Of a DNA stretch of 64,000 bases, positions 1 to 64,000 are shown one piece after another. The position numbers and the translations under genes are program-made. Positions within the stretch are counted from its first letter, which is position 1; every line of letters starts with the position of its first letter. Source of the DNA: Geomonas azotofigens (lineage in GTDB: Bacteria; Desulfobacterota; Desulfuromonadia; Geobacterales; Geobacteraceae); NCBI RefSeq assembly GCF_018919395.1, contig NZ_JAHLME010000002.1, forward strand, positions 558,001-622,000. Direction: 5' to 3'. The notes under the pieces were generated by a model that had not been told where the DNA came from, searched no databases, and was given only the letters and a program-made list of their open reading frames with translations.

Positions 1-17
1 GCAAAAGATCCAGAGGA

Positions 18-105
18 GGGCGAATATTTATTCGCCCCTACAGTGGAAAGATGCTCTGTAACAGTGGATACCGCAGCCTTTGTAGGAGCGAATAATCATT
101 CGCCC
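18..105. repeat. Paired REP-like palindromes, locus A
   Basis: Two palindromes with GGGCGAAT/ATTCGCCC arms lie at 18-37 and about 82-105. They are inverted to each other, so the flanking CCTAC and GTAGG tails face inward and can also pair. The same unit recurs at 26496, 26633, 28898, 28944, 35606, 35654 and 62189. The layout resembles bacterial interspersed mosaic elements built from REP sequences. The rest of the first 118 bases holds nothing else I can identify. Confidence 0.8.
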
Positions 106-118
106 TCCCACCCGGCAA

Positions 119-1213
119 CTATACGTTGAACCTGAAGTGCATGACGTCGCCGTCCTGCACCACGTATTCCTTCCCTTCCAGGCGCATCAGGCCCTTCTCC
201 TTGGCGCCCGACTCGCCGCCGGAGGCGATGTAGTCGTTGTAGGAGATGACCTCGGCGCGGATGAACCCTTTCTCGAAGTCGGAGTGAATCACGCCGGCGG
301 CGCCGGGAGCCTTGGTCCCCTTGGTGATGGTCCAGGCACGCACTTCCTTGACCCCCGCGGTGAAGTAGGTGATGAGCCCGAGCAGTTCATAGCCGGAGCG
401 GATCAGGCGGTCCAGACCGGACTCGACAAGCCCCATCTCCTCGAGGAAAGCCTGCTTCTCCTCCCCCTCCAGCTCGGAGATCTCCGCCTCGATGGAACCG
501 CAGATGGTGACCACGCCGTTGCCTTCCTTGGCGGCGAACTGGCGCACCTCCTCGATGTAGGGGTGTTTCCCCTCGAGGTCGTCCTCGGCCACGTTGGCGA
601 CGTAGAGCACCGGTTTCGCGGTCATCAGGTGCATGTCGCGCAGGATCAGTCTCTCGTCCTCGTTCTCAGGCAGGTCGCGCGGCGAGAGCCCCTTTTCCAG
701 GGTCGTTTTCACCTTCTGGCAGAACTCCACGTCTTCCTTGGCCTTCTTGTCGCCGCTTCTCGCCTGTTTCTCGGTACGCAGGATGCGCTTCTCGACCGTG
801 TCCAGGTCGGCCAGCGCCAGTTCGGTCTGGATCACCTCGATGTCGCGCACCGGCGAGACGCTGCCGCTTACGTGCACAACGTTCTCGTTCTCGAAGCAGC
901 GCACCACGTGCAGGATCGCGTCCACGGAGCGGATGTGCCCGAGGAACTTGTTGCCTAGCCCCTCACCTTGGCTCGCCCCCTTGACCAGGCCGGCGATGTC
1001 GAGGAACTCGACGGTGGTGGGAAGGACCCGTTCCGGGTGCACGATCTCCGCAAGCTTGTCCATGCGCGGATCGGGCACCGACACGATGCCGACGTTGGGA
1101 TCGATGGTGCAGAAGGGGTAGTTGGCGGACTCGGCTCCGGCCGAGGTGAGCGCGTTGAAGATGGTGGACTTTCCCACGTTAGGGAGACCGACTATGCCGC
1201 AGTTGAAACCCAT
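119..1213 (-). CDS. ychF: Redox-regulated ATPase YchF (Obg family)
   Basis: A 364-residue P-loop NTPase of the OBG/YchF family, the usual length. The Walker A motif GLPNVGKST lies near residue 8. The position that is NKxD in GTPases reads NVAE, the change known to favour ATP over GTP in this family. The C-terminal TGS-like domain ends in [11 protein letters not shown]. YchF proteins bind ribosomes and act in translation and oxidative-stress responses. It is the last gene of a minus-strand run prs-rplY-pth-ychF, 18 bases after pth. Identity is very secure. Confidence 0.97.
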
Positions 1214-1231
1214 GCTATTTCCTTTTGGTCG

Positions 1232-1798
1232 TTACTTCGCGTTGAAGATGCTCATGGCCTTGGGCATCCCTTCCTTTATGGCCATCTCCATGGCGTCCAG
1301 GGAGGTATCCAGTACTTCCAGCAGCTCGTTCATCTCCTCTTTGGCGAAGTTGGTCAGGACGAAGTTAACCACGTCGCCGTGCAGCGGCCGGCCGATGCCG
1401 ACGCGCACCCGGGCGAAGGCGTTGGAGCCCAACTCCTGCCCCAGCGAGCGGAGACCATTGTGCCCTCCGTGACCGCCCCCTTCCTTGAGTCGCACCTTGC
1501 CGAACGGGATATCGAGGTCGTCGTGGATCACGATGAGATCAGACAGGGACAGCTTGTAGAAGCGGAGCGCCTCGGCCACCGAGCGGCCGGACAGGTTCAT
1601 GAAGGTCTGCGGCTTGAGGAGATAGACCCGCTCGCCCGCCCAGTTGCCGTCACCGGCAAGACCGGAAAAGGCCTTCCTGGTGACGGCGATGTTGGACTGG
1701 CTTGCCAAGCGGTCTAAAACCATGAAACCCGCGTTGTGGCGGGTCCATGTGTACTTGGGCCCGGGGTTGCCGAGCCCTACGATAAGTTTTGCTGCCAT
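1232..1798 (-). CDS. pth: Peptidyl-tRNA hydrolase
   Basis: A 188-residue enzyme that releases tRNA from prematurely dropped peptidyl-tRNA. Family landmarks are all present: GLGNPGPKY with the conserved Asn near the N terminus, RHNAGF carrying the catalytic His, FMNLSG, VIHDDLDIPFGK with the catalytic Asp, and a GGGHGGHNGL loop. It sits 12 bases downstream of rplY and 18 bases upstream of ychF, a linkage common in bacteria that points to one translation-linked operon. Confidence 0.97.
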   Translation of the reverse strand: MAAKLIVGLGNPGPKYTWTRHNAGFMVLDRLASQSNIAVTRKAFSGLAGDGNWAGERVYLLKPQTFMNLSGRSVAEALRFYKLSLSDLIVIHDDLDIPFGKVRLKEGGGHGGHNGLRSLGQELGSNAFARVRVGIGRPLHGDVVNFVLTNFAKEEMNELLEVLDTSLDAMEMAIKEGMPKAMSIFNAK

Positions 1799-1810
1799 AA
1801 CGGTCCTGAA

Positions 1811-2398
1811 CTAGGCGGCGGCCTCTTCCTCGGCACCAGCCTTGCGGCCGAGGATGCTGACCACCGGAGCCTTCGGATCGCTCAGGATGGTGGCGCCGAT
1901 CGGGGCGCTGATGTCGCCCACGTGGATGGAGTGGCCGATGGCGAGGTCGACGACGTCGACGTTGATGTGCGCCGGGATGTGAACCGGGAGGCACTCGACC
2001 TCGACGGTGTGCATGGCGAAATCGAGGAAGCCGCCAGCTTTCACGCCAGCCGGGGTGCCGACCAGGTTCAGCTTGACCTGTACCTTCACCTTGTCGGCGA
2101 GGTTGATCTTGTGCAGGTCGACGTGACGTGCGTGGTTCTTAAGGGAGTCGCGCAGCAGGTCGGCCACGATGACGTTAGCGCCTTCCAGAGCCGGCACGCC
2201 CTGCAGGGTCAGGATATGGTTGCGGCCGCCTTCGCCGGCGATGGCTTCGGTGAGGTCCTTCAGGGCGAGCGAGATGCAGATCGGCTCGATCCCCTTGCCG
2301 TACACGACGGCCGGAACGCGGCCAGCGGCGCGCAGACGACGGCAGATACCCTTACCGGTTTTTTCCCTCAGTTCAACATTCAGCACCTGCTTACTCAT
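1811..2398 (-). CDS. rplY: 50S ribosomal protein L25/Ctc (long form)
   Basis: A 195-residue L25/TL5/CTC-type protein. The N-terminal 5S-rRNA-binding domain (about residues 1-95, with the [22 protein letters not shown] stretch shortened here to its key residues [12 protein letters not shown]) is followed by the C-terminal beta domain of the TL5/CTC class and an acidic, Ala-rich tail EEEAAA. It binds 5S rRNA in the large subunit. It lies between prs and pth on the minus strand. Confidence 0.95.
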
Positions 2399-2456
2399 AC
2401 ATCCTCCGATGTCAATCTTGGTATTTGATCTTCCAATGACAGTTTTTATTTTAGTA

Positions 2457-3407
2457 CTACACGAAAAGGGAGCTGACGGATTCGTCCTCGTGGATGCGGC
2501 GGATCGCCTCGGCCAGGAGGTCTGCTACGGAAAGCACCCTGAGCTTGTCGGTCTGTTCCGCCTTCTCGCCCAGCGGAACGGTATCGGTGATGACCACCTT
2601 CTCGATGACGGAATTGTTGATCCTCTCGATGGCCGGCCCGGAGAGCACCCCGTGGGTGGCGCAGGCGTAGACGCTGGCGGCACCGTGCTCCTTCAACGCC
2701 AGGGCTGCCTGGGTCAGGGTGCCGGCGGTGTCGATCATGTCGTCCAGGATGATGGCGGACTTGCCTTTCACGTCACCGATCAGGTGCATGATCTCCGCGA
2801 CGTTCGGACCGGTGCGGCGCTTGTCGATCACGGCGAGGGTGCAGCCGAGCCTCTTGGCGAAGGCCCTGGCGCGCTCGGTGCCGCCCGCGTCAGGGGAAAC
2901 CATGACCAGGTTGTCGAGGCCGTCGGCGAAACGGCTCTTCAGGTGGGCCAAAAGCACCGGTGCGGCGTAGAGGTTGTCCACCGGGATGTTGAAGAAGCCC
3001 TGGATCTGACCGGCGTGCAGGTCGATGGTCACCACACGGTTGGCGCCGGCCGCGGTAATCAGGTCGGCCACGAGTTTCGAGGTGATCGGGGTCCTCGGGG
3101 CAGCCTTGCGGTCCTGGCGCGCGTAGCCGTAGTAGGGGATCACGGTAGTGATGGTCGCCGCGGACGCCCGTTTCAGGGCATCGATCATGATGAGCAGCTC
3201 CATCAGATTGTTGTTGGTCGGGCAGCAGGTGGACTGAACCACGTAGATGTCACGACCGCGCACGTTCTCGCCGATTTCGACCATGATCTCGCCATCGGAG
3301 AAGGTCCTCACCTTCGCCTTACCCAGGGGGACCCTGAGGCAGTCACAGATCTTCTCTGCCAGAACCGGATTGGAGTTACCGCTGAACACCCTGATCTTGT
3401 TTTCCAT
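2457..3407 (-). CDS. prs: Ribose-phosphate pyrophosphokinase
   Basis: PRPP synthase of 316 residues, making 5-phosphoribosyl diphosphate from ribose 5-phosphate and ATP for nucleotide, His and Trp synthesis. Seen: the N-terminal [10 protein letters not shown], the flexible loop [18 protein letters not shown], and the PRPP-binding signature around [15 protein letters not shown] place the start at the ATG at 3407. An in-frame TTG directly before it (3410) is better spaced from the AGAGGG ribosome site, so the start is uncertain by one codon. It is the first gene of the prs-rplY-pth-ychF run. Confidence 0.97.
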
Positions 3408-3507
3408 CAATGCACCGGCCCTCTTTGATTTTTCTTTTATAAATTGGCTGCACGTGCGCCGGTCGCGACGGCGGGGCAGCCTGCATCCAAAACCCAGGAA
3501 ACGCTAC

Positions 3508-3536
3508 TTAATACAATAGTTGCCCCGTGAAGTCAA
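3508..3536 (-). promoter_or_regulatory. Predicted sigma70 promoter of the prs operon
   Basis: On the minus strand a TTGACT -35 box (3536-3531) and a TATTAA -10 box (3513-3508) are separated by exactly 17 bases. Transcription would start near 3500 and give prs a leader of about 95 bases. The prs operon would therefore be transcribed independently of ispE and tRNA-Gln, which lie more than 5 kb upstream. Confidence 0.65.
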
Positions 3537-3646
3537 TCGAAAAGCTTCCATGCGACCCCCCCTCCCCCCTTGCCGGGAAGCCCTCCGCCGGCCTCGCGCC
3601 GGATACTTCGCTCCTCGCGGCAAAAAAGCCGCGCAACAACCGATTG

Positions 3647-3675
3647 TTGACAAAAATCGCTACAGTTAGTAAGGA
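3647..3675 (+). promoter_or_regulatory. Predicted promoter of the PilZ gene
   Basis: TTGACA at 3647-3652 is a perfect -35 box. TAAGGA at 3670-3675, 17 bases on, is a weak -10 box. This would give a leader of about 50 bases ahead of the PilZ start at 3733. The -35 boxes of this promoter and of prs face away from each other across about 110 bases. Confidence 0.45.
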
Positions 3676-3732
3676 TCGTTGACGATAAGAACCCTGCCGA
3701 ACAACACTAGATGTGTGCGAGGAGGATGCGAG

Positions 3733-4146
3733 ATGGAACAGCGGCGTTATCACCGGGTCAAATACAGTGCCCCCGGCGAATTGGTTCATCATGAGATTAA
3801 ATATCGTTGCCGTCTGGAAAACGTCAGCCTGCGCGGCGCCCTGATCAGCGCCGATGAGTGCCTGATGGTGCCTCTCAACGAGTCCTGCAGGCTCACCCTT
3901 CCCCTTGAACCTGGAAAAGAACCGCTCATCATCACGGTCAGCGTGGTGCACTGCTTCTTCTCGATGGTCGGGGTGAAGTTCATCGCCTTCGCCGGCGACT
4001 CCGAATTGAGGCTGCTCGAATTACTGAAGCGGGAGACTTCGGAGCCGGACAAACTCATGCAGGAGTGGGAAAGCCTGAAGAAGGAAAGTTCGGTTACCGA
4101 GGAGGAGACGGCGAGCATCCCCGAAGCGGCAGTGGCGATCTTCTGA
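3733..4146 (+). CDS. PilZ domain protein
   Basis: A single-domain PilZ protein of 137 residues. The start at 3733 has a GAGGAGG ribosome site 7 bases upstream; an upstream in-frame start at 3679 lacks one. The c-di-GMP-binding signature is complete: an N-terminal RRYHR (RxxxR) and NVSLRG (D/NxSxxG) about 30 residues later. The C-terminal 40 residues are acidic and helical. Such proteins are cytoplasmic effectors that change partner when c-di-GMP binds. The partner is unknown and nothing beside it suggests one. Confidence 0.85.
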   Translation: MEQRRYHRVKYSAPGELVHHEIKYRCRLENVSLRGALISADECLMVPLNESCRLTLPLEPGKEPLIITVSVVHCFFSMVGVKFIAFAGDSELRLLELLKRETSEPDKLMQEWESLKKESSVTEEETASIPEAAVAIF

Positions 4147-4168
4147 TCGCCAGCGCGGCGCGCCCCGC

Positions 4169-4540
4169 TCAATGCTTGGTGGGGCGAATCTCCGAATCCT
4201 TGGGTATGCGCCGTTCGTAGGGGAGGCAGCTGTTGATATTGAGCACCTCTTCAGCCAGCGCGAGGCTCTTGTACCTCAGCGAGACCTGTTCCAGCTTATC
4301 CTTTAAACGCAACAGGACATCGATGCTCTCGGTCTTGGCGTATTCGTTGTATAGTTGCATTACTTCCTTGAAAACCGCATCCAGCGATTCATCCAGCGAC
4401 AGCTCGCGTCCGGCTTCCGGCACCGCCACGTCGGGACTCACCTTGGTCCAGTTCTGGCGCACCTCGTCTTTGAACCGGCCCAGCGCGATTCTGTCGATCT
4501 TGTACTTGGCGTTGCCGATCTCAAGGATGCTTCTCACCAT
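4169..4540 (-). CDS. Conserved-looking hypothetical protein
   Basis: A 123-residue soluble, mostly helical protein, convergent with the PilZ gene. I do not recognise the family. It has no signal peptide, membrane segment or Cys motif. The middle (about residues 45-95) has heptad-like Leu/Val spacing suggestive of a coiled coil, and the tail YERRIPKDSEIRPTKH is basic. Codon use matches the neighbours, which supports a real gene. Its divergent neighbour is the riboswitch-led operon, with two palindromes between them. Confidence 0.6.
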   Translation of the reverse strand: MVRSILEIGNAKYKIDRIALGRFKDEVRQNWTKVSPDVAVPEAGRELSLDESLDAVFKEVMQLYNEYAKTESIDVLLRLKDKLEQVSLRYKSLALAEEVLNINSCLPYERRIPKDSEIRPTKH

Positions 4541-4632
4541 ACCCTCTCCCGATACAGCTCAAAATCATTAAAACAAGACGGTGCTACGACCGCCTCCATG
4601 ATCTTAGATTTCGGCAACTACTGGGGAAACTT

Positions 4633-4676
4633 TAGTGTTTTTGACACTAGCATTCGCCTCCAATTAGAGGAATTGG
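4633..4676. repeat. Two adjacent short perfect palindromes
   Basis: TAGTGT-TTTTG-ACACTA at 4633-4649 and CCAATT-AGAGG-AATTGG at 4660-4676. Each has 6-bp perfect arms and a 5-base centre, and the centres are 27 bases apart. They lie between the divergent gene at 4540 and the promoter at 4699. They could be operators for a dimeric regulator; neither is followed by a T-run, so they are not terminators. Confidence 0.5.
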
Positions 4677-4698
4677 CCCCTGAACTTAAAAACCTTCC

Positions 4699-4727
4699 TT
4701 GACAGGGTTCAAGCCTTGAGCTATCGT
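4699..4727 (+). promoter_or_regulatory. Predicted promoter ahead of riboswitch 1
   Basis: TTGACA at 4699-4704, a 17-base spacer, and TATCGT at 4722-4727. The start point would fall near 4734, about 28 bases before the first riboswitch stem. This is the expected layout for a transcription-terminating riboswitch. Confidence 0.7.
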
Positions 4728-4761
4728 TCCACCAAATTTCCCGACACCACATACGATAGAC

Positions 4762-4866
4762 GATAATACTAAACCATCCGCGAGGATGGGACGGAAAGCC
4801 TACAGGGTCTCACCGAGACAGCCGGGTCGCCGAAATATCAAACAGATATTCGGTCCCGGCTTTTTT
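4762..4866 (+). promoter_or_regulatory. GEMM-I fold riboswitch 1, probable cyclic AMP-GMP (cAG-I) type, with terminator
   Basis: The aptamer spans about 4762-4839. It has a CCATCC-GCGA-GGATGG hairpin with a GNRA loop, the conserved GACGGAAAGCCTACAGGG core, and a second hairpin GTCTC-ACC-GAGAC followed by AGCCGGG. The base I align with ligand-contact position 20 of the Vibrio Vc2 aptamer is A, the feature of the Geobacter cAMP-GMP (3',3'-cGAMP) subclass. The 3' side of the aptamer can instead pair with 4845-4860 to form a GC-rich terminator ending in six T. GATA/TATC pairing in the bound form would block that hairpin, so this should be an ON switch. It controls the genes starting at 4950. Confidence 0.88.
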
Positions 4867-4949
4867 ATTGCCCAAAATCCAGCCCCCATTCCGTCCCGAC
4901 TCCCGCTATGACTGGACAGGAAAAGGCTGATACACCAGGAGGAACTGAC

Positions 4950-5222
4950 ATGAACATAAGAGCGTTACTGAGCACCTTTGCGGCAGGAGCAGTTTTCTGC
5001 ATGCTCGGCGTCACAACCGCGCAGGCCGGTTCCGTCGGCGTTAACATCAACCTGAACGGCTATATCCCCGCTCCCCCCGGAGTACATATCTATTACGATT
5101 CCGGCCGCCCCTACTACGTAGAAAACCGCCAGAGGGTTTACCTGAAGGAAAAGGATCACCACGAGAAGGAGCACCACGACCACGGCAAGAAGAAAGGGCA
5201 CAAGAAGCATCACAAGGACTAA
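4950..5222 (+). CDS. Small secreted protein with His/Lys-rich tail
   Basis: A 90-residue protein. The ATG at 4950 follows an AGGAGGA site 6 bases upstream; an earlier in-frame start would put charged residues before the signal peptide. Residues 1-26 form a clear Sec signal peptide (core LLSTFAAGAVFCMLGV, ending AQA). The mature part has a short region with PAPPGVHIYYDSGRPYYVEN, then a tail of about 25 residues made almost only of His, Lys, Asp, Glu and Gly. The tail suggests metal binding or electrostatic contact with envelope polymers; this is inference. It is the first gene under riboswitch 1. Confidence 0.75.
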   Translation: MNIRALLSTFAAGAVFCMLGVTTAQAGSVGVNINLNGYIPAPPGVHIYYDSGRPYYVENRQRVYLKEKDHHEKEHHDHGKKKGHKKHHKD

Positions 5223-5253
5223 ATCTTTTCTCAGGTGAAAGGAGGTTAGCACT

Positions 5254-6186
5254 ATGCGAAACACGACTGTTGCCTTTAGATCCGTCATCATCGCCATCGG
5301 CGCCATCATCGCCACAATGGTTTACCTCGGAGGCTGCGGCGGCGGTGGCGGCGGCGCCAGCACCGGAACCCTCAAGCTCGCCATCACCGACAAGCCAAGT
5401 GACGCCTACCAGAACCTGGTCATCTCCATCAAGGAGATCAGGGTCGTACCCGCCGGCCACGAAAATGCCCCAGACAACGACCCGGCCCTCCCCGTCCTGG
5501 CCAAGTTCAACCCGCAGGAAAAGGTCATCGATATCATGACCCTGCAATTCGTCCAGCAGGCGTTGGGCGAGATCGTGCTGCCGGCAGGAACCTACCGGCA
5601 GATCCGCCTGGTCCTGTACCCGAATCCGAACGGAAACCAGGCTCCGGTCAACTACCTCACCCTGAAGACCGACCCGAATACCAAGATCCCTCTGACCACC
5701 CCGAGCGGTCAGACCTCGGGCCTCAAGATCCTCGGCCCCCTCGAGGTCAAGCCGGGGGTGATCAACGCGGTCATGATCGACTTCGACCCGAACACCGCAG
5801 TGGTGAAGCGCGGCAACAGCAACGAGTACAACCTAAAGCCGACCGGCATCAGGATGATCCAGATGGCCAACATGCTGGACCAGTTCGGCTCCATCATCGG
5901 CAACGTCAGCAACACCCTGCAGAATTGGAGCAGCGCGACCGTCTCCATCAAGCGTCGCGGCACCATCAACGATGTCACGCCGATCGCCTCCGGCCAGATC
6001 TTTGCTGCCTATACCAGCGGCAAATGGCAGGCACCGTTCTCAGCGTTCGTACCGGCGAGTGACCCGGGCTGGAACTACAAGACCTTCATAAGCGCCAACG
6101 GGTTTGCCGTCTATTCCTCGGCTGCATTGCCGGTGGCCCAGGGTGAGGCGAAGAACCTTGGGGAAATCGTCCTCACCCCGCAATAA
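5254..6186 (+). CDS. DUF4382 domain lipoprotein
   Basis: A 310-residue predicted lipoprotein. Its signal peptide ends in a YLGGC lipobox (Cys28), followed by a run of Gly as a flexible tether. Residues about 36-200 match the DUF4382 pattern: TLKLAITDKPSD, then VISIKEIRV, and LPAGTYRQIRLVL. The rest is beta-rich and ends with a carboxypeptidase-regulatory-like section. An AAGGAGGT site lies 8 bases before the ATG. Function is unknown. DUF4382 proteins are common surface or periplasmic lipoproteins in Geobacter, and here one lies under a cyclic-dinucleotide riboswitch. It is 31 bases after the His-rich gene. Confidence 0.85.
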   Translation: MRNTTVAFRSVIIAIGAIIATMVYLGGCGGGGGGASTGTLKLAITDKPSDAYQNLVISIKEIRVVPAGHENAPDNDPALPVLAKFNPQEKVIDIMTLQFVQQALGEIVLPAGTYRQIRLVLYPNPNGNQAPVNYLTLKTDPNTKIPLTTPSGQTSGLKILGPLEVKPGVINAVMIDFDPNTAVVKRGNSNEYNLKPTGIRMIQMANMLDQFGSIIGNVSNTLQNWSSATVSIKRRGTINDVTPIASGQIFAAYTSGKWQAPFSAFVPASDPGWNYKTFISANGFAVYSSAALPVAQGEAKNLGEIVLTPQ

Positions 6187-6198
6187 CGGAAATGAAAT

Positions 6199-6229
6199 GG
6201 ACCCGGTCCTTCTGCAAAGGGCCGGGTCC
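6199..6229 (+). other. Intercistronic hairpin
   Basis: GGACCCGG (6199-6206) pairs perfectly with CCGGGTCC (6222-6229) around a 15-base loop, between the lipoprotein and hemerythrin genes. No T-run follows; the next bases are TATCAATG, then the hemerythrin ribosome site. I read it as a possible processing or stability element, or a partial terminator, within one operon. Confidence 0.5.
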
Positions 6230-6256
6230 TATCAATGAAGAGGAGATGTAACTAGT

Positions 6257-6658
6257 ATGCCTATAATTGAATGGAAGGACTGTTATGTGGTCGGCATACA
6301 AGAGATCGATCAACACCACCAGAGCCTGGTGCAGTATCTCAACAAAACCTATGACCATTTCCGGGAGGGGCACCAGTTGGACCCTTCCGTGCTGGAGATC
6401 CTCATCGACTATTCCATGCAGCACTTCGGCTGCGAAGAGCGTTGGATGGAGAACTCCTCCTACCCGAAGCTTGGGCCGCACAAAGAGGAGCACCGACAAT
6501 TCAGGACCAAGATTGCGCAACTGAAGAAAAGACAGGCGCTTGACACGAAGGCCTCCGTCGAACTCCTCTGGTTTCTCTGTAACTGGGTCACCCACCACAT
6601 ACGCGAAACCGATGCCGACTTCGGCAGGTACCTGAACACCCAGTCCCGACACGGCTGA
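6257..6658 (+). CDS. Bacteriohemerythrin
   Basis: A 133-residue single-domain hemerythrin. The diiron ligand pattern is complete: IDQHHQSL (His near 21), QHFGCEERWM (His56, Glu60), HKEEHRQF (His75, His79) and the WVTHHIRETD motif (His114, Asp119). Proteins of this family bind O2 in the cytoplasm for delivery, sensing or protection, relevant for an anaerobe that meets oxygen. A GAAGAGGAG site precedes the start. It follows the DUF4382 gene by 70 bases and ends just before the second riboswitch. Confidence 0.93.
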   Translation: MPIIEWKDCYVVGIQEIDQHHQSLVQYLNKTYDHFREGHQLDPSVLEILIDYSMQHFGCEERWMENSSYPKLGPHKEEHRQFRTKIAQLKKRQALDTKASVELLWFLCNWVTHHIRETDADFGRYLNTQSRHG

Positions 6659-6672
6659 CAAAGACCTAGCGA

Positions 6673-6776
6673 CAATACTCAACCATCCGCGAGGATGGGG
6701 CGGAAAGCCTACAGGGTCTCACCGAGACTGCCGGGTTGCCGAACTATCACCAGATATTCGGCCCCGGCTTTTTTGT
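6673..6776 (+). promoter_or_regulatory. GEMM-I fold riboswitch 2, probable cyclic AMP-GMP type, with terminator
   Basis: Nearly identical to riboswitch 1: the CCATCC-GCGA-GGATGG hairpin, the GGCGGAAAGCCTACAGGG core, GTCTC-ACC-GAGAC and GCCGGG, with A at the same aligned ligand-contact position. The 3' side can form a terminator with the segment up to 6767, followed by TTTTTTG. It starts only 15 bases after the hemerythrin stop and I see no promoter in that gap. It therefore probably acts on readthrough from the upstream operon, or on a start inside the hemerythrin gene. The paired stem that would hold the bound form looks weaker than in copy 1 (GACA opposite TATC). It controls the gene at 6980. 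Confidence 0.87.
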
Positions 6777-6979
6777 TTCTTCAGCAGATACTGGGGAATA
6801 AAATATACCTCAAGGAAGCACTGCACAAGCTTTCGCTTTTAACAGTTGTGCAGCCCAAAATATTCACCATGCAGCTGTGAAGGAGCCCCCACGTCCTCCC
6901 CCTTTGTGAAGGGGAGACAGAGGGGATTTGCCTTTGATTAAACCTTAACCTGTATCACTGGAAAGGAGGACAACACCAA

Positions 6980-7645
6980 ATGAAAACGATGAAACTTCTG
7001 GCAGCAGCCGTAGCCGCTGTCCTACTGGCAACTTCGGTCCCCCCGGCCTACGCCGGCAAGGAGTCGAGAAAGATCGAGGACTGCGTCGAAGTCGTCAAGG
7101 CGATCAAGGCCATACCCGAGGAGGGGATCCCCCCGATGCTGCTGAAGAACGCCGAAGGGATCATGATCATCCCCGAAGTCATCAAGGTCGGCTTCGTGGT
7201 CGGCGGCAGGTACGGCACCGGCGTCCTCACCGTGCGCGGCGAAAAGGGTAACTGGGGCGATCCAGTCTTCGTGAAGATAGCTGGCGGCAGTCTGGGATGG
7301 CAGATCGGCGCCCAGTCGACCGATCTGGTCCTGGTGTTCAAAACCAGGAAGAGCGTGGACGGCGTCCTCAGGGGCAAGTTCACGCTTGGCGCAGACGCGT
7401 CCGTAGCCGCCGGCCCGGTGGGGAGAAGCGCCGAGGGTGCCACCGACGTGACCCTAAAAAGCGAGATCCTTTCCTATTCGCGCAGTCGCGGTCTCTTTGC
7501 CGGGATCGCCCTCGACGGTGCGGCCCTGATGATCGACGACGATGCCAACGGCGCCTACTACGGCAACCTCGATCCGAGGGCCATCGCCGCCGGCGAGGCC
7601 GCCAAACGCACACCCGAAGTAAAGCAGTTGCTTGATCAGCTGTAA
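6980..7645 (+). CDS. SYLF/YSC84-type lipid-binding protein
   Basis: A 221-residue secreted protein with an N-terminal signal peptide ending AYA (about residue 25) and one SYLF (Ysc84 actin-binding/lipid-binding) domain. Typical landmarks are GRYGTGVLTVRG, GGSLGWQIGAQSTDLVLVF, FTLGADASVAAGPVG and GLFAGIALDGAALMIDDDANGAYYG. Bacterial SYLF proteins are thought to be periplasmic or outer-membrane associated and to bind lipids. AAAGGAGG precedes the ATG. About 200 bases of leader follow riboswitch 2, with no obvious second control element. Confidence 0.9.
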   Translation: MKTMKLLAAAVAAVLLATSVPPAYAGKESRKIEDCVEVVKAIKAIPEEGIPPMLLKNAEGIMIIPEVIKVGFVVGGRYGTGVLTVRGEKGNWGDPVFVKIAGGSLGWQIGAQSTDLVLVFKTRKSVDGVLRGKFTLGADASVAAGPVGRSAEGATDVTLKSEILSYSRSRGLFAGIALDGAALMIDDDANGAYYGNLDPRAIAAGEAAKRTPEVKQLLDQL

Positions 7646-7657
7646 TTTATATCGTGT

Positions 7658-7691
7658 AATGCCGCCCCTCCCCTGCGGCGGGGGCGGCATT
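7658..7691 (+). terminator. Hairpin after the SYLF gene
   Basis: AATGCCGCCCC (7658-7668) pairs perfectly with GGGGCGGCATT (7681-7691). The following bases, TACTTGTCT, are only moderately T-rich, so termination may be weak. Confidence 0.5.
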
Positions 7692-7829
7692 TACTTGTCT
7701 CCAACGCTCCTCGATCAGCCCCTCCCTTTTTTGAGAGCAAACCTCAGCCCGTTCACCACAGCCAATCTCCGTCAAAATCCTTTACACGCCCCAGCCAATT
7801 CAAACAATGCTTCAGCTGTACGGTTGATG

Positions 7830-8575
7830 CGTTGCGTTGAGCAAAGGAAGCTTTCTGCGAGCAGCAGAAGAATTGCGTTGAGCAGAGAAAGCTTCCGACG
7901 AGCAACGGAAGCGTTGCGTTGAGCAGAGAAAGCTTCCGGCGAGCAATGGAAGCGTTCCGTTGAGCAGAGAAAGCTTCCGGCGAGCGACGAAAGCGTTCCG
8001 TTGCGCAGAGAAAGCTTCCGGCAAGCAACGGAAGCGTTCCGTTGCGCAGAGAAAGCTTCCGGCGAGCGACGGAAGCGTTGCGTTGCGCAGAGAAAGCTTC
8101 CGGCGAGCGACGAAAGCGTTGCGTTGCGCAGAGAAAGCTTCCGGCGAGCAACGGAACGTTGCGTTGCGCAGAGAAAGCTTCCGGCGAGCGACGAAAGCGT
8201 TCCGTTGCGCAGAGAAAGCTTCCGACGAGCGACGGAAGCGTTGCGTTGCACAGAGAAAGCTTCCGACGAGCGACGGAACGTTGCGTTGCGCAGAGAAAGC
8301 TTCCGGCAAGCGACGAAAGCGTTCCGTTGAGCAGAGAACGCTTCCGGCGAGCGACGGAACGTTGCGTTGCGCAGAGAAAGCTTCCGGCGAGCGACGGAAC
8401 GTTGCGTTGCGCAGAGAAAGCTTCCGGCAAGCGACGAAAGCGTTCCGTTGAGCAGAGAACGCTTCCGGCGAGCGACGGAACGTTGCGTTGGGCAGAGAAA
8501 GCTTCCGGCGAGCGACGGATGTGTTGTATTGAGCTGAGAAAGCTTTCTCCGGGGGGACGAAAGCGTTGCCTACGC
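7830..8575. repeat. Tandem array of about 18 units of 41 bp
   Basis: A uniform unit built on GCAGAGAAAGCTTCCGGCGA plus GCGACGGAAGCGTTGCGTT recurs head to tail with no spacers. Successive GCAGAG starts (for example 7923 and 7964) are 41 bases apart. Some units lack one G (GGAACGTT for GGAAGCGTT) and are 40 bases. End units are degenerate and central ones nearly identical, typical of expansion by unequal exchange. Each full unit carries AAGCTT, and GGAAGC can pair with GCTTCC. The minus strand stays open in three frames, but one-base unit changes shift frame and no ribosome site is evident, so I do not call a gene. 7692-7829 and 8576-8830 hold nothing else recognisable. Confidence 0.9.
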
Positions 8576-8835
8576 AGAAATATCATCAACGTCTGGAAAA
8601 ACAGGACGAGAAAGAGCAAGATAAGGTTTAGATCATGAGTCTGGACACATCAACCTCGCAACCGGCGGGCTGTCGGGATTGGTGTAGACTCCGAAGACGG
8701 AGAAATCCTTGAAAAGCCATGGACGTTTGCCATGACAATGCGTCCAGTAAAATAGGTAGTGGGTGGGGACTATCTCCGCCGGCTGCAGCGCCCCTGCAAC
8801 GCCCGTAAAAACGGTCACGAAAAAGGTCACAAAAG

Positions 8836-8873
8836 CAAAAACGGGCATCTACCTAAAAAGGTAAATGCCCGTT
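8836..8873 (-). terminator. Terminator after tRNA-Gln
   Basis: On the minus strand ACGGGCAT and ATGCCCGT flank a smaller ACCT/AGGT pairing, and the hairpin is followed by TTTTTGCTTTT. It lies 6 bases beyond the tRNA 3' end and should end the truD-ispE-tRNA transcript. Confidence 0.8.
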
Positions 8874-8878
8874 ATTAT

Positions 8879-8953
8879 TGGCTGGGGCGCCAGGGATCGA
8901 ACCTGGGAATGACGGGATCAAAACCCGTTGCCTTACCGCTTGGCGACGCCCCA
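8879..8953 (-). tRNA. tRNA-Gln (anticodon TTG)
   Basis: A 75-base tRNA with encoded CCA. The acceptor stem TGGGGCG/CGCCCCA is perfect, discriminator G. The anticodon loop reads TTTTGAT with anticodon TTG, and the T arm has GGTTCGATCC. It follows ispE by 16 bases on the same strand and has its own terminator. Its 3' end faces the accessory segment at 3.6-8.8 kb. I found no copy of the tRNA 3' end at the far side of that segment, so integration at this tRNA is not shown. Confidence 0.97.
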
Positions 8954-8969
8954 ATATTCTGTTTTTCTC

Positions 8970-9812
8970 TTACAGCGTCTGTACCGCTTCCGCAAACCAC
9001 CCACGCGCCGCCGCGATGTCTGCCGCGGCTTTCTTGGCGACTGCTTCGTCTTCGAAGATACCAAAGACAGTAGCGCCGCTGCCGGACATCAAAGAACCGC
9101 TGGCTCCAGCGGAAAGCAGCATATCCTTAACCTCGTTCAGCAGCGGATGCTTTCCGCAGGTTACGGGTTCGAGATCGTTGGATAAAAGCTCGGCAACTTC
9201 TGCCGCGTTGCTGTATGAACCGCGAATTATAGTGGCGGGACCCTTCTCTGTCAATATTAAATTTTGATAGACCCAGGCGGTGGAAACATGGATGCCTGGA
9301 TTAACCAGAACCACCCACAGACTCGGCATCGACTCCATCGCGGTGAGCTTGTCGCCAATGCCTTCAGCCAACGCGGTTTTCTTGAAGATGAAGAACGGGA
9401 CGTCAGCACCGAGCTTCACTCCTATCTCCATGAGGCGCTCATCGGTAAGCCCGAGCCCCAGGAGCTCATTCACTCCCATGAGCACGGTGGCGGCGTCGCT
9501 GCTCCCGCCGCCCAGTCCCGCTGCGACAGGGATGCGCTTGTCGATGGCGATGTCGATGCCGGTCTTTTTCCCGGAAAGCTCCAGGAGCGCCTCGGCGGCA
9601 CGCCAGGCGATGTTGCCGGGACCGTCGGGCACTCCCTTTTTACCGCAGGTAACGCGGATACCGGGAGTCGCACTCAGGGCGATGCTGATCTCGTCACACA
9701 GGCCGACACGCTGCATGACCATGCGCAGTTCGTGATAGCCGTCGGGCCTCTTGCCAAGCACGTCCAATCGGTAGTTCACCTTGGCGGGTGCCTGTAATTG
9801 CAGTTTGTCCAC
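8970..9812 (-). CDS. ispE: 4-diphosphocytidyl-2-C-methyl-D-erythritol kinase
   Basis: A 280-residue GHMP kinase that phosphorylates CDP-ME in the MEP isoprenoid pathway. Seen: [22 protein letters not shown] at the N terminus (conserved Lys and the DGYH box), the ATP-binding GHMP motif [14 protein letters not shown] near residue 90, and [12 protein letters not shown] near the C terminus. The start is GTG at 9812 with AAGGAG 7 bases upstream. truD is 37 bases upstream; tRNA-Gln follows. Confidence 0.96.
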
Positions 9813-9849
9813 GACTTACTCCTTCCACCCCGTTTAAGGGGAACAGGGT

Positions 9850-11046
9850 TTATTGATCTTTCATTACCTCGCTGAGAACGCAGGTGGCGTAGGCGCCGCG
9901 CGGCAGGGAGAAATCAAAGAGCAGATCAGTTCCCTCCTGGCGCACCGAGGCCGCCGAAAGCGGCACCCGCAGCGGGCGACGTTCACCCTCCATCCTGAGC
10001 CCACCGGAAAGGTTGAAACTCTCCGGGACCAGCCCCTCGGCGGCGAGTATTCCGGCTTCCAATTCTCCTTGCGCACCTTTGGCTTCCATCATGGTGCAGC
10101 CGAACATGGGCCCGGTCGGGGAAATCTCGAAGGCCTGGACCCGCGGCGCCTCGGCTGCCACGTCCTGAACCAGGAAACAGGCGCCGTTGTCGTGCTTGAA
10201 GGCGATGTCCCCCTCTTCCACCTGGTCCAGACGTTCCAGCCTCCGCTCCAGGACCAGGTCGAACAGGGAGGACTGGAATGCGGAGAGGTACAGCCTTTTC
10301 ATGCGGGGCTGCACGGCGTGGAAAGCCTTCTCGTACGCGTCGGGACGCTGCTGCAGCCGGCCAAGCAACTCGCGTTCGGTGCGGAAATGCCCGGGGAACA
10401 GGGCGAGGCTTTCGGCGAGGTCCCCCTGCCGGTACACATGTATCGCCTGCCGCCAGCGCTCGTCCGTCACCTGCGCGGGGTCACCGATCAAGGTATCGAC
10501 GGCCGCCTTATAATCGCGACGCAGCATGGCCGCGCCGATGACATGGGTGTTCCCCTGCACACCGTAGCGCTGCACGCCGAAGCGGTTGGGCACCCCCCGC
10601 GACATCAGCACGGCAAGTACGGTCTCGGCCTGTGCCAACGCACCGGGCGCCACCTCGCGGACCCTGATCTCGAAACGGTTACCCTTCAGGTGCCCAAGCC
10701 TCAGCTTGTTGCCGTGCAAGACGGCAGAGAGGATATTGATGCCGGGGATATCCAGCGCGCGCACCTTGTCGGGTGCAACCCGGGGGATGGAGACGGTCTG
10801 GCGGGTGATGCCTACGGCGTCCTTCATGCCGGCATAGCCGATGTCCCGTTCCTGCACGCCAAGCGCCTTGGCGAGGCGGCGCACGGCTTCCAGCGTCGCG
10901 ATGCCGCGCTTCTCGATGGCCACGTAGCAATGCTCACCCTGCCCGTTGGGCAGGTATGCGGGAATCTCCTCGACGATGAAGTCCTCGGGGGTATTTTTCA
11001 TGATGCCGCCGGTACCAGGTACCTCGGCGGTTAAGTATCTCTGCAC
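9850..11046 (-). CDS. truD: tRNA pseudouridine synthase D
   Basis: A 398-residue TruD-type enzyme that makes pseudouridine 13 in tRNA-Glu. Landmarks are TPEDFIVEEIPAYLPNGQGEH, the catalytic loop GYAGMKDAVGITRQ with the active-site Asp, and NRFGVQRYG in the TRUD insertion domain. The length is slightly above the E. coli protein. I keep the GTG at 11046, preceded by GGAGGAG but closely spaced; an ATG 15 codons later is a possible alternative. It is followed by ispE. Confidence 0.93.
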   Translation of the reverse strand: MQRYLTAEVPGTGGIMKNTPEDFIVEEIPAYLPNGQGEHCYVAIEKRGIATLEAVRRLAKALGVQERDIGYAGMKDAVGITRQTVSIPRVAPDKVRALDIPGINILSAVLHGNKLRLGHLKGNRFEIRVREVAPGALAQAETVLAVLMSRGVPNRFGVQRYGVQGNTHVIGAAMLRRDYKAAVDTLIGDPAQVTDERWRQAIHVYRQGDLAESLALFPGHFRTERELLGRLQQRPDAYEKAFHAVQPRMKRLYLSAFQSSLFDLVLERRLERLDQVEEGDIAFKHDNGACFLVQDVAAEAPRVQAFEISPTGPMFGCTMMEAKGAQGELEAGILAAEGLVPESFNLSGGLRMEGERRPLRVPLSAASVRQEGTDLLFDFSLPRGAYATCVLSEVMKDQ

Positions 11047-11293
11047 CGCTCCTCCATCCCGAACGTTCTATCGATCACGGCATCATACTCAGTAGCAGGC
11101 ATGGTTTCAACTGGTTTTGTCGGCGGTAGTGAATCGTCACGCCTTACCTTTATGCCGACCGCCCGAACCACGCTGGTGCCAGCTTCCCGCGACAGCCACC
11201 GATGTTATCTTCGAAAGGAACGTCACCATCATCGGGTCGTGCAGTCGTCTGTTTACTCAAAACAAACTTTTTTTCAATCACAACCATGATCAA

Positions 11294-11323
11294 TTAAGCA
11301 AATGGCGTTGTCGCTGATATACT
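11294..11323 (+). promoter_or_regulatory. Candidate promoter of the glutamate dehydrogenase gene
   Basis: TATACT at 11318-11323 is a good -10 box. TTAAGC at 11294-11299, 18 bases upstream, is a poor -35 box. The start would be about 30 bases before the ATG at 11365. The rest of the 318-base gap (11047-11364) between truD and this gene holds nothing I can identify. Confidence 0.35.
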
Positions 11324-11364
11324 GGTGTGGGAGCAGTTATATCGAAGCAAAAGGGGAATGAAGC

Positions 11365-14328
11365 ATGACCAGCAAGGCCAATGTCAGAAGAAGCGCTGCC
11401 AATGAGCTTTCGGAAAACCGCAAGTGGCTGAGAGAGCAGATAAATTCTTACTTCTTCACCTCCATGCAGGACGAGCCGGAAGCGCTGGTGCTTCTGGAGC
11501 GCGAGCTGCGTTCCCTAAAGAGCAACCGGCGCCTGATCCTGGCTGACCGGGACAAGAGCCTGATCCTCGCCAGGGTCAACGAACCGGGATCGTTGTACGA
11601 TTCGCTGCGCCACTTCCAGGACCGGGAGATCTCCTATGCCATGATCACCCATTCGGACGGGCCGATGCCCGGGATGAACCAGGCATTGGAGATACAGCGC
11701 TTCGAGTTCGACCGCAAGAGTAACGACGACATCATGGCCTGGAAGGACGTGCAACTCCCAAAGGGGCTGCTGCGCAAGATCGCCGCGGAGCTGCGCGCGA
11801 CCTATCCCGAGTTCGACATGAAGGAGTTCGACCGCCTGCTCAAGATCCTCTGGCTCAATAACGAGAGCTACGTGAAGGTGGCCTCGCCGCTGCGCGTGGC
11901 CCAGGTGCTGCAACTGCTGCAGAAATCGAGCAGGAGCGGCGGTTTATACCTGCACGTCGAGCCGACTCCGGACGTGAAGATATCGAGGGTGCATTTCGCC
12001 GTCGCCAACCCGCCCCAGAAGGAGTTCCTCCTGCAGCTCATGGAGGTGTTCAACCGGTTAGACCTCGGCGTCAACCGCGCCTACTGCCTCACCATCTCCA
12101 ACGGCATCCACCCCTATTTCCTGGGGACCTTCCTGGTGAACCGGCGCTCGGGCGAGGTGCTGGAGCCGGGCTCAGAGCTGTACCGCAGGCTGCAGCAGGA
12201 GCTCTACAACACCCAGATCGTCTCGACCAAGAGCTACACCTACCGTGAGTTCGTGACCAACAACGTCATGACCGGCGAGGAAGCCTCCCTGGTGAACGCG
12301 TTCATCGCCTTCTGCCACACCAACCTCGCCCATAACCAGCCGGACCGCTTCGGTCTGGACGACGTGCAGAACGCCTTCCACGCGCACCCGGAGATGTCGC
12401 TGCAGCTCGTGAAGCTGTTCAAGGCACGCTTCGATCCCGCCATCACCGAGAGCCATCCGCTCTACGCCTCGATCCGGGAGGAGACGGTGCGGGCGGTGAA
12501 CGACTACAACACGGGTCACCGCTACCTGGACGAGGTACGCCGCGCCATCTACCGTTGCTGCCTCATCTTCATCGCCCATACGTTAAAGACCAACTTCTTC
12601 GTGCTGGAGAAGCAGGCCTTCGCCTTCCGGCTCGACCCGACCTACCTGACCGAACTGGGCCCGGCCTTCACCGCGGACCTGCCGCAGGCGCTTCCCTTCC
12701 GGGTCACCTTCTTCTTCAGCCGTTTCGGGTTCGGCTACCACATCGGCTTCTCCGACATCGCGCGCGGCGGCTGGCGCACCGTCATCGCCCGCAACATGGA
12801 CGACTTCATCACCAACTCGAACACCATCTTTAGGGAGAACTTCGTGCTGGCGCACACCCAGCACCTGAAGAACAAGGACATCTACGAGGGGGGCTCGAAG
12901 CTGGTGCTGATCCTGGACTCCTCGGACCTGCAGCGCGGCAGCGAGCGCCAGATGGAGAACTGGCGCCTGTACAAGCTGCAGCACGGGGTCACCAACGCCT
13001 TTTTGGACATCTTCGTCACCGATCACGGCGTGGCGCGCTCCCCGTCGGTGGTTGACTACTACCGCGAGGACGAGCCGATCGAGCTCGGGCCGGACGAGAA
13101 CATGCACGATTCCATGATCGAAAACATTGCGCGCATCTCCAAGCGGCGCGGCTACATCCTCGGCATCGGCATCATGTCCAGCAAGGAGGTGGGGATCAAC
13201 CACAAGGAGTACGGCGTCACCTCGACCGGCGTCGTGAAGTTCGCCGAGATCACCATGGCGGAGCTGGGCATCGACATCTACCGCGATCCCTTCAGCGTCA
13301 AGTTCACCGGCGGCCCAAACGGGGACGTGGCGGGCAACGCCATGCGCATCCTCCTGGAGCGCGCCCCGCAGGTCGCGGTCAAGCTGGTATTGGACGGCAC
13401 CGCCGCCCTGTGCGATCCGGAAGGGGCCGACCGCAAGGAACTGGGGCGAATCGTGCTGCAGCAGGATCTTGACGCGTTCGACCCGCAGGCGCTGCACCCT
13501 GGCGGCTTCCTCCTTTACCGCAGCGGCAGTAGGCGCGACGGCCTGCGCGAACTGTACAAAAAGGTGAGCAAGACCGCCGAGGGGCTCAGGGAGGAATGGA
13601 TCTCCACCGACGAGTTCTCCAGGGTCTACGCGGGCCTCCCCTTCACGGTGAAGACCGACCTCTTCATTCCGGCCGGCGGACGGCCGGAGACCATCGACAA
13701 GGACAACTGGCAGAATTACCTGCTGCCCAGCGGCGCCCCCTCCGCGGGGGCGATCGTCGAGGGGGCCAACTCCTTCATCACGCCGGAAGCGCGCGTGCAG
13801 TTGCAGAAGAAGGGGGTCATCATCATGCGCGACGCTTCGGCCAACAAGTGCGGGGTGATCTCCTCCTCCTACGAGATCATCGCCAACCTGCTCCTCACCG
13901 AGAGCGAGTTCATGGCGCACAAGGAGCGTTACGTGCAGGACGTCCTGGAGATACTCGAACAGCGCGCGGCGGACGAGGCGCGGCTGATCCTGAGGCGGCG
14001 CCGCGAGCAACCGGGACTTCTTTGCACCGAGATCTCGGACGCCTTGAGCGGGGAGATCAACCAGCAGTACGCGACCATCTATCGCTTCTTCCAGAACCGG
14101 CCGCAACTCTGCCTGCAGCCCATCTACAAGAAGGCGATCCTCTCGCACCTCCCCAAGATGCTCAGGGACGAGCCCAAGTATGCCAAGCGCATCAAGAACC
14201 TGCCGCAGAAGTACCTCTTCGCCATTCTGGCCGCGGAGATCGGCTCATCGCTCGTCTACCGCGGCGACCGCGAGTCCGACTTCGAGGCGACGCTCAAGGG
14301 GCACCTGACCCGGATGTTCGGAGAGTGA
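11365..14328 (+). CDS. Large NAD(P)-dependent glutamate dehydrogenase
   Basis: A 987-residue Glu/Leu/Phe/Val dehydrogenase of the large type. About 380 residues of N-terminal regulatory sequence precede the catalytic part. The dehydrogenase core shows GYHIGFSDIARGGWRTV and the segment around YEGGSKLVL for substrate binding. FTGGPNGDVAGNAM is the nucleotide-binding loop, and IVEGANSFITPEARVQLQ and RDASANKCGVISSSYE follow. It interconverts glutamate and 2-oxoglutarate plus ammonium, and the large forms usually run catabolically with NAD. It is monocistronic, with a strong terminator downstream. Confidence 0.92.
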   Translation: MTSKANVRRSAANELSENRKWLREQINSYFFTSMQDEPEALVLLERELRSLKSNRRLILADRDKSLILARVNEPGSLYDSLRHFQDREISYAMITHSDGPMPGMNQALEIQRFEFDRKSNDDIMAWKDVQLPKGLLRKIAAELRATYPEFDMKEFDRLLKILWLNNESYVKVASPLRVAQVLQLLQKSSRSGGLYLHVEPTPDVKISRVHFAVANPPQKEFLLQLMEVFNRLDLGVNRAYCLTISNGIHPYFLGTFLVNRRSGEVLEPGSELYRRLQQELYNTQIVSTKSYTYREFVTNNVMTGEEASLVNAFIAFCHTNLAHNQPDRFGLDDVQNAFHAHPEMSLQLVKLFKARFDPAITESHPLYASIREETVRAVNDYNTGHRYLDEVRRAIYRCCLIFIAHTLKTNFFVLEKQAFAFRLDPTYLTELGPAFTADLPQALPFRVTFFFSRFGFGYHIGFSDIARGGWRTVIARNMDDFITNSNTIFRENFVLAHTQHLKNKDIYEGGSKLVLILDSSDLQRGSERQMENWRLYKLQHGVTNAFLDIFVTDHGVARSPSVVDYYREDEPIELGPDENMHDSMIENIARISKRRGYILGIGIMSSKEVGINHKEYGVTSTGVVKFAEITMAELGIDIYRDPFSVKFTGGPNGDVAGNAMRILLERAPQVAVKLVLDGTAALCDPEGADRKELGRIVLQQDLDAFDPQALHPGGFLLYRSGSRRDGLRELYKKVSKTAEGLREEWISTDEFSRVYAGLPFTVKTDLFIPAGGRPETIDKDNWQNYLLPSGAPSAGAIVEGANSFITPEARVQLQKKGVIIMRDASANKCGVISSSYEIIANLLLTESEFMAHKERYVQDVLEILEQRAADEARLILRRRREQPGLLCTEISDALSGEINQQYATIYRFFQNRPQLCLQPIYKKAILSHLPKMLRDEPKYAKRIKNLPQKYLFAILAAEIGSSLVYRGDRESDFEATLKGHLTRMFGE

Positions 14329-14342
14329 AAGGCTGACGGCAT

Positions 14343-14385
14343 AAAAAAGAGGGGGGCCGGTATATCGGCCCCCCTCTTATGTTTT
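14343..14385. terminator. Bidirectional terminator between gdh and trmB
   Basis: GAGGGGGGCCG (14349-14359) pairs perfectly with CGGCCCCCCTC (14366-14376) around TATAT plus one base. A-rich sequence lies on the left and TTATGTTTT on the right, so it can serve the converging genes on both strands. Confidence 0.85.
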
Positions 14386-14396
14386 CCACCACCAAG

Positions 14397-15020
14397 CTAC
14401 TTCACCTTGTAGTGCATGAAGTAGATCTGCTTTCCCTCCGCCATGAACTTGCGCATGTACTTGGAGAGGTGGTAGCCGGGGAACTCGTGGCGGTAGAGAT
14501 CCGGGGCGAACTGGTTCTCGAGGGGCGCGATACCGGGGAGGGCGTTGGCGACGTCGATGCCGTAGTCGTCGAAGTCGGTGGCGAAGAAGAAGTCGGCGCC
14601 GGGGACCATGTAGTCCAGGAGGAACTCGATGAACTCCTTGTTCACTAGACGCCGCTTGCGATGCCGCTTCTTGGGCCAGGGATCGGGGCAGTTTATGTAG
14701 ATCGCGGAGAGGCTCCCCTTGGGGATGCGCTCGGTGACGAAGGCGCGGGCCTCGTCGCGCACCACGCGCACGTTGGTGACGCCATGCCGGTCTATGCGGC
14801 GGCAGGTCTTGTCGCACCCCTTGTTGTAAAAGTCGATGGCGACGAAGTTGGTGTCGGGTTGATCAAGGGCGGTCTTGAGCATGAAGTCGCCCACGCCGCA
14901 GCCGATCTCCAGGGCGAGCCTGTTGTCGTTGCCGAAAATGCTTTGCCAGTCGGGCGGGGTGGGAAGGTCTTGAAGTCTCAGGTAGTTGGGTGATTCGATG
15001 TGAATAAAGGATTGCGTCAT
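14397..15020 (-). CDS. trmB: tRNA (guanine-N7)-methyltransferase
   Basis: A 207-residue class I methyltransferase forming m7G46 in tRNA. The SAM motif [14 protein letters not shown] and the family motif [18 protein letters not shown] are clear; the C terminus ends [12 protein letters not shown] start at the ATG at 15020 (MTQSFIH), preceded by AAGAGG. The longer open frame upstream runs into repeat sequence and is not expected for the family. Confidence 0.95.
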
Positions 15021-15059
15021 CGGTACCTCTTGGGGATTTTGTCGCGGGGAACATAACAC

Positions 15060-15375
15060 AAAAAGAGGTGGCACGCAAAGCCGCAAAGACGGAAAAAAAG
15101 AACACAAAAACGAAAAGCTGGTAGGTAACGCAAAGACGCAAAGGCGCTAAGAAGGCAGAAAGCGGACACCAAAAAACACAGAGGCCCAACGCGAAGACGC
15201 GAAGCCGCAGAGACGTTAAGAAAGGCGACAGGACAAGACAAGCGTAAAGGTTTTCTTCGCACCTTTGCGGCTTTGCGTCAAATAAGTCTTTTTTGCCCCC
15301 CTGCAGCAAGTCGCTAACCAAGGCACACATGCTTTTCTCTTTGCGCCTCTGCGGCTTGGCGTCTTTGCGTTAAAG
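15060..15375. repeat. Low-complexity GCAAAGACGC repeats in inverted halves
   Basis: Between trmB and the helicase gene, many copies of a degenerate CGCAAAGACGCAAAGGC-type motif run forward from about 15060 to 15240. Their reverse complement (CTTTGCGGCTTTGCGTC, CTTTGCGCCTCTGCGG) runs from about 15255 to 15375. The segment could fold into a long imperfect hairpin. Similar motifs occur between genes in many bacterial genomes. I see no gene here; open frames across it have repeat-derived, skewed composition. Confidence 0.75.
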
Positions 15376-15416
15376 CCTTTGACTTTCTCATCGCTCCCGT
15401 GCCGGGCTTTCTGTCA

Positions 15417-15445
15417 TTGCCATTTTTCTCACAACATGCTAATTG
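15417..15445 (+). promoter_or_regulatory. Candidate promoter of the helicase gene
   Basis: TTGCCA at 15417-15422, a 17-base spacer, and TAATTG at 15440-15445. The start would be about 32 bases before the ATG at 15484, which has an AAAAAAGGAAAA ribosome site. Confidence 0.45.
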
Positions 15446-15483
15446 TATCCGGTTGAAATAAGGCAAAAAAGGAAAACACAAAC

Positions 15484-16914
15484 ATGAAATTTACCGAGCT
15501 GCAGCTGCCGGAACTGGTCCAGAAGGGCATCGACGAAACCGGCTTCACCGACTGCACACCGATACAGGAAAAGGCGCTCCCCCTGGCCCTCACCGGCAAG
15601 GACGTGGCAGGACAGGCCCAGACGGGCACCGGCAAAACCGCCACTTTCCTTATCTCCATCTTCACCAGGCTTTTGAGCCAGCAGAAAACCGGCGCCGAGC
15701 ACCACCCCCGCGCACTGATCCTGGCACCCACCCGGGAACTTGTCGTCCAGATCGAAAAGGACGCCCAGACGCTCGGCAAGTACACCGGCTTCAACATCCA
15801 GGCCATCTACGGCGGCGTGGACTACATGAAACAGCGCGACGCGCTCAAAGCCGGCGCAGACATCGTCATCGGCACCCCGGGACGCCTCATCGACTACCTG
15901 AAGCAGAAGGTCTACTCGCTGAAGGATGTCGAGGCCCTCGTCATAGACGAAGCCGACCGCATGTTCGACATGGGCTTCATCGCCGACCTGCGCTTTATCT
16001 TGAGGCGCCTCCCCCCCTACGAAAAACGCCAGAACCTCCTTTTCTCGGCCACCCTGAACACCCGCGTCATGGAACTTGCCTACGAGTTCATGAACATGCC
16101 GGAAAAGGTCTCGGTCACGCCGGAGCAGATGACCGCTGAGCGCGTCGAGCAGGTTCTCTACCACGCCTCCAGAAAAGAGAAGTTCCCCCTGCTGCTCGGC
16201 CTGCTGCGCAAGATGGGCATGGAACGCACCATGATTTTCGTGAACACCAAGCGGGAGGCGGAATACCTGCAGGACCGCCTGAACGCCAACGAGTTCCCGT
16301 GCAAGGTGATCTCGGGCGACGTGGAGCAGAGAAAGCGGATGAAGATCCTTGCCGACTTCAAGGCCGGCACACTCCCCATCATGATCGCCACCGACGTCGC
16401 CTCCCGCGGCATCCACATCGAGGGGGTATCGCACGTCATCAACTACGACCTGCCCCAGGACTGCGAGGACTACGTGCACCGCATCGGCCGCACCGCCCGC
16501 GCCGGCGCCGAGGGGATGGCGATCTCGCTGGCCGACGAGGACGGTGCCTTCTACATCGAGGCGATCCAGGATTTCATCAAGCAGAAGATCCCGACCGAAT
16601 GGGCCGAGGACGACATGTTCGTCCACGACTACAAGAGAACGGCCAGGCCTCCCCGCCGCACCGACGACAAGCCCGGCGGCAGGGGCGGCAAGCCAGGCGA
16701 TCGCGGGGCGAAACCAGGACGCGGAGAATCCCGCAGCAAAGGTGGCAGGTCAGGTTCGGGCAAGGAAAAAGCCGAGAAGGAAGCCAAGCCGGCGCCGATG
16801 GAAACAGCGCCCACAGGCGAGGCTGCCGCAACCGGGGATGCACCGGCCAAGCGCAAGCGCCGGCGCCGCAAGCCCAAAGCCACGACTGGTGAGCAGCAGC
16901 CCGAGCAGCCGTGA
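15484..16914 (+). CDS. DEAD-box RNA helicase (RhlB/RhlE type)
   Basis: A 476-residue ATP-dependent RNA helicase. All core motifs are present: the Q-motif region DCTPIQEKALP, AQTGTGKT (I), PTRELVVQ (Ia), TPGRL (Ib), IDEADRMFDMGF (II), SATL (III), IFVNTK (IV), ATDVASRGIHIEGVSHVINYD (V) and HRIGRTARAG (VI). After about residue 390 comes a disordered tail rich in Gly, Arg, Lys and Pro, ending in a basic RKRRRRKPK stretch that would bind RNA. The N-terminal sequence is RhlB-like; the paralogue cannot be settled by eye. It overlaps the next gene by four bases. Confidence 0.93.
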   Translation: MKFTELQLPELVQKGIDETGFTDCTPIQEKALPLALTGKDVAGQAQTGTGKTATFLISIFTRLLSQQKTGAEHHPRALILAPTRELVVQIEKDAQTLGKYTGFNIQAIYGGVDYMKQRDALKAGADIVIGTPGRLIDYLKQKVYSLKDVEALVIDEADRMFDMGFIADLRFILRRLPPYEKRQNLLFSATLNTRVMELAYEFMNMPEKVSVTPEQMTAERVEQVLYHASRKEKFPLLLGLLRKMGMERTMIFVNTKREAEYLQDRLNANEFPCKVISGDVEQRKRMKILADFKAGTLPIMIATDVASRGIHIEGVSHVINYDLPQDCEDYVHRIGRTARAGAEGMAISLADEDGAFYIEAIQDFIKQKIPTEWAEDDMFVHDYKRTARPPRRTDDKPGGRGGKPGDRGAKPGRGESRSKGGRSGSGKEKAEKEAKPAPMETAPTGEAAATGDAPAKRKRRRRKPKATTGEQQPEQP

Positions 16915-17915
16915 CCGGAAAGGGACGTCCCCCGCGCAAATACTCCCAGGCGGGCAGGGTCCACGACGTGATTCGCCTCATCGAGGCGCGTCACGGCATT
17001 TCCGTGGCCGAGCTCGCCGAGGAGACCGGCGTCAACAAGCGCACCATCCACCGCGACCTGGTCGCCATCCAGGAGGCAGGCTACCCGCTCATCTCCGACT
17101 GGCAGGATGGCGAAAAGGTGTACCGCTTCCTGACCCGGTTCAAGGACGTCCCTCCCATCAGCTTCACCCTGCAGGAGCTGATGACCCTTTCCCTTTTGCG
17201 CTCCCAGCTCGACCTCCTCAAGGGGACACCTTTCCTTGAGGACATGCAGAGCGTCTTCCGCAAGGTGAACTCGGTGCTGCCGCCGCGCCTCGCCGCCCAC
17301 ATGGAGCGCATCGCCGAGGTGTCCCTGCCGCTGTTGCAGGGCAAGCGCGACTACTCCCGCCACGCCGAATACCTGCAACTGATCCGCAACGCCCTGCTCT
17401 ACCAGCAGACCGTGGTCATCTCCTACCGTCCACCCAACCGACCCGAGCCGGTCGACTACCGGGTCGATCCCTACACGCTGCTGTTCCAGAAGGGCGGCAT
17501 CTACCTCCTTGGCTACGCGCAGGAGCGCGAGGCGCTGCGCACCTTCGCCGTCGAGCGGATCTGCGCCGTGGAGCCCTTGAAGGAGCGCTTCGAGATACCG
17601 GAGGGGTTCCATCCCGGCTCGGCGCTCGGCGAGGCGTTCGGCATCGTCGCCGAGCCCCCCATGGACGTCGTGATCAGATTCTCCGCGTCCATCGCGCACG
17701 CCATCAGGGACCGCGTCTGGCACTCGTCGCAGAAGATCGAGGAGCAGGCGGACGGCACCCTGCTGCTCAAGTTCCACGCCGGCGGCAAGATGGAGATCCT
17801 CGCCTGGCTCCTCTCCTACGGCGCGCACGCCGAACTGCTGCAACCGTTCCACCTTCGGGAGGAACTGGCGGGGATGGTGCAAGCCACCGCTCAGCTTTAC
17901 GACTCCCCCCGATAG
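16911..17915 (+). CDS. WYL-domain transcriptional regulator (YafY/DeoR-like)
   Basis: A 334-residue cytoplasmic regulator. An N-terminal helix-turn-helix (about residues 15-70, VAELAEETGVNKRTIHRDLVAIQ) is followed by a linker and a WYL domain (about residues 145-220, VVISYRPPNRPEPVDYRVDPYTLLFQKGGIYLLGY) and a WCX-like C terminus. WYL domains sense nucleic acids or nucleotides. The GTG start overlaps the helicase stop as GTGA, so the two are probably translationally coupled and may regulate the same process. The target is unknown. Confidence 0.88.
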   Translation: MTGKGRPPRKYSQAGRVHDVIRLIEARHGISVAELAEETGVNKRTIHRDLVAIQEAGYPLISDWQDGEKVYRFLTRFKDVPPISFTLQELMTLSLLRSQLDLLKGTPFLEDMQSVFRKVNSVLPPRLAAHMERIAEVSLPLLQGKRDYSRHAEYLQLIRNALLYQQTVVISYRPPNRPEPVDYRVDPYTLLFQKGGIYLLGYAQEREALRTFAVERICAVEPLKERFEIPEGFHPGSALGEAFGIVAEPPMDVVIRFSASIAHAIRDRVWHSSQKIEEQADGTLLLKFHAGGKMEILAWLLSYGAHAELLQPFHLREELAGMVQATAQLYDSPR

Positions 17916-18077
17916 TCCCTCCCCCTCCGGGGGCGGGGACGCTTGAGGCACCGGGGTCACTTCGTGTGACGGCGTGACGTTGTCGTCGCGTAAGTGCCCA
18001 GAGCCCAGCATCCCGTTTTCTCCCCTCCTCAGTCAGCACTATATATAATTCATCCCCCCCCCGGCTCTCACCCTGCG

Positions 18078-18106
18078 TTGACAACCATTTTCGTTCCGTA
18101 TATAAA
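18078..18106 (+). promoter_or_regulatory. Near-consensus sigma70 promoter of the methyltransferase gene
   Basis: TTGACA at 18078-18083, a 17-base spacer, and TATAAA at 18101-18106. The leader would be about 20 bases. Its position argues for the start at 18135 rather than the upstream in-frame start at 17994, which would lie ahead of the promoter. Confidence 0.75.
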
Positions 18107-18134
18107 AAGACCTTCAGATTCAGGAGGGCTTTTA

Positions 18135-19295
18135 ATGGCTGACGAAGTGGCAACGACGCAACTGGCAGAAATCATCCTCAAACGCATCCGCTCCCGCGGT
18201 GACATCACCTTCGCCTCCTTCATGGAGAGCGCTCTCTACGAACCCGACCTGGGCTACTACACCTCCCCGGGGCGCAAGGTAGGCGCCGAGGGGGATTTCT
18301 ACACCAGCATGAACGTGCACAGCGCCTTCGGCCGCCTGATCTCCCGTGAGATCGGCCGTTTCTGGGAACTGCTCGAGCGCCCCGCTTCCTTCACCGTCGC
18401 CGAAGCCGGCGCGGGGGGCGGTCAACTGGCGCAGGACATCCTCGACGCCATCGCCGAGGAGAACCCGAGCCTCTACGCCGCCCTCACCTACCGCCTGATC
18501 GAAAAGGAGCCGTCCCTCCAGGAGGCCCAGGCAGCGCGGCTCGCACAGCACGCGGATCACCTCGCCTGGAGCTCGCCGCAGGAGCTTTCCGACGGCGCGC
18601 TCAGGTTCACCGGCTGCATCATCTCCAACGAGCTGTTCGACGCCATGCCCGTGCACCTCGTCGAAATGGCGGAGGACGGCCTCAAGGAGGTCTTCGTCTC
18701 GGCGGACGCCAACGGCTTCCGCGAAAAGCTCCTCCCCCCGTCCACACCGGAACTCGCGGCCTACCTGGCGAAGTTCGAGGTACGGCTCATGCCGGGCCAG
18801 CGTGCCGAGATCAACCTCGCCGCGCCCGCCTGGATCGCCCGCGCCGCCACGACCCTGGAGCGCGGGTTCGTCCTCACCATCGATTACGGCTACCTCTCCG
18901 AGGAGCTCTACACTCCCCAACGGCGCAACGGCACCCTGCTCTGCTACCACAAGCACAGCACCAACGAGGACCCGTACCAGCTGGTGGGCGAGCAGGACAT
19001 CACTACCCACATCAACTTCAGCTCGCTGATCGAGGCGGGCAAGGAGGAGAACCTGGTCGCGGTCTGGTACGGCGAGCAGTACCGCTTCCTTTTGGGCGTG
19101 GGTCTCATGGAGGAGCTGATGAAGCTCGTGGCCCAGGCCAAGGACGAGCAGGAAAGCCTCAAGCACCGGCTCGCCATCAAGAAGCTGATGATGCCCGAAG
19201 GGGGGATGGGCGACACCTTCAAGGTGCTGATCCAGGCCAAGGGGGTACCAAACCCGCAGCTTCTCTGCATGAGGAAATGGGGGATGGGGCTTTGA
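18135..19295 (+). CDS. MidA/NDUFAF7-type SAM-dependent methyltransferase
   Basis: A 386-residue protein of the COG1565 family. The ATG at 18135 has CAGGAGGG 7 bases upstream. Seen: SFMESALYEPDLGYYT and the region with GDFYTSMNVHSAFG near the N terminus, the SAM motif VAEAGAGGGQLAQDIL, the family motif ISNELFDAMPVH, and FVLTIDYGYLSEELY. Mitochondrial relatives methylate an Arg of complex I subunit NDUFS2. A bacterial role on respiratory complex I is plausible but unproven here. The next gene overlaps its end by 19 bases. Confidence 0.88.
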   Translation: MADEVATTQLAEIILKRIRSRGDITFASFMESALYEPDLGYYTSPGRKVGAEGDFYTSMNVHSAFGRLISREIGRFWELLERPASFTVAEAGAGGGQLAQDILDAIAEENPSLYAALTYRLIEKEPSLQEAQAARLAQHADHLAWSSPQELSDGALRFTGCIISNELFDAMPVHLVEMAEDGLKEVFVSADANGFREKLLPPSTPELAAYLAKFEVRLMPGQRAEINLAAPAWIARAATTLERGFVLTIDYGYLSEELYTPQRRNGTLLCYHKHSTNEDPYQLVGEQDITTHINFSSLIEAGKEENLVAVWYGEQYRFLLGVGLMEELMKLVAQAKDEQESLKHRLAIKKLMMPEGGMGDTFKVLIQAKGVPNPQLLCMRKWGMGL

Positions 19296-19900
19296 CCCTC
19301 AAGGCCATCGTGTTCGACCTGGACGGGACGCTGTACCAGGAGGACCGCCTCGGAGAGGAGGTCAACCAGAGCGCCATCCATTACGTCGCCGACCTGAAGG
19401 GGGTCGCGCCGGCGGAGGCGGAAGCCATCCTGGAGGCGACCCGCACCGCCGACGGCGCCGGCGGCACGCTCAGTCGCGCCGTCGTGGCCCTTGGGGGAAC
19501 CCTGCCGGAGATGCACCGAAGGTTCGCCGCCGATTGCCATCCCGAAAGGCTGCTCAAGCCCGACCACCGCGTCCGGGAGCTGCTGCAGCTTCTGGCCACC
19601 CGCTTCCAACTGCACCTCTACACCAACAACAACCGCGACCTCTCCAGCCGGATCATGAAGCAGATAGCGGTGAGCGACCTGCTGGACCGGGTGTTCACCA
19701 TCGAGGATTACTGGATCCCCAAGCCGGATCGCCGCATCATCGAGGACATACTGACAAAGATCGGCTGCCGTCCACAGGAGACACTCTTTGTCGGGGACCG
19801 CTACCGCGTCGATCTGGCACTACCAGAATCGATGGGGTGCGCCGTCTTCGAGATGAAAACGACTGAAGAGCTGCTGACACTGGCAGATCTGGTACACTGA
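19277..19900 (+). CDS. HAD-superfamily hydrolase
   Basis: A 207-residue HAD phosphatase of the pyrimidine 5-nucleotidase/phosphoglycolate phosphatase kind. Motif I is FDLDGTLY near residue 13, motif II is LYTNNN, motif III includes the Lys of IPKPDRR, and motif IV is FVGDRYRVDLALP. A helical cap lies between motifs I and II. The start at 19277 has GAGGAA upstream and lies within the previous gene, so translational coupling is likely. The substrate cannot be inferred. Confidence 0.88.
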   Translation: MGDGALTLKAIVFDLDGTLYQEDRLGEEVNQSAIHYVADLKGVAPAEAEAILEATRTADGAGGTLSRAVVALGGTLPEMHRRFAADCHPERLLKPDHRVRELLQLLATRFQLHLYTNNNRDLSSRIMKQIAVSDLLDRVFTIEDYWIPKPDRRIIEDILTKIGCRPQETLFVGDRYRVDLALPESMGCAVFEMKTTEELLTLADLVH

Positions 19901-20045
19901 TAGCGCCGTGCTGAGACAAAACTCGGCCCGATTCTCCGCGCGCTATCAGAAAGAGACGTGGAGATGCACGGCTGACAGCATAAAGCCAGTGCAGGGTGTT
20001 TTGATCGACAGCATGCCAAGAAACTTGTTTTCCGAGGAGCTCGTC

Positions 20046-21446
20046 ATGGCACACCGGTTGGAAAAAGACACCATGGGGACCGTCGAGGTTCCGGAAGGCG
20101 CCTACTACGGCGCCCAGACGCAGCGCGCAGTCAACAACTTCCCCATCTCCGGCCTAAAGCCGCACCAGGCGCTGGTGCGCTCCACGGTACGGATCAAGAA
20201 ATGCGCGGCCATCGCCAACATGACCACGCACAGGCTCCCCAGGGAGCTGGGCGAGGCCATCGTCAAGGCCGCCGACGAGGCGCTCGCGGGGCAGTTCGCC
20301 GACCAGTTCGTGGTCGACCCGTTCCAGGCCGGCGCGGGGACGTCGCACAACATGAACGTGAATGAGGTGCTGGCCAACCGCGCCAACGAGATCCTCGGCG
20401 GCGCGATCGGCGAGTACGCCCGGGTCAACGCCAACGACCATGTCAACATGGCCCAGTCCACCAACGACGTCTTTCCGACCGCGATGCGGCTGGCGGCGCT
20501 GGAACTGGCCCAGGAACTGGACAACGAGTTGCGCGACCTTTCCGACGCGCTGGCGCGCAAGGGGATCGAGTTCGACCACATCCTGAAATCGGGGCGCACC
20601 CACCTGCAGGACGCGGTGCCGATCCGCCTGGGGCAGGAGTTCTCCGCATGGTCCATCGCCATCGCCAACAACCGCTCCGGTCTCGAGCGCGCCTTCCCGG
20701 GGCTGCGCGAACTGGGTATCGGCGGCACCGCGGTCGGGACCGGACTGAACGCCGAGCAGGCCTTCATCGACCTGATCGTCGAGGGACTCGCGCGCGAAAC
20801 CGGGCAGGAGCTGACCCGGGGCGAAAGCCTCGTCGAGCGGATGCAGAACATGGATCCCTTCGTCGCCCTCTCCTCCAGCGTCAAGGGGGCCGCCGTCAAC
20901 CTGATCAAGCTGGCCAACGACCTGCGCCTGCTCTCCTCCGGCCCCCGCACCGGCCTGGGGGAGATCAACCTTCCCGCCATGCAGCCCGGCTCGTCGATCA
21001 TGCCGGGCAAGGTGAACCCGGTGCTCCCGGAGGTGACCAACATGGTCTGCTTCCAGGTCATGGGGTGCGACCTCACCGTTAGCCTGGCGGCCCAGGCCGG
21101 GCAGCTGGAACTGAACGTGATGATGCCGGTGATCGCCTTCAACCTGCTCTTCTCCATGGAGATCCTGAAGAACTGCCTGCACCAGCTGACCTCGCTCTGC
21201 GTCACCGGGATCACCGCCAACGAGGAGCGCTGCCGCAACTTCCTGGATCAGTCCGTGGGGCTCGCTACGGTGCTTGCGCCCAGCATCGGCTACGCCGCCG
21301 CGGCCGAGGTGGCCAAGGAATCGGCCAAGAGCGGCAAGAGTATTCGCGAGGTGATCCTGGAGCGGGCAATCCTGACCGAGGAGGAACTCGAAGAGGTGCT
21401 GGCCCCCTACCCGCTCACCACCCCCGGCGTGCACGGCAAGGATTAG
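20046..21446 (+). CDS. aspA: Aspartate ammonia-lyase (fumarase/aspartase superfamily)
   Basis: A 466-residue lyase, the usual aspartase length. Seen: the N-terminal RLEKDTMGTVEVPEGAYYGA, GAGTSHNMNVNEV, NDHVNMAQSTNDVFPTAM and the superfamily signature GSSIMPGKVNPV. The later stretch GITANEERCRNFLDQSVGLAT with SGKSIREVILE resembles aspartases more than class II fumarases. It would deaminate aspartate to fumarate. I start at the ATG at 20046 after GAGGAGCTCGTC; longer upstream frames add nothing conserved. Fumarase activity is the main alternative. Confidence 0.82.
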   Translation: MAHRLEKDTMGTVEVPEGAYYGAQTQRAVNNFPISGLKPHQALVRSTVRIKKCAAIANMTTHRLPRELGEAIVKAADEALAGQFADQFVVDPFQAGAGTSHNMNVNEVLANRANEILGGAIGEYARVNANDHVNMAQSTNDVFPTAMRLAALELAQELDNELRDLSDALARKGIEFDHILKSGRTHLQDAVPIRLGQEFSAWSIAIANNRSGLERAFPGLRELGIGGTAVGTGLNAEQAFIDLIVEGLARETGQELTRGESLVERMQNMDPFVALSSSVKGAAVNLIKLANDLRLLSSGPRTGLGEINLPAMQPGSSIMPGKVNPVLPEVTNMVCFQVMGCDLTVSLAAQAGQLELNVMMPVIAFNLLFSMEILKNCLHQLTSLCVTGITANEERCRNFLDQSVGLATVLAPSIGYAAAAEVAKESAKSGKSIREVILERAILTEEELEEVLAPYPLTTPGVHGKD

Positions 21447-21526
21447 GAGGCGGCTCCCTTGCGGGGATGTAACCCGGTTCCGCTGGCAGGCAGGGACGGG
21501 AAAGGCCAGCGGGCCGCGTCGATGGC

Positions 21527-21554
21527 TTTGCAATTATTGTAAAAATCCTATAGA
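21527..21554 (+). promoter_or_regulatory. Candidate promoter of the NifU-like gene
   Basis: TTTGCA at 21527-21532 and TATAGA at 21549-21554 with a 16-base spacer. The leader would be about 33 bases, ending in a GGAGGAG ribosome site. Confidence 0.4.
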
Positions 21555-21593
21555 CTCATACCTGTTCCAAACCAAAGCTCACTGGAGGAGTAC

Positions 21594-21815
21594 ATGACTG
21601 AAGAAGTAAAAGCCATACTGGAGAACATCAGGCCGGCGCTTCAGGCGGACGGCGGCGATGTTGAACTCGTAGAAGTAACCGACGACGGGATTGTCAAGGT
21701 GCGTCTGGTGGGGGCATGCGGCCACTGCCCGATGTCCACCATGACCCTCAAGATGGGTATCGAAAGAACCATCAAAGAAAAGATCCCCGGCATCAAGGAA
21801 GTTGTTTCTGTCTAA
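21594..21815 (+). CDS. NifU C-terminal-like Fe-S scaffold protein
   Basis: A 73-residue protein consisting only of the NifU C-terminal (Nfu) domain. IRPALQADGGDVELV and the cluster-binding CxxC in ACGHCPMSTMTLK are diagnostic. Such Nfu proteins carry or transfer [4Fe-4S] clusters to apo-enzymes in the cytoplasm. It is a single-gene unit with its own terminator. In an organism rich in Fe-S and cytochrome proteins, a carrier role fits, but no client is suggested by the neighbours. Confidence 0.93.
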   Translation: MTEEVKAILENIRPALQADGGDVELVEVTDDGIVKVRLVGACGHCPMSTMTLKMGIERTIKEKIPGIKEVVSV

Positions 21816-21842
21816 CGGGTACCCCCCTTAGTCATATCACCC

Positions 21843-21890
21843 GAAGCGCGGAAGTAACTGGTTGACGTTATTTCCGCGCTTTTCGCTTTT
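21843..21890 (+). terminator. Terminator after the NifU-like gene
   Basis: AAGCGCGGAAGTAAC (21844-21858) pairs with GTTATTTCCGCGCTT (21867-21881) with one mismatch, followed by TTTCGCTTTT. It ends 11 bases before the phospholipase D-family start, so that gene may depend on readthrough or a start I cannot see. Confidence 0.8.
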
Positions 21891-21901
21891 GGATTCGGCC
21901 T

Positions 21902-23089
21902 ATGACCAGCATGCGGCGAAAAAGAAAGCAGTTGCTGTTTCAGACGGCGAAGTTCTTCGACTTTTTCAGGAGGAACACCGAGGCCGTCACCTTCATGGGC
22001 AACCGCGCCACGCTGTACCGCTACGGCTCCGAGTTCTTCACCGCCCTCTTGGAGGCGCTGCCCCAGGCCAAGGAAAGCATCTGCCTGGAGTTCTACACCA
22101 TCGCCGACGACGAGACCGGGCGCATTGTGGCCGACGCCCTCCTCGCCGCCGCCTCGCGCGGGGTACGGGTCTACGTGCTCTACGACTACATCGGCTGTTT
22201 CGACACCCCCGCCGCTTACTTCAAGAGGCTCGCCAAGGGAGGCGTCAATTGCGCCCCCTTCAACCCGCCCCCCTTCCGCCGGGGGATCGCCTGGTTCGAC
22301 AAGCGCGATCACCGCAAGATCGTCATCATCGACGGCTGGCGCATCTTCACCGGCGGCATGAACATCGCCGACGTCTACTCCGGCTTCGGCAAGAAAAAGA
22401 CCAACTGGCGCGACGTGGGACTACGGATCGAGGGCGAGGCGGGCCTCGAGTTATTGCGCCTGTTCCAGGAGACCTGGACCGAGGAGGTCGGGGTGCCACC
22501 GGTGGGAACCGATCCTGCCCCGCTGCCGGAACTTGACGGCGATGCCAAGGTCATGGTAGTGAACGGCGGACCGCACTTGAAGCGGAGCTTCATCAGGAGC
22601 GCCTTCAGGGTCGCCATCGCCGGGGCCTCCGAGAGCGTCACCATCGCCAGTCCCTATTTCATACCGGGACCGCGGGTGATCCGGTCGCTGCTGCGGGCCG
22701 CGGGACGCGGGGTGCGGGTCAGGCTCCTGCTCCCCTACAAGAGCGACGTCCCGCTGGTGCGCCTGGTAAGCCGGACCTACTACGGGCAGCTCTTGAGAAA
22801 CGGCGTGGAGATCCACGAGATGGACCGCGCCGTCCTGCACGCCAAGGTGCTCCTCATCGACGGCAACTGGACCATGGTCGGCTCCGCCAACATGGACCTG
22901 AGGAGCTTCCATCGCAACTACGAGCTGAACGTGGTGGTGGACAGCCACGATTTCGGCGCCCAGGTCGCCGACATGCTGGAAGCCGACTTCGCCGGCACCC
23001 GGCGCATCGTGCTGCACGAGCACGAGAAACGGGGCTGGCCGGTGCGCTTTTTGGAGCGCCTGTTCAGCCCGGTCGCCTGGTTTTTGTAA
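21902..23089 (+). CDS. Cardiolipin synthase-like phospholipase D family protein
   Basis: A 395-residue protein with two HKD motifs: DHRKIVIIDG near residue 140 and LHAKVLLIDGNWTMVGSANMD near residue 320. There are no N-terminal membrane helices, which resembles ClsB/YbhO-type synthases more than ClsA. It would transfer phosphatidyl groups at the inner membrane to make cardiolipin. The start is uncertain by three codons (ATG 21902 or 21911), and neither has a strong ribosome site. mutS2 follows after 65 bases. Confidence 0.88.
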   Translation: MTSMRRKRKQLLFQTAKFFDFFRRNTEAVTFMGNRATLYRYGSEFFTALLEALPQAKESICLEFYTIADDETGRIVADALLAAASRGVRVYVLYDYIGCFDTPAAYFKRLAKGGVNCAPFNPPPFRRGIAWFDKRDHRKIVIIDGWRIFTGGMNIADVYSGFGKKKTNWRDVGLRIEGEAGLELLRLFQETWTEEVGVPPVGTDPAPLPELDGDAKVMVVNGGPHLKRSFIRSAFRVAIAGASESVTIASPYFIPGPRVIRSLLRAAGRGVRVRLLLPYKSDVPLVRLVSRTYYGQLLRNGVEIHEMDRAVLHAKVLLIDGNWTMVGSANMDLRSFHRNYELNVVVDSHDFGAQVADMLEADFAGTRRIVLHEHEKRGWPVRFLERLFSPVAWFL

Positions 23090-23154
23090 TACGACAGGTT
23101 CGCTAAAATCCTCCCCCTTGGCTTTTGCCTGTTTCTTCCCCCGGAGTTATCTAC

Positions 23155-25500
23155 ATGATCGACAAGGACACCCTGAAGCGGCTGGAATTCGACAAGATCC
23201 TGGAAACCGCCGCAACCTTCGCCCACTGCGAGGCTTCCCACGACGGGGCCCTCGCCATAGCACCTCTGCAAAGCCGCCAGGAGATGGAACTGCGCCTGGG
23301 GCTCGTCGACGAGATACGCAAGCTGACCCGGCTCGGCATCGCGCTGAAGCTCGCCCCCTTCGAGGACATCACCCCGCAGGTTAAGGCGGTCCGCCCCAAG
23401 GGCGCGGTCATCGCCCCGATCGCGTTGCAGCGCTTCATCCCGACCCTGCGCGTCATGGCCGCGGTGGCGGCGCAGCTCTCCTTCCGCAGCGACGTCCCGC
23501 TGCTCGTGGCCGAGGCCGGCGTCGTCACCGGCTTCCCCGACCTTTTGAACCCGCTCGAGCACACCGTGAACGAGGAGGGAGAGATCCTCGATACCGCCTC
23601 GCGCCTTCTGGCCGACATCCGCGGCAGGAAGAAGGGACTCACCACCCGCATCAAGAAGCGGCTGGAGGAGATCGTGCGCGAGCGGCACACCGCGATCTTC
23701 CTGCAGGACGATTTCATCACCCAGAGGTCCGGGCGCTGGGTGATCCCGGTGCGCATGGACTCCAAGGGGATGGTCCCCGGCGTGGTGCACGACGTCTCCA
23801 ATTCGGGGGAGACCGCGTTCATGGAGCCCCTGGAGATCATCGGCCTCGCCAACGAGTTGGAGAACCTGGTGGCCGACGAGCGTGCCGAGGAGATCCGCAT
23901 CGTCCGGCAGATCTGCGACTGGATCAGGGAGGACGCCGAGGCGATCCTGCAGCAGTTCGAAGCGCTGGTGCAGCTCGACATCCTGAACTGCATCGCCACC
24001 CTGAGCGATCGCCTGAAGAGCGAGACACCGGTCATCGCCGACACCCCGACCATTCTTCTCAAGGGGGCGCGCCACCCGATCCTCACCCTGATGGGGAAGG
24101 ACGTGGTCCCCCTGGACCTGGAACTGGCCGCGGAGAACCGCGTCATGGTGGTCACCGGCCCGAACACCGGCGGCAAGACCATTGCCATCAAGAACGCCGG
24201 ACTCCTCTCGGTGATGGCGCTGTGCGGCATGCCGGTCCCCGCCCTCCCCGGCACCGTGCTGCCGCTGGTGCGAAGCATCCTGGTGGACATCGGCGACGAT
24301 CAGTCCATCGAGGAGAGCCTGTCCACCTTCTCGGCCCACATCTCCCAGATCTCCAGCATCATCAAGCGTGCCGACAACGGCGCGCTGGTGCTCCTGGACG
24401 AGCTCGGCACCGGCACTGAACCGGGACAGGGGGCGGCCATCGCCTGCGCGGTGCTGAAGGAGTTGCAGGACAAAGGGGCCCTGGTGGTGGCGACCACGCA
24501 CCTGACCGAGATCATCGGCTTCGTGCAGCGCGAGGCCGGGATGGTGAACGCGGCCATGGCCTTCGACCGGCAGAAGCTGGCGCCCCTGTACCGGCTGGTG
24601 GTTGGCGAGCCGGGCGAGTCGCACGCCCTCGAGATCGCCAGCCGCTACGGGCTCCCCGAGCGGGTGGTGAGCTTCGCACGGAGCATGATCGGCACCATGG
24701 AGGCCGACTTCCATGCCCTGCTGCGCGACCTGAAGGAGAAGCGCGAGCAGTTGGACCGCACCTTGGCCGAACTTTCAGAGCGCGAGGAGAAACTGGAACG
24801 CGCGGAGCATAGCCTGGTGGACCGTCGCGACGAGGCGGCGGCCCTGGTGCGGGACGCCCGCGAGAAGGGTCTCCTGGAAGCGCAGCAGATCATCGCCAAG
24901 GCGCGCCGCGAGGTGGCGGCCATGATCGACGAGGCCAAGCGCGAGAAGGCGCGCGAGGCCAAGGAGAAGCTTGACCAGGCGGCGCGCGAGGTCGAAGCGG
25001 AGCTGGACGGACTGCACCCGGAGGAGAACGTCGACCCGGACCAGGTCGCCGCCGGGGACGTCCTTTTCGTGAAACCGCTCAACTGCGACGCCACCATCCT
25101 CTCGGTCGATCGCCGCGCCGGCCGGGCCCGGGTGCGCGCCGGCAGCATGGAACTGGACGTCGCGCTCATATCGCTGTTAAAGCCCAAGGGGAAAGAGCCG
25201 AAGAAAGTACGTAAACAGCGCGCCCGGCAGCAGGAGGTCGAGACCAGCGCCCAGGAACCCGCAAGCAGCATCAACCTGCTCGGAATGCGGGTGGAGGAAG
25301 CCATCGGCGTGCTGGAGCCCTTCTTGAACCACGCGTCGCTGGATCGGATCTCCGAGGTGCGCGTGGTGCACGGCAAGGGGACCGGCGCCCTGATGAAGGG
25401 GGTACGGAGCTACCTGACCGGGCATCCGCTGGTGGCGGAATTCCGCACCGGCGAGCGCTTCGAAGGCGGCGACGGCGTGACGGTGGTGACGCTGCGCTAG
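23155..25500 (+). CDS. mutS2: MutS2 / RqcU-type ATPase with Smr domain
   Basis: A 781-residue MutS2 protein, standard length. It has the MutS core with Walker A GPNTGGKT (about residue 334), VDIGDDQSIEESLSTFSAHI and the Walker B LLDELGTGTEPGQGAA, then a long charged coiled coil (about 520-640). A C-terminal Smr domain starts near 704 (INLLGMRVEEAI, VRVVHGKGTGALMKGVRSYL). MutS2 limits recombination and, in some bacteria, splits collided ribosomes for rescue. The ATG at 23155 follows CGGAG; the upstream in-frame start is unlikely. Confidence 0.95.
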   Translation: MIDKDTLKRLEFDKILETAATFAHCEASHDGALAIAPLQSRQEMELRLGLVDEIRKLTRLGIALKLAPFEDITPQVKAVRPKGAVIAPIALQRFIPTLRVMAAVAAQLSFRSDVPLLVAEAGVVTGFPDLLNPLEHTVNEEGEILDTASRLLADIRGRKKGLTTRIKKRLEEIVRERHTAIFLQDDFITQRSGRWVIPVRMDSKGMVPGVVHDVSNSGETAFMEPLEIIGLANELENLVADERAEEIRIVRQICDWIREDAEAILQQFEALVQLDILNCIATLSDRLKSETPVIADTPTILLKGARHPILTLMGKDVVPLDLELAAENRVMVVTGPNTGGKTIAIKNAGLLSVMALCGMPVPALPGTVLPLVRSILVDIGDDQSIEESLSTFSAHISQISSIIKRADNGALVLLDELGTGTEPGQGAAIACAVLKELQDKGALVVATTHLTEIIGFVQREAGMVNAAMAFDRQKLAPLYRLVVGEPGESHALEIASRYGLPERVVSFARSMIGTMEADFHALLRDLKEKREQLDRTLAELSEREEKLERAEHSLVDRRDEAAALVRDAREKGLLEAQQIIAKARREVAAMIDEAKREKAREAKEKLDQAAREVEAELDGLHPEENVDPDQVAAGDVLFVKPLNCDATILSVDRRAGRARVRAGSMELDVALISLLKPKGKEPKKVRKQRARQQEVETSAQEPASSINLLGMRVEEAIGVLEPFLNHASLDRISEVRVVHGKGTGALMKGVRSYLTGHPLVAEFRTGERFEGGDGVTVVTLR

Positions 25501-25533
25501 TGTGTTGCAATCTCAGATGACTGCGGAGGCCTT

Positions 25534-26457
25534 ATGATCATCTCCATCGTAGCTGCCATGTCCGACAACAGGGTGATAGGCGCGCACGGGAAACTTCCCT
25601 GGGACATTCCCGCCGACCTGGCTCGTTTCCGAAGCCTCACCATGGGACATGCGGTGTTGATGGGGAGAAAAACCTTCGAGTCGATCGGCCACCCGCTGGA
25701 CGGGCGCAAGAACATCGTGCTCAGCAAGAGCATGGGGAGGACGGACGGGATCATCGTTGCCCGGACCCTCCAGGAAGGGATCGCGGCCGCCGAGGGGGAC
25801 GAGGAACTCTTCATCTGCGGCGGGGAAGAGGTGTTCCGGGAGGCCCTCCCCTTGTGTCAGAGGATCTACCTCACCGTGGTGCACGGCCACTACGAGGGGG
25901 ACGTCCATTTCCCTCAGCCCCCCTGCTCGTTCACGGAAATGCACCGGGAGGAATTCCTGCAGACCTCCCCCCCCACCTCGTATGTCGTGCTTGAGAAGGT
26001 GGACCAGATCCAGCCCGGGAGCGACATGTTCGAGCTCAGGGAGAAGGGGGTGGAGGCGTTGAACCGCCAACTCTACTTCTTGGCCCGCTGCTGCTTCGGG
26101 CAGGCCCAGGCCCTGGAGGATTCCCCGGAAACGGCATCCGACCTCGCCTATAGCCAGGCCAAAAGCGGAGGCGACGTAGGCGAAGCCCTGAAGCTTGCGG
26201 AGAGAGCCTTCCGCGACGATCCGGGCAACCTGCGCATCCGATTGAACCTGGGGCGCATCCAGGTGCTTTACGGCGAAAAGGGCAAAGGGCTGGAGACGCT
26301 GCGCAAGGGGGTGCAGTTGGGGGGCGGGCAGGAGTTCTATACCGAGCTGGCCAAGTGCGGCACCAGGGGGACCCCACCCATCAAGTCCCTGCCCCGAAGC
26401 CATCCGCTGAACCGGTATTTGGGGATCTTGATGCACAGGTTGAACATTCGGGGCTAG
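25534..26457 (+). CDS. Dihydrofolate reductase fused to a TPR-like domain
   Basis: A 307-residue protein. Residues 1 to about 165 are a full DHFR: MIISIVAAMSDNRVIG, GKLPWDIPADLARFR with the catalytic Asp, MGRKTFESIG, the NADPH-binding segment and LFICGGEEVF. It should reduce dihydrofolate to tetrahydrofolate. The remaining 140 residues are helical with TPR-like repeats (EALKLAERAFRDDPGNLRIRLNLGRIQVLYG). Ordinary bacterial DHFRs end near residue 160-170, so the tail is an extra module, presumably for protein contact. A GGAGG site precedes the ATG. It follows mutS2 by 33 bases. Confidence 0.9.
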   Translation: MIISIVAAMSDNRVIGAHGKLPWDIPADLARFRSLTMGHAVLMGRKTFESIGHPLDGRKNIVLSKSMGRTDGIIVARTLQEGIAAAEGDEELFICGGEEVFREALPLCQRIYLTVVHGHYEGDVHFPQPPCSFTEMHREEFLQTSPPTSYVVLEKVDQIQPGSDMFELREKGVEALNRQLYFLARCCFGQAQALEDSPETASDLAYSQAKSGGDVGEALKLAERAFRDDPGNLRIRLNLGRIQVLYGEKGKGLETLRKGVQLGGGQEFYTELAKCGTRGTPPIKSLPRSHPLNRYLGILMHRLNIRG

Positions 26458-26495
26458 CGAGGTCCGGGCATGCCCAATACGCCATGGTCTCCACT

Positions 26496-26656
26496 GTAGG
26501 GGCGAATAATCATTCGCCCGAGCCTTTTGAGGCGATTCCACCTCCCCCCGGCTTTTGGACGCACCTGCAGCCGGTACCGACATCGTGGGGGCGGGCGCTG
26601 CGGGCCAACGGCACCCCGGCGGCACCAGCGCTGGGCGAATGATTATTCGCCCCTTC
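26496..26656. repeat. Paired REP-like palindromes, locus B (outward facing)
   Basis: The palindrome recurs at 26496-26519 (GTAGG tail on the left) and in inverse orientation at 26633-26656 (CCTTC tail on the right). Here the tails face outward and the copies are about 113 bases apart, unlike loci A, C and D where they face inward. The pair fills most of the 272-base gap between the DHFR and recO genes. Confidence 0.8.
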
Positions 26657-26692
26657 ACCGCCATTCGCATCGCACACTGCACCGCATGGTTG

Positions 26693-26722
26693 TTGACTCA
26701 CCCCCCGCCGCAGTGCTACCTT
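26693..26722 (+). promoter_or_regulatory. Candidate promoter of recO
   Basis: TTGACT at 26693-26698, with CTACCT (17-base spacer) or TACCTT (18-base spacer) ending at 26721-26722. Either choice puts the start point within a few bases of the ATG at 26730, where no ribosome site is visible, so the message could be leaderless. Confidence 0.4.
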
Positions 26723-26729
26723 TCACCGC

Positions 26730-27368
26730 ATGAAAAACGCCGAAGTTGAAGGGATAGTGCTGCGGCTGGCCGACTTCGGGGAGGCGGACCGCATCGTCAC
26801 CTTGTTCACCCTGGAACAGGGAAAACTGCAGGGGGCGGCGCGCGGCGCCAAGCGGAGCAAGAAACGTTTCGCCGGCGCGCTGGAACCGTTTGCGCACTTG
26901 AAGCTGCAACTGCACCTCGGCAGCGGCCTCGCCACCCTGTCGAGCGCCGACATCGTCGGCATCTTCCCCGGCATCCGCGCCGACCTCGCCAAGATCGGCT
27001 GCGCCGCCTACGCCTGCGAACTGGTCGAACGGCTCACCCCCGAGGACGAGCCGAGCCCCCGCCTGTTCCGCCTCCTGTACTGCTACCTGGAACGTCTCAA
27101 CGACGCCCCCGCCTCACCCTCCGACCGCCGCTTCTTCGCGGTCAACCTCCTGAAGATACTGGGGTACCAGCCCGAGCTGCAGGTACGCGGCGTCTCCGAG
27201 GAAACGGCATCGCTGCTCGCCCGCGCCATGCAGACCGGACGCTTCGGCGCCGTGGTCTTTCCCGATGAACTGCTGCGCGAGGCGGACCTCCTCTTAAACC
27301 CCGCCATCGACCTCCACCTGGACCGGGAACTGAAGTCGCTGGCCTTCCTCAGGGAGTGCGGCGTCTAG
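26730..27368 (+). CDS. recO: DNA repair protein RecO (short, no zinc motif)
   Basis: A 212-residue RecO-type protein. The N-terminal OB domain is clear ([41 protein letters not shown]), followed by a helical domain. RecO loads RecA with RecF/RecR and anneals strands. Many RecO proteins have a CxxC zinc site after the LLxxLGYxPEL segment; here [19 protein letters not shown] continues without Cys, and the protein is about 30 residues shorter than usual. The gene nevertheless looks intact and is followed by dnaB. Confidence 0.88.
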
Positions 27369-27421
27369 GCCCGAAGCCGCGCCGCAAGCCCCCAACTTTC
27401 TGTCACAAACCGTCAATTTTG

Positions 27422-27450
27422 TTGACCACGGCGCCGGTAACAGGTACTAT
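27422..27450 (+). promoter_or_regulatory. Predicted promoter of dnaB
   Basis: TTGACC at 27422-27427, a 17-base spacer, and TACTAT at 27445-27450, 69 bases before the dnaB ATG at 27519. Confidence 0.6.
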
Positions 27451-27518
27451 TCGACGCTTCAGTAAAACCGTCAGGCACCGCCGCGCCCAGGCGCAGCTTT
27501 TTGTTTTTGAGGAACTGC

Positions 27519-28868
27519 ATGAACCAAGCGGACATGAGAAAACTGCCACCGCAAAGCATTGAAGCGGAGATGTCGATCCTGGGGGGTATCCTGGTCGACA
27601 ACGAGGCGATCAACCGCGTGCTTGAGGTCCTTACGCCGGAGGAGATGTACCGGGAGAGCCACAGAAAGATCATGCGCGCCATGATCGAGTTGAACGAGCG
27701 CGGCGAGCCCTGCGACCTGATCACCATGACCACCATCCTGCGCAAGAAGGGCGAGCTGGACGAGGTGGGTGGCGGCGCCTACCTGGCGACCCTGGTCGAC
27801 TTCGTCCCGATGGCGGCGAACATCTCCTATTACTGCAAGATCGTGAAGGAGAAGTACATCACCAGGAAGCTCATCTCCGCCGCCACCGACATCGTCAGCC
27901 ACGGTTTCGAGGACAAGGTGGAGGTCGAGGAACTGCTCGACTCGGCGCAGAAGGTGATCTTCGAGATCTCGGAAAACAAGCTCCGCCCCTCCTACTACAA
28001 GGTCAGCGACATCCTGAAGGACACCATCAAGAACATCGAGCTCCTCTACGAGAAAAAGGAGCTGGTGACCGGCGTTCCCACGGGCTATACCGACCTCGAC
28101 AAGCTGACCGCTGGCTTTCATGCCGGCGACCTGGTGATCATCGCGGGACGTCCTGCGATGGGTAAGACCACCTTCGCGCTCAACGTGGCCCAGTATGCCG
28201 CGGTCGACTCGGACAAGAAGTTCCCGGCCGCCATCTTCTCGCTGGAGATGCCCAAGGAGCAGCTGGTGGAGAGGCTTCTCTGCTCCGCCTCCCGGGTCGA
28301 CCTGACTCGCCTGCGCTCGGGACACCTGCAGGAAAACGACTGGCCCAAGCTGATCAAGGGCGCCGGGCTTTTGCACAGCTCCAAGATCTTCATCGACGAC
28401 ACCCCCTCGATCACGGTGATGGAACTTCGCTCCAAGGCGAGGCGCCTCAAGGCCGAGCACGACATCGGCATCATCGTCATCGACTACCTCCAGCTCATGC
28501 GCGGCGGCGCCAACAGCGAATCGCGCCAGCAGGAGATCTCGGAGATCTCGCGCTCGCTGAAGGCGCTGGCCAAGGAGCTGAGCATCCCGGTGATCGCCCT
28601 GTCACAGCTGAACCGAAGCTTGGAGCAGAGAACCGACAAGCGCCCGATGATGAGCGACTTGCGTGAATCCGGGGCAATCGAGCAGGACGCCGACATCATC
28701 ATGTTCGTTTACCGCGGCGAGGTGTACGACAAGGAGAACGAGGACCTCAAGGGGAAGGCGGAGGTCATCATCGGCAAGCACAGAAGCGGTCCCATCGGCA
28801 CCGTCGATCTCGCCTTCAGAGGCGAGTTCACCCGGTTCGAAAACCTCAGCAACAGGGACGAATATTAG
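27519..28868 (+). CDS. dnaB: Replicative DNA helicase DnaB
   Basis: A 449-residue hexameric helicase that unwinds the fork and contacts primase. The N-terminal domain starts LPPQSIEAEMSILGGILVD. The RecA-like domain has Walker A GRPAMGKTTFAL (about residue 210), Walker B IIVIDYLQLM and the C-terminal motif SDLRESGAIEQDADIIMF. No intein is present. I prefer the ATG at 27519 with TGAGGAA before it over the in-frame TTG at 27501. Confidence 0.97.
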   Translation: MNQADMRKLPPQSIEAEMSILGGILVDNEAINRVLEVLTPEEMYRESHRKIMRAMIELNERGEPCDLITMTTILRKKGELDEVGGGAYLATLVDFVPMAANISYYCKIVKEKYITRKLISAATDIVSHGFEDKVEVEELLDSAQKVIFEISENKLRPSYYKVSDILKDTIKNIELLYEKKELVTGVPTGYTDLDKLTAGFHAGDLVIIAGRPAMGKTTFALNVAQYAAVDSDKKFPAAIFSLEMPKEQLVERLLCSASRVDLTRLRSGHLQENDWPKLIKGAGLLHSSKIFIDDTPSITVMELRSKARRLKAEHDIGIIVIDYLQLMRGGANSESRQQEISEISRSLKALAKELSIPVIALSQLNRSLEQRTDKRPMMSDLRESGAIEQDADIIMFVYRGEVYDKENEDLKGKAEVIIGKHRSGPIGTVDLAFRGEFTRFENLSNRDEY

Positions 28869-28897
28869 ATGCGCCACTCGTGACCGGCAAACGTGCT

Positions 28898-28967
28898 GGG
28901 CGAATGATTATTCGCCCCTACATGTGCCTCGCACGGGTCCACCGTAGGGGCGAATAATCATTCGCCC
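28898..28967. repeat. Paired REP-like palindromes, locus C
   Basis: Copies at 28898-28921 and 28944-28967 face each other with inward CCTAC and GTAGG tails and a 22-base centre. The whole 70 bases can fold as one hairpin or as two. It lies between dnaB and the reductase-like gene and may help end the dnaB message. Confidence 0.85.
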
Positions 28968-29019
28968 CCACCCTCCCCGGTCCAAGGGGAGGAGCAATCC
29001 AACACAGAAAGGAATTTTG

Positions 29020-30303
29020 ATGAGCAGATACCATGCAATGACGGAAGTGCCGGCTACCGCCGGATATAAGGAAGGGGACGTGCTGTTTCTCTGCGGCGAA
29101 CTGTTCGGCCGCGGCTACGCCAACGGTATCGTGGACGAGGCCAGGGCCAAGGGGATGACCGTCATCGGCGCCACCGTGGGGAGGCGCGACAACGACGGCA
29201 CGCTGCGCCCGCTCAACGAGGAAGAGCTCGCCACCGCCGAGGCGGGGCTGGGCGGCAAGATCATCAACATCCCGCTGGAGGCCGGTTTCGACATGGAGCC
29301 CGGCAAAGACGGCGTCGCCCCGGTGGACCGCTTCAAGGGCGTTAAGCCGGACGACTGGGCTTCGGTCGAGTTGGACGCGGCAGAGGTCGAGTACTCGAAA
29401 CAGCGCGGCACCGAGCGGTTCTGCAAGAACCTCGCGGCCGTGGTGGCGGAACTGGAGAAGATGATTCCGGCCGGCAGCAAGCTGCTCGTGGTCCACACCA
29501 TGGCCGGCGGCATTCCGCGCGCCCGCGTCTTCATGCCGATTCTGAACAAGCTCTTCAAGGGCCAGGGCGACCGCTTCCTCTCCTCGGAGGCCTTCTGGAA
29601 CTCCGACATGGGCAAGCTGTGCGAGACGAGCTTCAACGAGGTGACCGCCGACACCTTCCGCTACCTGATCGACGCCACCGCCGGACTCCGCGACAAGCAC
29701 GAAACCCACTATGCCGCCTACGGCTACCACGGTACCGCCGTGCTGATCGACGGCGCCATCACCTGGCAGTCCTACACGCCGTACCTGCAGGGGTGGGCCA
29801 AGATCCGCCTGGAAGACATCGCCATCGAGGCGTGGGGCAAGGGAATCAAGGCCACCGTGTACAACTGCCCCGAGATCCTGACCAACTCGAGCGCGCTCTT
29901 CCTCGGCGTCGAGAACTCCCTCTACCCCCTCATGGGCTCGCTGCGGGCCGAGGGTGTGCAGTCGGTGCTCGACGAATGCCAGGCGCTGCTGCGCGAAGGG
30001 ACCACCATCGACGATCTGCTGAAGATCGCCAACACCTACCTCACCTCGGAACTCATCACCAGCACCCGCGATTTCGATAGCTGGCCGCAGCACAACAAGC
30101 CGGAGCAGCAGGAGTACATGCTGAACACCTCGGCGGAGCTGATCAGCATGAACGCGGACCAGAAGGATATCGTCTGCGCCGTGCTCTCCCGCGCCGTATT
30201 CCAGGGCGTGGGCAGCCTCATGTTCAACAGCTCCTGGAACCCTCAGGCGCCGGTGTTCTGGCTGAACCATGACGTGATCGCCAAGACGCTCGCTAAAGGG
30301 TAA
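29020..30303 (+). CDS. FabV/TER-like reductase homologue (divergent)
   Basis: A 427-residue protein I cannot place by close similarity. Two features recall the FabV/trans-2-enoyl-CoA reductase branch of the SDR clan. First is a Gly-rich CGELFGRG turn at residues 25-32 (GxxxGxG) after a beta strand. Second is a Y-x8-K pair, Tyr252 and Lys261, in SYTPYLQGWAK, preceded by YAAYGYHG, matching the layout of the FabV active site. Length also fits (about 400). It would then be an NAD(P)H-dependent enoyl-thioester reductase, but this is inference. AAAGGAA precedes the ATG. It stands alone, with a terminator behind it. Confidence 0.55.
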   Translation: MSRYHAMTEVPATAGYKEGDVLFLCGELFGRGYANGIVDEARAKGMTVIGATVGRRDNDGTLRPLNEEELATAEAGLGGKIINIPLEAGFDMEPGKDGVAPVDRFKGVKPDDWASVELDAAEVEYSKQRGTERFCKNLAAVVAELEKMIPAGSKLLVVHTMAGGIPRARVFMPILNKLFKGQGDRFLSSEAFWNSDMGKLCETSFNEVTADTFRYLIDATAGLRDKHETHYAAYGYHGTAVLIDGAITWQSYTPYLQGWAKIRLEDIAIEAWGKGIKATVYNCPEILTNSSALFLGVENSLYPLMGSLRAEGVQSVLDECQALLREGTTIDDLLKIANTYLTSELITSTRDFDSWPQHNKPEQQEYMLNTSAELISMNADQKDIVCAVLSRAVFQGVGSLMFNSSWNPQAPVFWLNHDVIAKTLAKG

Positions 30304-30314
30304 TCGGCAACAGT

Positions 30315-30348
30315 AAAGGGGCGAAACGTGTTTTCGCCCCTTTTTTTT
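30315..30348 (+). terminator. Terminator after the FabV-like gene
   Basis: AAAGGGGCGAAA and TTTTCGCCCCTTT flank a CGTG loop and are followed by a run of T to 30348. It resembles the REP-like palindrome in composition but has a different core, so I treat it as an ordinary terminator. Confidence 0.88.
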
Positions 30349-30369
30349 ACCGAAGAAGTAGGAGTAAAC

Positions 30370-31080
30370 GTGGCACACAAGGTCCTGCTGGTCGATGACG
30401 TGAGCATGTTCCTGGAACTGGAAAAGGATTTCCTCTCCCTGTCGGCGCTCGATATCTTCACCGCACGCAACGGTGAAGAGGCGCTGCGCATCTGCCGGGA
30501 ACAACGCCCGGACCTCGTGATCATGGACCTGCATATGCCGGTCATGGACGGCGCGGACTGCTGCCGCGCCATAAAAAAAGACCCCCATCTCTCCAGCCCG
30601 GTGATCCTTGTCACCTCTGAAGGGAAGGAGGCCGATCGCCGGCTCTGCCTGGAAGCAGGCTGCGACGATATGCTCTTCAAACCGCTCGATCGCGTCATTT
30701 TTCTGGAGGCGGCCCGCAAGCTCCTCCCCGCCGTGGACCGGCGCGACCGGAGGGGAAGCTGCCGCTTCAACGTGAAGTTCCGGGCCTTCGGCCTCACCCT
30801 CTCGGGCTTCAGCGTCAACTTGAGCCAAAACGGTCTCTACCTCGCCGCCGATGTGGACCTGAACGAAGGGACCGAGCTGGAACTGCTCTTCGCCCTCCCC
30901 GAACCGGTGGGCGCCATCATCCAGACCAAGGGGCGCATCGCCTGGCTCAACACCAGCAAGGCCCGCAGAAAGAGCGCACTCCCGGAAGGCTTCGGCATCC
31001 AGTTCATCGGGATCTCCGACCTCGACCGGGAGCAGATCGACCGCTACGTCAGCACCCTTTCCCCTACCTCACGAGCTTAG
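30370..31080 (+). CDS. Response regulator with PilZ output (REC-PilZ)
   Basis: A 236-residue fusion. Residues 1-120 are a receiver domain: VLLVDD, the phosphorylation site in LVIMDLHMPVMDG, and the conserved Lys in LFKPLD. Residues about 128-225 are a PilZ domain with RGSCR (RxxxR) and NLSQNG (NxSxxG), so both phosphorylation and c-di-GMP binding are possible inputs. I start at the GTG at 30370, with GTAGGAG before it; an earlier in-frame ATG lies inside the terminator. No kinase is adjacent. Its last 17 bases overlap the convergent hydrolase gene. Confidence 0.9.
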   Translation: MAHKVLLVDDVSMFLELEKDFLSLSALDIFTARNGEEALRICREQRPDLVIMDLHMPVMDGADCCRAIKKDPHLSSPVILVTSEGKEADRRLCLEAGCDDMLFKPLDRVIFLEAARKLLPAVDRRDRRGSCRFNVKFRAFGLTLSGFSVNLSQNGLYLAADVDLNEGTELELLFALPEPVGAIIQTKGRIAWLNTSKARRKSALPEGFGIQFIGISDLDREQIDRYVSTLSPTSRA

Positions 31081-31627
31081 AAAGCTTCTTGAACTCCTCG
31101 GTGCCGGCGACGCGCAGGAGCTGGAACAGCACCGACTCCGTCGAGGTCATCACCGCGCCGGCCTGGGTCATGGTCTGCAACGCGATCTCCCAGTTGTGCT
31201 TCTTACGGCTCATCACCGCATCGACCACCAGGTGCACCACGTAACCGCGCGAGAGAAGCTCCAGGGCGGTCTGCAGCACGCAGACGTGGGTCTCCATCCC
31301 GGTCAGGATCACCTGGCGCCGGCCGTTTTTCTCCAGCGTCTCCAGGAAACCTTCCCCACCGCAGCAGCTGAAGGTCATCTTCTCCAGGCTCGGCGTGCAG
31401 AGCTTCTCCTTCAAAGCGGGCACCGTCTCACCCAACCCCTTGACGTACTGCTCGGTGGCGAGCGCCGGGATCCCCAGTTCGGCCGCCGCATCGAGCAGGA
31501 TGGAGATGTTGTTGGTCAGCTTCCCCAGCACCTTTTCGTCCATGGCGCGGCAAAGCTTGTCCTGCACGTCGACCACCACCAGTTGCGCATTCTCTTTGTC
31601 CAGGAAAAACCGTTCCAGCAGGGTCAT
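31064..31627 (-). CDS. Isochorismatase-family cysteine hydrolase
   Basis: A 187-residue enzyme of the isochorismatase-like fold. The Asp-Lys-Cys triad can be assigned: Asp in LVVVDVQDKLC, Lys in LEKMTFSC, and Cys in TGMETHVCVLQTA. The cis-peptide region TGMETHVC is typical of the YcaC/hydrolase subgroup. The substrate is unknown. The ATG at 31627 follows AAGGAGG. It converges on the REC-PilZ gene with a 17-base overlap. Confidence 0.9.
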   Translation of the reverse strand: MTLLERFFLDKENAQLVVVDVQDKLCRAMDEKVLGKLTNNISILLDAAAELGIPALATEQYVKGLGETVPALKEKLCTPSLEKMTFSCCGGEGFLETLEKNGRRQVILTGMETHVCVLQTALELLSRGYVVHLVVDAVMSRKKHNWEIALQTMTQAGAVMTSTESVLFQLLRVAGTEEFKKLSKLVR

Positions 31628-31662
31628 GGGAGCCTCCTTAAAAGCAGGTGAAATAACAAAAA

Positions 31663-31769
31663 CCATTAGCCACGGAGAACTTCTGAGGAAATCCGAGAAA
31701 ACCGACAATCTGGGGTAAAACCGGAAAAGGGTTTCTCCGATGTTCTCAGATTGTCTCCGTGGTCAATGG
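31663..31769. repeat. Long inverted repeat, CCACGGAGA class
   Basis: A left arm of about 40 bases (31663-31702, starting CCATTAGCCACGGAGAAC) and a right arm (31729-31769) that reads as its imperfect reverse complement (ending GTCTCCGTGGTCAATGG) surround a 26-base centre. The segment fills the gap between the hydrolase and the ntrC-like gene. No T-run follows on either side. Confidence 0.75.
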
Positions 31770-31798
31770 TCGTGTGGGTTTTAACATTTGCCGTTCTC

Positions 31799-33235
31799 TT
31801 ACTCCTTGCGGAGTTCGATCCCCAGTTCGGTGATCTTCTTCCTCAAGGTGTTGCGGTTGATGCCCAGGATGTCGGCGGCGCGCACCTGGTTGCCGCGGGT
31901 CTTCTCGAGGACGAAACGGATCAGCGGACGCTCGACCTGCTCCAGCACCATGGCGTGCACGTCGCCGCTCTCCATCTTCTCCATGTTCGAAAAGCAGCCG
32001 CGCAGCTTGAGATCGACGATCCCCTCCAGCGACAGTTCCTCCCCCTTCCCTTCGCTCTGGCGGCTCCTGAGACCGGGAAAATCGGAGGCGACCAGGAGCG
32101 GGTCGGGTGACAGGATCACGGCCCTCTTGATGGTGTTCTCCAGTTCGCGGATGTTGCCGGGCCAGTTGTAGTTGGAGAGGAGCTTCACGGCGTCGGCGGA
32201 GGTCCGCTTGAGCGGCACCTCGAGCTCCGCGCAGATCTTGCCCAGGAAGTACTGCACCAGCAGCGGAATGTCCTCCTTGCGGTCGCGCAGCGGCACCAGC
32301 TGGATCGGGATCACGTTGAGCCGGTAGTAGAGGTCCTCGCGGAACTGCTTGTTGCGCACGGACTCCTCGAGGTCCTGGTTGGTGGCGGCCACCACCCTGA
32401 CGTCGACCGGGATGCTCTGGTTGCCGCCGGTCCGGGTGATCTCGCGCTCCTGGAGCACCCTCAGGATCTTGGCCTGCAGGTCGATGGGCATGTCGCCGAT
32501 CTCATCCAGGAAGATGGTGCCGCCGTTTGCCTGCTCGAACTTGCCCAGTTTCCTCTCGGTGGCACCGGTGAAGGCACCCTTCTCGAAGCCGAACAGCTCG
32601 CTCTCCAGGAGCTCCTTGGGGATGGCGGCGCAGTTGAGCGGGATGAACGGCTTGCCCAGACGCTTGGAGTTGTAGTGGATGGCGCGGGCGATCAGCTCCT
32701 TGCCGGTGCCGGACTCCCCCTGCACCAGGACGGTGACGTCGGAAGGCGCCACCTTGCCGATGGTCTTGTAGACCTCGCGCATGGCGGGGGAGTTGCCGAT
32801 GATGGTCTTCTCGAGCTGGTACCGGTCGGCCAGCTCCTCCTTCAGGAGCGACACCTGCGAGGTCATCTCGCGCGCCCGGCTCACCTTCTCCACCACCGCG
32901 TCGATGACGCCCAGGTCGAAGGGCTTGGTCAGGTAGTCGTAGGCGCCGCGCTTCATGGCCTCGACGGCGTTCTTCATGCTCGCCTCGGCGGTCATGATCA
33001 CCACCATGAGGTCCGCGCGCTCCTCCTTGACCCGGTCCAAAAGCTCCAGTCCCGTGACGCCCGGCATCTTGATGTCCAAAAGCGCCAGGTCGTAGACGTT
33101 TTCCTTGATGAGCTTGAGCGCCTCGTTGCCGTCCTTGGCCAGCTCGACGTTGAATCCTTTTTTCTTGAGGGCCTTGGAAAGGACCCAGCGCATGCTCTCT
33201 TCGTCATCCGCCACGAGTATGTTGTTGATCGACAT
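31799..33235 (-). CDS. Sigma54-dependent response regulator (NtrC family)
   Basis: A 478-residue regulator. Receiver domain 1-120 has VADDEE and the phospho-Asp in LALLDIKMPG. The AAA+ domain (about 145-380) has GESGTGKE, the sigma54-contact loop GAFTGA, and a Walker B in GGTIFLDEIGDM. The C-terminal Fis-type helix-turn-helix has RAADILGINRNTLRKKI. The start at 33235 has AGGAGC upstream. With the kinase gene upstream it forms an NtrB-NtrC-like pair for sigma54 promoters; a role in nitrogen control is suggested by gene order only. Confidence 0.93.
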   Translation of the reverse strand: MSINNILVADDEESMRWVLSKALKKKGFNVELAKDGNEALKLIKENVYDLALLDIKMPGVTGLELLDRVKEERADLMVVIMTAEASMKNAVEAMKRGAYDYLTKPFDLGVIDAVVEKVSRAREMTSQVSLLKEELADRYQLEKTIIGNSPAMREVYKTIGKVAPSDVTVLVQGESGTGKELIARAIHYNSKRLGKPFIPLNCAAIPKELLESELFGFEKGAFTGATERKLGKFEQANGGTIFLDEIGDMPIDLQAKILRVLQEREITRTGGNQSIPVDVRVVAATNQDLEESVRNKQFREDLYYRLNVIPIQLVPLRDRKEDIPLLVQYFLGKICAELEVPLKRTSADAVKLLSNYNWPGNIRELENTIKRAVILSPDPLLVASDFPGLRSRQSEGKGEELSLEGIVDLKLRGCFSNMEKMESGDVHAMVLEQVERPLIRFVLEKTRGNQVRAADILGINRNTLRKKITELGIELRKE

Positions 33236-33250
33236 AAATGCTCCTAAAAA

Positions 33251-33396
33251 AACTGTCAATGTTCGATGTTCAACGTTCGATGCGGTCATCCGCCTTTGGA
33301 CTCTACGCCTTGACTTGCGACGCTGCAGGTCAGGCCAGGATGACGGCGCCACGTAAGCGGCGCGATCGAACCTTGAACGTAGAACGTTGAACAGTT
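33251..33396. repeat. Inverted repeat, TTCAACGTTC class
   Basis: The left arm at 33251-33281 (AACTGTCAATGTTCGATG...) and the right arm at 33365-33396 (...GAACGTTGAACAGTT) are imperfect reverse complements built from AACGTTC-type words, 83 bases apart. They lie between the kinase and regulator genes of one operon, so a hairpin here could affect the ratio of the two products. Confidence 0.65.
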
Positions 33397-33401
33397 GTAA
33401 G

Positions 33402-34487
33402 TTATTGCACCAGCGGCAGCATGACGGTGAAGACGGTGCCGCGGGATGGATCGGAATCGACGCGGATCATGCCGCGGTGCTCGGACACGATCTTCTGGCA
33501 GATTGCCAGCCCGAGCCCCGTGCCCTGGGACTTGGTGGTGAAAAACGGGGTGAACATGTTCTCCAGCACGTCCTCGGGGATGCCGGGGCCGTTGTCGGAG
33601 ATGTCGATGGCGACCATGCGGGCGCGCCGCTCACCCTTTTGGGTCAAGGCGTAATCGGCCAAGACCCGGCTGGTCACCTTGACCACGCCGCCGGTACCGA
33701 CAGCCTCCATCGCGTTCTTGATCAGGTTCAGGAAAAGCTGGGTCAGGAGCGCCTCGTCCGCCAGGATGGGAGGGATGCTGGGGTCGAAATACTGCTGCAG
33801 GTAGACCTCTTTCCCTTCGCAGGCGTTCCTCTGCAAGAGGACGATGTCGGAGAGGACACGGTGCAGGTTCACCTTGCCGAGCTTCAGGCGCCCCGGCGAG
33901 GCGAGCCCCAGGAGCTCCTCGACGATGACGTTGACCCGCTGCACTTCCTTCAGCATGACCCGCACGTATTCCCTGAGTTCCTCGTTGTCGGGAAACTCCA
34001 TCTCCAGAAGCTGGGCCGCTCCCTTGATGCCGCCAAGCGGGTTCTTGATCTCGTGGGCCAAGCCGGCGGCGAGCGCCCCCAGCGAGGAGAGCCGGTCGGC
34101 CTGGCGCACGGCGCTCTCGAGCTCACGCACGTTGGTGAGGTCGCGCAGCAGCACGATGGTGCCGATCCGCTCGCCGCACGAACTTAGAAGGGGCGAGGTG
34201 CTGGTCCCCACAGGCGTGATGCGGCTCCCCCTCTTGATCACGATGTTCTCGTGGTCGGAGACGGACATCCCGGTGCTGACGGTCTTCGCCACCAGCTCGT
34301 TCAGGGCGCGATCATCCTTGAAGATCTCGCTAAAGAGATGCCCGAGCGCCTGGCGCCTGGACACGCCGGCCAGTTCCTCGGCGGCCGGGTTCACCAGCGT
34401 CACGGCTCCGGTGTTGTCCAGCACGATGACACCGTCACCCACGCTGTCGACCACATTCGCGTAATAACTTTCCAGGCGGTCAGCCAT
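33402..34487 (-). CDS. PAS-domain histidine kinase (NtrB-like)
   Basis: A 361-residue cytoplasmic kinase. A PAS domain (about 1-115) begins with SYYANVVDSVGDGVIVLD. The HisKA box is LAAGLAHEIKNPLGGIKGAAQLL with the phospho-His. The HATPase domain has NLIKNAMEA (N box), ISDNGPGIPE (G1) and GTGLGLAICQKIV (G2). No membrane segment is visible, consistent with an NtrB-type soluble sensor. The ATG at 34487 overlaps the dusB end by 8 bases and follows GGAGGAG inside that gene. Confidence 0.92.
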   Translation of the reverse strand: MADRLESYYANVVDSVGDGVIVLDNTGAVTLVNPAAEELAGVSRRQALGHLFSEIFKDDRALNELVAKTVSTGMSVSDHENIVIKRGSRITPVGTSTSPLLSSCGERIGTIVLLRDLTNVRELESAVRQADRLSSLGALAAGLAHEIKNPLGGIKGAAQLLEMEFPDNEELREYVRVMLKEVQRVNVIVEELLGLASPGRLKLGKVNLHRVLSDIVLLQRNACEGKEVYLQQYFDPSIPPILADEALLTQLFLNLIKNAMEAVGTGGVVKVTSRVLADYALTQKGERRARMVAIDISDNGPGIPEDVLENMFTPFFTTKSQGTGLGLAICQKIVSEHRGMIRVDSDPSRGTVFTVMLPLVQ

Positions 34488-35445
34488 CAAAGAACTCCTC
34501 CATCGCCCCGACCAGCTCGGCAGCGTGCTCGATCCGGTTCACCGCGGCACGAAACTGCGCGGCTCCCGGAAGCCCCTTGGAGTACCATGCCAGATGCTTG
34601 CGCATCTCCATCAGGGCCACTCTGCCCCCTTCGAACTCGGTGAAGAGCTCGAAGTGCCTGCGGGCGACCGCAAGCCGTTCCGCCACCGTCGGCGGTACCG
34701 GGGTCTCGCCGGCCAAAATGGCGAGCGCCTCCCGGAACAGCCAGGGATTCCCCATCGCGCCGCGGGCCACCATCACCGCGTCGCAACCGGTTTCCCGGAA
34801 CATGCGGACCACGTCGTCCGCGGTGAAGAGGTCGCCGCTGCCGATCACCGGGATCTTGAGCGCACTCTTCAGTTCAGCCAGCTTGGACCAGTTCGCCTTC
34901 CCCTCGAACATCTGGGCCCGGCTCCGGGGATGCAGGGTAATGGCGTCGCACCCTTCCTCCTGCGCGATGCGCCCCACCTCGAGAAAAGTGTCGTCGCCGC
35001 AGACCCAGCCGGTACGGATCTTGACGGTGAAGGGGAGCGTAGTCGCCTTGCGCACGCAGCGGATGATGCGGCCTACCTTGGCCGGGTCCTTCATCAGCGC
35101 GCTGCCGGCACCGGTCCCCACCACCTTCTTCACCGGACAACCCATGTTGATGTCGATCAGCTCGCCGTACCCCTCGACCAGCCGCGCCGCCTCGGCCAGC
35201 ATCTCCGGCTCGTCGCCGAAGAGCTGCATGCCGATGGGGCGGTCCTCCGGGGTGGTCTTCAGCAGATCGAAACTCTTGCGCCCCTCCCTGGTCAGGCCGT
35301 TCACGCTCACCATCTCGGTGAAGGTCAGGGAAGCCCCTCCCTCGCGGGCGATGATGCGCATGGGAAGGTTGGTGATGCCGGCCATAGGGGCCAGAAATAC
35401 CCGATTCCTCAGGGTAAGGGAGCCGATGGCCACGGTAGTGTGCAT
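34480..35445 (-). CDS. dusB: tRNA-dihydrouridine synthase B-type
   Basis: A 321-residue flavoenzyme reducing uridines in tRNA. FMN-barrel landmarks are LAPMAGITNLPMR, QLFGDEPEMLAEAA, DINMGCPVKKV with the catalytic Cys, TVKIRTGW, TLHPRSRAQMFEG and VMVARGAMGNPWLF. The start at 35445 is chosen over the longer frame because IGSLTLRNRVFLAPMAG is the family N terminus. It is the first gene of dusB-ntrB-ntrC, the order known as nifR3-ntrB-ntrC in alphaproteobacteria. Confidence 0.95.
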   Translation of the reverse strand: MHTTVAIGSLTLRNRVFLAPMAGITNLPMRIIAREGGASLTFTEMVSVNGLTREGRKSFDLLKTTPEDRPIGMQLFGDEPEMLAEAARLVEGYGELIDINMGCPVKKVVGTGAGSALMKDPAKVGRIIRCVRKATTLPFTVKIRTGWVCGDDTFLEVGRIAQEEGCDAITLHPRSRAQMFEGKANWSKLAELKSALKIPVIGSGDLFTADDVVRMFRETGCDAVMVARGAMGNPWLFREALAILAGETPVPPTVAERLAVARRHFELFTEFEGGRVALMEMRKHLAWYSKGLPGAAQFRAAVNRIEHAAELVGAMEEFFDG

Positions 35446-35605
35446 AGGTGATAACGTCCTTATCTGCCTAAAAAATGTGCATACTAGCAACTAAGAATTT
35501 AAAACGCAAGGGTTTTTTATGGCGGGCGTATACGGAAAAGAGGGGAATGCATCAGGAAAATCGGACATGGGAGAGGGAAAATTCGAAGGACGATCCCGTT
35601 TGTTA

Positions 35606-35677
35606 GGGCGAATAGATGTTCGCCCCTACAAAACCCCGCAATCGTCTGCCACTGTAGGGGCGAATAATCATTCGCCC
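35606..35677. repeat. Paired REP-like palindromes, locus D
   Basis: Copies at 35606-35629 (centre changed to AGATG) and 35654-35677 face inward, 24 bases apart, as at loci A and C. They lie 8 bases beyond the 3' end of the sirtuin gene and upstream of dusB. Confidence 0.82.
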
Positions 35678-35684
35678 TCTCCGG

Positions 35685-36524
35685 CTAATCCCGCCGCAGC
35701 ATCTCCTCGATGCCCGAGAGCCCCTCCAGGGCGCCGCAGGGAAGGGAGAGGTGCGGCGCGCGGATCTGCGGCTCGCGGGGATTGATGCGGATGACGCGCG
35801 CGCCGGAGAGGGAGCCGATCCGCTCGCTGGCGGCGCGCACGGTGGGGATCGCGGTCCCGGCGCCCAGCTCGATCACCACGATGCGCCTGCCGGAGTGGCA
35901 GGAGAGAAACTGGCTGAAGCGTTCCCGCTGCCGCGCGGTGCGCTCGTCGATCCAGGCGTAGTCCCCGAACATGAGGATGTTGGGGCGCGCCGCCCGGCCG
36001 CAGCTGGGACAAAGCGGCACGTGGTCGGCGCGCATGGTCTCCTCGTCGATCTGGAACTGTTCGCGGTTGTCCCAGATCCGGTCGCAGCAGGGGCCGGTGC
36101 ATTGCAGGTGGTGGATCGAGCCGTGGAACTCGAGGATGCCCTGTTCCGGGAAGCCCGCCTTCTGGAACTGGCCGTCCACGTTGGAGGTGGCGACGAACAG
36201 GTCCAGGTGGTAGCGCGCCGCCCAGTCGAGCAGCAGCGCGAAGCCGGCGTGGGGGACGGTGGCGCGGTAGAGGTTGCTACGGTGGCCGTAGAAGCCCCAG
36301 CCGAAGGCGGGGTCGTGCTCGAAGTGTCCGGGATTGGCCGCGTCGACGAAGCTGATGCCGAGACGCTGGTACAGCGGATACGCGCGCCAGAAGCCGGTGT
36401 CGCCCCGGAAGTCGGGGAGGCCGGAGTCCACCCCCATGCCGGCCCCGGCGGTCACCACCAGCGCCTGCGCGCCGGCGAGCGCCTCGGCCGCCGCCATGAA
36501 AACCGGGGCGAGATCGGCCGCCAT
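35685..36524 (-). CDS. Sir2-family NAD-dependent protein deacylase
   Basis: A 279-residue sirtuin. Seen: VVTAGAGMGVDSGLPDFRG (NAD loop), ATSNVDGQFQKAGF, the catalytic His in EFHGSIHHLQC, the four zinc Cys in CTGPC...CPSC, and the C-terminal ELGAGTAIPTVR. It would remove acyl groups from Lys using NAD. The sequence belongs to a class with an extra N-terminal segment (WRAYPLYQRLGISF), so acyl preference is open. The ATG at 36524 is 2 bases after the ybaK stop; the much longer upstream frame is a shadow of ybaK. Confidence 0.92.
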   Translation of the reverse strand: MAADLAPVFMAAAEALAGAQALVVTAGAGMGVDSGLPDFRGDTGFWRAYPLYQRLGISFVDAANPGHFEHDPAFGWGFYGHRSNLYRATVPHAGFALLLDWAARYHLDLFVATSNVDGQFQKAGFPEQGILEFHGSIHHLQCTGPCCDRIWDNREQFQIDEETMRADHVPLCPSCGRAARPNILMFGDYAWIDERTARQRERFSQFLSCHSGRRIVVIELGAGTAIPTVRAASERIGSLSGARVIRINPREPQIRAPHLSLPCGALEGLSGIEEMLRRD

Positions 36525-36526
36525 CC

Positions 36527-37009
36527 CTAGATCCCCACCTTGACCGGGACCGGCTTCAGTACCCGTTGCAGCTCGGCGGGAGTCAGGGAGACCAGGAAGC
36601 CGCGGCTGCCGCCGTTGATATAGATGAGCGGCAGGTCGAGGATGCTCTCTTCGATGTAGACGGGCATCTGCTTCCTCGTGCCGAAGGGGGACGTCCCTCC
36701 CACCATGTAGCCGGAGTGGCGGTTGGCGGTATCCGGGGTGCAGGGGGCGACGCTCTTGACGCCGATGGCCCGGGCCAGTTCCTTGGTGGAAACCTGGAGG
36801 TCTCCGTGCATCAGCACCACCAGCGGCGCGCGGGTCTCGTCCTCCATGATCAGGGTCTTGATGACGCTGTGCTCGTCGACACCCAACTCCCGCGCCGAAA
36901 CGGCGGTGCCGCCTTTCTCCTCGTATTGATAGGGATGCTCGCCGAAGCTCACCCCGGCCTGCCGCAGTACCCGAATGGCAGCCGTGACCGGCGATTTCAC
37001 CTTGGCCAT
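36527..37009 (-). CDS. ybaK: Cys-tRNA(Pro)/aminoacyl-tRNA deacylase YbaK
   Basis: A 160-residue YbaK/EbsC-type deacylase that hydrolyses mischarged Cys-tRNA(Pro). Seen: TAAIRVLRQAGVSF, the conserved Lys in VIKTLIMED, and SGYMVGGTSPFGTRKQMPVYIEE with GGTSPFG diagnostic. The sirtuin gene follows after 2 bases, so the two are probably translated together. The AAGGAG-like site upstream of 37009 is good (CAAGGAGAAC). Confidence 0.93.
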   Translation of the reverse strand: MAKVKSPVTAAIRVLRQAGVSFGEHPYQYEEKGGTAVSARELGVDEHSVIKTLIMEDETRAPLVVLMHGDLQVSTKELARAIGVKSVAPCTPDTANRHSGYMVGGTSPFGTRKQMPVYIEESILDLPLIYINGGSRGFLVSLTPAELQRVLKPVPVKVGI

Positions 37010-37055
37010 CGCAGTTCTCCTTGAACAGATTTGATTTCACTAGTAAAAAAGTCGC

Positions 37056-37084
37056 TTGCCAGGCGCGGACATACCGGCTATAGA
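37056..37084 (+). promoter_or_regulatory. Predicted promoter of the lone response regulator
   Basis: TTGCCA at 37056-37061, a 17-base spacer, and TATAGA at 37079-37084, about 50 bases before the ATG at 37137. Confidence 0.6.
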
Positions 37085-37136
37085 TTAATAGCACGTCTTC
37101 AGCAGCTTAACAACCGCGTAACTAGGGTAACTTCTT

Positions 37137-37544
37137 ATGGGAAATGAGAACCAGCGACCGGCAAAAGTGCTGGTCATGGACGACGACGAGATGGTCCGCT
37201 TCGTCGCCGGCGAGACCTTGAAGCGCTACGGTTTCGAGGTGGAGTTCGCCAACGACGGCAGCCAGGCCGTGGAGATCTACCGCGAGCGGCACGAAGCGGG
37301 CGACGGCTTCGCCGCCGTCATCCTGGACCTGAACATCCCGGGGGGGATGGGAGGTCAGGAGGCGATGAAACGCCTGCTCGAGATCGATCCCGCCGCCAAG
37401 GGGTATGTCTCCAGCGGACGCACCGACGACCCGGTCATGACGAACTACCAGACCTTCGGCTTCAGCGGCACCATCGAAAAGCCGTATTTCTACCTGAACA
37501 AGCAGCTCATGGAAGAGTTCAGCAAATCCCTGCGTGGCGAGTAG
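37137..37544 (+). CDS. Single-domain response regulator
   Basis: A 135-residue receiver with no output domain. VLVMDDDEMVR carries the acidic pocket, VILDLNIPGGMGG the phospho-Asp, YVSSGRTDD the Thr/Ser position, and IEKPY the conserved Lys. Such proteins pass phosphate or act through protein contact, as in Geobacter phosphorelays. The ribosome site is weak. The next gene starts directly after the stop, so the two are coupled. Confidence 0.9.
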   Translation: MGNENQRPAKVLVMDDDEMVRFVAGETLKRYGFEVEFANDGSQAVEIYRERHEAGDGFAAVILDLNIPGGMGGQEAMKRLLEIDPAAKGYVSSGRTDDPVMTNYQTFGFSGTIEKPYFYLNKQLMEEFSKSLRGE

Positions 37545-38057
37545 ATGAGCGGTTTGGAAAACTACCTGGCCCTCCTGGCCCGCGTCGACGAGATCTGCCG
37601 GCGTACCTCGGAAGCCTTCAGCACACACATCACCTGCCGTGCCGGCTGCGACGCCTGCTGCCGCCACCTCTCCATCTTCGCCGTGGAAGCCGCCGCACTC
37701 AGAAACGCGCTCGCGGAGCTCCCGGCCGGGCAGGCCGAACTGGTCCGCTCCAAGGCCCGGGAGGCGCGCGAAGATTCCCCCTGCCCGCTGCTCCATGACG
37801 GCCTCTGCCTGCTCTACCAGGCCCGCCCCATCATCTGCCGCACCCACGGCCTGCCGCTTCTGCTGCTGCGCGAGGGGGAAAGGACCGTCGACTTTTGCCC
37901 GGAGAACTTCCAGGGCATTCCCAGCATCCCCGGCAGCGCCGTCATCGACCTGGAGCGGCTCAACATGATGCTCGCCACCATCAACGCGCTGTACCTGCAG
38001 GCCTTCCCGGGGCCCGAGCGGCTCACCATAGCCCAGGCGCTCACTCTCACCGATTGA
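37545..38057 (+). CDS. YkgJ-family cysteine-cluster protein
   Basis: A 170-residue protein of the YkgJ (UPF0153) Zn/Fe-chelating family. The Cys pattern is THITCRAGCDACCRH near residue 30 and CPLLHDGLCLLYQARPIICRTHG near residue 85. These Cys probably bind a metal or cluster. The biological role is not known. It begins immediately after the response regulator stop (TAGATG), so the two are coupled. Confidence 0.88.
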   Translation: MSGLENYLALLARVDEICRRTSEAFSTHITCRAGCDACCRHLSIFAVEAAALRNALAELPAGQAELVRSKAREAREDSPCPLLHDGLCLLYQARPIICRTHGLPLLLLREGERTVDFCPENFQGIPSIPGSAVIDLERLNMMLATINALYLQAFPGPERLTIAQALTLTD

Positions 38058-38082
38058 CTTTTCCCTCGACTTCGGGGTATAT
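38054..38082 (+). promoter_or_regulatory. Candidate promoter of the TSCPD gene
   Basis: TTGACT at 38054-38059, a 17-base spacer, and GTATAT at 38077-38082 (or TATATG with an 18-base spacer). It overlaps the stop region of the YkgJ gene and gives about 95 bases of leader. A second TATACT lies at 38151 without a good -35 box. Confidence 0.45.
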
Positions 38083-38184
38083 GGCCGGGGCGACATTCGC
38101 GTCGCGCCGTCGTGCGTGAACCTGACGCTGGCGCGGGCGGTTTGTGCGCATATACTTTACTGCTGGCAAAGGAGAGGCTACACG

Positions 38185-38442
38185 ATGAAGGTAAGCTACA
38201 ACACATCCGGGAGCTGCGCCTCCCGCATCGAGATAGAGATCGAGAACGGCGTCATCGTCGCCACCAAGTTCGTGGACGGCTGTGCCGGCAACACCCAGGC
38301 GGTCGCGGCCCTGGTGCGCGGCATGGAGGTCAGCGAGGCGATCAGGCGCCTGAAGGGGATCGCCTGCCAGGGCGACACCTCCTGTCCGGACCAACTGGCC
38401 AGAGCACTGGAGCAGTCGCAATGCAGCACCAGACCTTCCTAA
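38185..38442 (+). CDS. TSCPD domain protein
   Basis: An 85-residue protein made of a TSCPD domain, named for its C-terminal TSCPDQL sequence, present here as GDTSCPDQLARAL. The same domain ends class II ribonucleotide reductases, but stand-alone copies have no assigned function. Four Cys (SGSCAS, DGCAGN, GIACQG, TSCPD) could bind metal. The ATG at 38185 follows AAAGGAGAGG; the ORF upstream of it is not conserved-looking. Confidence 0.85.
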   Translation: MKVSYNTSGSCASRIEIEIENGVIVATKFVDGCAGNTQAVAALVRGMEVSEAIRRLKGIACQGDTSCPDQLARALEQSQCSTRPS

Positions 38443-38453
38443 ACGGGGGCATT

Positions 38454-38672
38454 ATGGAAATCTTCGGCGGGTTCATGATGATGATGAGCATCATCGGCTT
38501 CTTCCTGGTGGTGATCTGGTTCATCCTCCCCTTCGTGATCTTCAACATCAAGGGGCGCGTGGACCGCTCCGCGGCGATGCTGGAGGAGATGGACCAGCGC
38601 CTGAAGCATATCGAGCGTCTCCTGCAGGAACGAGAGGTCGAGGAACCGCGCCCGCTCGACCCGCCGCTGTAG
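38454..38672 (+). CDS. Small membrane protein with coiled coil
   Basis: A 72-residue protein with one hydrophobic helix (about residues 6-30, MMMMSIIGFFLVVIWFILP) followed by a charged, heptad-like helix (VDRSAAMLEEMDQRLKHIERLLQER). The start at 38454 has a GGGGG stretch 3 bases upstream; an in-frame ATG at 38421 overlaps the TSCPD gene. I do not recognise a family. Its position 11 bases after the TSCPD stop suggests cotranscription. Confidence 0.65.
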   Translation: MEIFGGFMMMMSIIGFFLVVIWFILPFVIFNIKGRVDRSAAMLEEMDQRLKHIERLLQEREVEEPRPLDPPL

Positions 38673-38770
38673 CCAGCCGCCCCTTGGATCTTCGCATCGA
38701 GCCCTCCCCTCCACCCGCGGTGGGGAGGGTTTCCCCCTTCCTCCCCCACCTTAACGTGCTGTCATATCCC

Positions 38771-38799
38771 TTGCCAACCCCCGCGTTTTTCATTATCAT
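38771..38799 (+). promoter_or_regulatory. Predicted promoter of fabI
   Basis: TTGCCA at 38771-38776, a 17-base spacer, and TATCAT at 38794-38799, 69 bases before the fabI ATG. Confidence 0.6.
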
Positions 38800-38867
38800 G
38801 TGCCGCTATGTGCCCGCCGGCAGACTAAAGAGCACTAATCTGCCACAGTCGAGGGCAAGGAGAAGTC

Positions 38868-39638
38868 ATGGGTTTACTGGAAGGGAAAAAAGCCGTCATT
38901 TTCGGCGTAGCTAACGATAAAAGCATCGCCTGGGCCACGGCCGAGGCGTTTCATCGCGAAGGGGCCGAGGTGGCCCTGGCCTATGCGGGCGAGGCGGTCG
39001 CCAAGAGGGTGATGCCGCTTGCTGAGAGCATCGGCTGTGAACTGGTGTTGCCGTGCGACGTGAGAAGCGACGAGGAGATCGCGCGCCTGTTCGCCGACGT
39101 GCGCGAGGCATGGGGAGGGCTCGACATCCTGGTGCACTCGGTCGCCTTCGCCAACAAGGAGGAACTGAAGGGCTCCTTCCTGAACACCACCCGCGAGGGG
39201 TTCGCGACCGCGCTCGACATCAGCGCCTACTCCCTGATCGCCATGGCGCGGGAGGCCGCGCCGCTCATGCAGGGCCGCGACGGCAGCGTGATCGCCATGA
39301 CCTACTACGGCGCCCAGAAGGTGTTTCCGAACTACAACGTCATGGGGATCGCCAAGGCGGCGCTCGAGGCAAGCGTGCGCTACCTGGCCGAGGCGCTGGG
39401 GCCCGAGGGGACCCGGGTCAACGCCATCTCCGCCGGCCCCTTGAGGACGCTTGCCTCCGCCGGCATCGGCGGCTTCGGCCAGATCGCCGGACACGTCGCC
39501 GAGAAGGCGCCGCTTCGGCGCAACATCTCGCAGGAGGAGGTCGGCAACGCCGCCCTCTACCTCGCCAGCCCGCTGGCAAGCGGCGTGACCGGCGAGATCC
39601 ACTTCGTTGACTGCGGCTACAACATCATCGGACTGTAG
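38868..39638 (+). CDS. fabI: Enoyl-[acyl-carrier-protein] reductase FabI
   Basis: A 256-residue SDR enzyme that reduces enoyl-ACP with NAD(P)H in fatty acid elongation. It shows GVANDKSIAWATAEA (FabI-type nucleotide loop), LVHSVAFANK, and the catalytic TYYGAQKVFPNYNVMGIAKAA with Tyr-x6-Lys. GAGG upstream supports the ATG. A FabV-like gene lies 8.6 kb to the left. hflX follows after 12 bases. Confidence 0.95.
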   Translation: MGLLEGKKAVIFGVANDKSIAWATAEAFHREGAEVALAYAGEAVAKRVMPLAESIGCELVLPCDVRSDEEIARLFADVREAWGGLDILVHSVAFANKEELKGSFLNTTREGFATALDISAYSLIAMAREAAPLMQGRDGSVIAMTYYGAQKVFPNYNVMGIAKAALEASVRYLAEALGPEGTRVNAISAGPLRTLASAGIGGFGQIAGHVAEKAPLRRNISQEEVGNAALYLASPLASGVTGEIHFVDCGYNIIGL

Positions 39639-39650
39639 CGGAGGCGCGCC

Positions 39651-41354
<1,704 letters not shown>

Positions 41355-41391
41355 CCGGGCCCAATCCGCCAGCAAAGGAACGATCTTTTTC

Positions 41392-42009
41392 ATGGACCAG
41401 CAAGCCATCATCTATGCCCTCGACCTCCTGGGCACCGTCGCCTTCGCCGCATCGGGGGCCCTGGCCGGCGTGCGCCGCGGCATGGATCTCCTGGGCATCA
41501 TCGTGCTCGGCATCGTCACCGCCACCGGCGGGGGCGTTATCCGCGACGTCCTCTTGAACGACACCCCTCCCTTCTGCTTCAAAAACGAGCTCTACCTCTA
41601 CCTCGCCGTCGCCGCCTCGGTGGTGGTCTTTCTCACCCCGCGCAGCTTCGAGCGGATGAACCGTGCCATGCTCCTTCTGGACGCCCTGGGATTGGGGACC
41701 TTCCTGGTGATCGGTACCTCCAAGGCGCTCCAGTTCAACCTGGGGCTCATGGGCGCCATCATCATGGGGGTGATGACCGCGACCTGCGGCGGCCTGGTGC
41801 GCGACCTCCTCTCCAACGAGATCCCCCTCATCCTGCAGCGCGAGATCTACGCCTCGGCCTGCGTCGTTGGGGGCGCACTGTTCTTCTTCCTGCACCAGAC
41901 CACCCTCCCCTCCCAGGTGAACCTCACCGTCTCCGCCCTGACCGTGATCGCCATCCGCTGCACCGCCATCGTCAAGGGGTGGCAGCTGCCGCGCGGCCAG
42001 GCGCTGTAA
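41392..42009 (+). CDS. UPF0126/TRIC-type membrane channel protein
   Basis: A 205-residue inner-membrane protein with two UPF0126 repeats. Each begins with an aromatic or acidic helix and contains the Gly-rich turn GIVTATGGGVIRDVL (about residue 40) and GVMTATCGGLVRDLL (about residue 125). Seven helices are expected. Relatives are trimeric cation channels or, in E. coli YicG, a glycine transporter. The nudix gene starts 3 bases after its stop. Confidence 0.9.
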   Translation: MDQQAIIYALDLLGTVAFAASGALAGVRRGMDLLGIIVLGIVTATGGGVIRDVLLNDTPPFCFKNELYLYLAVAASVVVFLTPRSFERMNRAMLLLDALGLGTFLVIGTSKALQFNLGLMGAIIMGVMTATCGGLVRDLLSNEIPLILQREIYASACVVGGALFFFLHQTTLPSQVNLTVSALTVIAIRCTAIVKGWQLPRGQAL

Positions 42010-42012
42010 ACC

Positions 42013-42483
42013 ATGCCCAAACAGAGCGCGGGGCTCATCATGTACCGCGTCATGAACGGTGAACCGGAGCTCCTGCTGGTGCACCCGGGCGGGCCGTTCT
42101 GGGCCCAAAAGGACCTCGGTGCCTGGTCGATCCCGAAGGGGGAATACCTTCCGGGGGAGGACCCGTTCCAGGTGGCGCGGCGCGAGTTTCGCGAGGAAAC
42201 GGGACTGGCGCCGGAGGGGGAGTTCCAGGAACTCTCCGAGATCAGGCAGGCGGGGGGCAAGCGGGTAAAAGCGTGGGCCTTCGCCGGCGACTGGGACCCC
42301 GCCGGGCTCACCAGCAACAGCTTCACCATGGAGTGGCCGCCCCGGTCCGGGCGCCAGGCTGAGTTTCCCGAGGTGGACCGCGCCGCCTGGTTCACCGTCG
42401 CGCAGGCCCGGGAGAGGATCCTCCCCAGCCAGATCCCCCTCATCGATCAGGTCACGAGCCTGCTGCAGGACGCCGGCAGGTAA
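42013..42483 (+). CDS. NUDIX hydrolase
   Basis: A 156-residue protein. The Nudix box GEYLPGEDPFQVARREFREETG fits GX5EX7REUXEEXGU (key residues REFREETGL). The N terminus SAGLIMYR and SIPKGE before the box resemble the diadenosine polyphosphate/NTP group. It cleaves nucleoside diphosphate-X bonds with Mg. The 274 bases after it, up to the chemoreceptor gene, hold no gene I can see. Confidence 0.9.
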   Translation: MPKQSAGLIMYRVMNGEPELLLVHPGGPFWAQKDLGAWSIPKGEYLPGEDPFQVARREFREETGLAPEGEFQELSEIRQAGGKRVKAWAFAGDWDPAGLTSNSFTMEWPPRSGRQAEFPEVDRAAWFTVAQARERILPSQIPLIDQVTSLLQDAGR

Positions 42484-42757
42484 GGACAATTCCCACAGCC
42501 CCCTTCGTTTTTTCCCGCCACGTTATCCGCCCGATTCTCCCTCCCCCCTTTCCTTCGCTACTTCGTCACGTTACGGACCAGCCTGGAACCGGCATCCCCG
42601 TCCCCTCCACTTTTGGGGGCTTCTGTACCCTACTTTTTTTCTCGTATACGTTTAAGTCTGCGAAAGTGATGACGAAGGGGATAGATAGCGTCGCTGCGAT
42701 AGCAGAGCCGACCACTATGGCAGGCGCGGCACGACTACGAATGAACCAGGGGGGAAG

Positions 42758-44932
42758 ATGAAAATTCAGGACATGAAGATCGGTACGCGGCTCAGCGTTG
42801 GGTTCGGCATCATCCTGCTATTGCTCCTTGTCATCGGTGCCATTAGCGTTTTCAGTATGCTCAAGATCGACCAGGGGCTGGAAACCATCGTGAAGAAAGA
42901 TTACGCCAAGATCAAGCTGGCCAACGAGAGCGCCGACAACGTCTCGGCCATCGTCTCCAGCATCAAGTCGATGGTCATCGAGTCCGATCCGGCCGCCAGG
43001 CGCGAAGAAAACAAGAAGATCGACCAGGCGCGGCAGCAGTACAAGGCGGCCATGGATAAACTCGAAAAACTGGAGAGCACCGAGAAAGGTAAGGAGCTGA
43101 TCGGGAAAGCGAAGCTGTCGCTCGACAACGCGCGCAAGGCGAACAACCAGGCCATCGAACTGGCCATGGCGGGCAACAGCGCCAGGGCCGCGACCATATT
43201 CGAAAAGGAGGCGGAACCGCTGTGCGCCGCCATCGACTCGGCGTTCAGGGGACTGGTGCAGTACCAGGAACAGGGAATCGAGGAGCGCTACAGCGACGCC
43301 GCCGCCCTCTCCTCGCGCTCCCGCGTCATCGCGCTCTCCCTGGCCCTCTTCGCCATCGCGGTCGGCGCCGTGATCGGCTACGTCATCACCCGCAGCATCA
43401 GCCGTCCGGTGAGCGCCCTCTCCGCCTGCGCGGATAAGCTCGCGCTCGGGGACGTCGAGGTGCAGATCGACACCGAGGGGAAGGACGAAATCGCCCTGCT
43501 GGCGCGCTCCTTCAAGAACATGGCCGACAACATCAAGGAAGCCTCGCTCGCGGCGGAAAGGGTCGCCCACGGCGACCTCTCGGTCCAGGTCACCCCCAAA
43601 TCGGAGCGGGACCTGATGGGCAACAACCTCTCGACCATGATCGCCACCATCGGTAGGCTGAGCACCGAGATGAACGGGCTGATCAAGTCGATCGGGGAGG
43701 GTAAACTCAGCGTACGCGGCGACGCGGCGGCCTTCCAGGGTGCCTGGGGTGAACTCCTCACCGGGCAGAACCGCCTGATCGAGGCGTTCGTGCAGCCCAT
43801 CGACGTCACCTCACGCTACCTGGCCCGCATTTCCAAGGGGGACATCCCCGGCAGGATCACCGACACCTACTACGGCGACTTCAACGACATCATCAACAGC
43901 CTCAACCTGCTGATCGACGCCAACAACGACGCCACCAGGCTCGCCCAGGAGATCGCGGGGGGGAACCTGCTCCTCGAGGTGAAGCAGCGCTCGGAAAACG
44001 ACGGGCTGATGCAAGCGCTCTCCAGCATGGTGCAGAACCTGACCCGGGTGGTCTCCGACGTTAAGATCGCCGCCGACAACGTCACCTCCGGAAGCCAGGC
44101 GCTCAGCTCCACCTCCGAGGAGATGTCCCAGGGGGCGAGCGAGCAGGCGGCCTCGGCGGAGGAGGCGAGCTCGTCGATGGAGCAGATGACCTCCAACATC
44201 AGGCAGAACGCGGACAACTCGATGCAGACCGAGAAGATCGCGGTCAAATCCGCCACCGACGCCAGCGAAAGCGGCGAGGCGGTGGCGAGGACGGTCGCGG
44301 CCATGAAGGAGATCGCCTCCAAGACCTCGATCATCGAGGAGATCGCGCGCCAGACCAACCTCCTGGCCCTGAACGCTGCCATCGAGGCGGCGCGGGCGGG
44401 AGAGCACGGCAAGGGTTTCGCGGTGGTGGCCTCCGAGGTGAGAAAGCTCGCGGAGCGGAGCCAAAAAGCGGCCGGCGAGATCGGCGACCTCTCCCTCACC
44501 TCGGTCGAGGTGGCGGAGCACGCCGGGACCCTGCTGGAGATGCTGGTCCCCGATATCCACAAGACTGCGGAGCTGGTGCAGGAGATCTCCGCCGCGTGCA
44601 AGGAGCAGGATACCGGCGCCGAGCAGATCAACCGGGCCATCCAGCAGCTGGACCAGGTGATCCAGCAAAACGCGAGTGCGTCCGAGGAGATGGCCTCCAC
44701 GGCGGAGGAGCTCGCCTCGCAGGCCGAACAGTTGCAGGGGACCATCGCCTTCTTCAAGGTCGACGCGCCCGCCGTAGAACAAAGACGCCCCACGAAGAGC
44801 GCGGCGGCAACGCAAAAACGGGGACACCAGAAGCTGACCAGGTCGGCGGCGCTGCCCGACTTTGCCGGGGTCGAGCTGAACCTGAATAACAGCGAGGAGG
44901 TTCTCTTGCAGGCGGGATTCGAAAGGTACTAG
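42758..44932 (+). CDS. Methyl-accepting chemotaxis protein (4HB sensor)
   Basis: A 724-residue chemoreceptor. It has an inner-membrane helix at 12-33, a helical periplasmic sensor of the four-helix-bundle kind (about 35-190), and a second membrane helix near 192-212. A HAMP domain ([23 protein letters not shown]) is followed by further HAMP-like segments up to about 440. The signalling domain has the hairpin tip [42 protein letters not shown]. There is no C-terminal NWETF-type tether. GGGGGGAAG precedes the ATG. No che genes are adjacent. Confidence 0.93.
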
Positions 44933-44956
44933 CGGATCATGGATCGCGTGACGAGA

Positions 44957-44984
44957 AAGGCGGCCCGGGGGCCGCCTTTTTTAT
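44957..44984 (+). terminator. Terminator after the chemoreceptor gene
   Basis: AAAGGCGGCCC (44958-44968) pairs with GGGCCGCCTTT (44971-44981), followed by more T. It reaches into the last bases of the convergent rtcA gene and may serve both directions. Confidence 0.82.
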
Positions 44985-46021
44985 GGCTGCGGCGTGATCA
45001 TCACGGTGCCGGGTCCCCCCTCCTCACCTTCCACCCGGCTGGCGAGCTTCAAGAAGTACCCCGCAACCATGAGGTTGGTCTCAAGGTGGCTCGTGACGCG
45101 CGAGGTGCGAAAGAGGGAGCTTCCCGTGCCGCGGGCGAGGTAGAGCACCAGCTGGTCGGCCAGGTGGGGATCGATCGGCTCGCCGCTCTCGTGGTGCTCG
45201 AGAAACTCGCGCGCCACCTCGGCCCCGACCGTTTCCGCGGGTTTGCCCCGCTCCCCCAGGGCGGTGAATCCCGCCACGGCATGCTCGTACTCCCCCTTGA
45301 TGAAGATGAAGGTCCCCTGCCCGTGGATCGCCAGTTCCCGCGTCTCGATGTCCATCGGCAGGCCGCGCTCGAGCCTCCCCTTGAGCCCCGAAAGGGCCGA
45401 CTGGAGCTGCCGATCGGCGATGGCCTTCGGGAGGTTCCCCACGGCGGAGACGATGCGCAGCCGGGTGAGCCGTCCCCTTTCCCGGACCAGGCAGGGGGCG
45501 AGGACCTCGGCCGGCTCAACCGTGCAGGCGACTCTCCCTCCCCCCTTGGGATAGAAACCGAAGGAGCGCGCGGCGGTTTCGCCGCGCACCCCGAGTCGGG
45601 CTACGCTGGGCCAGAAGATCTCCTCGAAGTAGTTCCAGGAAGGGCTGAAGGGGACATGGGTGCCGCCGATCACGGTGACCCGGCTCGCCTTGCGGGCGGC
45701 GAGCAGCGGGGGGATCACGGTCTGGAGCACCAGGGTGGCGGACCCGGCGGTGCCGATATCGAAGCTGTACTCTCCGGGGGTGATGCCGTCGGGAAGGAAG
45801 CTCAATTCCGGCGAGCCGAGCCGGTCCCCGACCACGTTGGCCGACGCGATGGCTGCCGCCGCCTGCACGGCCATCAGGTGCTGGCGCATCAGGCCCGACT
45901 TGGAGCGGTTCTTCCTGATGTTGTAGATGTGGAAGGCCTGGCCGGTCAGGCAGGAGAGGCTCAAGGCGCTGCGCAGCACCTGCCCTCCCCCCTCGCCAAC
46001 GCTGCCGTCGATCTCGATCAT
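44981..46021 (-). CDS. rtcA: RNA 3'-terminal phosphate cyclase
   Basis: A 346-residue cyclase converting RNA 3'-phosphate to 2',3'-cyclic phosphate with ATP. Seen: MIEIDGSVGEGGGQVLRSALSLS (N-terminal motif, key part EGGGQVLR), the signature HVPFSPSWNYFEE, and the catalytic His in IDPHLADQLVLYLA. In E. coli rtcA pairs with rtcB under the sigma54 regulator RtcR; here neither is adjacent and pfk precedes it by 13 bases. It looks intact. Confidence 0.93.
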   Translation of the reverse strand: MIEIDGSVGEGGGQVLRSALSLSCLTGQAFHIYNIRKNRSKSGLMRQHLMAVQAAAAIASANVVGDRLGSPELSFLPDGITPGEYSFDIGTAGSATLVLQTVIPPLLAARKASRVTVIGGTHVPFSPSWNYFEEIFWPSVARLGVRGETAARSFGFYPKGGGRVACTVEPAEVLAPCLVRERGRLTRLRIVSAVGNLPKAIADRQLQSALSGLKGRLERGLPMDIETRELAIHGQGTFIFIKGEYEHAVAGFTALGERGKPAETVGAEVAREFLEHHESGEPIDPHLADQLVLYLARGTGSSLFRTSRVTSHLETNLMVAGYFLKLASRVEGEEGGPGTVMITPQP

Positions 46022-46034
46022 GGTCGCACCGCTT

Positions 46035-47207
46035 TCAGTACAGGAACATCGGCTTGCCGAGTACGTGGCGCACCTTGGGCCGGTACTCGCTGGCGTCGTA
46101 CAGCTCGGCCACGTCCACGCGCTTCTCCCCCTGCATGATGGTGCTGATCGGGATGTGCCGGTAGGTGCCACCCTGCATGGCGACCATGCGCCCCGACATC
46201 CCTTCGGTGATCAGGTCCATGGTCATGTTGGCGTAGTTGTAGGCCACCATCAGGTCCAGCGAATCGGGTGCGCCGCTGCGCATGAGGTAGGAGAGCTGCT
46301 GGTAGATGATGTGGGAGCCGGTCAGCTGCTTCACCGCCTCGCTCAGCACCACGCCGATCCCCCCCAGCTTCTTGTGGCCGTAGGCGTCCTCCTGGCCGTA
46401 CTCGACGATCTGCCCACCCACCATGGACGCCCCTTCCGATATGGTCACCATGGCGTAGTTGCTGCGGTTCCCCTTCTTGTCTTCCTGCAAAAGCAGCGAG
46501 AGCTTCTCGACGTCGAAGGGGACCTCGGAGATGAGCGCGCGGTCCACCCCCGCCAGGTAGGCGGAGATGAGCGAGGTTTCCCCGGAGTTTCTGCCGAAGA
46601 GTTCTACCACCGCGATCCGCTCGTGAGAGCCGGCGCTGGTGCGAAGGTTGTGGATGAAGTTGACGCTCCTCGTGACCGCCGTGGAGAAGCCGATGCAGTA
46701 GTCGGTGCCGAAGACGTCGTTGTCCATGGTCTTCGGGATGGCCACGATGGGGACCCCCTCGCGGTTCAGGCGTTCGGCGTAGCTCAGGGTGTCGTCACCG
46801 CCGATCGGGATCAGCACGTCGATACCCAGGTGCTCCAGGTTGGCGAGGATGTGCGAGGTGAAGTCGTGGTGGTCCGACGCGCCCGGATCGAAGTCGGCGC
46901 CGCGCAGGAAGATGGGGACGTCGGCGGCGGCGACCTTGCCGGGGTTGGTGCGGCTGGTGTGCAGGAAGGTCCCCCCGGAGCGGTCGACGGTGCGTACCGT
47001 GTGGCGGTCCAGCGGCATCACGGCGTTGTCCCAGGTGTCCGGATCGTCCCGGTTGTAGCCCAAAAGCCCTCCCCAGCCGCGCCGGATGCCGACCACGCGG
47101 TAGCCGCTTTCGGAGGCGCGCGCCACCAGGGTCTTCAGGGCCGGGTTGAGCCCCGGCACATCGCCGCCGCCGGTCAGAACGCCTATGGTCTTCTGCCTGT
47201 CTGCCAT
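46035..47207 (-). CDS. 6-phosphofructokinase with PPi-type active-site residues
   Basis: A 390-residue phosphofructokinase. [13 protein letters not shown] opens the protein and TMDNDV holds the catalytic Asp. Two positions that separate donors read as in PPi enzymes: GGDD at 136-139 (Asp139 where E. coli ATP-PFK has Gly) and PKTMDND with Lys159 (Gly in ATP-PFK). Pyrophosphate is therefore the likelier phosphoryl donor, making the step reversible. Some ATP enzymes of the long group also vary here, so this is not certain. A promoter with perfect TATAAT lies upstream; rtcA follows. Confidence 0.9.
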
Positions 47208-47246
47208 GGCAATCTCCTTTAATGATCAGCATTAAAAAACTTTCAC

Positions 47247-47274
47247 ATTATACCGGAGCGGACTTTCATTTCAA
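47247..47274 (-). promoter_or_regulatory. Predicted promoter of pfk-rtcA
   Basis: Minus strand TTGAAA (47274-47269), a 16-base spacer, and a perfect TATAAT (47252-47247). The leader to the ATG at 47207 would be about 33 bases and contains TTAATGCTGATCATTAA, an imperfect palindrome. Confidence 0.7.
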
Positions 47275-47302
47275 GGCGGCGCGGATTCCCATTTTGCCAA
47301 AG

Positions 47303-48898
47303 TTATTCCGGAATTTCATCATCCTGACCACTCTTTGCCGGGGTGAGCCGGGAGATGAAGCGGGCCATCTCGGAGGGGAGCATGGGACGGGCGAAGTAGA
47401 AGCCCTGCATGAGCCGGCAGTCGATCGAGGTGAGGAACTCCTTCTGCGCCTCGTTCTCCACCCCCTCCGCGATCGCCTCCATGTCGAGGCACTTGGACAT
47501 GAACATGATGGTGGTGGCGATGGCGGCGTCCTCGGAGGAGGTGACCACGTCGTTCACGAAGGACTTGTCGATCTTCAGGGCCTGGAAATGGTAGTGCCTG
47601 AGGGAGGAAAGGGAGGAGTAGCCGGTGCCGAAATCGTCGATCTGGACGTTGACCCCCATACGCTGCAGCCGCTCCAGGACGCCCACGGCCTCGCTCTCGT
47701 AGACCATGAGCGACTGCTCGGTGATCTCCAGGGTAAGCCGGTCCGGGGGTAGACCGCTGTCGTGCAGCGCCGCCTCGATCGCCCGCTCCAGCTCCTCGTG
47801 GGCGAAGACGGTCGGGGACATGTTCACCGCCACGTTCAGGTCCAGCGCCTCGTCGCGGTACCAGCGCGCCGCCTGCCGGCACGCCTCCCTGAGCACCCAC
47901 TCGGTAAGGGGCCAGATGAGCCCCCCCTTCTCGGCCAAGGGCACGAAACTCGCCGGTCCCAGTTCCCCCAGGTGCGGATGGCGCCAGCGCACCAGCGCCT
48001 CGACCCCGACCACGCGCATGGTGGCGGTGTCGAGCTTGGGCTGGTAGACCAGGAACAGTTCGTCGCGGTTGATGGCACGCAACAGGCCGTGCTCCAGCTG
48101 GATCCTGTGGTCACGCTCCTCGCGCCACTCGCCGCCGTACAGGCAGAAGGTCGAGCGTCCCTGCTGCTTGGCCTGCCCGAGCGCCAGGTCGGCCATCTTG
48201 AAGAGCTGCCCGGGATCGTCGGCGTCGGAGGGGAAGAGGGCGATACCGATGCTGGCGCTGGTTTTCAGGGTCTCCCCCTCCACCTCGACCGGTTCCGACA
48301 ACGCCTCCAGCACGCGCCGGGCCATCAGCGCCGGTCCCTCCGGCATCTCGGGATGGCGCAGCAGCATGGCGAACTCGTCCCCTCCCACCCGCGCCACGAT
48401 GTCCTCGCCGCGCAGGGCGCAGCGGGTCAGGCGGCGCCCGGTCTCGGCGAGCAGGGCGTCCCCGGCGAAGTGCCCGCGCCGGTCGTTGATCAGCTTGAAG
48501 CGGTCCAGGTCGAGAAAGAGCAGCACCACGCTCTCGCGCCGTCTCCTGGCGAATTCGATCGATTGGGCCAGGAAGTCGTCGAAGGCCTGACGGTTGTACA
48601 GACCGGTGAGACCGTCGCGCACCGCCTGTTCCGTGATGCGCAGCTCGCTGGCGCGGTGGCGCGCCTCGATTTTCGCGGTCAGCAGGTAGATGATGGCCGC
48701 CATGGTGAGGACGCCCAGGAGTTCCAGGGCGCCGGAGGCGAAGTGCCTGATACGGGGATGGCCGGCGAGCAGCAGACCGAAGAGGAGGTGGGCCATCAAC
48801 AGCCAGCAGACGCTGGCGAAGATGTAGATGCAGGCGACGGTCGCCGGCGAGAGGCGCCCGACCCAGTCGCGCAGTTTGCCCAACATGCCGCTGTCCAT
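47303..48898 (-). CDS. GGDEF-EAL membrane protein (c-di-GMP turnover)
   Basis: A 531-residue protein with two N-terminal membrane helices (about 17-45 and 54-75). The GGDEF domain has an intact active site (172-176) and an intact inhibitory RxxD (RGED 163-166). The base-contact position in GHFAGD is Asp147, as in c-di-GMP rather than cGAMP synthases. The EAL domain keeps EALVRW, LEITEQ, the DDFGTGYSSL loop, KIDKSFV and EGVEN, so phosphodiesterase activity is also expected. The ATG at 48898 follows TGGAG; the longer upstream frame is not supported. Confidence 0.93.
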   Translation of the reverse strand: MDSGMLGKLRDWVGRLSPATVACIYIFASVCWLLMAHLLFGLLLAGHPRIRHFASGALELLGVLTMAAIIYLLTAKIEARHRASELRITEQAVRDGLTGLYNRQAFDDFLAQSIEFARRRRESVVLLFLDLDRFKLINDRRGHFAGDALLAETGRRLTRCALRGEDIVARVGGDEFAMLLRHPEMPEGPALMARRVLEALSEPVEVEGETLKTSASIGIALFPSDADDPGQLFKMADLALGQAKQQGRSTFCLYGGEWREERDHRIQLEHGLLRAINRDELFLVYQPKLDTATMRVVGVEALVRWRHPHLGELGPASFVPLAEKGGLIWPLTEWVLREACRQAARWYRDEALDLNVAVNMSPTVFAHEELERAIEAALHDSGLPPDRLTLEITEQSLMVYESEAVGVLERLQRMGVNVQIDDFGTGYSSLSSLRHYHFQALKIDKSFVNDVVTSSEDAAIATTIMFMSKCLDMEAIAEGVENEAQKEFLTSIDCRLMQGFYFARPMLPSEMARFISRLTPAKSGQDDEIPE

Positions 48899-48947
48899 GG
48901 TCGCTCCAGGTCCAGCCGGTGAAATGACCGTCTCAGTATAGCGTCTT

Positions 48948-49247
48948 TCAGGTGGTGAGGTAGTAGGTGATCTCGTTGTGCCCGACCAGAAGCTCAAGCC
49001 CGGAGAGGGGCGGTGGAGCGCAGGGAGTCGCTCCCACCTCCTGCAACAGGGGCCAGGCGTGCAGCTGGCACTCCGGGGTGAAGTAGAGGTCGAGTCCCCC
49101 TTCCCCTGCCTCCTTGCGGAACAGGGCCATGGTGCGGGGACCGCCGGCCGAGCGGAAGAGCGCGGTGAAACCCTTCTGGATCGCGGTCGACCTTCCCGCG
49201 GCGACCTCGCCGGCGCTCAGCGAAAGATGGTGCCACTGCATGCTCAT
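48948..49247 (-). CDS. Hypothetical protein coupled to DUF2889
   Basis: A 99-residue soluble protein of unknown family. Its ATG overlaps the stop of the DUF2889 gene (ATGA), so the two are translated together. The sequence has an Ala/Ser/Thr-rich first half and TPECQLHAWPLLQEVGATPC, with two Cys that could pair. No signal peptide or membrane segment is seen. Confidence 0.65.
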   Translation of the reverse strand: MSMQWHHLSLSAGEVAAGRSTAIQKGFTALFRSAGGPRTMALFRKEAGEGGLDLYFTPECQLHAWPLLQEVGATPCAPPPLSGLELLVGHNEITYYLTT

Positions 49248-49714
49248 ACGGCCTCCCCCGTCTTCTTCTCGCCCGGAGGCGTGACGTAGCCGGCGCAGGT
49301 GCCGACCAGTTTCTCGTGGATCGCGTCGAGCATCTCCGCCTCGTCGGTGATCCCGGCGGCGGCGCCCAGGTTCAGGGCGAGCGGCAAGAGTCCCAACAGC
49401 AGGTTGCGCATGTTGCCGCACCCCGTGGCCCCCCCAAGCACAGCGGAAACCTTGCGCTGCAGGCCCCGCCCGATGACGAATCCGGTCAGCCCCGCCATCT
49501 TCGCGGAGACGTTGCGGCAATCCGGGGTGGGGGACCTGCGGAAATCGGCCTCGGCCGAGACGATCTTCATGGTGGCGACCTCGACCCGCACCATCAGGAG
49601 CACGTCGTGGAAGCGGTCCTTCATGGTGGCGGTGAGCAGCGCCGTGCCGTCGGACTGCTTCAACAGGCGGTACGAGATGTCCCTCTGGAAATCTTCCATG
49701 GTGTTCAGTTGCAT
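49244..49714 (-). CDS. DUF2889 domain protein
   Basis: A 156-residue protein that matches the DUF2889 pattern: an N-terminal TMEDFQRDISYRLLKQ, TATMKDRFHDVLLMVRVE, and a Cys-containing C terminus with GGATGCGNMRNLLLG and VGTCAGY. The function is unknown. I start at the ATG at 49714 with GAAAGG before it, rather than the TTG two codons earlier. The partner gene overlaps its stop. Confidence 0.75.
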   Translation of the reverse strand: MQLNTMEDFQRDISYRLLKQSDGTALLTATMKDRFHDVLLMVRVEVATMKIVSAEADFRRSPTPDCRNVSAKMAGLTGFVIGRGLQRKVSAVLGGATGCGNMRNLLLGLLPLALNLGAAAGITDEAEMLDAIHEKLVGTCAGYVTPPGEKKTGEAV

Positions 49715-49915
49715 CGACAATTACCTTTCTGCGCCGCCTCTCGCCCCGCCGCTCTCGGAGCGGGGGGGAGTTGGCTGACTGAGTCATATCGGAGATCGGA
49801 AGCCGTGACAGCGGCCCGGTCGGGGGGAGAGTTTCGCCGCTTGGGCGGGATATGTCAAGCGAAACCCGGGGGAGAAATCCGGCGCAGCCTGGGATGGGCG
49901 CGGGCGATGCGGCCG

Positions 49916-51091
49916 CTACACCCTCTCGAAGATCGCGGCCACCGCCTCGCCGCCGCCGATGCAGAGGGAGACCAGGCCGTAGCGCTTCCGGCTGCGTCTC
50001 AACTCACGCAGCACCGTGGCGATGAGCCGGCCGCCGCTGGCACCGATGGGATGCCCGATGGCGCAGGCTCCGCCGTTGACGTTCACCTTGCGGGCGTCGA
50101 GTCCCAATTCCCTGATCGCGATGAGGGGTACCGCGGCGAAGGCCTCGTTGATCTCGAAGAGCTCCACCTGTTCGAGGTCGAGGCCCGCCCTGGCGCAGAC
50201 CGCCTTGATGGCGCCGACCGGGGCGTCGGTGTAGTGGTCGGGGTGCATGCTCCAGGTGGCGTAGGCGACCAGCCGTGCCTTCGGGGCGAGCCCGAGACGC
50301 TCGACGGCCTCCGCGCCGGCAAGAAGGGCGAAGGCGGCGCCGTCGTTGATGGTGGAGGCGTTGCCGGCGGTGATGGTCCCCTCGTGGCCGAAGGCCGGTT
50401 TAAGGTCCGCCAGCCGCGCCATGTCCGAGCGGAACGGTTCCTCGTCCTCGCCGACCACCTCCTTGCCGTGGCGCCCCTTTTTAACGACCGGTACGATCTC
50501 GTCGGCGAAGATCCCCTCGCTCACCGCCTCCTGCGCCAGCCGGTAGGAGCGCAGCGCGAATTCGTCCTGCGCTTCGCGCCCGAGCGCGTGCCGTTTCACG
50601 GCCTCCTCGGCGATCTCCCCCATGTGCCGCCCCGAGTACGGGTCCTGCAGGCCGTCGTACAGCATCAGGTCCAAGAGCTGCCCGTGCCCCATGCGGTATC
50701 CGTAGCGCGCCTTCTTGAGGAGGAAGGGGGCCTGGGACATGCTCTCCATGCCGCCTGCCAAAACGATCTCCGCGTCACCGAGGGCGATGGCCCCGGCACC
50801 CAGCATGACGGCCTTTAACCCGCTGCCGCAGACCTTGTTGATGGTCATGGCGTGGGTGGTATCCGGGATGCCGGCCCGCCGCATCGCCTGGCGCGCCGGC
50901 GCCTGGCCGCAGCCGCCGGAAAGGACCTGGCCGACGATAACCTCGTCCACCGTTTCCGGGGCGACCCCGCCGCGCTCTAAAAGGGCCTGCAGCACCGGGG
51001 CCGCCAGGGCCGGCGCCTCCAGGTCGGCAAGCGCTCCGCCGAAGGAACCGAAAGGAGTTCTCAAAGCCTCGACCACGAATACCTCTTTCAT
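49916..51091 (-). CDS. Acetyl-CoA C-acetyltransferase (thiolase)
   Basis: A 391-residue thiolase. The active-site Cys lies in NKVCGSGLKAVM (about residue 90), the other catalytic residues in NEAFAAVPL and GGACAIGHPIGASGGR, and the C-terminal Cys in VSLCIGGGEAVA. The biosynthetic type condenses two acetyl-CoA; degradative use in acid or aromatic catabolism is also possible. The ATG at 51091 follows GGGGGAGG. It is alone, with a terminator upstream separating it from the peptidase gene. Confidence 0.93.
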   Translation of the reverse strand: MKEVFVVEALRTPFGSFGGALADLEAPALAAPVLQALLERGGVAPETVDEVIVGQVLSGGCGQAPARQAMRRAGIPDTTHAMTINKVCGSGLKAVMLGAGAIALGDAEIVLAGGMESMSQAPFLLKKARYGYRMGHGQLLDLMLYDGLQDPYSGRHMGEIAEEAVKRHALGREAQDEFALRSYRLAQEAVSEGIFADEIVPVVKKGRHGKEVVGEDEEPFRSDMARLADLKPAFGHEGTITAGNASTINDGAAFALLAGAEAVERLGLAPKARLVAYATWSMHPDHYTDAPVGAIKAVCARAGLDLEQVELFEINEAFAAVPLIAIRELGLDARKVNVNGGACAIGHPIGASGGRLIATVLRELRRSRKRYGLVSLCIGGGEAVAAIFERV

Positions 51092-51265
51092 GCCACCTCC
51101 CCCGGACTGCCCCTCGCCGCAACCGCCCCTCGCCCTGCCCCTTTCCAACGGAGGGGATGTGGAGGGATGCGACAGAAGATCCGGCCAAGTCACGTAAGCG
51201 AATACAATGTACCCGTTTTTCGGCACATCTCCAGCCGCGACTGGCAAAACAGCTGTGCCGCAGGC

Positions 51266-51296
51266 AAAAAAAAGGCAGCCCGGTCGGGCTGCCTTT
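51266..51296 (-). terminator. Terminator after the M24 peptidase gene
   Basis: On the minus strand AAAGGCAGCCC and GGGCTGCCTTT flank a four-base loop, followed by a run of T. It lies 26 bases beyond the peptidase stop and ahead of the thiolase gene. Confidence 0.88.
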
Positions 51297-51321
51297 GGTG
51301 GACGAGGTCAAGTATATAGCG

Positions 51322-52491
51322 TCACAGGTAGACGATGTCGTCGGGGAGGTCGCTCAACCTGACACCACCGCGCTCAGTGACGGCGAAGGTGTTCTCTATG
51401 CCGATGACACCCTTGCCCGGAAAGACGAACTTCGGCTCTATGGCCAAGGTCTGGCCGGCTTTGAGCGCCACCTTGAATCCTTGTGCCAGTACCGGGAATT
51501 CGTCCAGCTCCAGCCCCACCCCGTGGCCGACGAAGCGCGCGTTCTCGCCGGGCGCCCCCATGAAGTGGTCGGAGAGACCGGCCTGCTGCGCCATCTCGGC
51601 GGCCTTTAGGAAGAGCTCCTCGCAGATCGCCCCCGGCTTCAGGTTCTGCGCCAGGTACTCCTGGATGGCGAGCGCGGTCTGGAAGGCCCGCTCAAGCTCC
51701 GGGTCGAGCGTGCCGATCACGAAGAACCTGGTCATGTCGATGATGTAGCCGTTGAAGACGCCGGTGTAGTCGATGAGGATCGGGGCGTTGTCGGGGATGA
51801 GGGCGGCGGAGGCCCCGTGCGGCGAGGCGCTGGACATCCCCTGCCCGGTGACCGCGCCGTCGAAGAAGCCGGTGTCGCCGGCGGTGGCCGAGGAGACCGC
51901 CAGTCCCTGGAACAGCTCCTGGTTGAAGGCGCGCATGCGCACGTACCCCTCTCCCCCCGCCTTTCTCAGCCGGCACTCGAACTCGGCGGCCAGGTCGATT
52001 TCGCGCATGCCGGCCCTCAGAAAGCCGGGGACTTCGCGGAAGACGCCGGACAACTGCTGTCCGCAGTAGCGGATCTGCTCCAGTTCCCACTCCGACTTGA
52101 CCGACCTGATCTCGCGGTTGATGGCGGAGACGTCGACGAAGTCGCGGCCGGGAAGGAGCTTCAGGTAGTAGTTGTACTGCTGTACCGGTGCCACGTCGAA
52201 GGTGAAGCCGACCGTGCGCACCCCCTCCTCGAACTCACCGGGGAACTCCTTGCTGGAAGGAAAGGGGCGGGTGTCTTCGATGCAGCTTTCCTGCTTCCCC
52301 CGGGCGAAGCTCTTCCGGACCCAAAGGCGCGGCTCTCCGGCAGCCGGGACCCAGAGGGTCGAGTTCTGCCGGGTGCCGGAAAAGTAGTAGACGTCGATCG
52401 GGTAGATGAACAGCGCGCCGTCGATATCCTTTTCCCGCAGCGCCTCTTGCAGCCTGGCGATCCTGTGTCGCGATTCCTCCCTGGTCAGCAT
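51322..52491 (-). CDS. M24-family Xaa-Pro aminopeptidase
   Basis: A 389-residue metallopeptidase with a creatinase-like N-terminal domain and a pita-bread C-terminal domain. The metal ligands are in place: Asp in LIDYTGVFNGYIIDMTRFF, His in FVGHGVGLELDEFP, and Glu in AIEPKFVFPGKGVIGIENTF. It removes N-terminal residues ahead of Pro, in the cytoplasm. The start at 52491 has GGGGAGG upstream. A histidine kinase gene lies just upstream with a 26-base gap. Confidence 0.92.
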   Translation of the reverse strand: MLTREESRHRIARLQEALREKDIDGALFIYPIDVYYFSGTRQNSTLWVPAAGEPRLWVRKSFARGKQESCIEDTRPFPSSKEFPGEFEEGVRTVGFTFDVAPVQQYNYYLKLLPGRDFVDVSAINREIRSVKSEWELEQIRYCGQQLSGVFREVPGFLRAGMREIDLAAEFECRLRKAGGEGYVRMRAFNQELFQGLAVSSATAGDTGFFDGAVTGQGMSSASPHGASAALIPDNAPILIDYTGVFNGYIIDMTRFFVIGTLDPELERAFQTALAIQEYLAQNLKPGAICEELFLKAAEMAQQAGLSDHFMGAPGENARFVGHGVGLELDEFPVLAQGFKVALKAGQTLAIEPKFVFPGKGVIGIENTFAVTERGGVRLSDLPDDIVYL

Positions 52492-52517
52492 CCGTCCTCC
52501 CCTGCCGTGTGCCGGCC

Positions 52518-54107
52518 TTAGCCGAGCGTGAAGAAAAAAGTGGCGCCCTTGCCGGGCGCGGCCTCGGCCCAGATGTGGCCGCCGTGGCGCTGGATGATAC
52601 GCTGCACGCTGGCCAGCCCGATGCCGGTCCCCTTGAAGTCATCGGAGTCGTGCAGGCGCTGGAACGGCTTGAACAGGCTCCCGGCACGGCTCATGTCGAA
52701 CCCGGCGCCGTTGTCCCGCACGAAGAAGGCCTCCCTCCCCTGGTGTTGGACGGTACCGAACTCCAACCGGGTCTCCTGCTTTTTGGCCGAGTACTTCCAG
52801 GCGTTGCCCAGGAGGTTGTCCAGCACCACCCGCAGCAGTTGCGGGTCGGCGTCCGCGCGTACCCCCGGCTGGACCACGCACTCAGCGCGGCGCTGCGGGT
52901 CGGAGAGCCTGAGCTCGGCGAGGATCTCCTGGGCCAGCTCGCTCACGTCCACCTGCTCCCGGTTCAGCGAAACGCTGTAGCGGCGCGAAAAGTTGAGCAG
53001 GGTGTCGATCAGGTGGTTCATCTTGATGCTGCCGTTGATGATCTCCTGCACGTACTCCCTGCATTGCGGTTCGAGCTGCTGCCCGTAGAGCTCCATGATC
53101 ACTTGGGCGAAGCCGTTGACGGCGGTCAGCGGGCGCCTCAGGTCGTGGGACACCGTGTAGTTGAACGCCTCCAGCTCCTCGTTGGCGGTCTCGAGTTCCA
53201 TGGCGCGCGCGGAGAGATGGGTGTGCAGCACCTCGATCTCCTCCGCCGCCTGCTTCCTGCGGGTGACGTCGGAGATCATGGCGAAAGAGCCCTGGAATAC
53301 GCCGCTGGCGTCGTGGATCGGCTTGGCCGAGACGCTGGCCCAGACCCTGGAGCCGTCCTTGCGCACCAGGATGGTTTCGTACTGCTCGGAGATGCCGTTC
53401 TCGCGGCTTTTCTGGCGGGCGGCGGTTTCGTCGTGCAGCGCCTTGTCCACGAACTCCAGGAAGGAGCGCCCCATCAACTCGGACACCTCGTATCCCAGCA
53501 TCTCGGCGAACTGCAGGTTCAGGTAGGTGAGGCAGCCGGTGCGGTCAGCGGCGACGATCGATTCCTGGGAGGTCTCCACGATCAACCGGAAGCGGGCCTC
53601 ACTCTCCTTGAGCGCCTTTTCGGCCGCCTTCCACTCGGTGACGTCGACCATGACGGCCAGAGAGCGGGCGATGTTGCCGGCCGCGTCCCGCTCCGCCCCG
53701 GCACTCAGCAGGACATCGATCACCCCGCCGTTCTTCTTGATCAGCTGGTATTCGACGTTGCGGCAAACGCCGGTGCGGAAAAATTCAGGGAGCACCACCT
53801 CGACGGCGTGGCGCCGCGACTCCGGGGTCAGGAAGTCGCTGGAGCGACGGCCGAGCACCTCCTCGCGGCTGTAGCCCAGCACCTCGGTCCAGTAGTTGCT
53901 GACCCCGAGCAGCAGGCCGTCGCGGTCGATGGAGTGCAGCATGACCGGGGTGTCGTTGTAGAGGCAACGGAAGCAGTGCTGGCTTTCGTCCTGCCCCTCC
54001 AAGGCTTTCTGGTGCGCCACCAGCACCCGGCGCAGGTCCGCGTTTTCGGCCCGCAGCCTGGCCACCTCGGCCTGGAGGTCGCCTCCGGTTGTCACTTCGT
54101 CTGTCAT
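52518..54107 (-). CDS. PAS-domain sensor histidine kinase
   Basis: A 529-residue kinase with no clear membrane segment. An N-terminal coiled coil (about 10-40) is followed by two PAS domains (about 45-160 and 168-290), a short coiled coil, a HisKA box (NYTVSHDLRRPLTAVNGFAQ) and an HATPase domain with NLLGNAWKYS, RDNGAGFDM and GTGIGLASV. The AWKYSAKK and phytochrome-like architecture match the light- or redox-sensing kinase family. The first PAS contains HCFRC, a pair of Cys. The cognate regulator is not adjacent. Confidence 0.92.
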   Translation of the reverse strand: MTDEVTTGGDLQAEVARLRAENADLRRVLVAHQKALEGQDESQHCFRCLYNDTPVMLHSIDRDGLLLGVSNYWTEVLGYSREEVLGRRSSDFLTPESRRHAVEVVLPEFFRTGVCRNVEYQLIKKNGGVIDVLLSAGAERDAAGNIARSLAVMVDVTEWKAAEKALKESEARFRLIVETSQESIVAADRTGCLTYLNLQFAEMLGYEVSELMGRSFLEFVDKALHDETAARQKSRENGISEQYETILVRKDGSRVWASVSAKPIHDASGVFQGSFAMISDVTRRKQAAEEIEVLHTHLSARAMELETANEELEAFNYTVSHDLRRPLTAVNGFAQVIMELYGQQLEPQCREYVQEIINGSIKMNHLIDTLLNFSRRYSVSLNREQVDVSELAQEILAELRLSDPQRRAECVVQPGVRADADPQLLRVVLDNLLGNAWKYSAKKQETRLEFGTVQHQGREAFFVRDNGAGFDMSRAGSLFKPFQRLHDSDDFKGTGIGLASVQRIIQRHGGHIWAEAAPGKGATFFFTLG

Positions 54108-54348
54108 AGCAACTCCGGCACTGGACGTAACGTTGGTCTGGATTGTTTACGCCTTGTCGGGCTAGCTGTCAACTGAATTCACCCTGCAAAGTGGCTGGAA
54201 TTGCAAGGCAACCAGACCAGCCGACCATGCCGCGGCGTCCAAGCGCTTTTTTTGTATACAGGGTGCACCCCGCTCTTTATTTCCGGGAAAAAGTCTGCTA
54301 AGGTAGCTGCTGCTTTACGTGCACGTAAACCAGACGAGGAGATTCAGA

Positions 54349-54831
54349 GTGTCCAATGCAACCGTACTGAAAGCTTGTGAACAGACCGAGATAGACCTGA
54401 GCGGGGCCGAAGACTGGGTTCCGTTCGACGCGCCGGCCCTGGTGGGAGACTCGCTGCGCTTTGTTTCCGGCGACTCCCGGGGCGACCGATTCCGTGCCCG
54501 TTATTACCGTGACGCGGAGCAGCACCTGCACGCCCGTTTCTGGCTCGGGCCCGAGGCGGAGGGGCCTCCGGGACATGCCCACGGCGGCGCCGTGGCGGCC
54601 ATCATGGACGAGGCCCTCGGTCTCGCCGCCTGGGCCGCCGGTTACCCCATCGTGGTCGGCAACCTCAACGTGAGCTTCCGCAACATGCTGCCGCTCAGGA
54701 AGGTGGTGACGGTGGAAAGCAGGGTGGTTTCCGTCGAGGGAAGAAAGATCATGGTGCACGGCCGCATCTTCCGCGGCGACACCACCTTCGCCGAAGCCCA
54801 GTGCCTGTGCATCACCATCCCCGGTAAATAG
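54349..54831 (+). CDS. PaaI-type hotdog thioesterase
   Basis: A 160-residue hotdog-fold protein. The motif PGHAHGGAVAAIMDEALGLAAW (key residues HGG and DE) is typical of acyl-CoA thioesterases of the PaaI/YbgC kind, and NLNVSFRNMLPLRKVV is the strand after it. The substrate is unknown. The GTG at 54349 has GAGGAG 9 bases before it; the upstream GTG at 54319 lacks a ribosome site. Confidence 0.85.
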   Translation: MSNATVLKACEQTEIDLSGAEDWVPFDAPALVGDSLRFVSGDSRGDRFRARYYRDAEQHLHARFWLGPEAEGPPGHAHGGAVAAIMDEALGLAAWAAGYPIVVGNLNVSFRNMLPLRKVVTVESRVVSVEGRKIMVHGRIFRGDTTFAEAQCLCITIPGK

Positions 54832-54972
54832 GCAACTTCCGTCTCCGCGGCGGCACGCCGCCGCGGACCCCCTCCCGACCCCCCTCCCGTTCAGCGGTCA
54901 CACTTCCCGCTACCGCGCACGACTCTCCGCACCGTCCCTCTTTTTCGCAACAGTAACGTTCCAATTTCCCAT

Positions 54973-54999
54973 TCAATATTCCGCACAGATTGCCGATAA
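54973..54999 (+). promoter_or_regulatory. Predicted sigma28 (FliA) promoter of the chemoreceptor
   Basis: GCCGATAA at 54992-54999 is a perfect sigma28 -10 box. TCAATATT lies 11 bases upstream, matching the TAAAGTTT -35 box at 5 of 8 positions with canonical spacing. It is about 75 bases before the chemoreceptor ATG at 55075. This would tie expression to flagellar assembly. Confidence 0.6.
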
Positions 55000-55074
55000 A
55001 TCTTTCCGAGGGTGTCATAGCACATCGGCAACTCTATCAGATCGCAACCTGACAGGCTGCAAAGGGAGAATGGA

Positions 55075-58000
55075 ATGAGCATCAAAAGGTTCAAAGACTG
55101 GAGCATCGCGGCCAAAGTACTGAGCATCTCACTCGCCACCGTGGTCATCATAGCGGCAGTGAACTTCTTATACTTGTTGCCTACGATGCAGGACAGGATC
55201 CTGGCGGAAAGGGAGGACACCCTGAAAGCGGTGGTCGACCTGCCGGTCGAGTTGATCGCGGAGTACGACCAGCGGGTCCAGAAAGGGGAGTTCACCCTGG
55301 AGGAGGCTAAGAAGCGCGCCATGGAGCGCATCAGGAACATGCGCTACGGGGATAACGAGTACTTCTGGATCAACGACCTGAACGCGGTCATGCTCATGCA
55401 CCCCATCAAGCCGGAACTAAACGGCAAGGACCAGAGCACCACCAAGGACCCCACCGGCAAGCAGCTCTTCGCCGAGATGGCCAACGTCGCCAAAAACCAG
55501 GGAGGGGGGGTGGTCGAATACCGCTGGCCCAAGCCGGGATCCACGGTCCCCGTGGGTAAGCTCTCCTACGTCAAGCTGTACAAGCCCTGGGGATGGGTGG
55601 TCGGCACCGGCCTGTATATGGACGACCTGCATCAGGTGATCGCGGGGATGCGCTGGAAGATGGCGGGCATCACCCTCGCGATCGCGGTCGTGGTGCTGCT
55701 GCTGGGTTACCTGGTCGCCAGGCGCATCAGCGGAAACATCAACAAGCTGATCAAGGTCGCCGACGAGTTGGCGCTGGGCAACGTGGACCTGGTCATCGAG
55801 AGCGATTCGCGGGACGAGGCCGGGAACCTGGCCCATGCCTTCGGAAAGATGATCGAAAACATCGCTGAGGCGGCCAGGGCGGCGGAGAAAGTGGCAGCAG
55901 GCGATCTGTCGGTCAAACTGCAACCCAAGTCCGACAAGGATGTTCTGGCCATAAACCTCAACGTCACCATCGCCGCGGTTCAGGCCATGGCCGCCGACGC
56001 CAACATGCTTGCCAGGGCCGCCATGGAGGGGAGGATCACCGAGCGCGCCGACGCCACCCGGCACCAGGGCGAGTACCGCAGGATCATCGAGGGGGTCAAC
56101 GCCACCATCGCCCGCCTGGTCGGGCTCCTGGACGCCATGCCGGCGCCGGCCATGATCATCGACCGGGACTTCAGCGTCATGTACATGAACGAACTCGGCG
56201 CCAAGGTGGGGGGCAAGACCCAGGCCCAGGTCATCGGCACCAAGTGCTACGACCACTTCAAGACCAGCGACTGCGGCAGCACCAACTGCGCCTGCGGCAA
56301 GGCGATGCAGACCGGGTCCATGGCGAATTCCGAGACCGACGCCCACCCGTCGGCGGGGCTTGACCTCGACATCGCCTACACGGGCCTGCCGATCCACGAC
56401 GACAGCGGCCGGGTGATAGGGGCCTTCGAAGTGGTGACCGACCAGACCGCGGTCAAGCAGGCGGCCCGGTTGGCCAAGAAGATCAGCGACTACCAGGGAC
56501 AGGAAACCAGGAAACTGGTGCACGGCCTGGACAAACTGGCCAAGGGACAAGTCGACTTCTCCATCGCTACCGCGGAGGCGGATGCCGATACCACCGAGGC
56601 GAAGCAGATCTTCGACGCCCTCGCCACCGCGGTGAACGGCTGCGTCGATGTGATCAAGACCCTGAACGCCGACACGGCGCACCTGGCCCAGGCGGCGCTC
56701 GAAGGGAGGCTCACCTCCCGCGCCGATGCGCACAAACACCAGGGGGCCTACCGCGACATCGTGCAGGGTGTGAACGACACGCTCACCACCATGGTCGGGT
56801 TCATGGACAACATGCCCGCGCCCGCCATGATCATCGACAACGAGTTCAACGTCCTGTACATGAACCAGTTGGGCGCCAAGGTCGGCGGCAAAAGCCAGGC
56901 GCAGGTCATCGGCACCAAATGCTACGACCACTTCAAAACCGGCGACTGCAGAACGTCCAACTGCGCCTGCGCCCAAGCTATCACCTCCGGGCTGGAAGCG
57001 ACCCACGAGACCGACGCCCACCCCTCGGCCGGCCTCGACCTCGACATCAGCTACACCGGCGTCCCCATCAAGGACAAGCAAGGAAAGGTGATCGGCGCCT
57101 TCGAGGTGGTCACCGACCTCACCTCAGTGAAGACGGCCGCGCGTCAGGCCAAGAAGGTCGCTGACTACCAGGACCGCGAAACCAAGAAGCTCGTGGAGGG
57201 GCTGGGCCGGCTGGCACTCGGCGATGTGAACATCTCGCTCAGCACCGACCCCGCCGACAGTGACACCTCCGAGGTGAAGCACACCTTTGACACGCTGGCG
57301 CAGGCGGTTAACAGCTCCGCCAAGGCCAACCGCGACATCTCCCAGGTTGCCCAGCAGATCGCGGGCGGCGACCTGACCCTCAAGATCGTGGAGCGCTCGC
57401 CGGAAGACCAGCTCATGATCGCGCTGAAGGCGATGCTGGCCAAGCTGAACGAGGTGGTCACCGACGTGAAGGGCGCCGCCGACAACGTGGCGTCCGGCAG
57501 CCAGGAACTATCCTCCAGCTCGGAACAGATGTCCCAGGGGGCCAGCGAACAGGCGGCAGCCGCGGAGGAGGTCTCCTCCTCCATGGAAGAGATGACATCG
57601 AACATCAGGCAGAACGCGGACAACGCGCTGCAGACCGAGAAGATAGCGGCCAAATCGGCCAAGGACGCCAAGGAAGGGGGCGAGGCGGTCATGCACACCG
57701 TGGGCGCCATGAAGGAGATCGCCGGCAAGATCTCGATCATCGAGGAAATCGCGCGCCAGACCAACCTCCTGGCTCTGAACGCCGCCATCGAGGCCGCACG
57801 CGCCGGAGAGCACGGCAAGGGGTTCGCGGTGGTGGCGAGCGAGGTGAGAAAGCTCGCCGAGCGGAGCCAGAGGGCCGCTGCGGAGATCTCGCAGCTCTCC
57901 TCCAGCAGCGTGGAGATCGCGGAACGTGCCGGCAGCATGCTGACCCAGATGGTCCCCGACATCCAGAGGACGGCGGAACTGGTCATGGAGATCTCCGCCG

Positions 58001-58374
58001 CCTGCCGCGAGCAGGATACCGGTGCCGAGCAGATCAACAAGGCGATCCAGCAACTGGACCAGGTCATCCAGCAAAACGCGTCGGCAGCGGAGGAGATGTC
58101 TTCCACCGCGGAGGAGCTCTCCAGCCAGGCTGAACAGTTGCAAGGATCCATCACCTTCTTCAAGGTCGAGGGGGCGGAACGCGGCACCAGGATACTTCCT
58201 CCGATGCACGGGCTCAAGCAGGAGCCGCAAGCCCATAAGTCAAAGCCGGTGACGCGCAAGAAGAGCCTGACACAGTCGGCGGCGCTGGCACCGCTAGTGA
58301 CCAAGCGCAAGACCGCAGCGGGCGGGATGGCATTGGAGATGGAACAGGACGACGCCGATTTCGAAAGATTCTAA
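55075..58374 (+). CDS. Chemoreceptor with Cache sensor and two Cys-rich PAS modules
   Basis: A 1099-residue chemoreceptor. A membrane helix (about 17-38) precedes a periplasmic single-Cache domain (about 40-195, with [17 protein letters not shown] and [17 protein letters not shown]). A second helix (about 205-222) leads to HAMP. Two near-identical cytoplasmic modules follow, each a PAS-like domain ([18 protein letters not shown]) plus a HAMP-like linker. Each PAS has CX8CX4CXC: Cys391, 400, 405, 407 and Cys616, 625, 630, 632. The signalling domain carries the same [15 protein letters not shown] tip as the other receptor. A sigma28-like promoter and a terminator frame it. Confidence 0.93.
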
Positions 58375-58390
58375 CCGGTTGGCAGTAAAA

Positions 58391-58429
58391 TACGGCAGCA
58401 CCGACACCTGGTGCTGCCGTACTTTTTTT
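58391..58429 (+). terminator. Terminator after the chemoreceptor gene
   Basis: TACGGCAGCACC pairs perfectly with GGTGCTGCCGTA around GACACCT, followed by CTTTTTTT. It begins 16 bases after the stop. Confidence 0.9.
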
Positions 58430-58525
58430 AATTTTTATCTTCAGTAACCACGACCCGCGCCGATAACAGGAATTGTCGCTCGAACTTCTGAAAGGAAGCC
58501 CGCTCAGCCGGGCCAGCCACTATTC

Positions 58526-58843
58526 ATGGAAAAAGCTCCCTTCGTAGTGCTGCTGTTTCTCGCCATAACAGCCCTTTTTGCGTTGAACCCCGGAATCCGC
58601 AAGGCAAGCCAGCAAGGTCGCTGCGAAATCTCCAGCTACCAATACTCACAACTCCATGCCGCGATGCAACGCTACCCTGAGATCGCTGACATGGCGCTTA
58701 GTGAACTGACTGGAGAACGGGTCAACCTGTCTCAGTACAACAAGATCATGCAGACAGTCGATGTTATCAAGCTCAAGGACGCTCGTCGCATGACCGCACA
58801 CAACAACGGAACGCTGTCCGTCAGAGCAATCGCGAAAAATTGA
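58526..58843 (+). CDS. Possible small single-pass membrane protein
   Basis: A 105-residue open frame with an N-terminal hydrophobic segment (about residues 6-20, FVVLLFLAITALFAL) and a soluble, polar remainder. I do not recognise it. No ribosome site is near the ATG; the nearest AAGGAAG is about 28 bases upstream. The base composition is less G+C-rich than neighbouring genes, as in the surrounding AT-rich segment. It may be a recent or non-coding frame. Confidence 0.45.
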   Translation: MEKAPFVVLLFLAITALFALNPGIRKASQQGRCEISSYQYSQLHAAMQRYPEIADMALSELTGERVNLSQYNKIMQTVDVIKLKDARRMTAHNNGTLSVRAIAKN

Positions 58844-58855
58844 ACAGATTTTTTA

Positions 58856-58884
58856 TTGATTATTTTTAATTGTATCGGTATTAT
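58856..58884 (+). promoter_or_regulatory. Predicted promoter of the SH3 gene
   Basis: TTGATT at 58856-58861, a 17-base spacer, and TATTAT at 58879-58884. The region upstream is T-rich and could act as an UP element. The leader to 58984 would be about 90 bases. Confidence 0.55.
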
Positions 58885-58983
58885 TTTTTTCGCTGGATCT
58901 AGAGCCGATACTTCCGGGAGCCACCTCCCCCTAACGCCTCAGCCTGGACCATCTGGTCGCACTACTCATAAAAAGGAGACACC

Positions 58984-59460
58984 ATGAGCAAAAAGATCCG
59001 CAACATCATCCTCGCTACAGCTGCTGTGGCAGTATTCGCCGTTCCGGCCTTGGCCGAAAGCACCAACTGCACGGTAACCGCCCCCGAGATCCGCCTCCGC
59101 AAGACCGCCAGCAAGAAAGCGAAGGTGATCGCTGTGCTCAAGAAAGACGCCAAGGTGACGGCGCAAAGCTGCTCCGGCGGGTGGGTCAAGGTCTCCTCCG
59201 CGGACGGCAAGCTGAACGGTTACGTGGGTGGTTGGGCGCTCTCCTCGCCCGCTCCGGTCATGGTGGCCTCGACCGAGCCGGTGCCGCTCCCCTCAACCGC
59301 AGCACCGGCGGCCGAAGCTGCCAAAGAGGTCCCAAGCAACGAGAAACTCGCCATGCAGATCACCGACCTGCGCCTCAAGGTGCTCAACGTCGAGCGCGAC
59401 GTGGCCATGATGCGCAAGGACATAAAGAAGATCAAGGTGGCGATGAAGCATAAGAAATAG
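58984..59460 (+). CDS. Secreted SH3-domain protein
   Basis: A 158-residue protein with a Sec signal peptide (cleavage likely after PALA, about residue 24). It has one bacterial SH3 domain (about 28-88, PEIRLRKTASKKAKVIAVLKK and GGWVKVSSADGKLNGYVGGW) and, after an Ala/Pro linker, a C-terminal coiled coil (about 115-150) ending in a basic KKIKVAMKHKK. It likely binds peptidoglycan in the periplasm and may form dimers. AAGGAG precedes the ATG. Confidence 0.85.
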   Translation: MSKKIRNIILATAAVAVFAVPALAESTNCTVTAPEIRLRKTASKKAKVIAVLKKDAKVTAQSCSGGWVKVSSADGKLNGYVGGWALSSPAPVMVASTEPVPLPSTAAPAAEAAKEVPSNEKLAMQITDLRLKVLNVERDVAMMRKDIKKIKVAMKHKK

Positions 59461-59590
59461 CGACGCTGGGGACCGGAAACGGTCCCCATTCCCCTCCCCC
59501 TGCTGTCGTCTCCCTCTCCCTCTCCCTCTCCCTCCGCCACCCCCTCGTCATCCATCGTTGCAATCCAGCACTCCACCATCCGAGTGGAAC

Positions 59591-59719
59591 ATGCAGCAGA
59601 TCAGCTTCGTGGTGCAGCAGACCACCCGGGCCGCCCACGATTCCGCGCACGCGGCCACCCTGCTGAGCCAGAATGCGGTACAGCTCCAGGCCAGGGTGCG
59701 TCAGCTCAGGATCGACTGA
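59591..59719 (+). pseudogene. Fragment of a chemoreceptor C terminus
   Basis: A 42-residue frame (MQQISFVVQQTTRAAHDSA...NAVQLQARVRQLRID) that reads like the last helix of a chemoreceptor signalling domain: Ala/Gln/Ser-rich heptads ending in a charged RQLRID tail. It has no signalling tip, sensor or ribosome site, and the preceding sequence in frame is low-complexity CCTCCC. I take it for the remnant of a larger gene, with moderate confidence. It converges on the DUF454 gene. Confidence 0.45.
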
Positions 59720-59737
59720 GAAGAGAAGCCGTACCGG

Positions 59738-60187
59738 TCAGGCCTCGCCCCCCCCCGAACGGGGCTTCTTTACCGGACGGGAAGTGGAATTGGTCGGCAA
59801 GACGATGAGGTAGAGGGTTACGCAGGCGGCGATGGAGAGGAGGAGGATCCGCAGCCACATGGCATCCACCACGACGAAGGCGGTCATCGGGAAGGAAATC
59901 CAGATAGCCACGATAGCCAGGCACTTGGCCCGGAGCGGGATGGAGCCGTGCGCCAGGTACTCCTTCAGCATCGGGCCGAGATGCCTGTGCTCCACCAGCC
60001 AGGTATGGAAGCGCACGGAACTGCGGGAGAAGCAGATGACCGCCACGAGGAGGAAGGGGACGGTCGGCACGATGGGGAGGAACAGCCCCACCATGCCGGC
60101 GGCAAGGGCGCACACACCGGTCCCGATGAGCAGGTAGCGCAGCCATTCACTTTTGACCAGCCTGACTTTGAGATGGTGATGCGGCAT
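59738..60187 (-). CDS. DUF454/YbaN-family membrane protein
   Basis: A 149-residue inner-membrane protein. It matches the DUF454 pattern: LLIGTGVCALAAGMVGLFLPIVPTVPFLLVAVICFSRSS (key part GLFLPIVPTVPFLL), then FHTWLVEH and LGPMLKEY, followed by two more helices. The function is unknown. The ATG at 60187 has GGAGAG upstream; the long frame beyond it is not expected. Confidence 0.82.
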   Translation of the reverse strand: MPHHHLKVRLVKSEWLRYLLIGTGVCALAAGMVGLFLPIVPTVPFLLVAVICFSRSSVRFHTWLVEHRHLGPMLKEYLAHGSIPLRAKCLAIVAIWISFPMTAFVVVDAMWLRILLLSIAACVTLYLIVLPTNSTSRPVKKPRSGGGEA

Positions 60188-60311
60188 CTGCTCTCCACTG
60201 AGACGGCATAGGGCGCGGCCCCACAGGGTGCAAGCGCCGGATGAGTTCCGGGATCGTCCTCTTAATTGTAAGCGAGGCGGCGTGGTTTTAATATGAATTT
60301 TGTCAAGGGTT

Positions 60312-61121
60312 TCAGGGGCGCTGCAGCGGGAGCATCTCTCGCTGCACCAGCAGGAAGCGTCCCGTCGCGCCGAAGTCCCAGCGTTCGACCGTGCAGCACG
60401 GGGTGGCATCCTGGGCGCAGTAGTGGATCAGGTTTACCGAATTGGGGACGTCGCCGCGGACCCGCGAGGAGACGGCGGTTCCCGCGAGGACCGACCAGAC
60501 CTGGCGCGGCAGGTCGGGGAACACCTCCTGGAGCGGTCGTAGGTGCGGCAGGTGAATGTGCCCCCCGAGGATCAGGTCCGCGCCCGCCTCGGACCAGGCG
60601 CGCACCGCGGCTTCGTGGCCGCGCAGCAGGTTTTTCAGGTCACTGTCCCTGGTCGCCCTCACCGGCTGGTGCGCCACGACGATGCGTAGCTGCCCCGACC
60701 TGGCCTGGCGCAGCCTGTCGGCCACCCGGGCCACCTGCCCGGGCGACACTTCCCCCACCGTGTGGCGTTGGGGACGGGTCGTATTGACGCCGAGCACCAG
60801 CAGCTCGTCCGACTCGAAATCCGGTTCGAGCGGCTCCGCCAGGACCTCCAGGTAGTTGCGGTACGGGGCGAAGACCCGGGCGGCAAGGTTGAACAGAGGG
60901 ATGTCGTGGTTACCCGGCAGCACCAAGGTGGCCAAGGCGGGGACGACGTCCAGGAAATCACGGGCGGCGCGGAACTGCCAGCGACGCGCCCGCTGCGTGA
61001 CATCGCCGGAAAGCACCAGGAGATCCGGCGCGTGATCCCGGGCCAGCGCGAGCAGGGCCACCACGACCTCCGGCTGTTCGGTGCCAAAATGGGTATCCGA
61101 GATGTGCAGCAGGCAACTCAT
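60312..61121 (-). CDS. Calcineurin-like metallophosphoesterase
   Basis: A 269-residue phosphoesterase. All metal motifs are there: LLHISDTHFG near the N terminus, LVLSGDVTQRA, VLPGNHDIPLF, VAHQPV and LILGGHIHLPH. The family resembles CpdA-type cyclic nucleotide phosphodiesterases, but the true substrate could be a lipid or nucleotide. Its ATG overlaps the lipid-kinase stop by four bases (ATGA), so the two are coupled. Confidence 0.92.
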   Translation of the reverse strand: MSCLLHISDTHFGTEQPEVVVALLALARDHAPDLLVLSGDVTQRARRWQFRAARDFLDVVPALATLVLPGNHDIPLFNLAARVFAPYRNYLEVLAEPLEPDFESDELLVLGVNTTRPQRHTVGEVSPGQVARVADRLRQARSGQLRIVVAHQPVRATRDSDLKNLLRGHEAAVRAWSEAGADLILGGHIHLPHLRPLQEVFPDLPRQVWSVLAGTAVSSRVRGDVPNSVNLIHYCAQDATPCCTVERWDFGATGRFLLVQREMLPLQRP

Positions 61122-62062
61122 GACTCTCCCTCTCCTTCGTTATCAGGCACGATGAGGAGCAGCCCGTGCGGCACTGCCTTGAAAACCAGCGGCGGGACCT
61201 GCCAGGTGATCTCCCCGTCGGTGGCGACCTTGATGCGCCTTCGGCGTAGCGGCTGCACGGTCAGCCGCGCGAACGGGAAGCTGATCACCATCTCCGAATC
61301 TCGAAGCCTCCTCAGCGCGGCCAACGCCAAGACGCCCAGCATCTGCACCACCCCCCTGGCCTTTACCGCCACCGCCGCCAGCTCTCCCCCTTGCACCGCG
61401 TCCGCTTCAGGCAGTCCCACCTGCTCCAGTTGCAGCGGATTGTTTTCCACCAGCAGGGTGGCAATGTGCAGCATCGAAGGAGTTTCACCATCCTGCAGGG
61501 TCAGCACCAATTGGGGAGGCGGGGTCAAGAGGGTGACGAAGGCTGAAAGCAGCGCCACCAGCTTGGTGCGGCCGAACTTCCGCTTGTGAACCTCGCGCTT
61601 CTCCAGGATCCGGGGGTACAGCCCCACGCTCGCGTTCACCAGGAACACCTTGTCGTTGACCAGTCCCACCTGGACCGGGCGCAACGTGCCGCGCACCAGC
61701 ACCTCCGCGGCCTGCGCCGTATCGACGGGAATGCCGTGGCTGCGTCCGAAATAGTTGAAGGTGCCCTGCGGCAGCACCCCGAACGGGCACCCCGTGCCGA
61801 GAACCTCCTGGGCCACCGCGTTGATCGTTCCGTCTCCCCCCGCCGCCACCACGATGCCGTTCCGCTGCCGCGCTTCCCGCACCGCCTCCCGCGCCGCGTC
61901 GGCAAGTCCCGCGCTTTTGGCGACCCGCCACATCCTGAAGGTCCGGCCGGCGCGTAACAGCACCTCGTCAATCACCTGTGCCCGGCTGTCGGCATCCCGA
62001 TCACCGGAACCGGCGTTCATCACCATGAAAATGGGAGCGTTGAAGGGTGCTTTGGGGAACAT
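61118..62062 (-). CDS. Diacylglycerol kinase-family lipid kinase
   Basis: A 314-residue protein with the DAGK catalytic signature AAGGDGTINAVAQEVLG (about residue 75) and the later TDGEITWQVPP that contains the conserved Asp-Gly. N-terminal IFMVMNAGSGDRDAD is typical of the family. It probably phosphorylates a membrane lipid at the inner membrane. The ATG at 62062 has GGGAG 8 bases upstream. Coupling to the phosphoesterase suggests linked lipid phosphate turnover, by inference. Confidence 0.9.
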   Translation of the reverse strand: MFPKAPFNAPIFMVMNAGSGDRDADSRAQVIDEVLLRAGRTFRMWRVAKSAGLADAAREAVREARQRNGIVVAAGGDGTINAVAQEVLGTGCPFGVLPQGTFNYFGRSHGIPVDTAQAAEVLVRGTLRPVQVGLVNDKVFLVNASVGLYPRILEKREVHKRKFGRTKLVALLSAFVTLLTPPPQLVLTLQDGETPSMLHIATLLVENNPLQLEQVGLPEADAVQGGELAAVAVKARGVVQMLGVLALAALRRLRDSEMVISFPFARLTVQPLRRRRIKVATDGEITWQVPPLVFKAVPHGLLLIVPDNEGEGES

Positions 62063-62188
62063 GACGTGACTCCCAGCGGATATTGGCCACACAAGGGGAG
62101 GAGTTTAGCACATGGAGGAAGGACCGCGCGGCCGTGGGTAACAAAAGAGGTTGCGGGCTCAACTTCGACGGATGTCGCCCCTTTTCAC

Positions 62189-62208
62189 GGGCGAATAATC
62201 ATTCGCCC
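62189..62208. repeat. Single REP-like palindrome, locus E
   Basis: One copy, GGGCGAATAATCATTCGCCC, with no GTAGG tail and no partner within 100 bases, though GTCGCCCC lies just left. It lies in the gap upstream of the DUF1992 gene. Confidence 0.75.
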
Positions 62209-62335
62209 TCCTCGCCGGAATATGGACATAATCACGCCATTTTCATTCACACCTTCCCAAAACAGCAACGCCATCCAAACTATGGGTTCCACGCGGGAGT
62301 TGACTATCTGTCGGTGGTTCTGCCAAAATCGCGGA

Positions 62336-62704
62336 ATGGAAATATTCGCATTGATCGCAGAAAGACGGATTAAGGAAGCCATGGAGCGCGGGGAGTTCGA
62401 CAACCTTCCCGGGCGTGGCAAACCGCTGGTGCAGGAAGACCTCTCGGCTGTCCCCGAAGAATTGCGCATGGCCTACAAGGTGCTCAAAAACGCAGGATGC
62501 GTCCCTCCTGAGGTGGAGTTGAGCAACGAGGTTGCCTCGCTGCGGCGGCTGATCCTGGACATGGAAGAGAGCGAAGAAAGGATGAGGAAGGTGCGGGAAC
62601 TGAACTTCAAGCTTATGAAGCTGGAAATGACCCGCAAGCGCCCTCTTTCCCTGGACCTGCTCCCCGAGTACCAGGGCAAACTCCTCGACAAGCTGCAGGG
62701 ATGA
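62336..62704 (+). CDS. DUF1992 (DnaJ-homologue-C28-type) protein
   Basis: A 122-residue protein of the DUF1992 family. Diagnostic is the N terminus MEIFALIAERRIKEAMERGEFDNLPGRGKPL, in particular GEFDNLPGRGKPL, followed by DLSAVPEELRMAYKVLKNAGCVPPEV. The C terminus is helical and charged. Function unknown; eukaryotic relatives carry a J domain. The ribosome site is weak (GCGGA); no better start lies near. The 273 bases before it hold locus E and no gene I can see. Confidence 0.8.
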   Translation: MEIFALIAERRIKEAMERGEFDNLPGRGKPLVQEDLSAVPEELRMAYKVLKNAGCVPPEVELSNEVASLRRLILDMEESEERMRKVRELNFKLMKLEMTRKRPLSLDLLPEYQGKLLDKLQG

Positions 62705-62726
62705 CCATATTGCTTTATCTTTACCC

Positions 62727-62755
62727 TTGAAATGATCGACCCCGTTCGGTATGGT
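62727..62755 (+). promoter_or_regulatory. Candidate promoter of the SseB-like gene
   Basis: TTGAAA at 62727-62732, a 17-base spacer, and TATGGT at 62750-62755, about 50 bases before the ATG at 62808. Confidence 0.5.
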
Positions 62756-62807
62756 GCCAACGGAGGCCACCACTTCCCCGCCTTAAAACAGATCCCAAAG
62801 GAAACCC

Positions 62808-63218
62808 ATGGAAAAATTAGACGAGGCGCTGGTAAACCTGCGCCAGGACATGCAGGACGGCAAGAAGCAATGCGAGTTCTACGATCTCTTTCTCAACTCC
62901 TCTTTTTTCGTCCCCATCCTGGAAGACGGTGAGCAGGAGCAAGCCGGCGGCGTGGTGCCGGTGATCACCGAGGCGGATGGCAAAGACTTCCTCATGCTTT
63001 TCAGCACGGTGGAGCGCCTGAAGGCTTGGGACCCCGCTGCACGCTTTATCGAAGTTCCGGGTCACCTGCTCGCGCTGAGCACGGTGGATCCGCTCAACTG
63101 GGCGCTCAACGTCGGTACCGACTACTCCAAGCAGTTCCACCCCGAGGAGATCGCCTGGCTCAGGGGGGCGGTCGAGCATTGCAACGCCGAGGCAGCAGCA
63201 GGCGCGCAGCAGGCGTGA
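62808..63218 (+). CDS. SseB N-terminal domain-like protein
   Basis: A 136-residue soluble protein resembling the SseB N-terminal domain: LNSSFFVPIL (start of the fold), the central FLMLFSTVERLKAWDP, and ALNVGTDYSKQFHPEEIAWL, with the Asn and Pro of these boxes in place. The biochemical role of the domain is not known. AAAGGAA precedes the ATG. Terminators follow. Confidence 0.72.
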   Translation: MEKLDEALVNLRQDMQDGKKQCEFYDLFLNSSFFVPILEDGEQEQAGGVVPVITEADGKDFLMLFSTVERLKAWDPAARFIEVPGHLLALSTVDPLNWALNVGTDYSKQFHPEEIAWLRGAVEHCNAEAAAGAQQA

Positions 63219-63272
63219 TGATCTTCCCGGGCGGGGTCTCCGCCCCTTACACAAGCTGAAAATACTAGATGA

Positions 63273-63297
63273 AGGGGCTGCCAGGTCGGAAGCCCCT
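63273..63297 (+). terminator. Hairpin after the SseB-like gene
   Basis: AGGGGCT (63273-63279) pairs with AGCCCCT (63291-63297) around 11 bases, followed by CTCTCCC. It has no T-run, so it is probably a minor element. Confidence 0.4.
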
Positions 63298-63310
63298 CTC
63301 TCCCAATAAG

Positions 63311-63346
63311 AAAGGGGCAGCCGCTATGACTGCCCCTTTCCCTTTA
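63311..63346. terminator. Bidirectional terminator between the SseB-like and SPOR genes
   Basis: AAAGGGGCAG (63311-63320) pairs perfectly with CTGCCCCTTT (63330-63339), followed by CCCTTT on the right and preceded by AAGAAA-type sequence on the left. Confidence 0.75.
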
Positions 63347-63367
63347 CGAACCTGTTTATGACTCGCC

Positions 63368-64000
63368 TTACTTGTGGCGTTGCACCACGGTCGGTTTCGC
63401 GCCTAGCTTTTCCAGCTCCGCTCCCTTCCGGGCGGCGGCGTCCTCGCTCTGGAAAGAACCGGCAGTCAGGTTGAAGGTCGGGACCTGAACCGATATCGGC
63501 CTCAGTTCGGTGGTGATGCCGAAACCGGCCAATCGAAGCTGCTCGTCCACCGCCCCCAGTTTATCGAAGTAGGATCCGGCATACACGTTGAACTTCCCGG
63601 TCTTGTCTTGAAGCATGAATTGCTCGGCCTTGGCCTTGCGCAGCTTCTGCATCATGCTCTCGGCCGCTTTTTGATCCGTGTACTCGCCGACATGGATCCG
63701 GCTCATCTGTTCTTTCTTTTTGGGGCCCGGCTCGACTACCGGCTTCATCCCGGCCGCTTTGATCTTCTTCTTGATCGCAACCATATCAGACTTCAATACA
63801 AAACTGCCGAAATCGAGGGTATAGCCGTCGGCAGAAGCTGCACTGGCCGGTGCCTGCGCCTGGGACTGCGCCGCAACGGCAGGCGCAACGGATGCCGCGG
63901 CGGGCGCCGCGACAGTTTCGTTACTCGTAGTCTTCGCAGCAGCCTTGGCAGCCGCTTTCGCAACGGCTTTCTCTTCAGCAGCTTTCCTGGCGGCGGCTTT
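63368..64000 (-). CDS. SPOR-domain protein (5' end beyond the window)
   Basis: The C-terminal 210 residues of a larger protein; the frame is open to the window edge, so start and total length are unknown. The visible part begins with a Lys/Ala-rich stretch and an Ala/Pro/Gln-rich linker, typical of periplasmic spacers. Three SPOR-like units follow: YTLDFGSFVLKSDM, FNVYAGSYFDKLG and FNLTAGSFQSEDAA. SPOR domains bind denuded peptidoglycan at the septum, so a role in cell division or wall remodelling is likely. Confidence 0.85.
   Translation of the reverse strand, partial: KAAARKAAEEKAVAKAAAKAAAKTTSNETVAAPAAASVAPAVAAQSQAQAPASAASADGYTLDFGSFVLKSDMVAIKKKIKAAGMKPVVEPGPKKKEQMSRIHVGEYTDQKAAESMMQKLRKAKAEQFMLQDKTGKFNVYAGSYFDKLGAVDEQLRLAGFGITTELRPISVQVPTFNLTAGSFQSEDAAARKGAELEKLGAKPTVVQRHK

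Follow-up and report, generated by a model that had tools for sequence, protein, structure and literature searches.

Riboswitches are usually treated as devices placed at the head of an operon. The closest described relatives of the pair presented here are the Geobacter GEMM-Ib switches, such as those of GSU1761 (pgcA), Gmet_0970 and the G. metallireducens pilM gene, which share with it the RF01051 fold, the A20 nucleotide, a Geobacteraceae host and the same terminating ON platform, the terminator recruiting a portion of the aptamer 3′ strand. A passage of PMC9262584 describes the pilM element as an ON switch with a strand common to aptamer and terminator. Contiguous c-di-GMP-I and cGAMP tandems (excerpts of PMC9481103; OmcAHG in PMC6456294) likewise carry two complete switches of the same class in series, and in these excerpts a pseudo-cooperative, more digital output is expected from such pairs, whereas contiguous riboswitches are drawn and defined, in part of the text of PMC12452182, as lying within one intergenic region. 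Similarly, the GEMM-fibronectin-III gene triplicates of G. bemidjiensis, reported in a section of PMC2996986, comprise related neighbouring genes with GEMM switches.

In the window, that is, the whole 64,000-nt stretch of Geomonas DNA analysed here, two RF01051 matches exceeded the gathering cut-off of the Rfam covariance model (35 bits), both on the forward strand, and they confirmed the GEMM-I aptamers that the first-pass annotation had placed at 4762 and 6673, a few bases inside the Rfam matches. In contrast with the Geobacter GEMM-Ib switches, which precede cytochrome or pilus genes, the genes here encode a hemerythrin, a DUF4382 protein and a SYLF protein, and the second switch comes after three genes, beginning 8 nt past the hemerythrin stop and without a clear promoter of its own. 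The features, in order, are:

4699..4727, + strand: promoter P1 (TTGACA-17-TATCGT), upstream of RS1
4758-4834, + strand: riboswitch 1 (RS1), GEMM-I aptamer with A20 (RF01051, 43.8 bits, E 2.9e-5)
4821-4866, + strand: RS1 terminator, 5′ arm overlapping the 3′ strand of aptamer P3, T6 run at 4861-4866
4950..5222, + strand: secreted His-rich small protein, with a signal peptide and a His/Lys-rich tail by eye; start read from the sequence
5254..6186, + strand: DUF4382 protein (PF14321, E 7.9e-33), probable lipoprotein by eye
6199..6229, + strand: strong hairpin without a U-run between the DUF4382 and hemerythrin genes (-26.8 kcal/mol, z -4.82)
6257..6658, + strand: bacteriohemerythrin (PF01814; NF033749 over its cut-off)
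6667-6743, + strand: riboswitch 2 (RS2), GEMM-I aptamer with A20 (RF01051, 39.8 bits, E 2.7e-4)
6730-6774, + strand: RS2 terminator, 5′ arm overlapping the 3′ strand of aptamer P3, T6 run at 6769-6774
6980..7645, + strand: SYLF-domain (Ysc84, PF04366) secreted protein, the last gene, assigned by Pfam and by a tree of 29 rows

The domain matches fit the gene list proposed earlier (His-rich secreted peptide, DUF4382 lipoprotein, hemerythrin, SYLF). The His-rich peptide, whose queries began at codon 2, matched no Pfam or NCBIfam family and was present in all 10 relatives with the order peptide-DUF4382-hemerythrin-SYLF. The pair had also been called tandem, but the term is loose since the two switches lie 1.8 kb and three genes apart rather than in the same intergenic region; unlike in contiguous tandems, the upstream genes would thus stand behind one gate and the last gene behind two.

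Both aptamers carry the A at ligand position 20 that had been noticed by hand alignment (model position 11; the mapping to Vc2 position 20 is our own numbering transfer). This nucleotide was found in 15 of the 17 GEMM-I aptamers of this genome and in 32/32 aligned homologues, and the genome encodes a GGDEF domain of the Ser type (Hypr-like; L109, GHLIGS with GGDEY), a sequence sign that, together with A20, supports the proposed cGAMP signature. A further GGDEF candidate (L113) has Thr at the Hypr position; the survey covered 30 of 32 matches, two of these 30 being halves of one domain. According to excerpts of PMC6456294, the A20G change shifts the selectivity of a Geobacter GEMM-Ib switch from cGAMP to c-di-GMP and one Geobacter switch senses both, so that A20 is no guarantee of ligand exclusivity. 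In both elements, the CCGGG of the P3 3′ strand also lies within the 5′ arm of the terminator, with the T6 run after the stem, and columns 65-69 of alignment A2 belong both to the predicted terminator stem and, in the Rfam structure, to the 3′ strand of P3. The RS1 and RS2 regions (125 and 126 nt) presented fold z-scores of -4.14 and -3.76 against shuffles; the automatic terminator cut left out L076 and 3/32 riboswitch sequences (G012_1, G003_1 and G004_1). With A20 and an overlapping terminator stem in each, RS1 and RS2 should be cGAMP-type transcriptional ON switches, the predicted shared strand supporting the earlier assignment of both as such. RS2 may switch poorly, since its P1 element in the window seems weak by eye and a segment of the RS2-SYLF spacer is able to pair with P3 of RS2.

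Promoter P1 was the only promoter-like site listed between 4140 and 7800; since shuffled sequences gave a mean of 1.5 sites, it is conservation that lends this site its weight. In fact, a TTGACA-17-TATNNT site precedes RS1 in 15/15 homologous loci, always at 13.3 bits, the -10 element being TATCGT in 12 of them and TATGGT or TATGTT in the other three, in agreement with the earlier claim that the first switch has its own promoter. The second switch had been described as lacking a visible one, and the comparison is in line with this: the 100 nt upstream of RS2 scored -2.7 to 0.2 bits in seven of the eight two-switch genomes, values that do not exceed those of shuffled sequence (p at least 0.63), the eighth (G018) reaching 4.2 bits (p 0.05), whereas TTGACA is found before 6/6 stand-alone SYLF switches, although three of these six whole sites do not rise above shuffles (p 0.11-0.235). 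Within the body of the window's operon no site reached 7.5 bits (shuffles average 1.0), and the interval from RS1 to SYLF held no conserved sigma-70 site, by a score that misses some unit-heading switches. The score performs well for RS1 but is an unsafe negative: among nine switches heading other units (five of a 1.35 kb group and four of a 3.2 kb group), eight scored between -1.4 and 7.3 bits and one 8.2. It may therefore overlook promoters that are of other kinds or more distant, and the low values ahead of RS2 are not proof. A promoter in the RS2-SYLF spacer was considered and discarded, a site of at least 7.5 bits being found in only one of the eight two-switch genomes (L073, 7.8 bits). 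One of three aptamer-less genomes (L076) has an 8.8-bit site 29 nt before SYLF; both spacer sites are absent from the closest relatives of their genomes. The same spacer holds a conserved block that is a repeat, with eight copies in the genome at up to three mismatches.

The reading that we favour, with a probability of about 0.6, combines serial gating on one transcript with an origin by fusion of two riboswitch units. The aptamers, the terminator stems, the correlated columns and gene orders described below, their conservation and the fact that no sigma-70 promoter is visible ahead of RS2 were read directly from the DNA; from them we infer the ligand, the continuity of the transcript, the direction of the fusion and the dose response. 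A transcript started by the sigma-70-type promoter at 4699-4727 would first meet RS1, a cGAMP-type GEMM-Ib ON switch, and ligand binding would block its terminator and let the polymerase read the genes for the peptide, DUF4382 and hemerythrin. To reach SYLF, the polymerase would then have to pass the ligand-dependent terminator of RS2, a second switch of the same type that lies eight bases after the hemerythrin stop; when ligand is scarce, RS2 would double as the 3′ terminator for the message of the first three genes. If this is true, hemerythrin passes one gate and SYLF two, their outputs being set by the read-through probabilities p1 and p1 x p2, respectively. It had been proposed that the last gene would therefore respond more sharply to ligand; in a simple two-gate model the fold range is indeed squared, but the curve is sharpened little, with an effective Hill coefficient of at most 1.19. 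On balance, one messenger would be read repeatedly along a transcript, with gene order setting the number of gates, a state that would have been reached by a fusion losing only the second promoter.

The origin of RS2 can be approached from its relatives. The order RS1-peptide-DUF4382-hemerythrin-RS2-SYLF was observed in 8/19 Geomonas genomes, the window included; three more genomes have the fused gene order with the aptamer lost and the terminator stem kept, and in six relatives SYLF lies at another locus with its own riboswitch and a TTGACA element. In the SYLF tree, the 11 fused-order genes fall within a 17-row clade (support 98/95), the six other members of which all have a riboswitch. Moreover, three correlated columns read C-G-T in RS2 (8/8) and in the stand-alone SYLF switches (6/6), that is, in 14/14, and A-A-C in 15/15 RS1. 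C-G-T is also found in 3/3 switches before DUF4382 in G008, G014 and G033, and L013 of the window's own genome shares the C, the G and the T; the form is thus not unique to SYLF switches, and the case for orthology is carried by gene order and the SYLF tree, since the columns would be insufficient by themselves. RS2 is therefore probably the orthologue of the stand-alone SYLF riboswitch, not a copy of RS1. That RS2 goes with SYLF suggests a fusion of two separately controlled units as the origin of the arrangement, a step missed by the first-pass annotation, as was the aptamer loss in three relatives: RS2-SYLF would have moved behind the hemerythrin gene, losing its promoter and keeping its aptamer.

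A duplication of RS1 within the operon would account for the likeness of the two aptamer cores, which are on average 93.9% identical within a genome, but is very improbable as the source of RS2. Across genomes the identity is higher, 99.1% for RS1 and 97.8% (mean of the eight two-switch genomes) for RS2, and these values show no sign of gene conversion between them; SYLF has such a switch at another locus in six relatives, the gene order seen so far gives duplication no support, and it was rejected on the A-A-C and C-G-T columns. It is more conceivable, if still doubtful, that there are two transcription units, the RS2-SYLF pair being fed independently of RS1 by a promoter in the hemerythrin gene or by one of another sigma type, so that the operon would be a mere neighbourhood. 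A TATAAT at 6262-6267, within the 5′ end of the hemerythrin coding sequence, is found in 8/8 two-switch genomes and reaches 9.2-14.0 bits in four of them, and silence before RS2 is weak evidence given the unit-heading promoters that the score misses. In the window, however, this site scores only 5.2 bits with nothing at or above 7.5 bits elsewhere in the operon body, its -35 element varies, and the same TATAAT is found in 4/4 relatives without SYLF behind hemerythrin, which shows its presence to be independent of RS2.

Less likely than two units is that RS2 persists chiefly as a 3′ terminator for the operon, its aptamer no longer regulating in practice. Three genomes (G006, G007 and G009) are in line with this, having lost the aptamer core and kept the GCCGGG...CCCGGC stem with its T-run, and in several genomes the P1 element of RS2 seems, by eye, to be weak or missing. 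In the eight two-switch genomes, by contrast, the RS2 core stands at 97.8% identity, compared with 75.6% for the third codon positions of hemerythrin and 51.2% in the RS2-SYLF spacer, and all eight retain A20 as well as the C-G-T columns. Model R1 gave the decayed elements of G006, G007 and G009 20.4, 17.5 and 17.4 bits (E 3e-4 to 3e-3); since it also gave 15.9 bits at an unrelated place, their homology rests on position and pairwise alignment. In the latter, 0/300 shuffles reached the score of L075 or L076 with each of four references, and for L077 this was 0/300 with three references and 1/300 with one, RS1 being about as good a reference as RS2. Two of the three have, aligned to P2, a hairpin that differs in sequence, and the retained terminator was computed at -17.7 kcal/mol (L075 and L077 only).

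Under serial gating, the same riboswitch seems to be repeated inside one operon with an origin readable from relatives, which preserve the series free-standing, fused with a gate and fused with a bare terminator. These provide a natural test of serial gating, a stand-alone switch, two gates, or a gate and a fixed terminator standing before the same gene. Searches of an open-licence library found neither the arrangement nor SYLF or hemerythrin as targets of cGAMP riboswitches, a weak indication of novelty. Within Geomonas, GEMM-I pairs separated by genes are recurrent, and one pair of this genome (G000:C12:328981/330404) resembles the G. bemidjiensis triplicates. Unlike RS2, the second switches of the Geomonas pairs of this kind have their own promoter-like sites, of 8.0-10.8 bits in 5/5 tested (shuffle p 0.015-0.145), and the genes look duplicated. 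In the 3.2 kb group, three of the four downstream switches scored low (2.0, 2.7 and 4.4 bits) and the fourth 8.1, and the second switches of a 0.7 kb group scored 5.3, 7.7 and 5.3 bits; these could represent either additional serial pairs or additional promoters that the score overlooks.

Between DUF4382 and hemerythrin, the gap has a folding energy of -26.8 to -38.5 kcal/mol across 11/11 genomes. Its hairpin was rejected as an intrinsic terminator because the strong stem has no U-run, and the message could be cut or uncoupled there. An oxygen-binding hemerythrin and a SYLF-domain protein would be added to the predicted cGAMP outputs in metal-respiring Geobacteraceae. Moreover, a hemerythrin gene lies behind an A20 switch at a second Geomonas locus as well, in 3/3 genomes looked at, suggesting that cGAMP and the handling of oxygen are connected.

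The first-pass annotation had observed two GEMM-I aptamers in this operon, and a covariance-model scan, as it had suggested, confirmed both above the Rfam gathering score.

4758-4834, + strand: GEMM-I (RF01051) aptamer of switch 1 (RS1), heading the operon
6199-6229: very stable hairpin between the DUF4382 and hemerythrin genes
6667-6743, + strand: GEMM-I (RF01051) aptamer of switch 2 (RS2), between the hemerythrin and SYLF genes

These two aptamers are among 17 GEMM-I matches in the whole genome. At Vc2 position 20 (alignment column 19), which selects the ligand, 15 of the 17 have A, and L001 and L002, the pair labelled c-di-GMP-I-GGC by Rfam, have G. The hand alignment that had placed A20 in both RS1 and RS2 was judged correct on this basis and because A20G in a Geobacter GEMM-Ib switch is reported to change selectivity from cGAMP to c-di-GMP (PMC6456294). 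The ligand of both switches is probably cGAMP, and among the 30 of 32 genomic GGDEF matches that were read, the Hypr position is occupied by Ser in L109 (GHLIGS/GGDEY) and by Thr in L113. Another A20 switch (L006, G000:C11:1071090-1074165) lies upstream of a GGDEF protein gene (L103 domain), an arrangement that may provide cGAMP feedback on cyclic dinucleotide enzymes.

The competing terminators proposed behind each aptamer were recovered in both cases, the CCGGG of the aptamer P3 3′ strand (columns 65-69 of the riboswitch alignment) being also part of the 5′ arm of a strong T6-ending stem. RS1 and RS2 should be ON switches because they share an aptamer strand with the terminator, the same plan as in the published pilM cGAMP ON switch, where the ligand-pairing C is captured by the terminator (PMC9262584). 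Across the 32 aligned homologues, P2 presented compensatory changes at three pairs and the outer terminator stem was nearly invariant.

The promoter attributed to switch 1, TTGACA-17-TATCGT, was found as TTGACA-17-TATNNT in 15/15 homologous loci, each with a sigma-70-type score of 13.3 bits. RS2 begins 8 nt beyond the hemerythrin stop, and the best site in the 100 nt upstream of it scored -2.7 to 0.2 bits, the level of shuffled sequence (p 0.63 or more), in seven of the eight two-switch genomes and 4.2 bits (p 0.05) in G018, in agreement with the earlier statement that no promoter is visible there. Across the operon body in the window, no site reached 7.5 bits by this score (shuffles averaged 1.0). 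We infer from the sequence a continuous transcript through RS1 and RS2 to SYLF; however, the low scores before RS2 fall short of proof of a single operon for three reasons, and an internal start is possible. A TATAAT at hemerythrin codons 2-4, with a poor -35 in the window (5.2 bits), scores 9.2-14.0 bits in four of the eight two-switch genomes and is also present in 4/4 relatives without SYLF behind the gene. The score itself misses some promoters, since eight of nine unit-heading switches in two other groups had only -1.4 to 7.3 bits and the ninth 8.2. Moreover, a strong hairpin without U-run separates DUF4382 from hemerythrin in all 11 genomes with the same gene order, perhaps an RNA-processing or stabilising element.

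In a continuous transcript, hemerythrin output would follow the read-through p of one switch and SYLF output p squared, where p = p0 + (pmax - p0) L/(K + L) for each of two independent and alike switches. In this model the fold range is squared (16 to 256, 9 to 81, 3 to 9) and the midpoint shifts to 1.62-2.41 K, with an effective Hill coefficient of only 1.05-1.19. The expectation that the last gene responds more sharply would hold for the fold range but only mildly for steepness; the modelled dose response suggests that the double gate would chiefly lower the floor and delay the response without making the switch steep.

The origin of RS2 appears clearer than had been proposed. Among the SYLF neighbourhoods of 20 relatives, seven (L068-L074) carried the full order RS1-peptide-DUF4382-hemerythrin-RS2-SYLF, making eight genomes with the window, and three (L075-L077) had the same genes in the same order without a second aptamer scoring above cut-off. 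In six others (L078-L083), SYLF was at a different locus with a riboswitch before the gene and TTGACA upstream, the promoter sites exceeding shuffles in three and not in three (p 0.11-0.235), and the remaining four (L084-L087) had a more distant SYLF with no riboswitch above cut-off. The RS1 operon without SYLF was found in G003, G004, G012 and G015; DUF4382 was found in 8/10 genomes searched, with a riboswitch at seven of the eight and none at G016. Three correlated columns read A-A-C in 15/15 RS1 and C-G-T in 8/8 RS2, 6/6 stand-alone SYLF switches and 3/3 DUF4382 switches (G008, G014, G033). In the SYLF tree, the 11 fused-order genes fell within a 17-row clade (support 98/95) whose other six members all had a switch; the branch uniting the two fused groups was weakly supported (81/64). 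The simplest history would be the relocation of RS2-SYLF behind the hemerythrin gene, with loss of the promoter and retention of the switch. Upstream of the operon, a same-strand PilZ-domain protein gene (3733-4143), followed by a small minus-strand gene (4172-4540), is kept in 10/10 fused-order relatives and in four with the operon alone.

The RS2 aptamer looks constrained since the fusion, because mean identity in the eight two-switch genomes was 97.8% for its core against 75.6% and 66.0% at third codon positions of hemerythrin and SYLF and 51.2% in the RS2-SYLF spacer. In G006, G007 and G009, the conserved core is gone, with a GCCGGG...CCCGGC stem (-17.7 kcal/mol in the two measured) and T-run retained at the same place. 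In these species, SYLF would be preceded by one gate plus a fixed terminator, provided that an 8.8-bit site lying 29 nt upstream of the gene in G006 is not a promoter. The window also holds a palindromic repeat (6898-6931; eight genomic copies at <=3 mismatches) and, between SYLF and a tRNA gene (8882-8953), a 41-base unit repeated in tandem 17.6 times (7829-8545).

The earlier interpretation was largely supported; same-class switches in series are already known, and what differs here is that genes lie between the two. Tandem same-class riboswitches are well known, c-di-GMP-I being the most numerous in one survey (PMC9481103), and G. sulfurreducens genes are also preceded by tandem switches (PMC6456294). 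Contiguous switches lie by definition in one intergenic region (PMC12452182), unlike RS1 and RS2. In an open-licence library, no report of the arrangement was found; passages of the G. bemidjiensis genome paper treat hemerythrins and GEMM switches separately (PMC2996986). In 15 of 19 genus genomes (G004, G015, G016 and G017 left out; 264 matches, one under cut-off), same-strand GEMM-I neighbours numbered 28 at <0.6 kb and 32 at 0.6-6 kb, the latter grouped at 0.7 kb (7), 1.35 kb (11), 1.85 kb (8, the RS1/RS2 arrangement), 2.7 kb (2) and 3.2 kb (4). Among the 1.35 kb pairs, all five second switches tested had a promoter-like site, scoring 8.0-10.8 bits (shuffle p 0.015-0.145). Three loci of the 0.7 kb group were tested:

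L145, G010:C1:3973500-3977500
L146, in G001
L147, in G007

In all three, an A20 switch with a promoter-like site (9.9-13.3 bits) is followed by another bacteriohemerythrin gene and then by one or two G20 (c-di-GMP-type) switches whose promoter scores are weak (4.7-7.7 bits); such a locus may read two signals in series along one transcript, and similar spacing occurs in 7/15 genomes. Elsewhere in the window's genome, at L020, neighbouring genes for secreted proteins that by eye are similar and Ig/FN3-like have one A20 switch each (13982 and 15405 of the locus; G000:C12:328981 and 330404), the second with its own TTGCTT-17-TACTAT.
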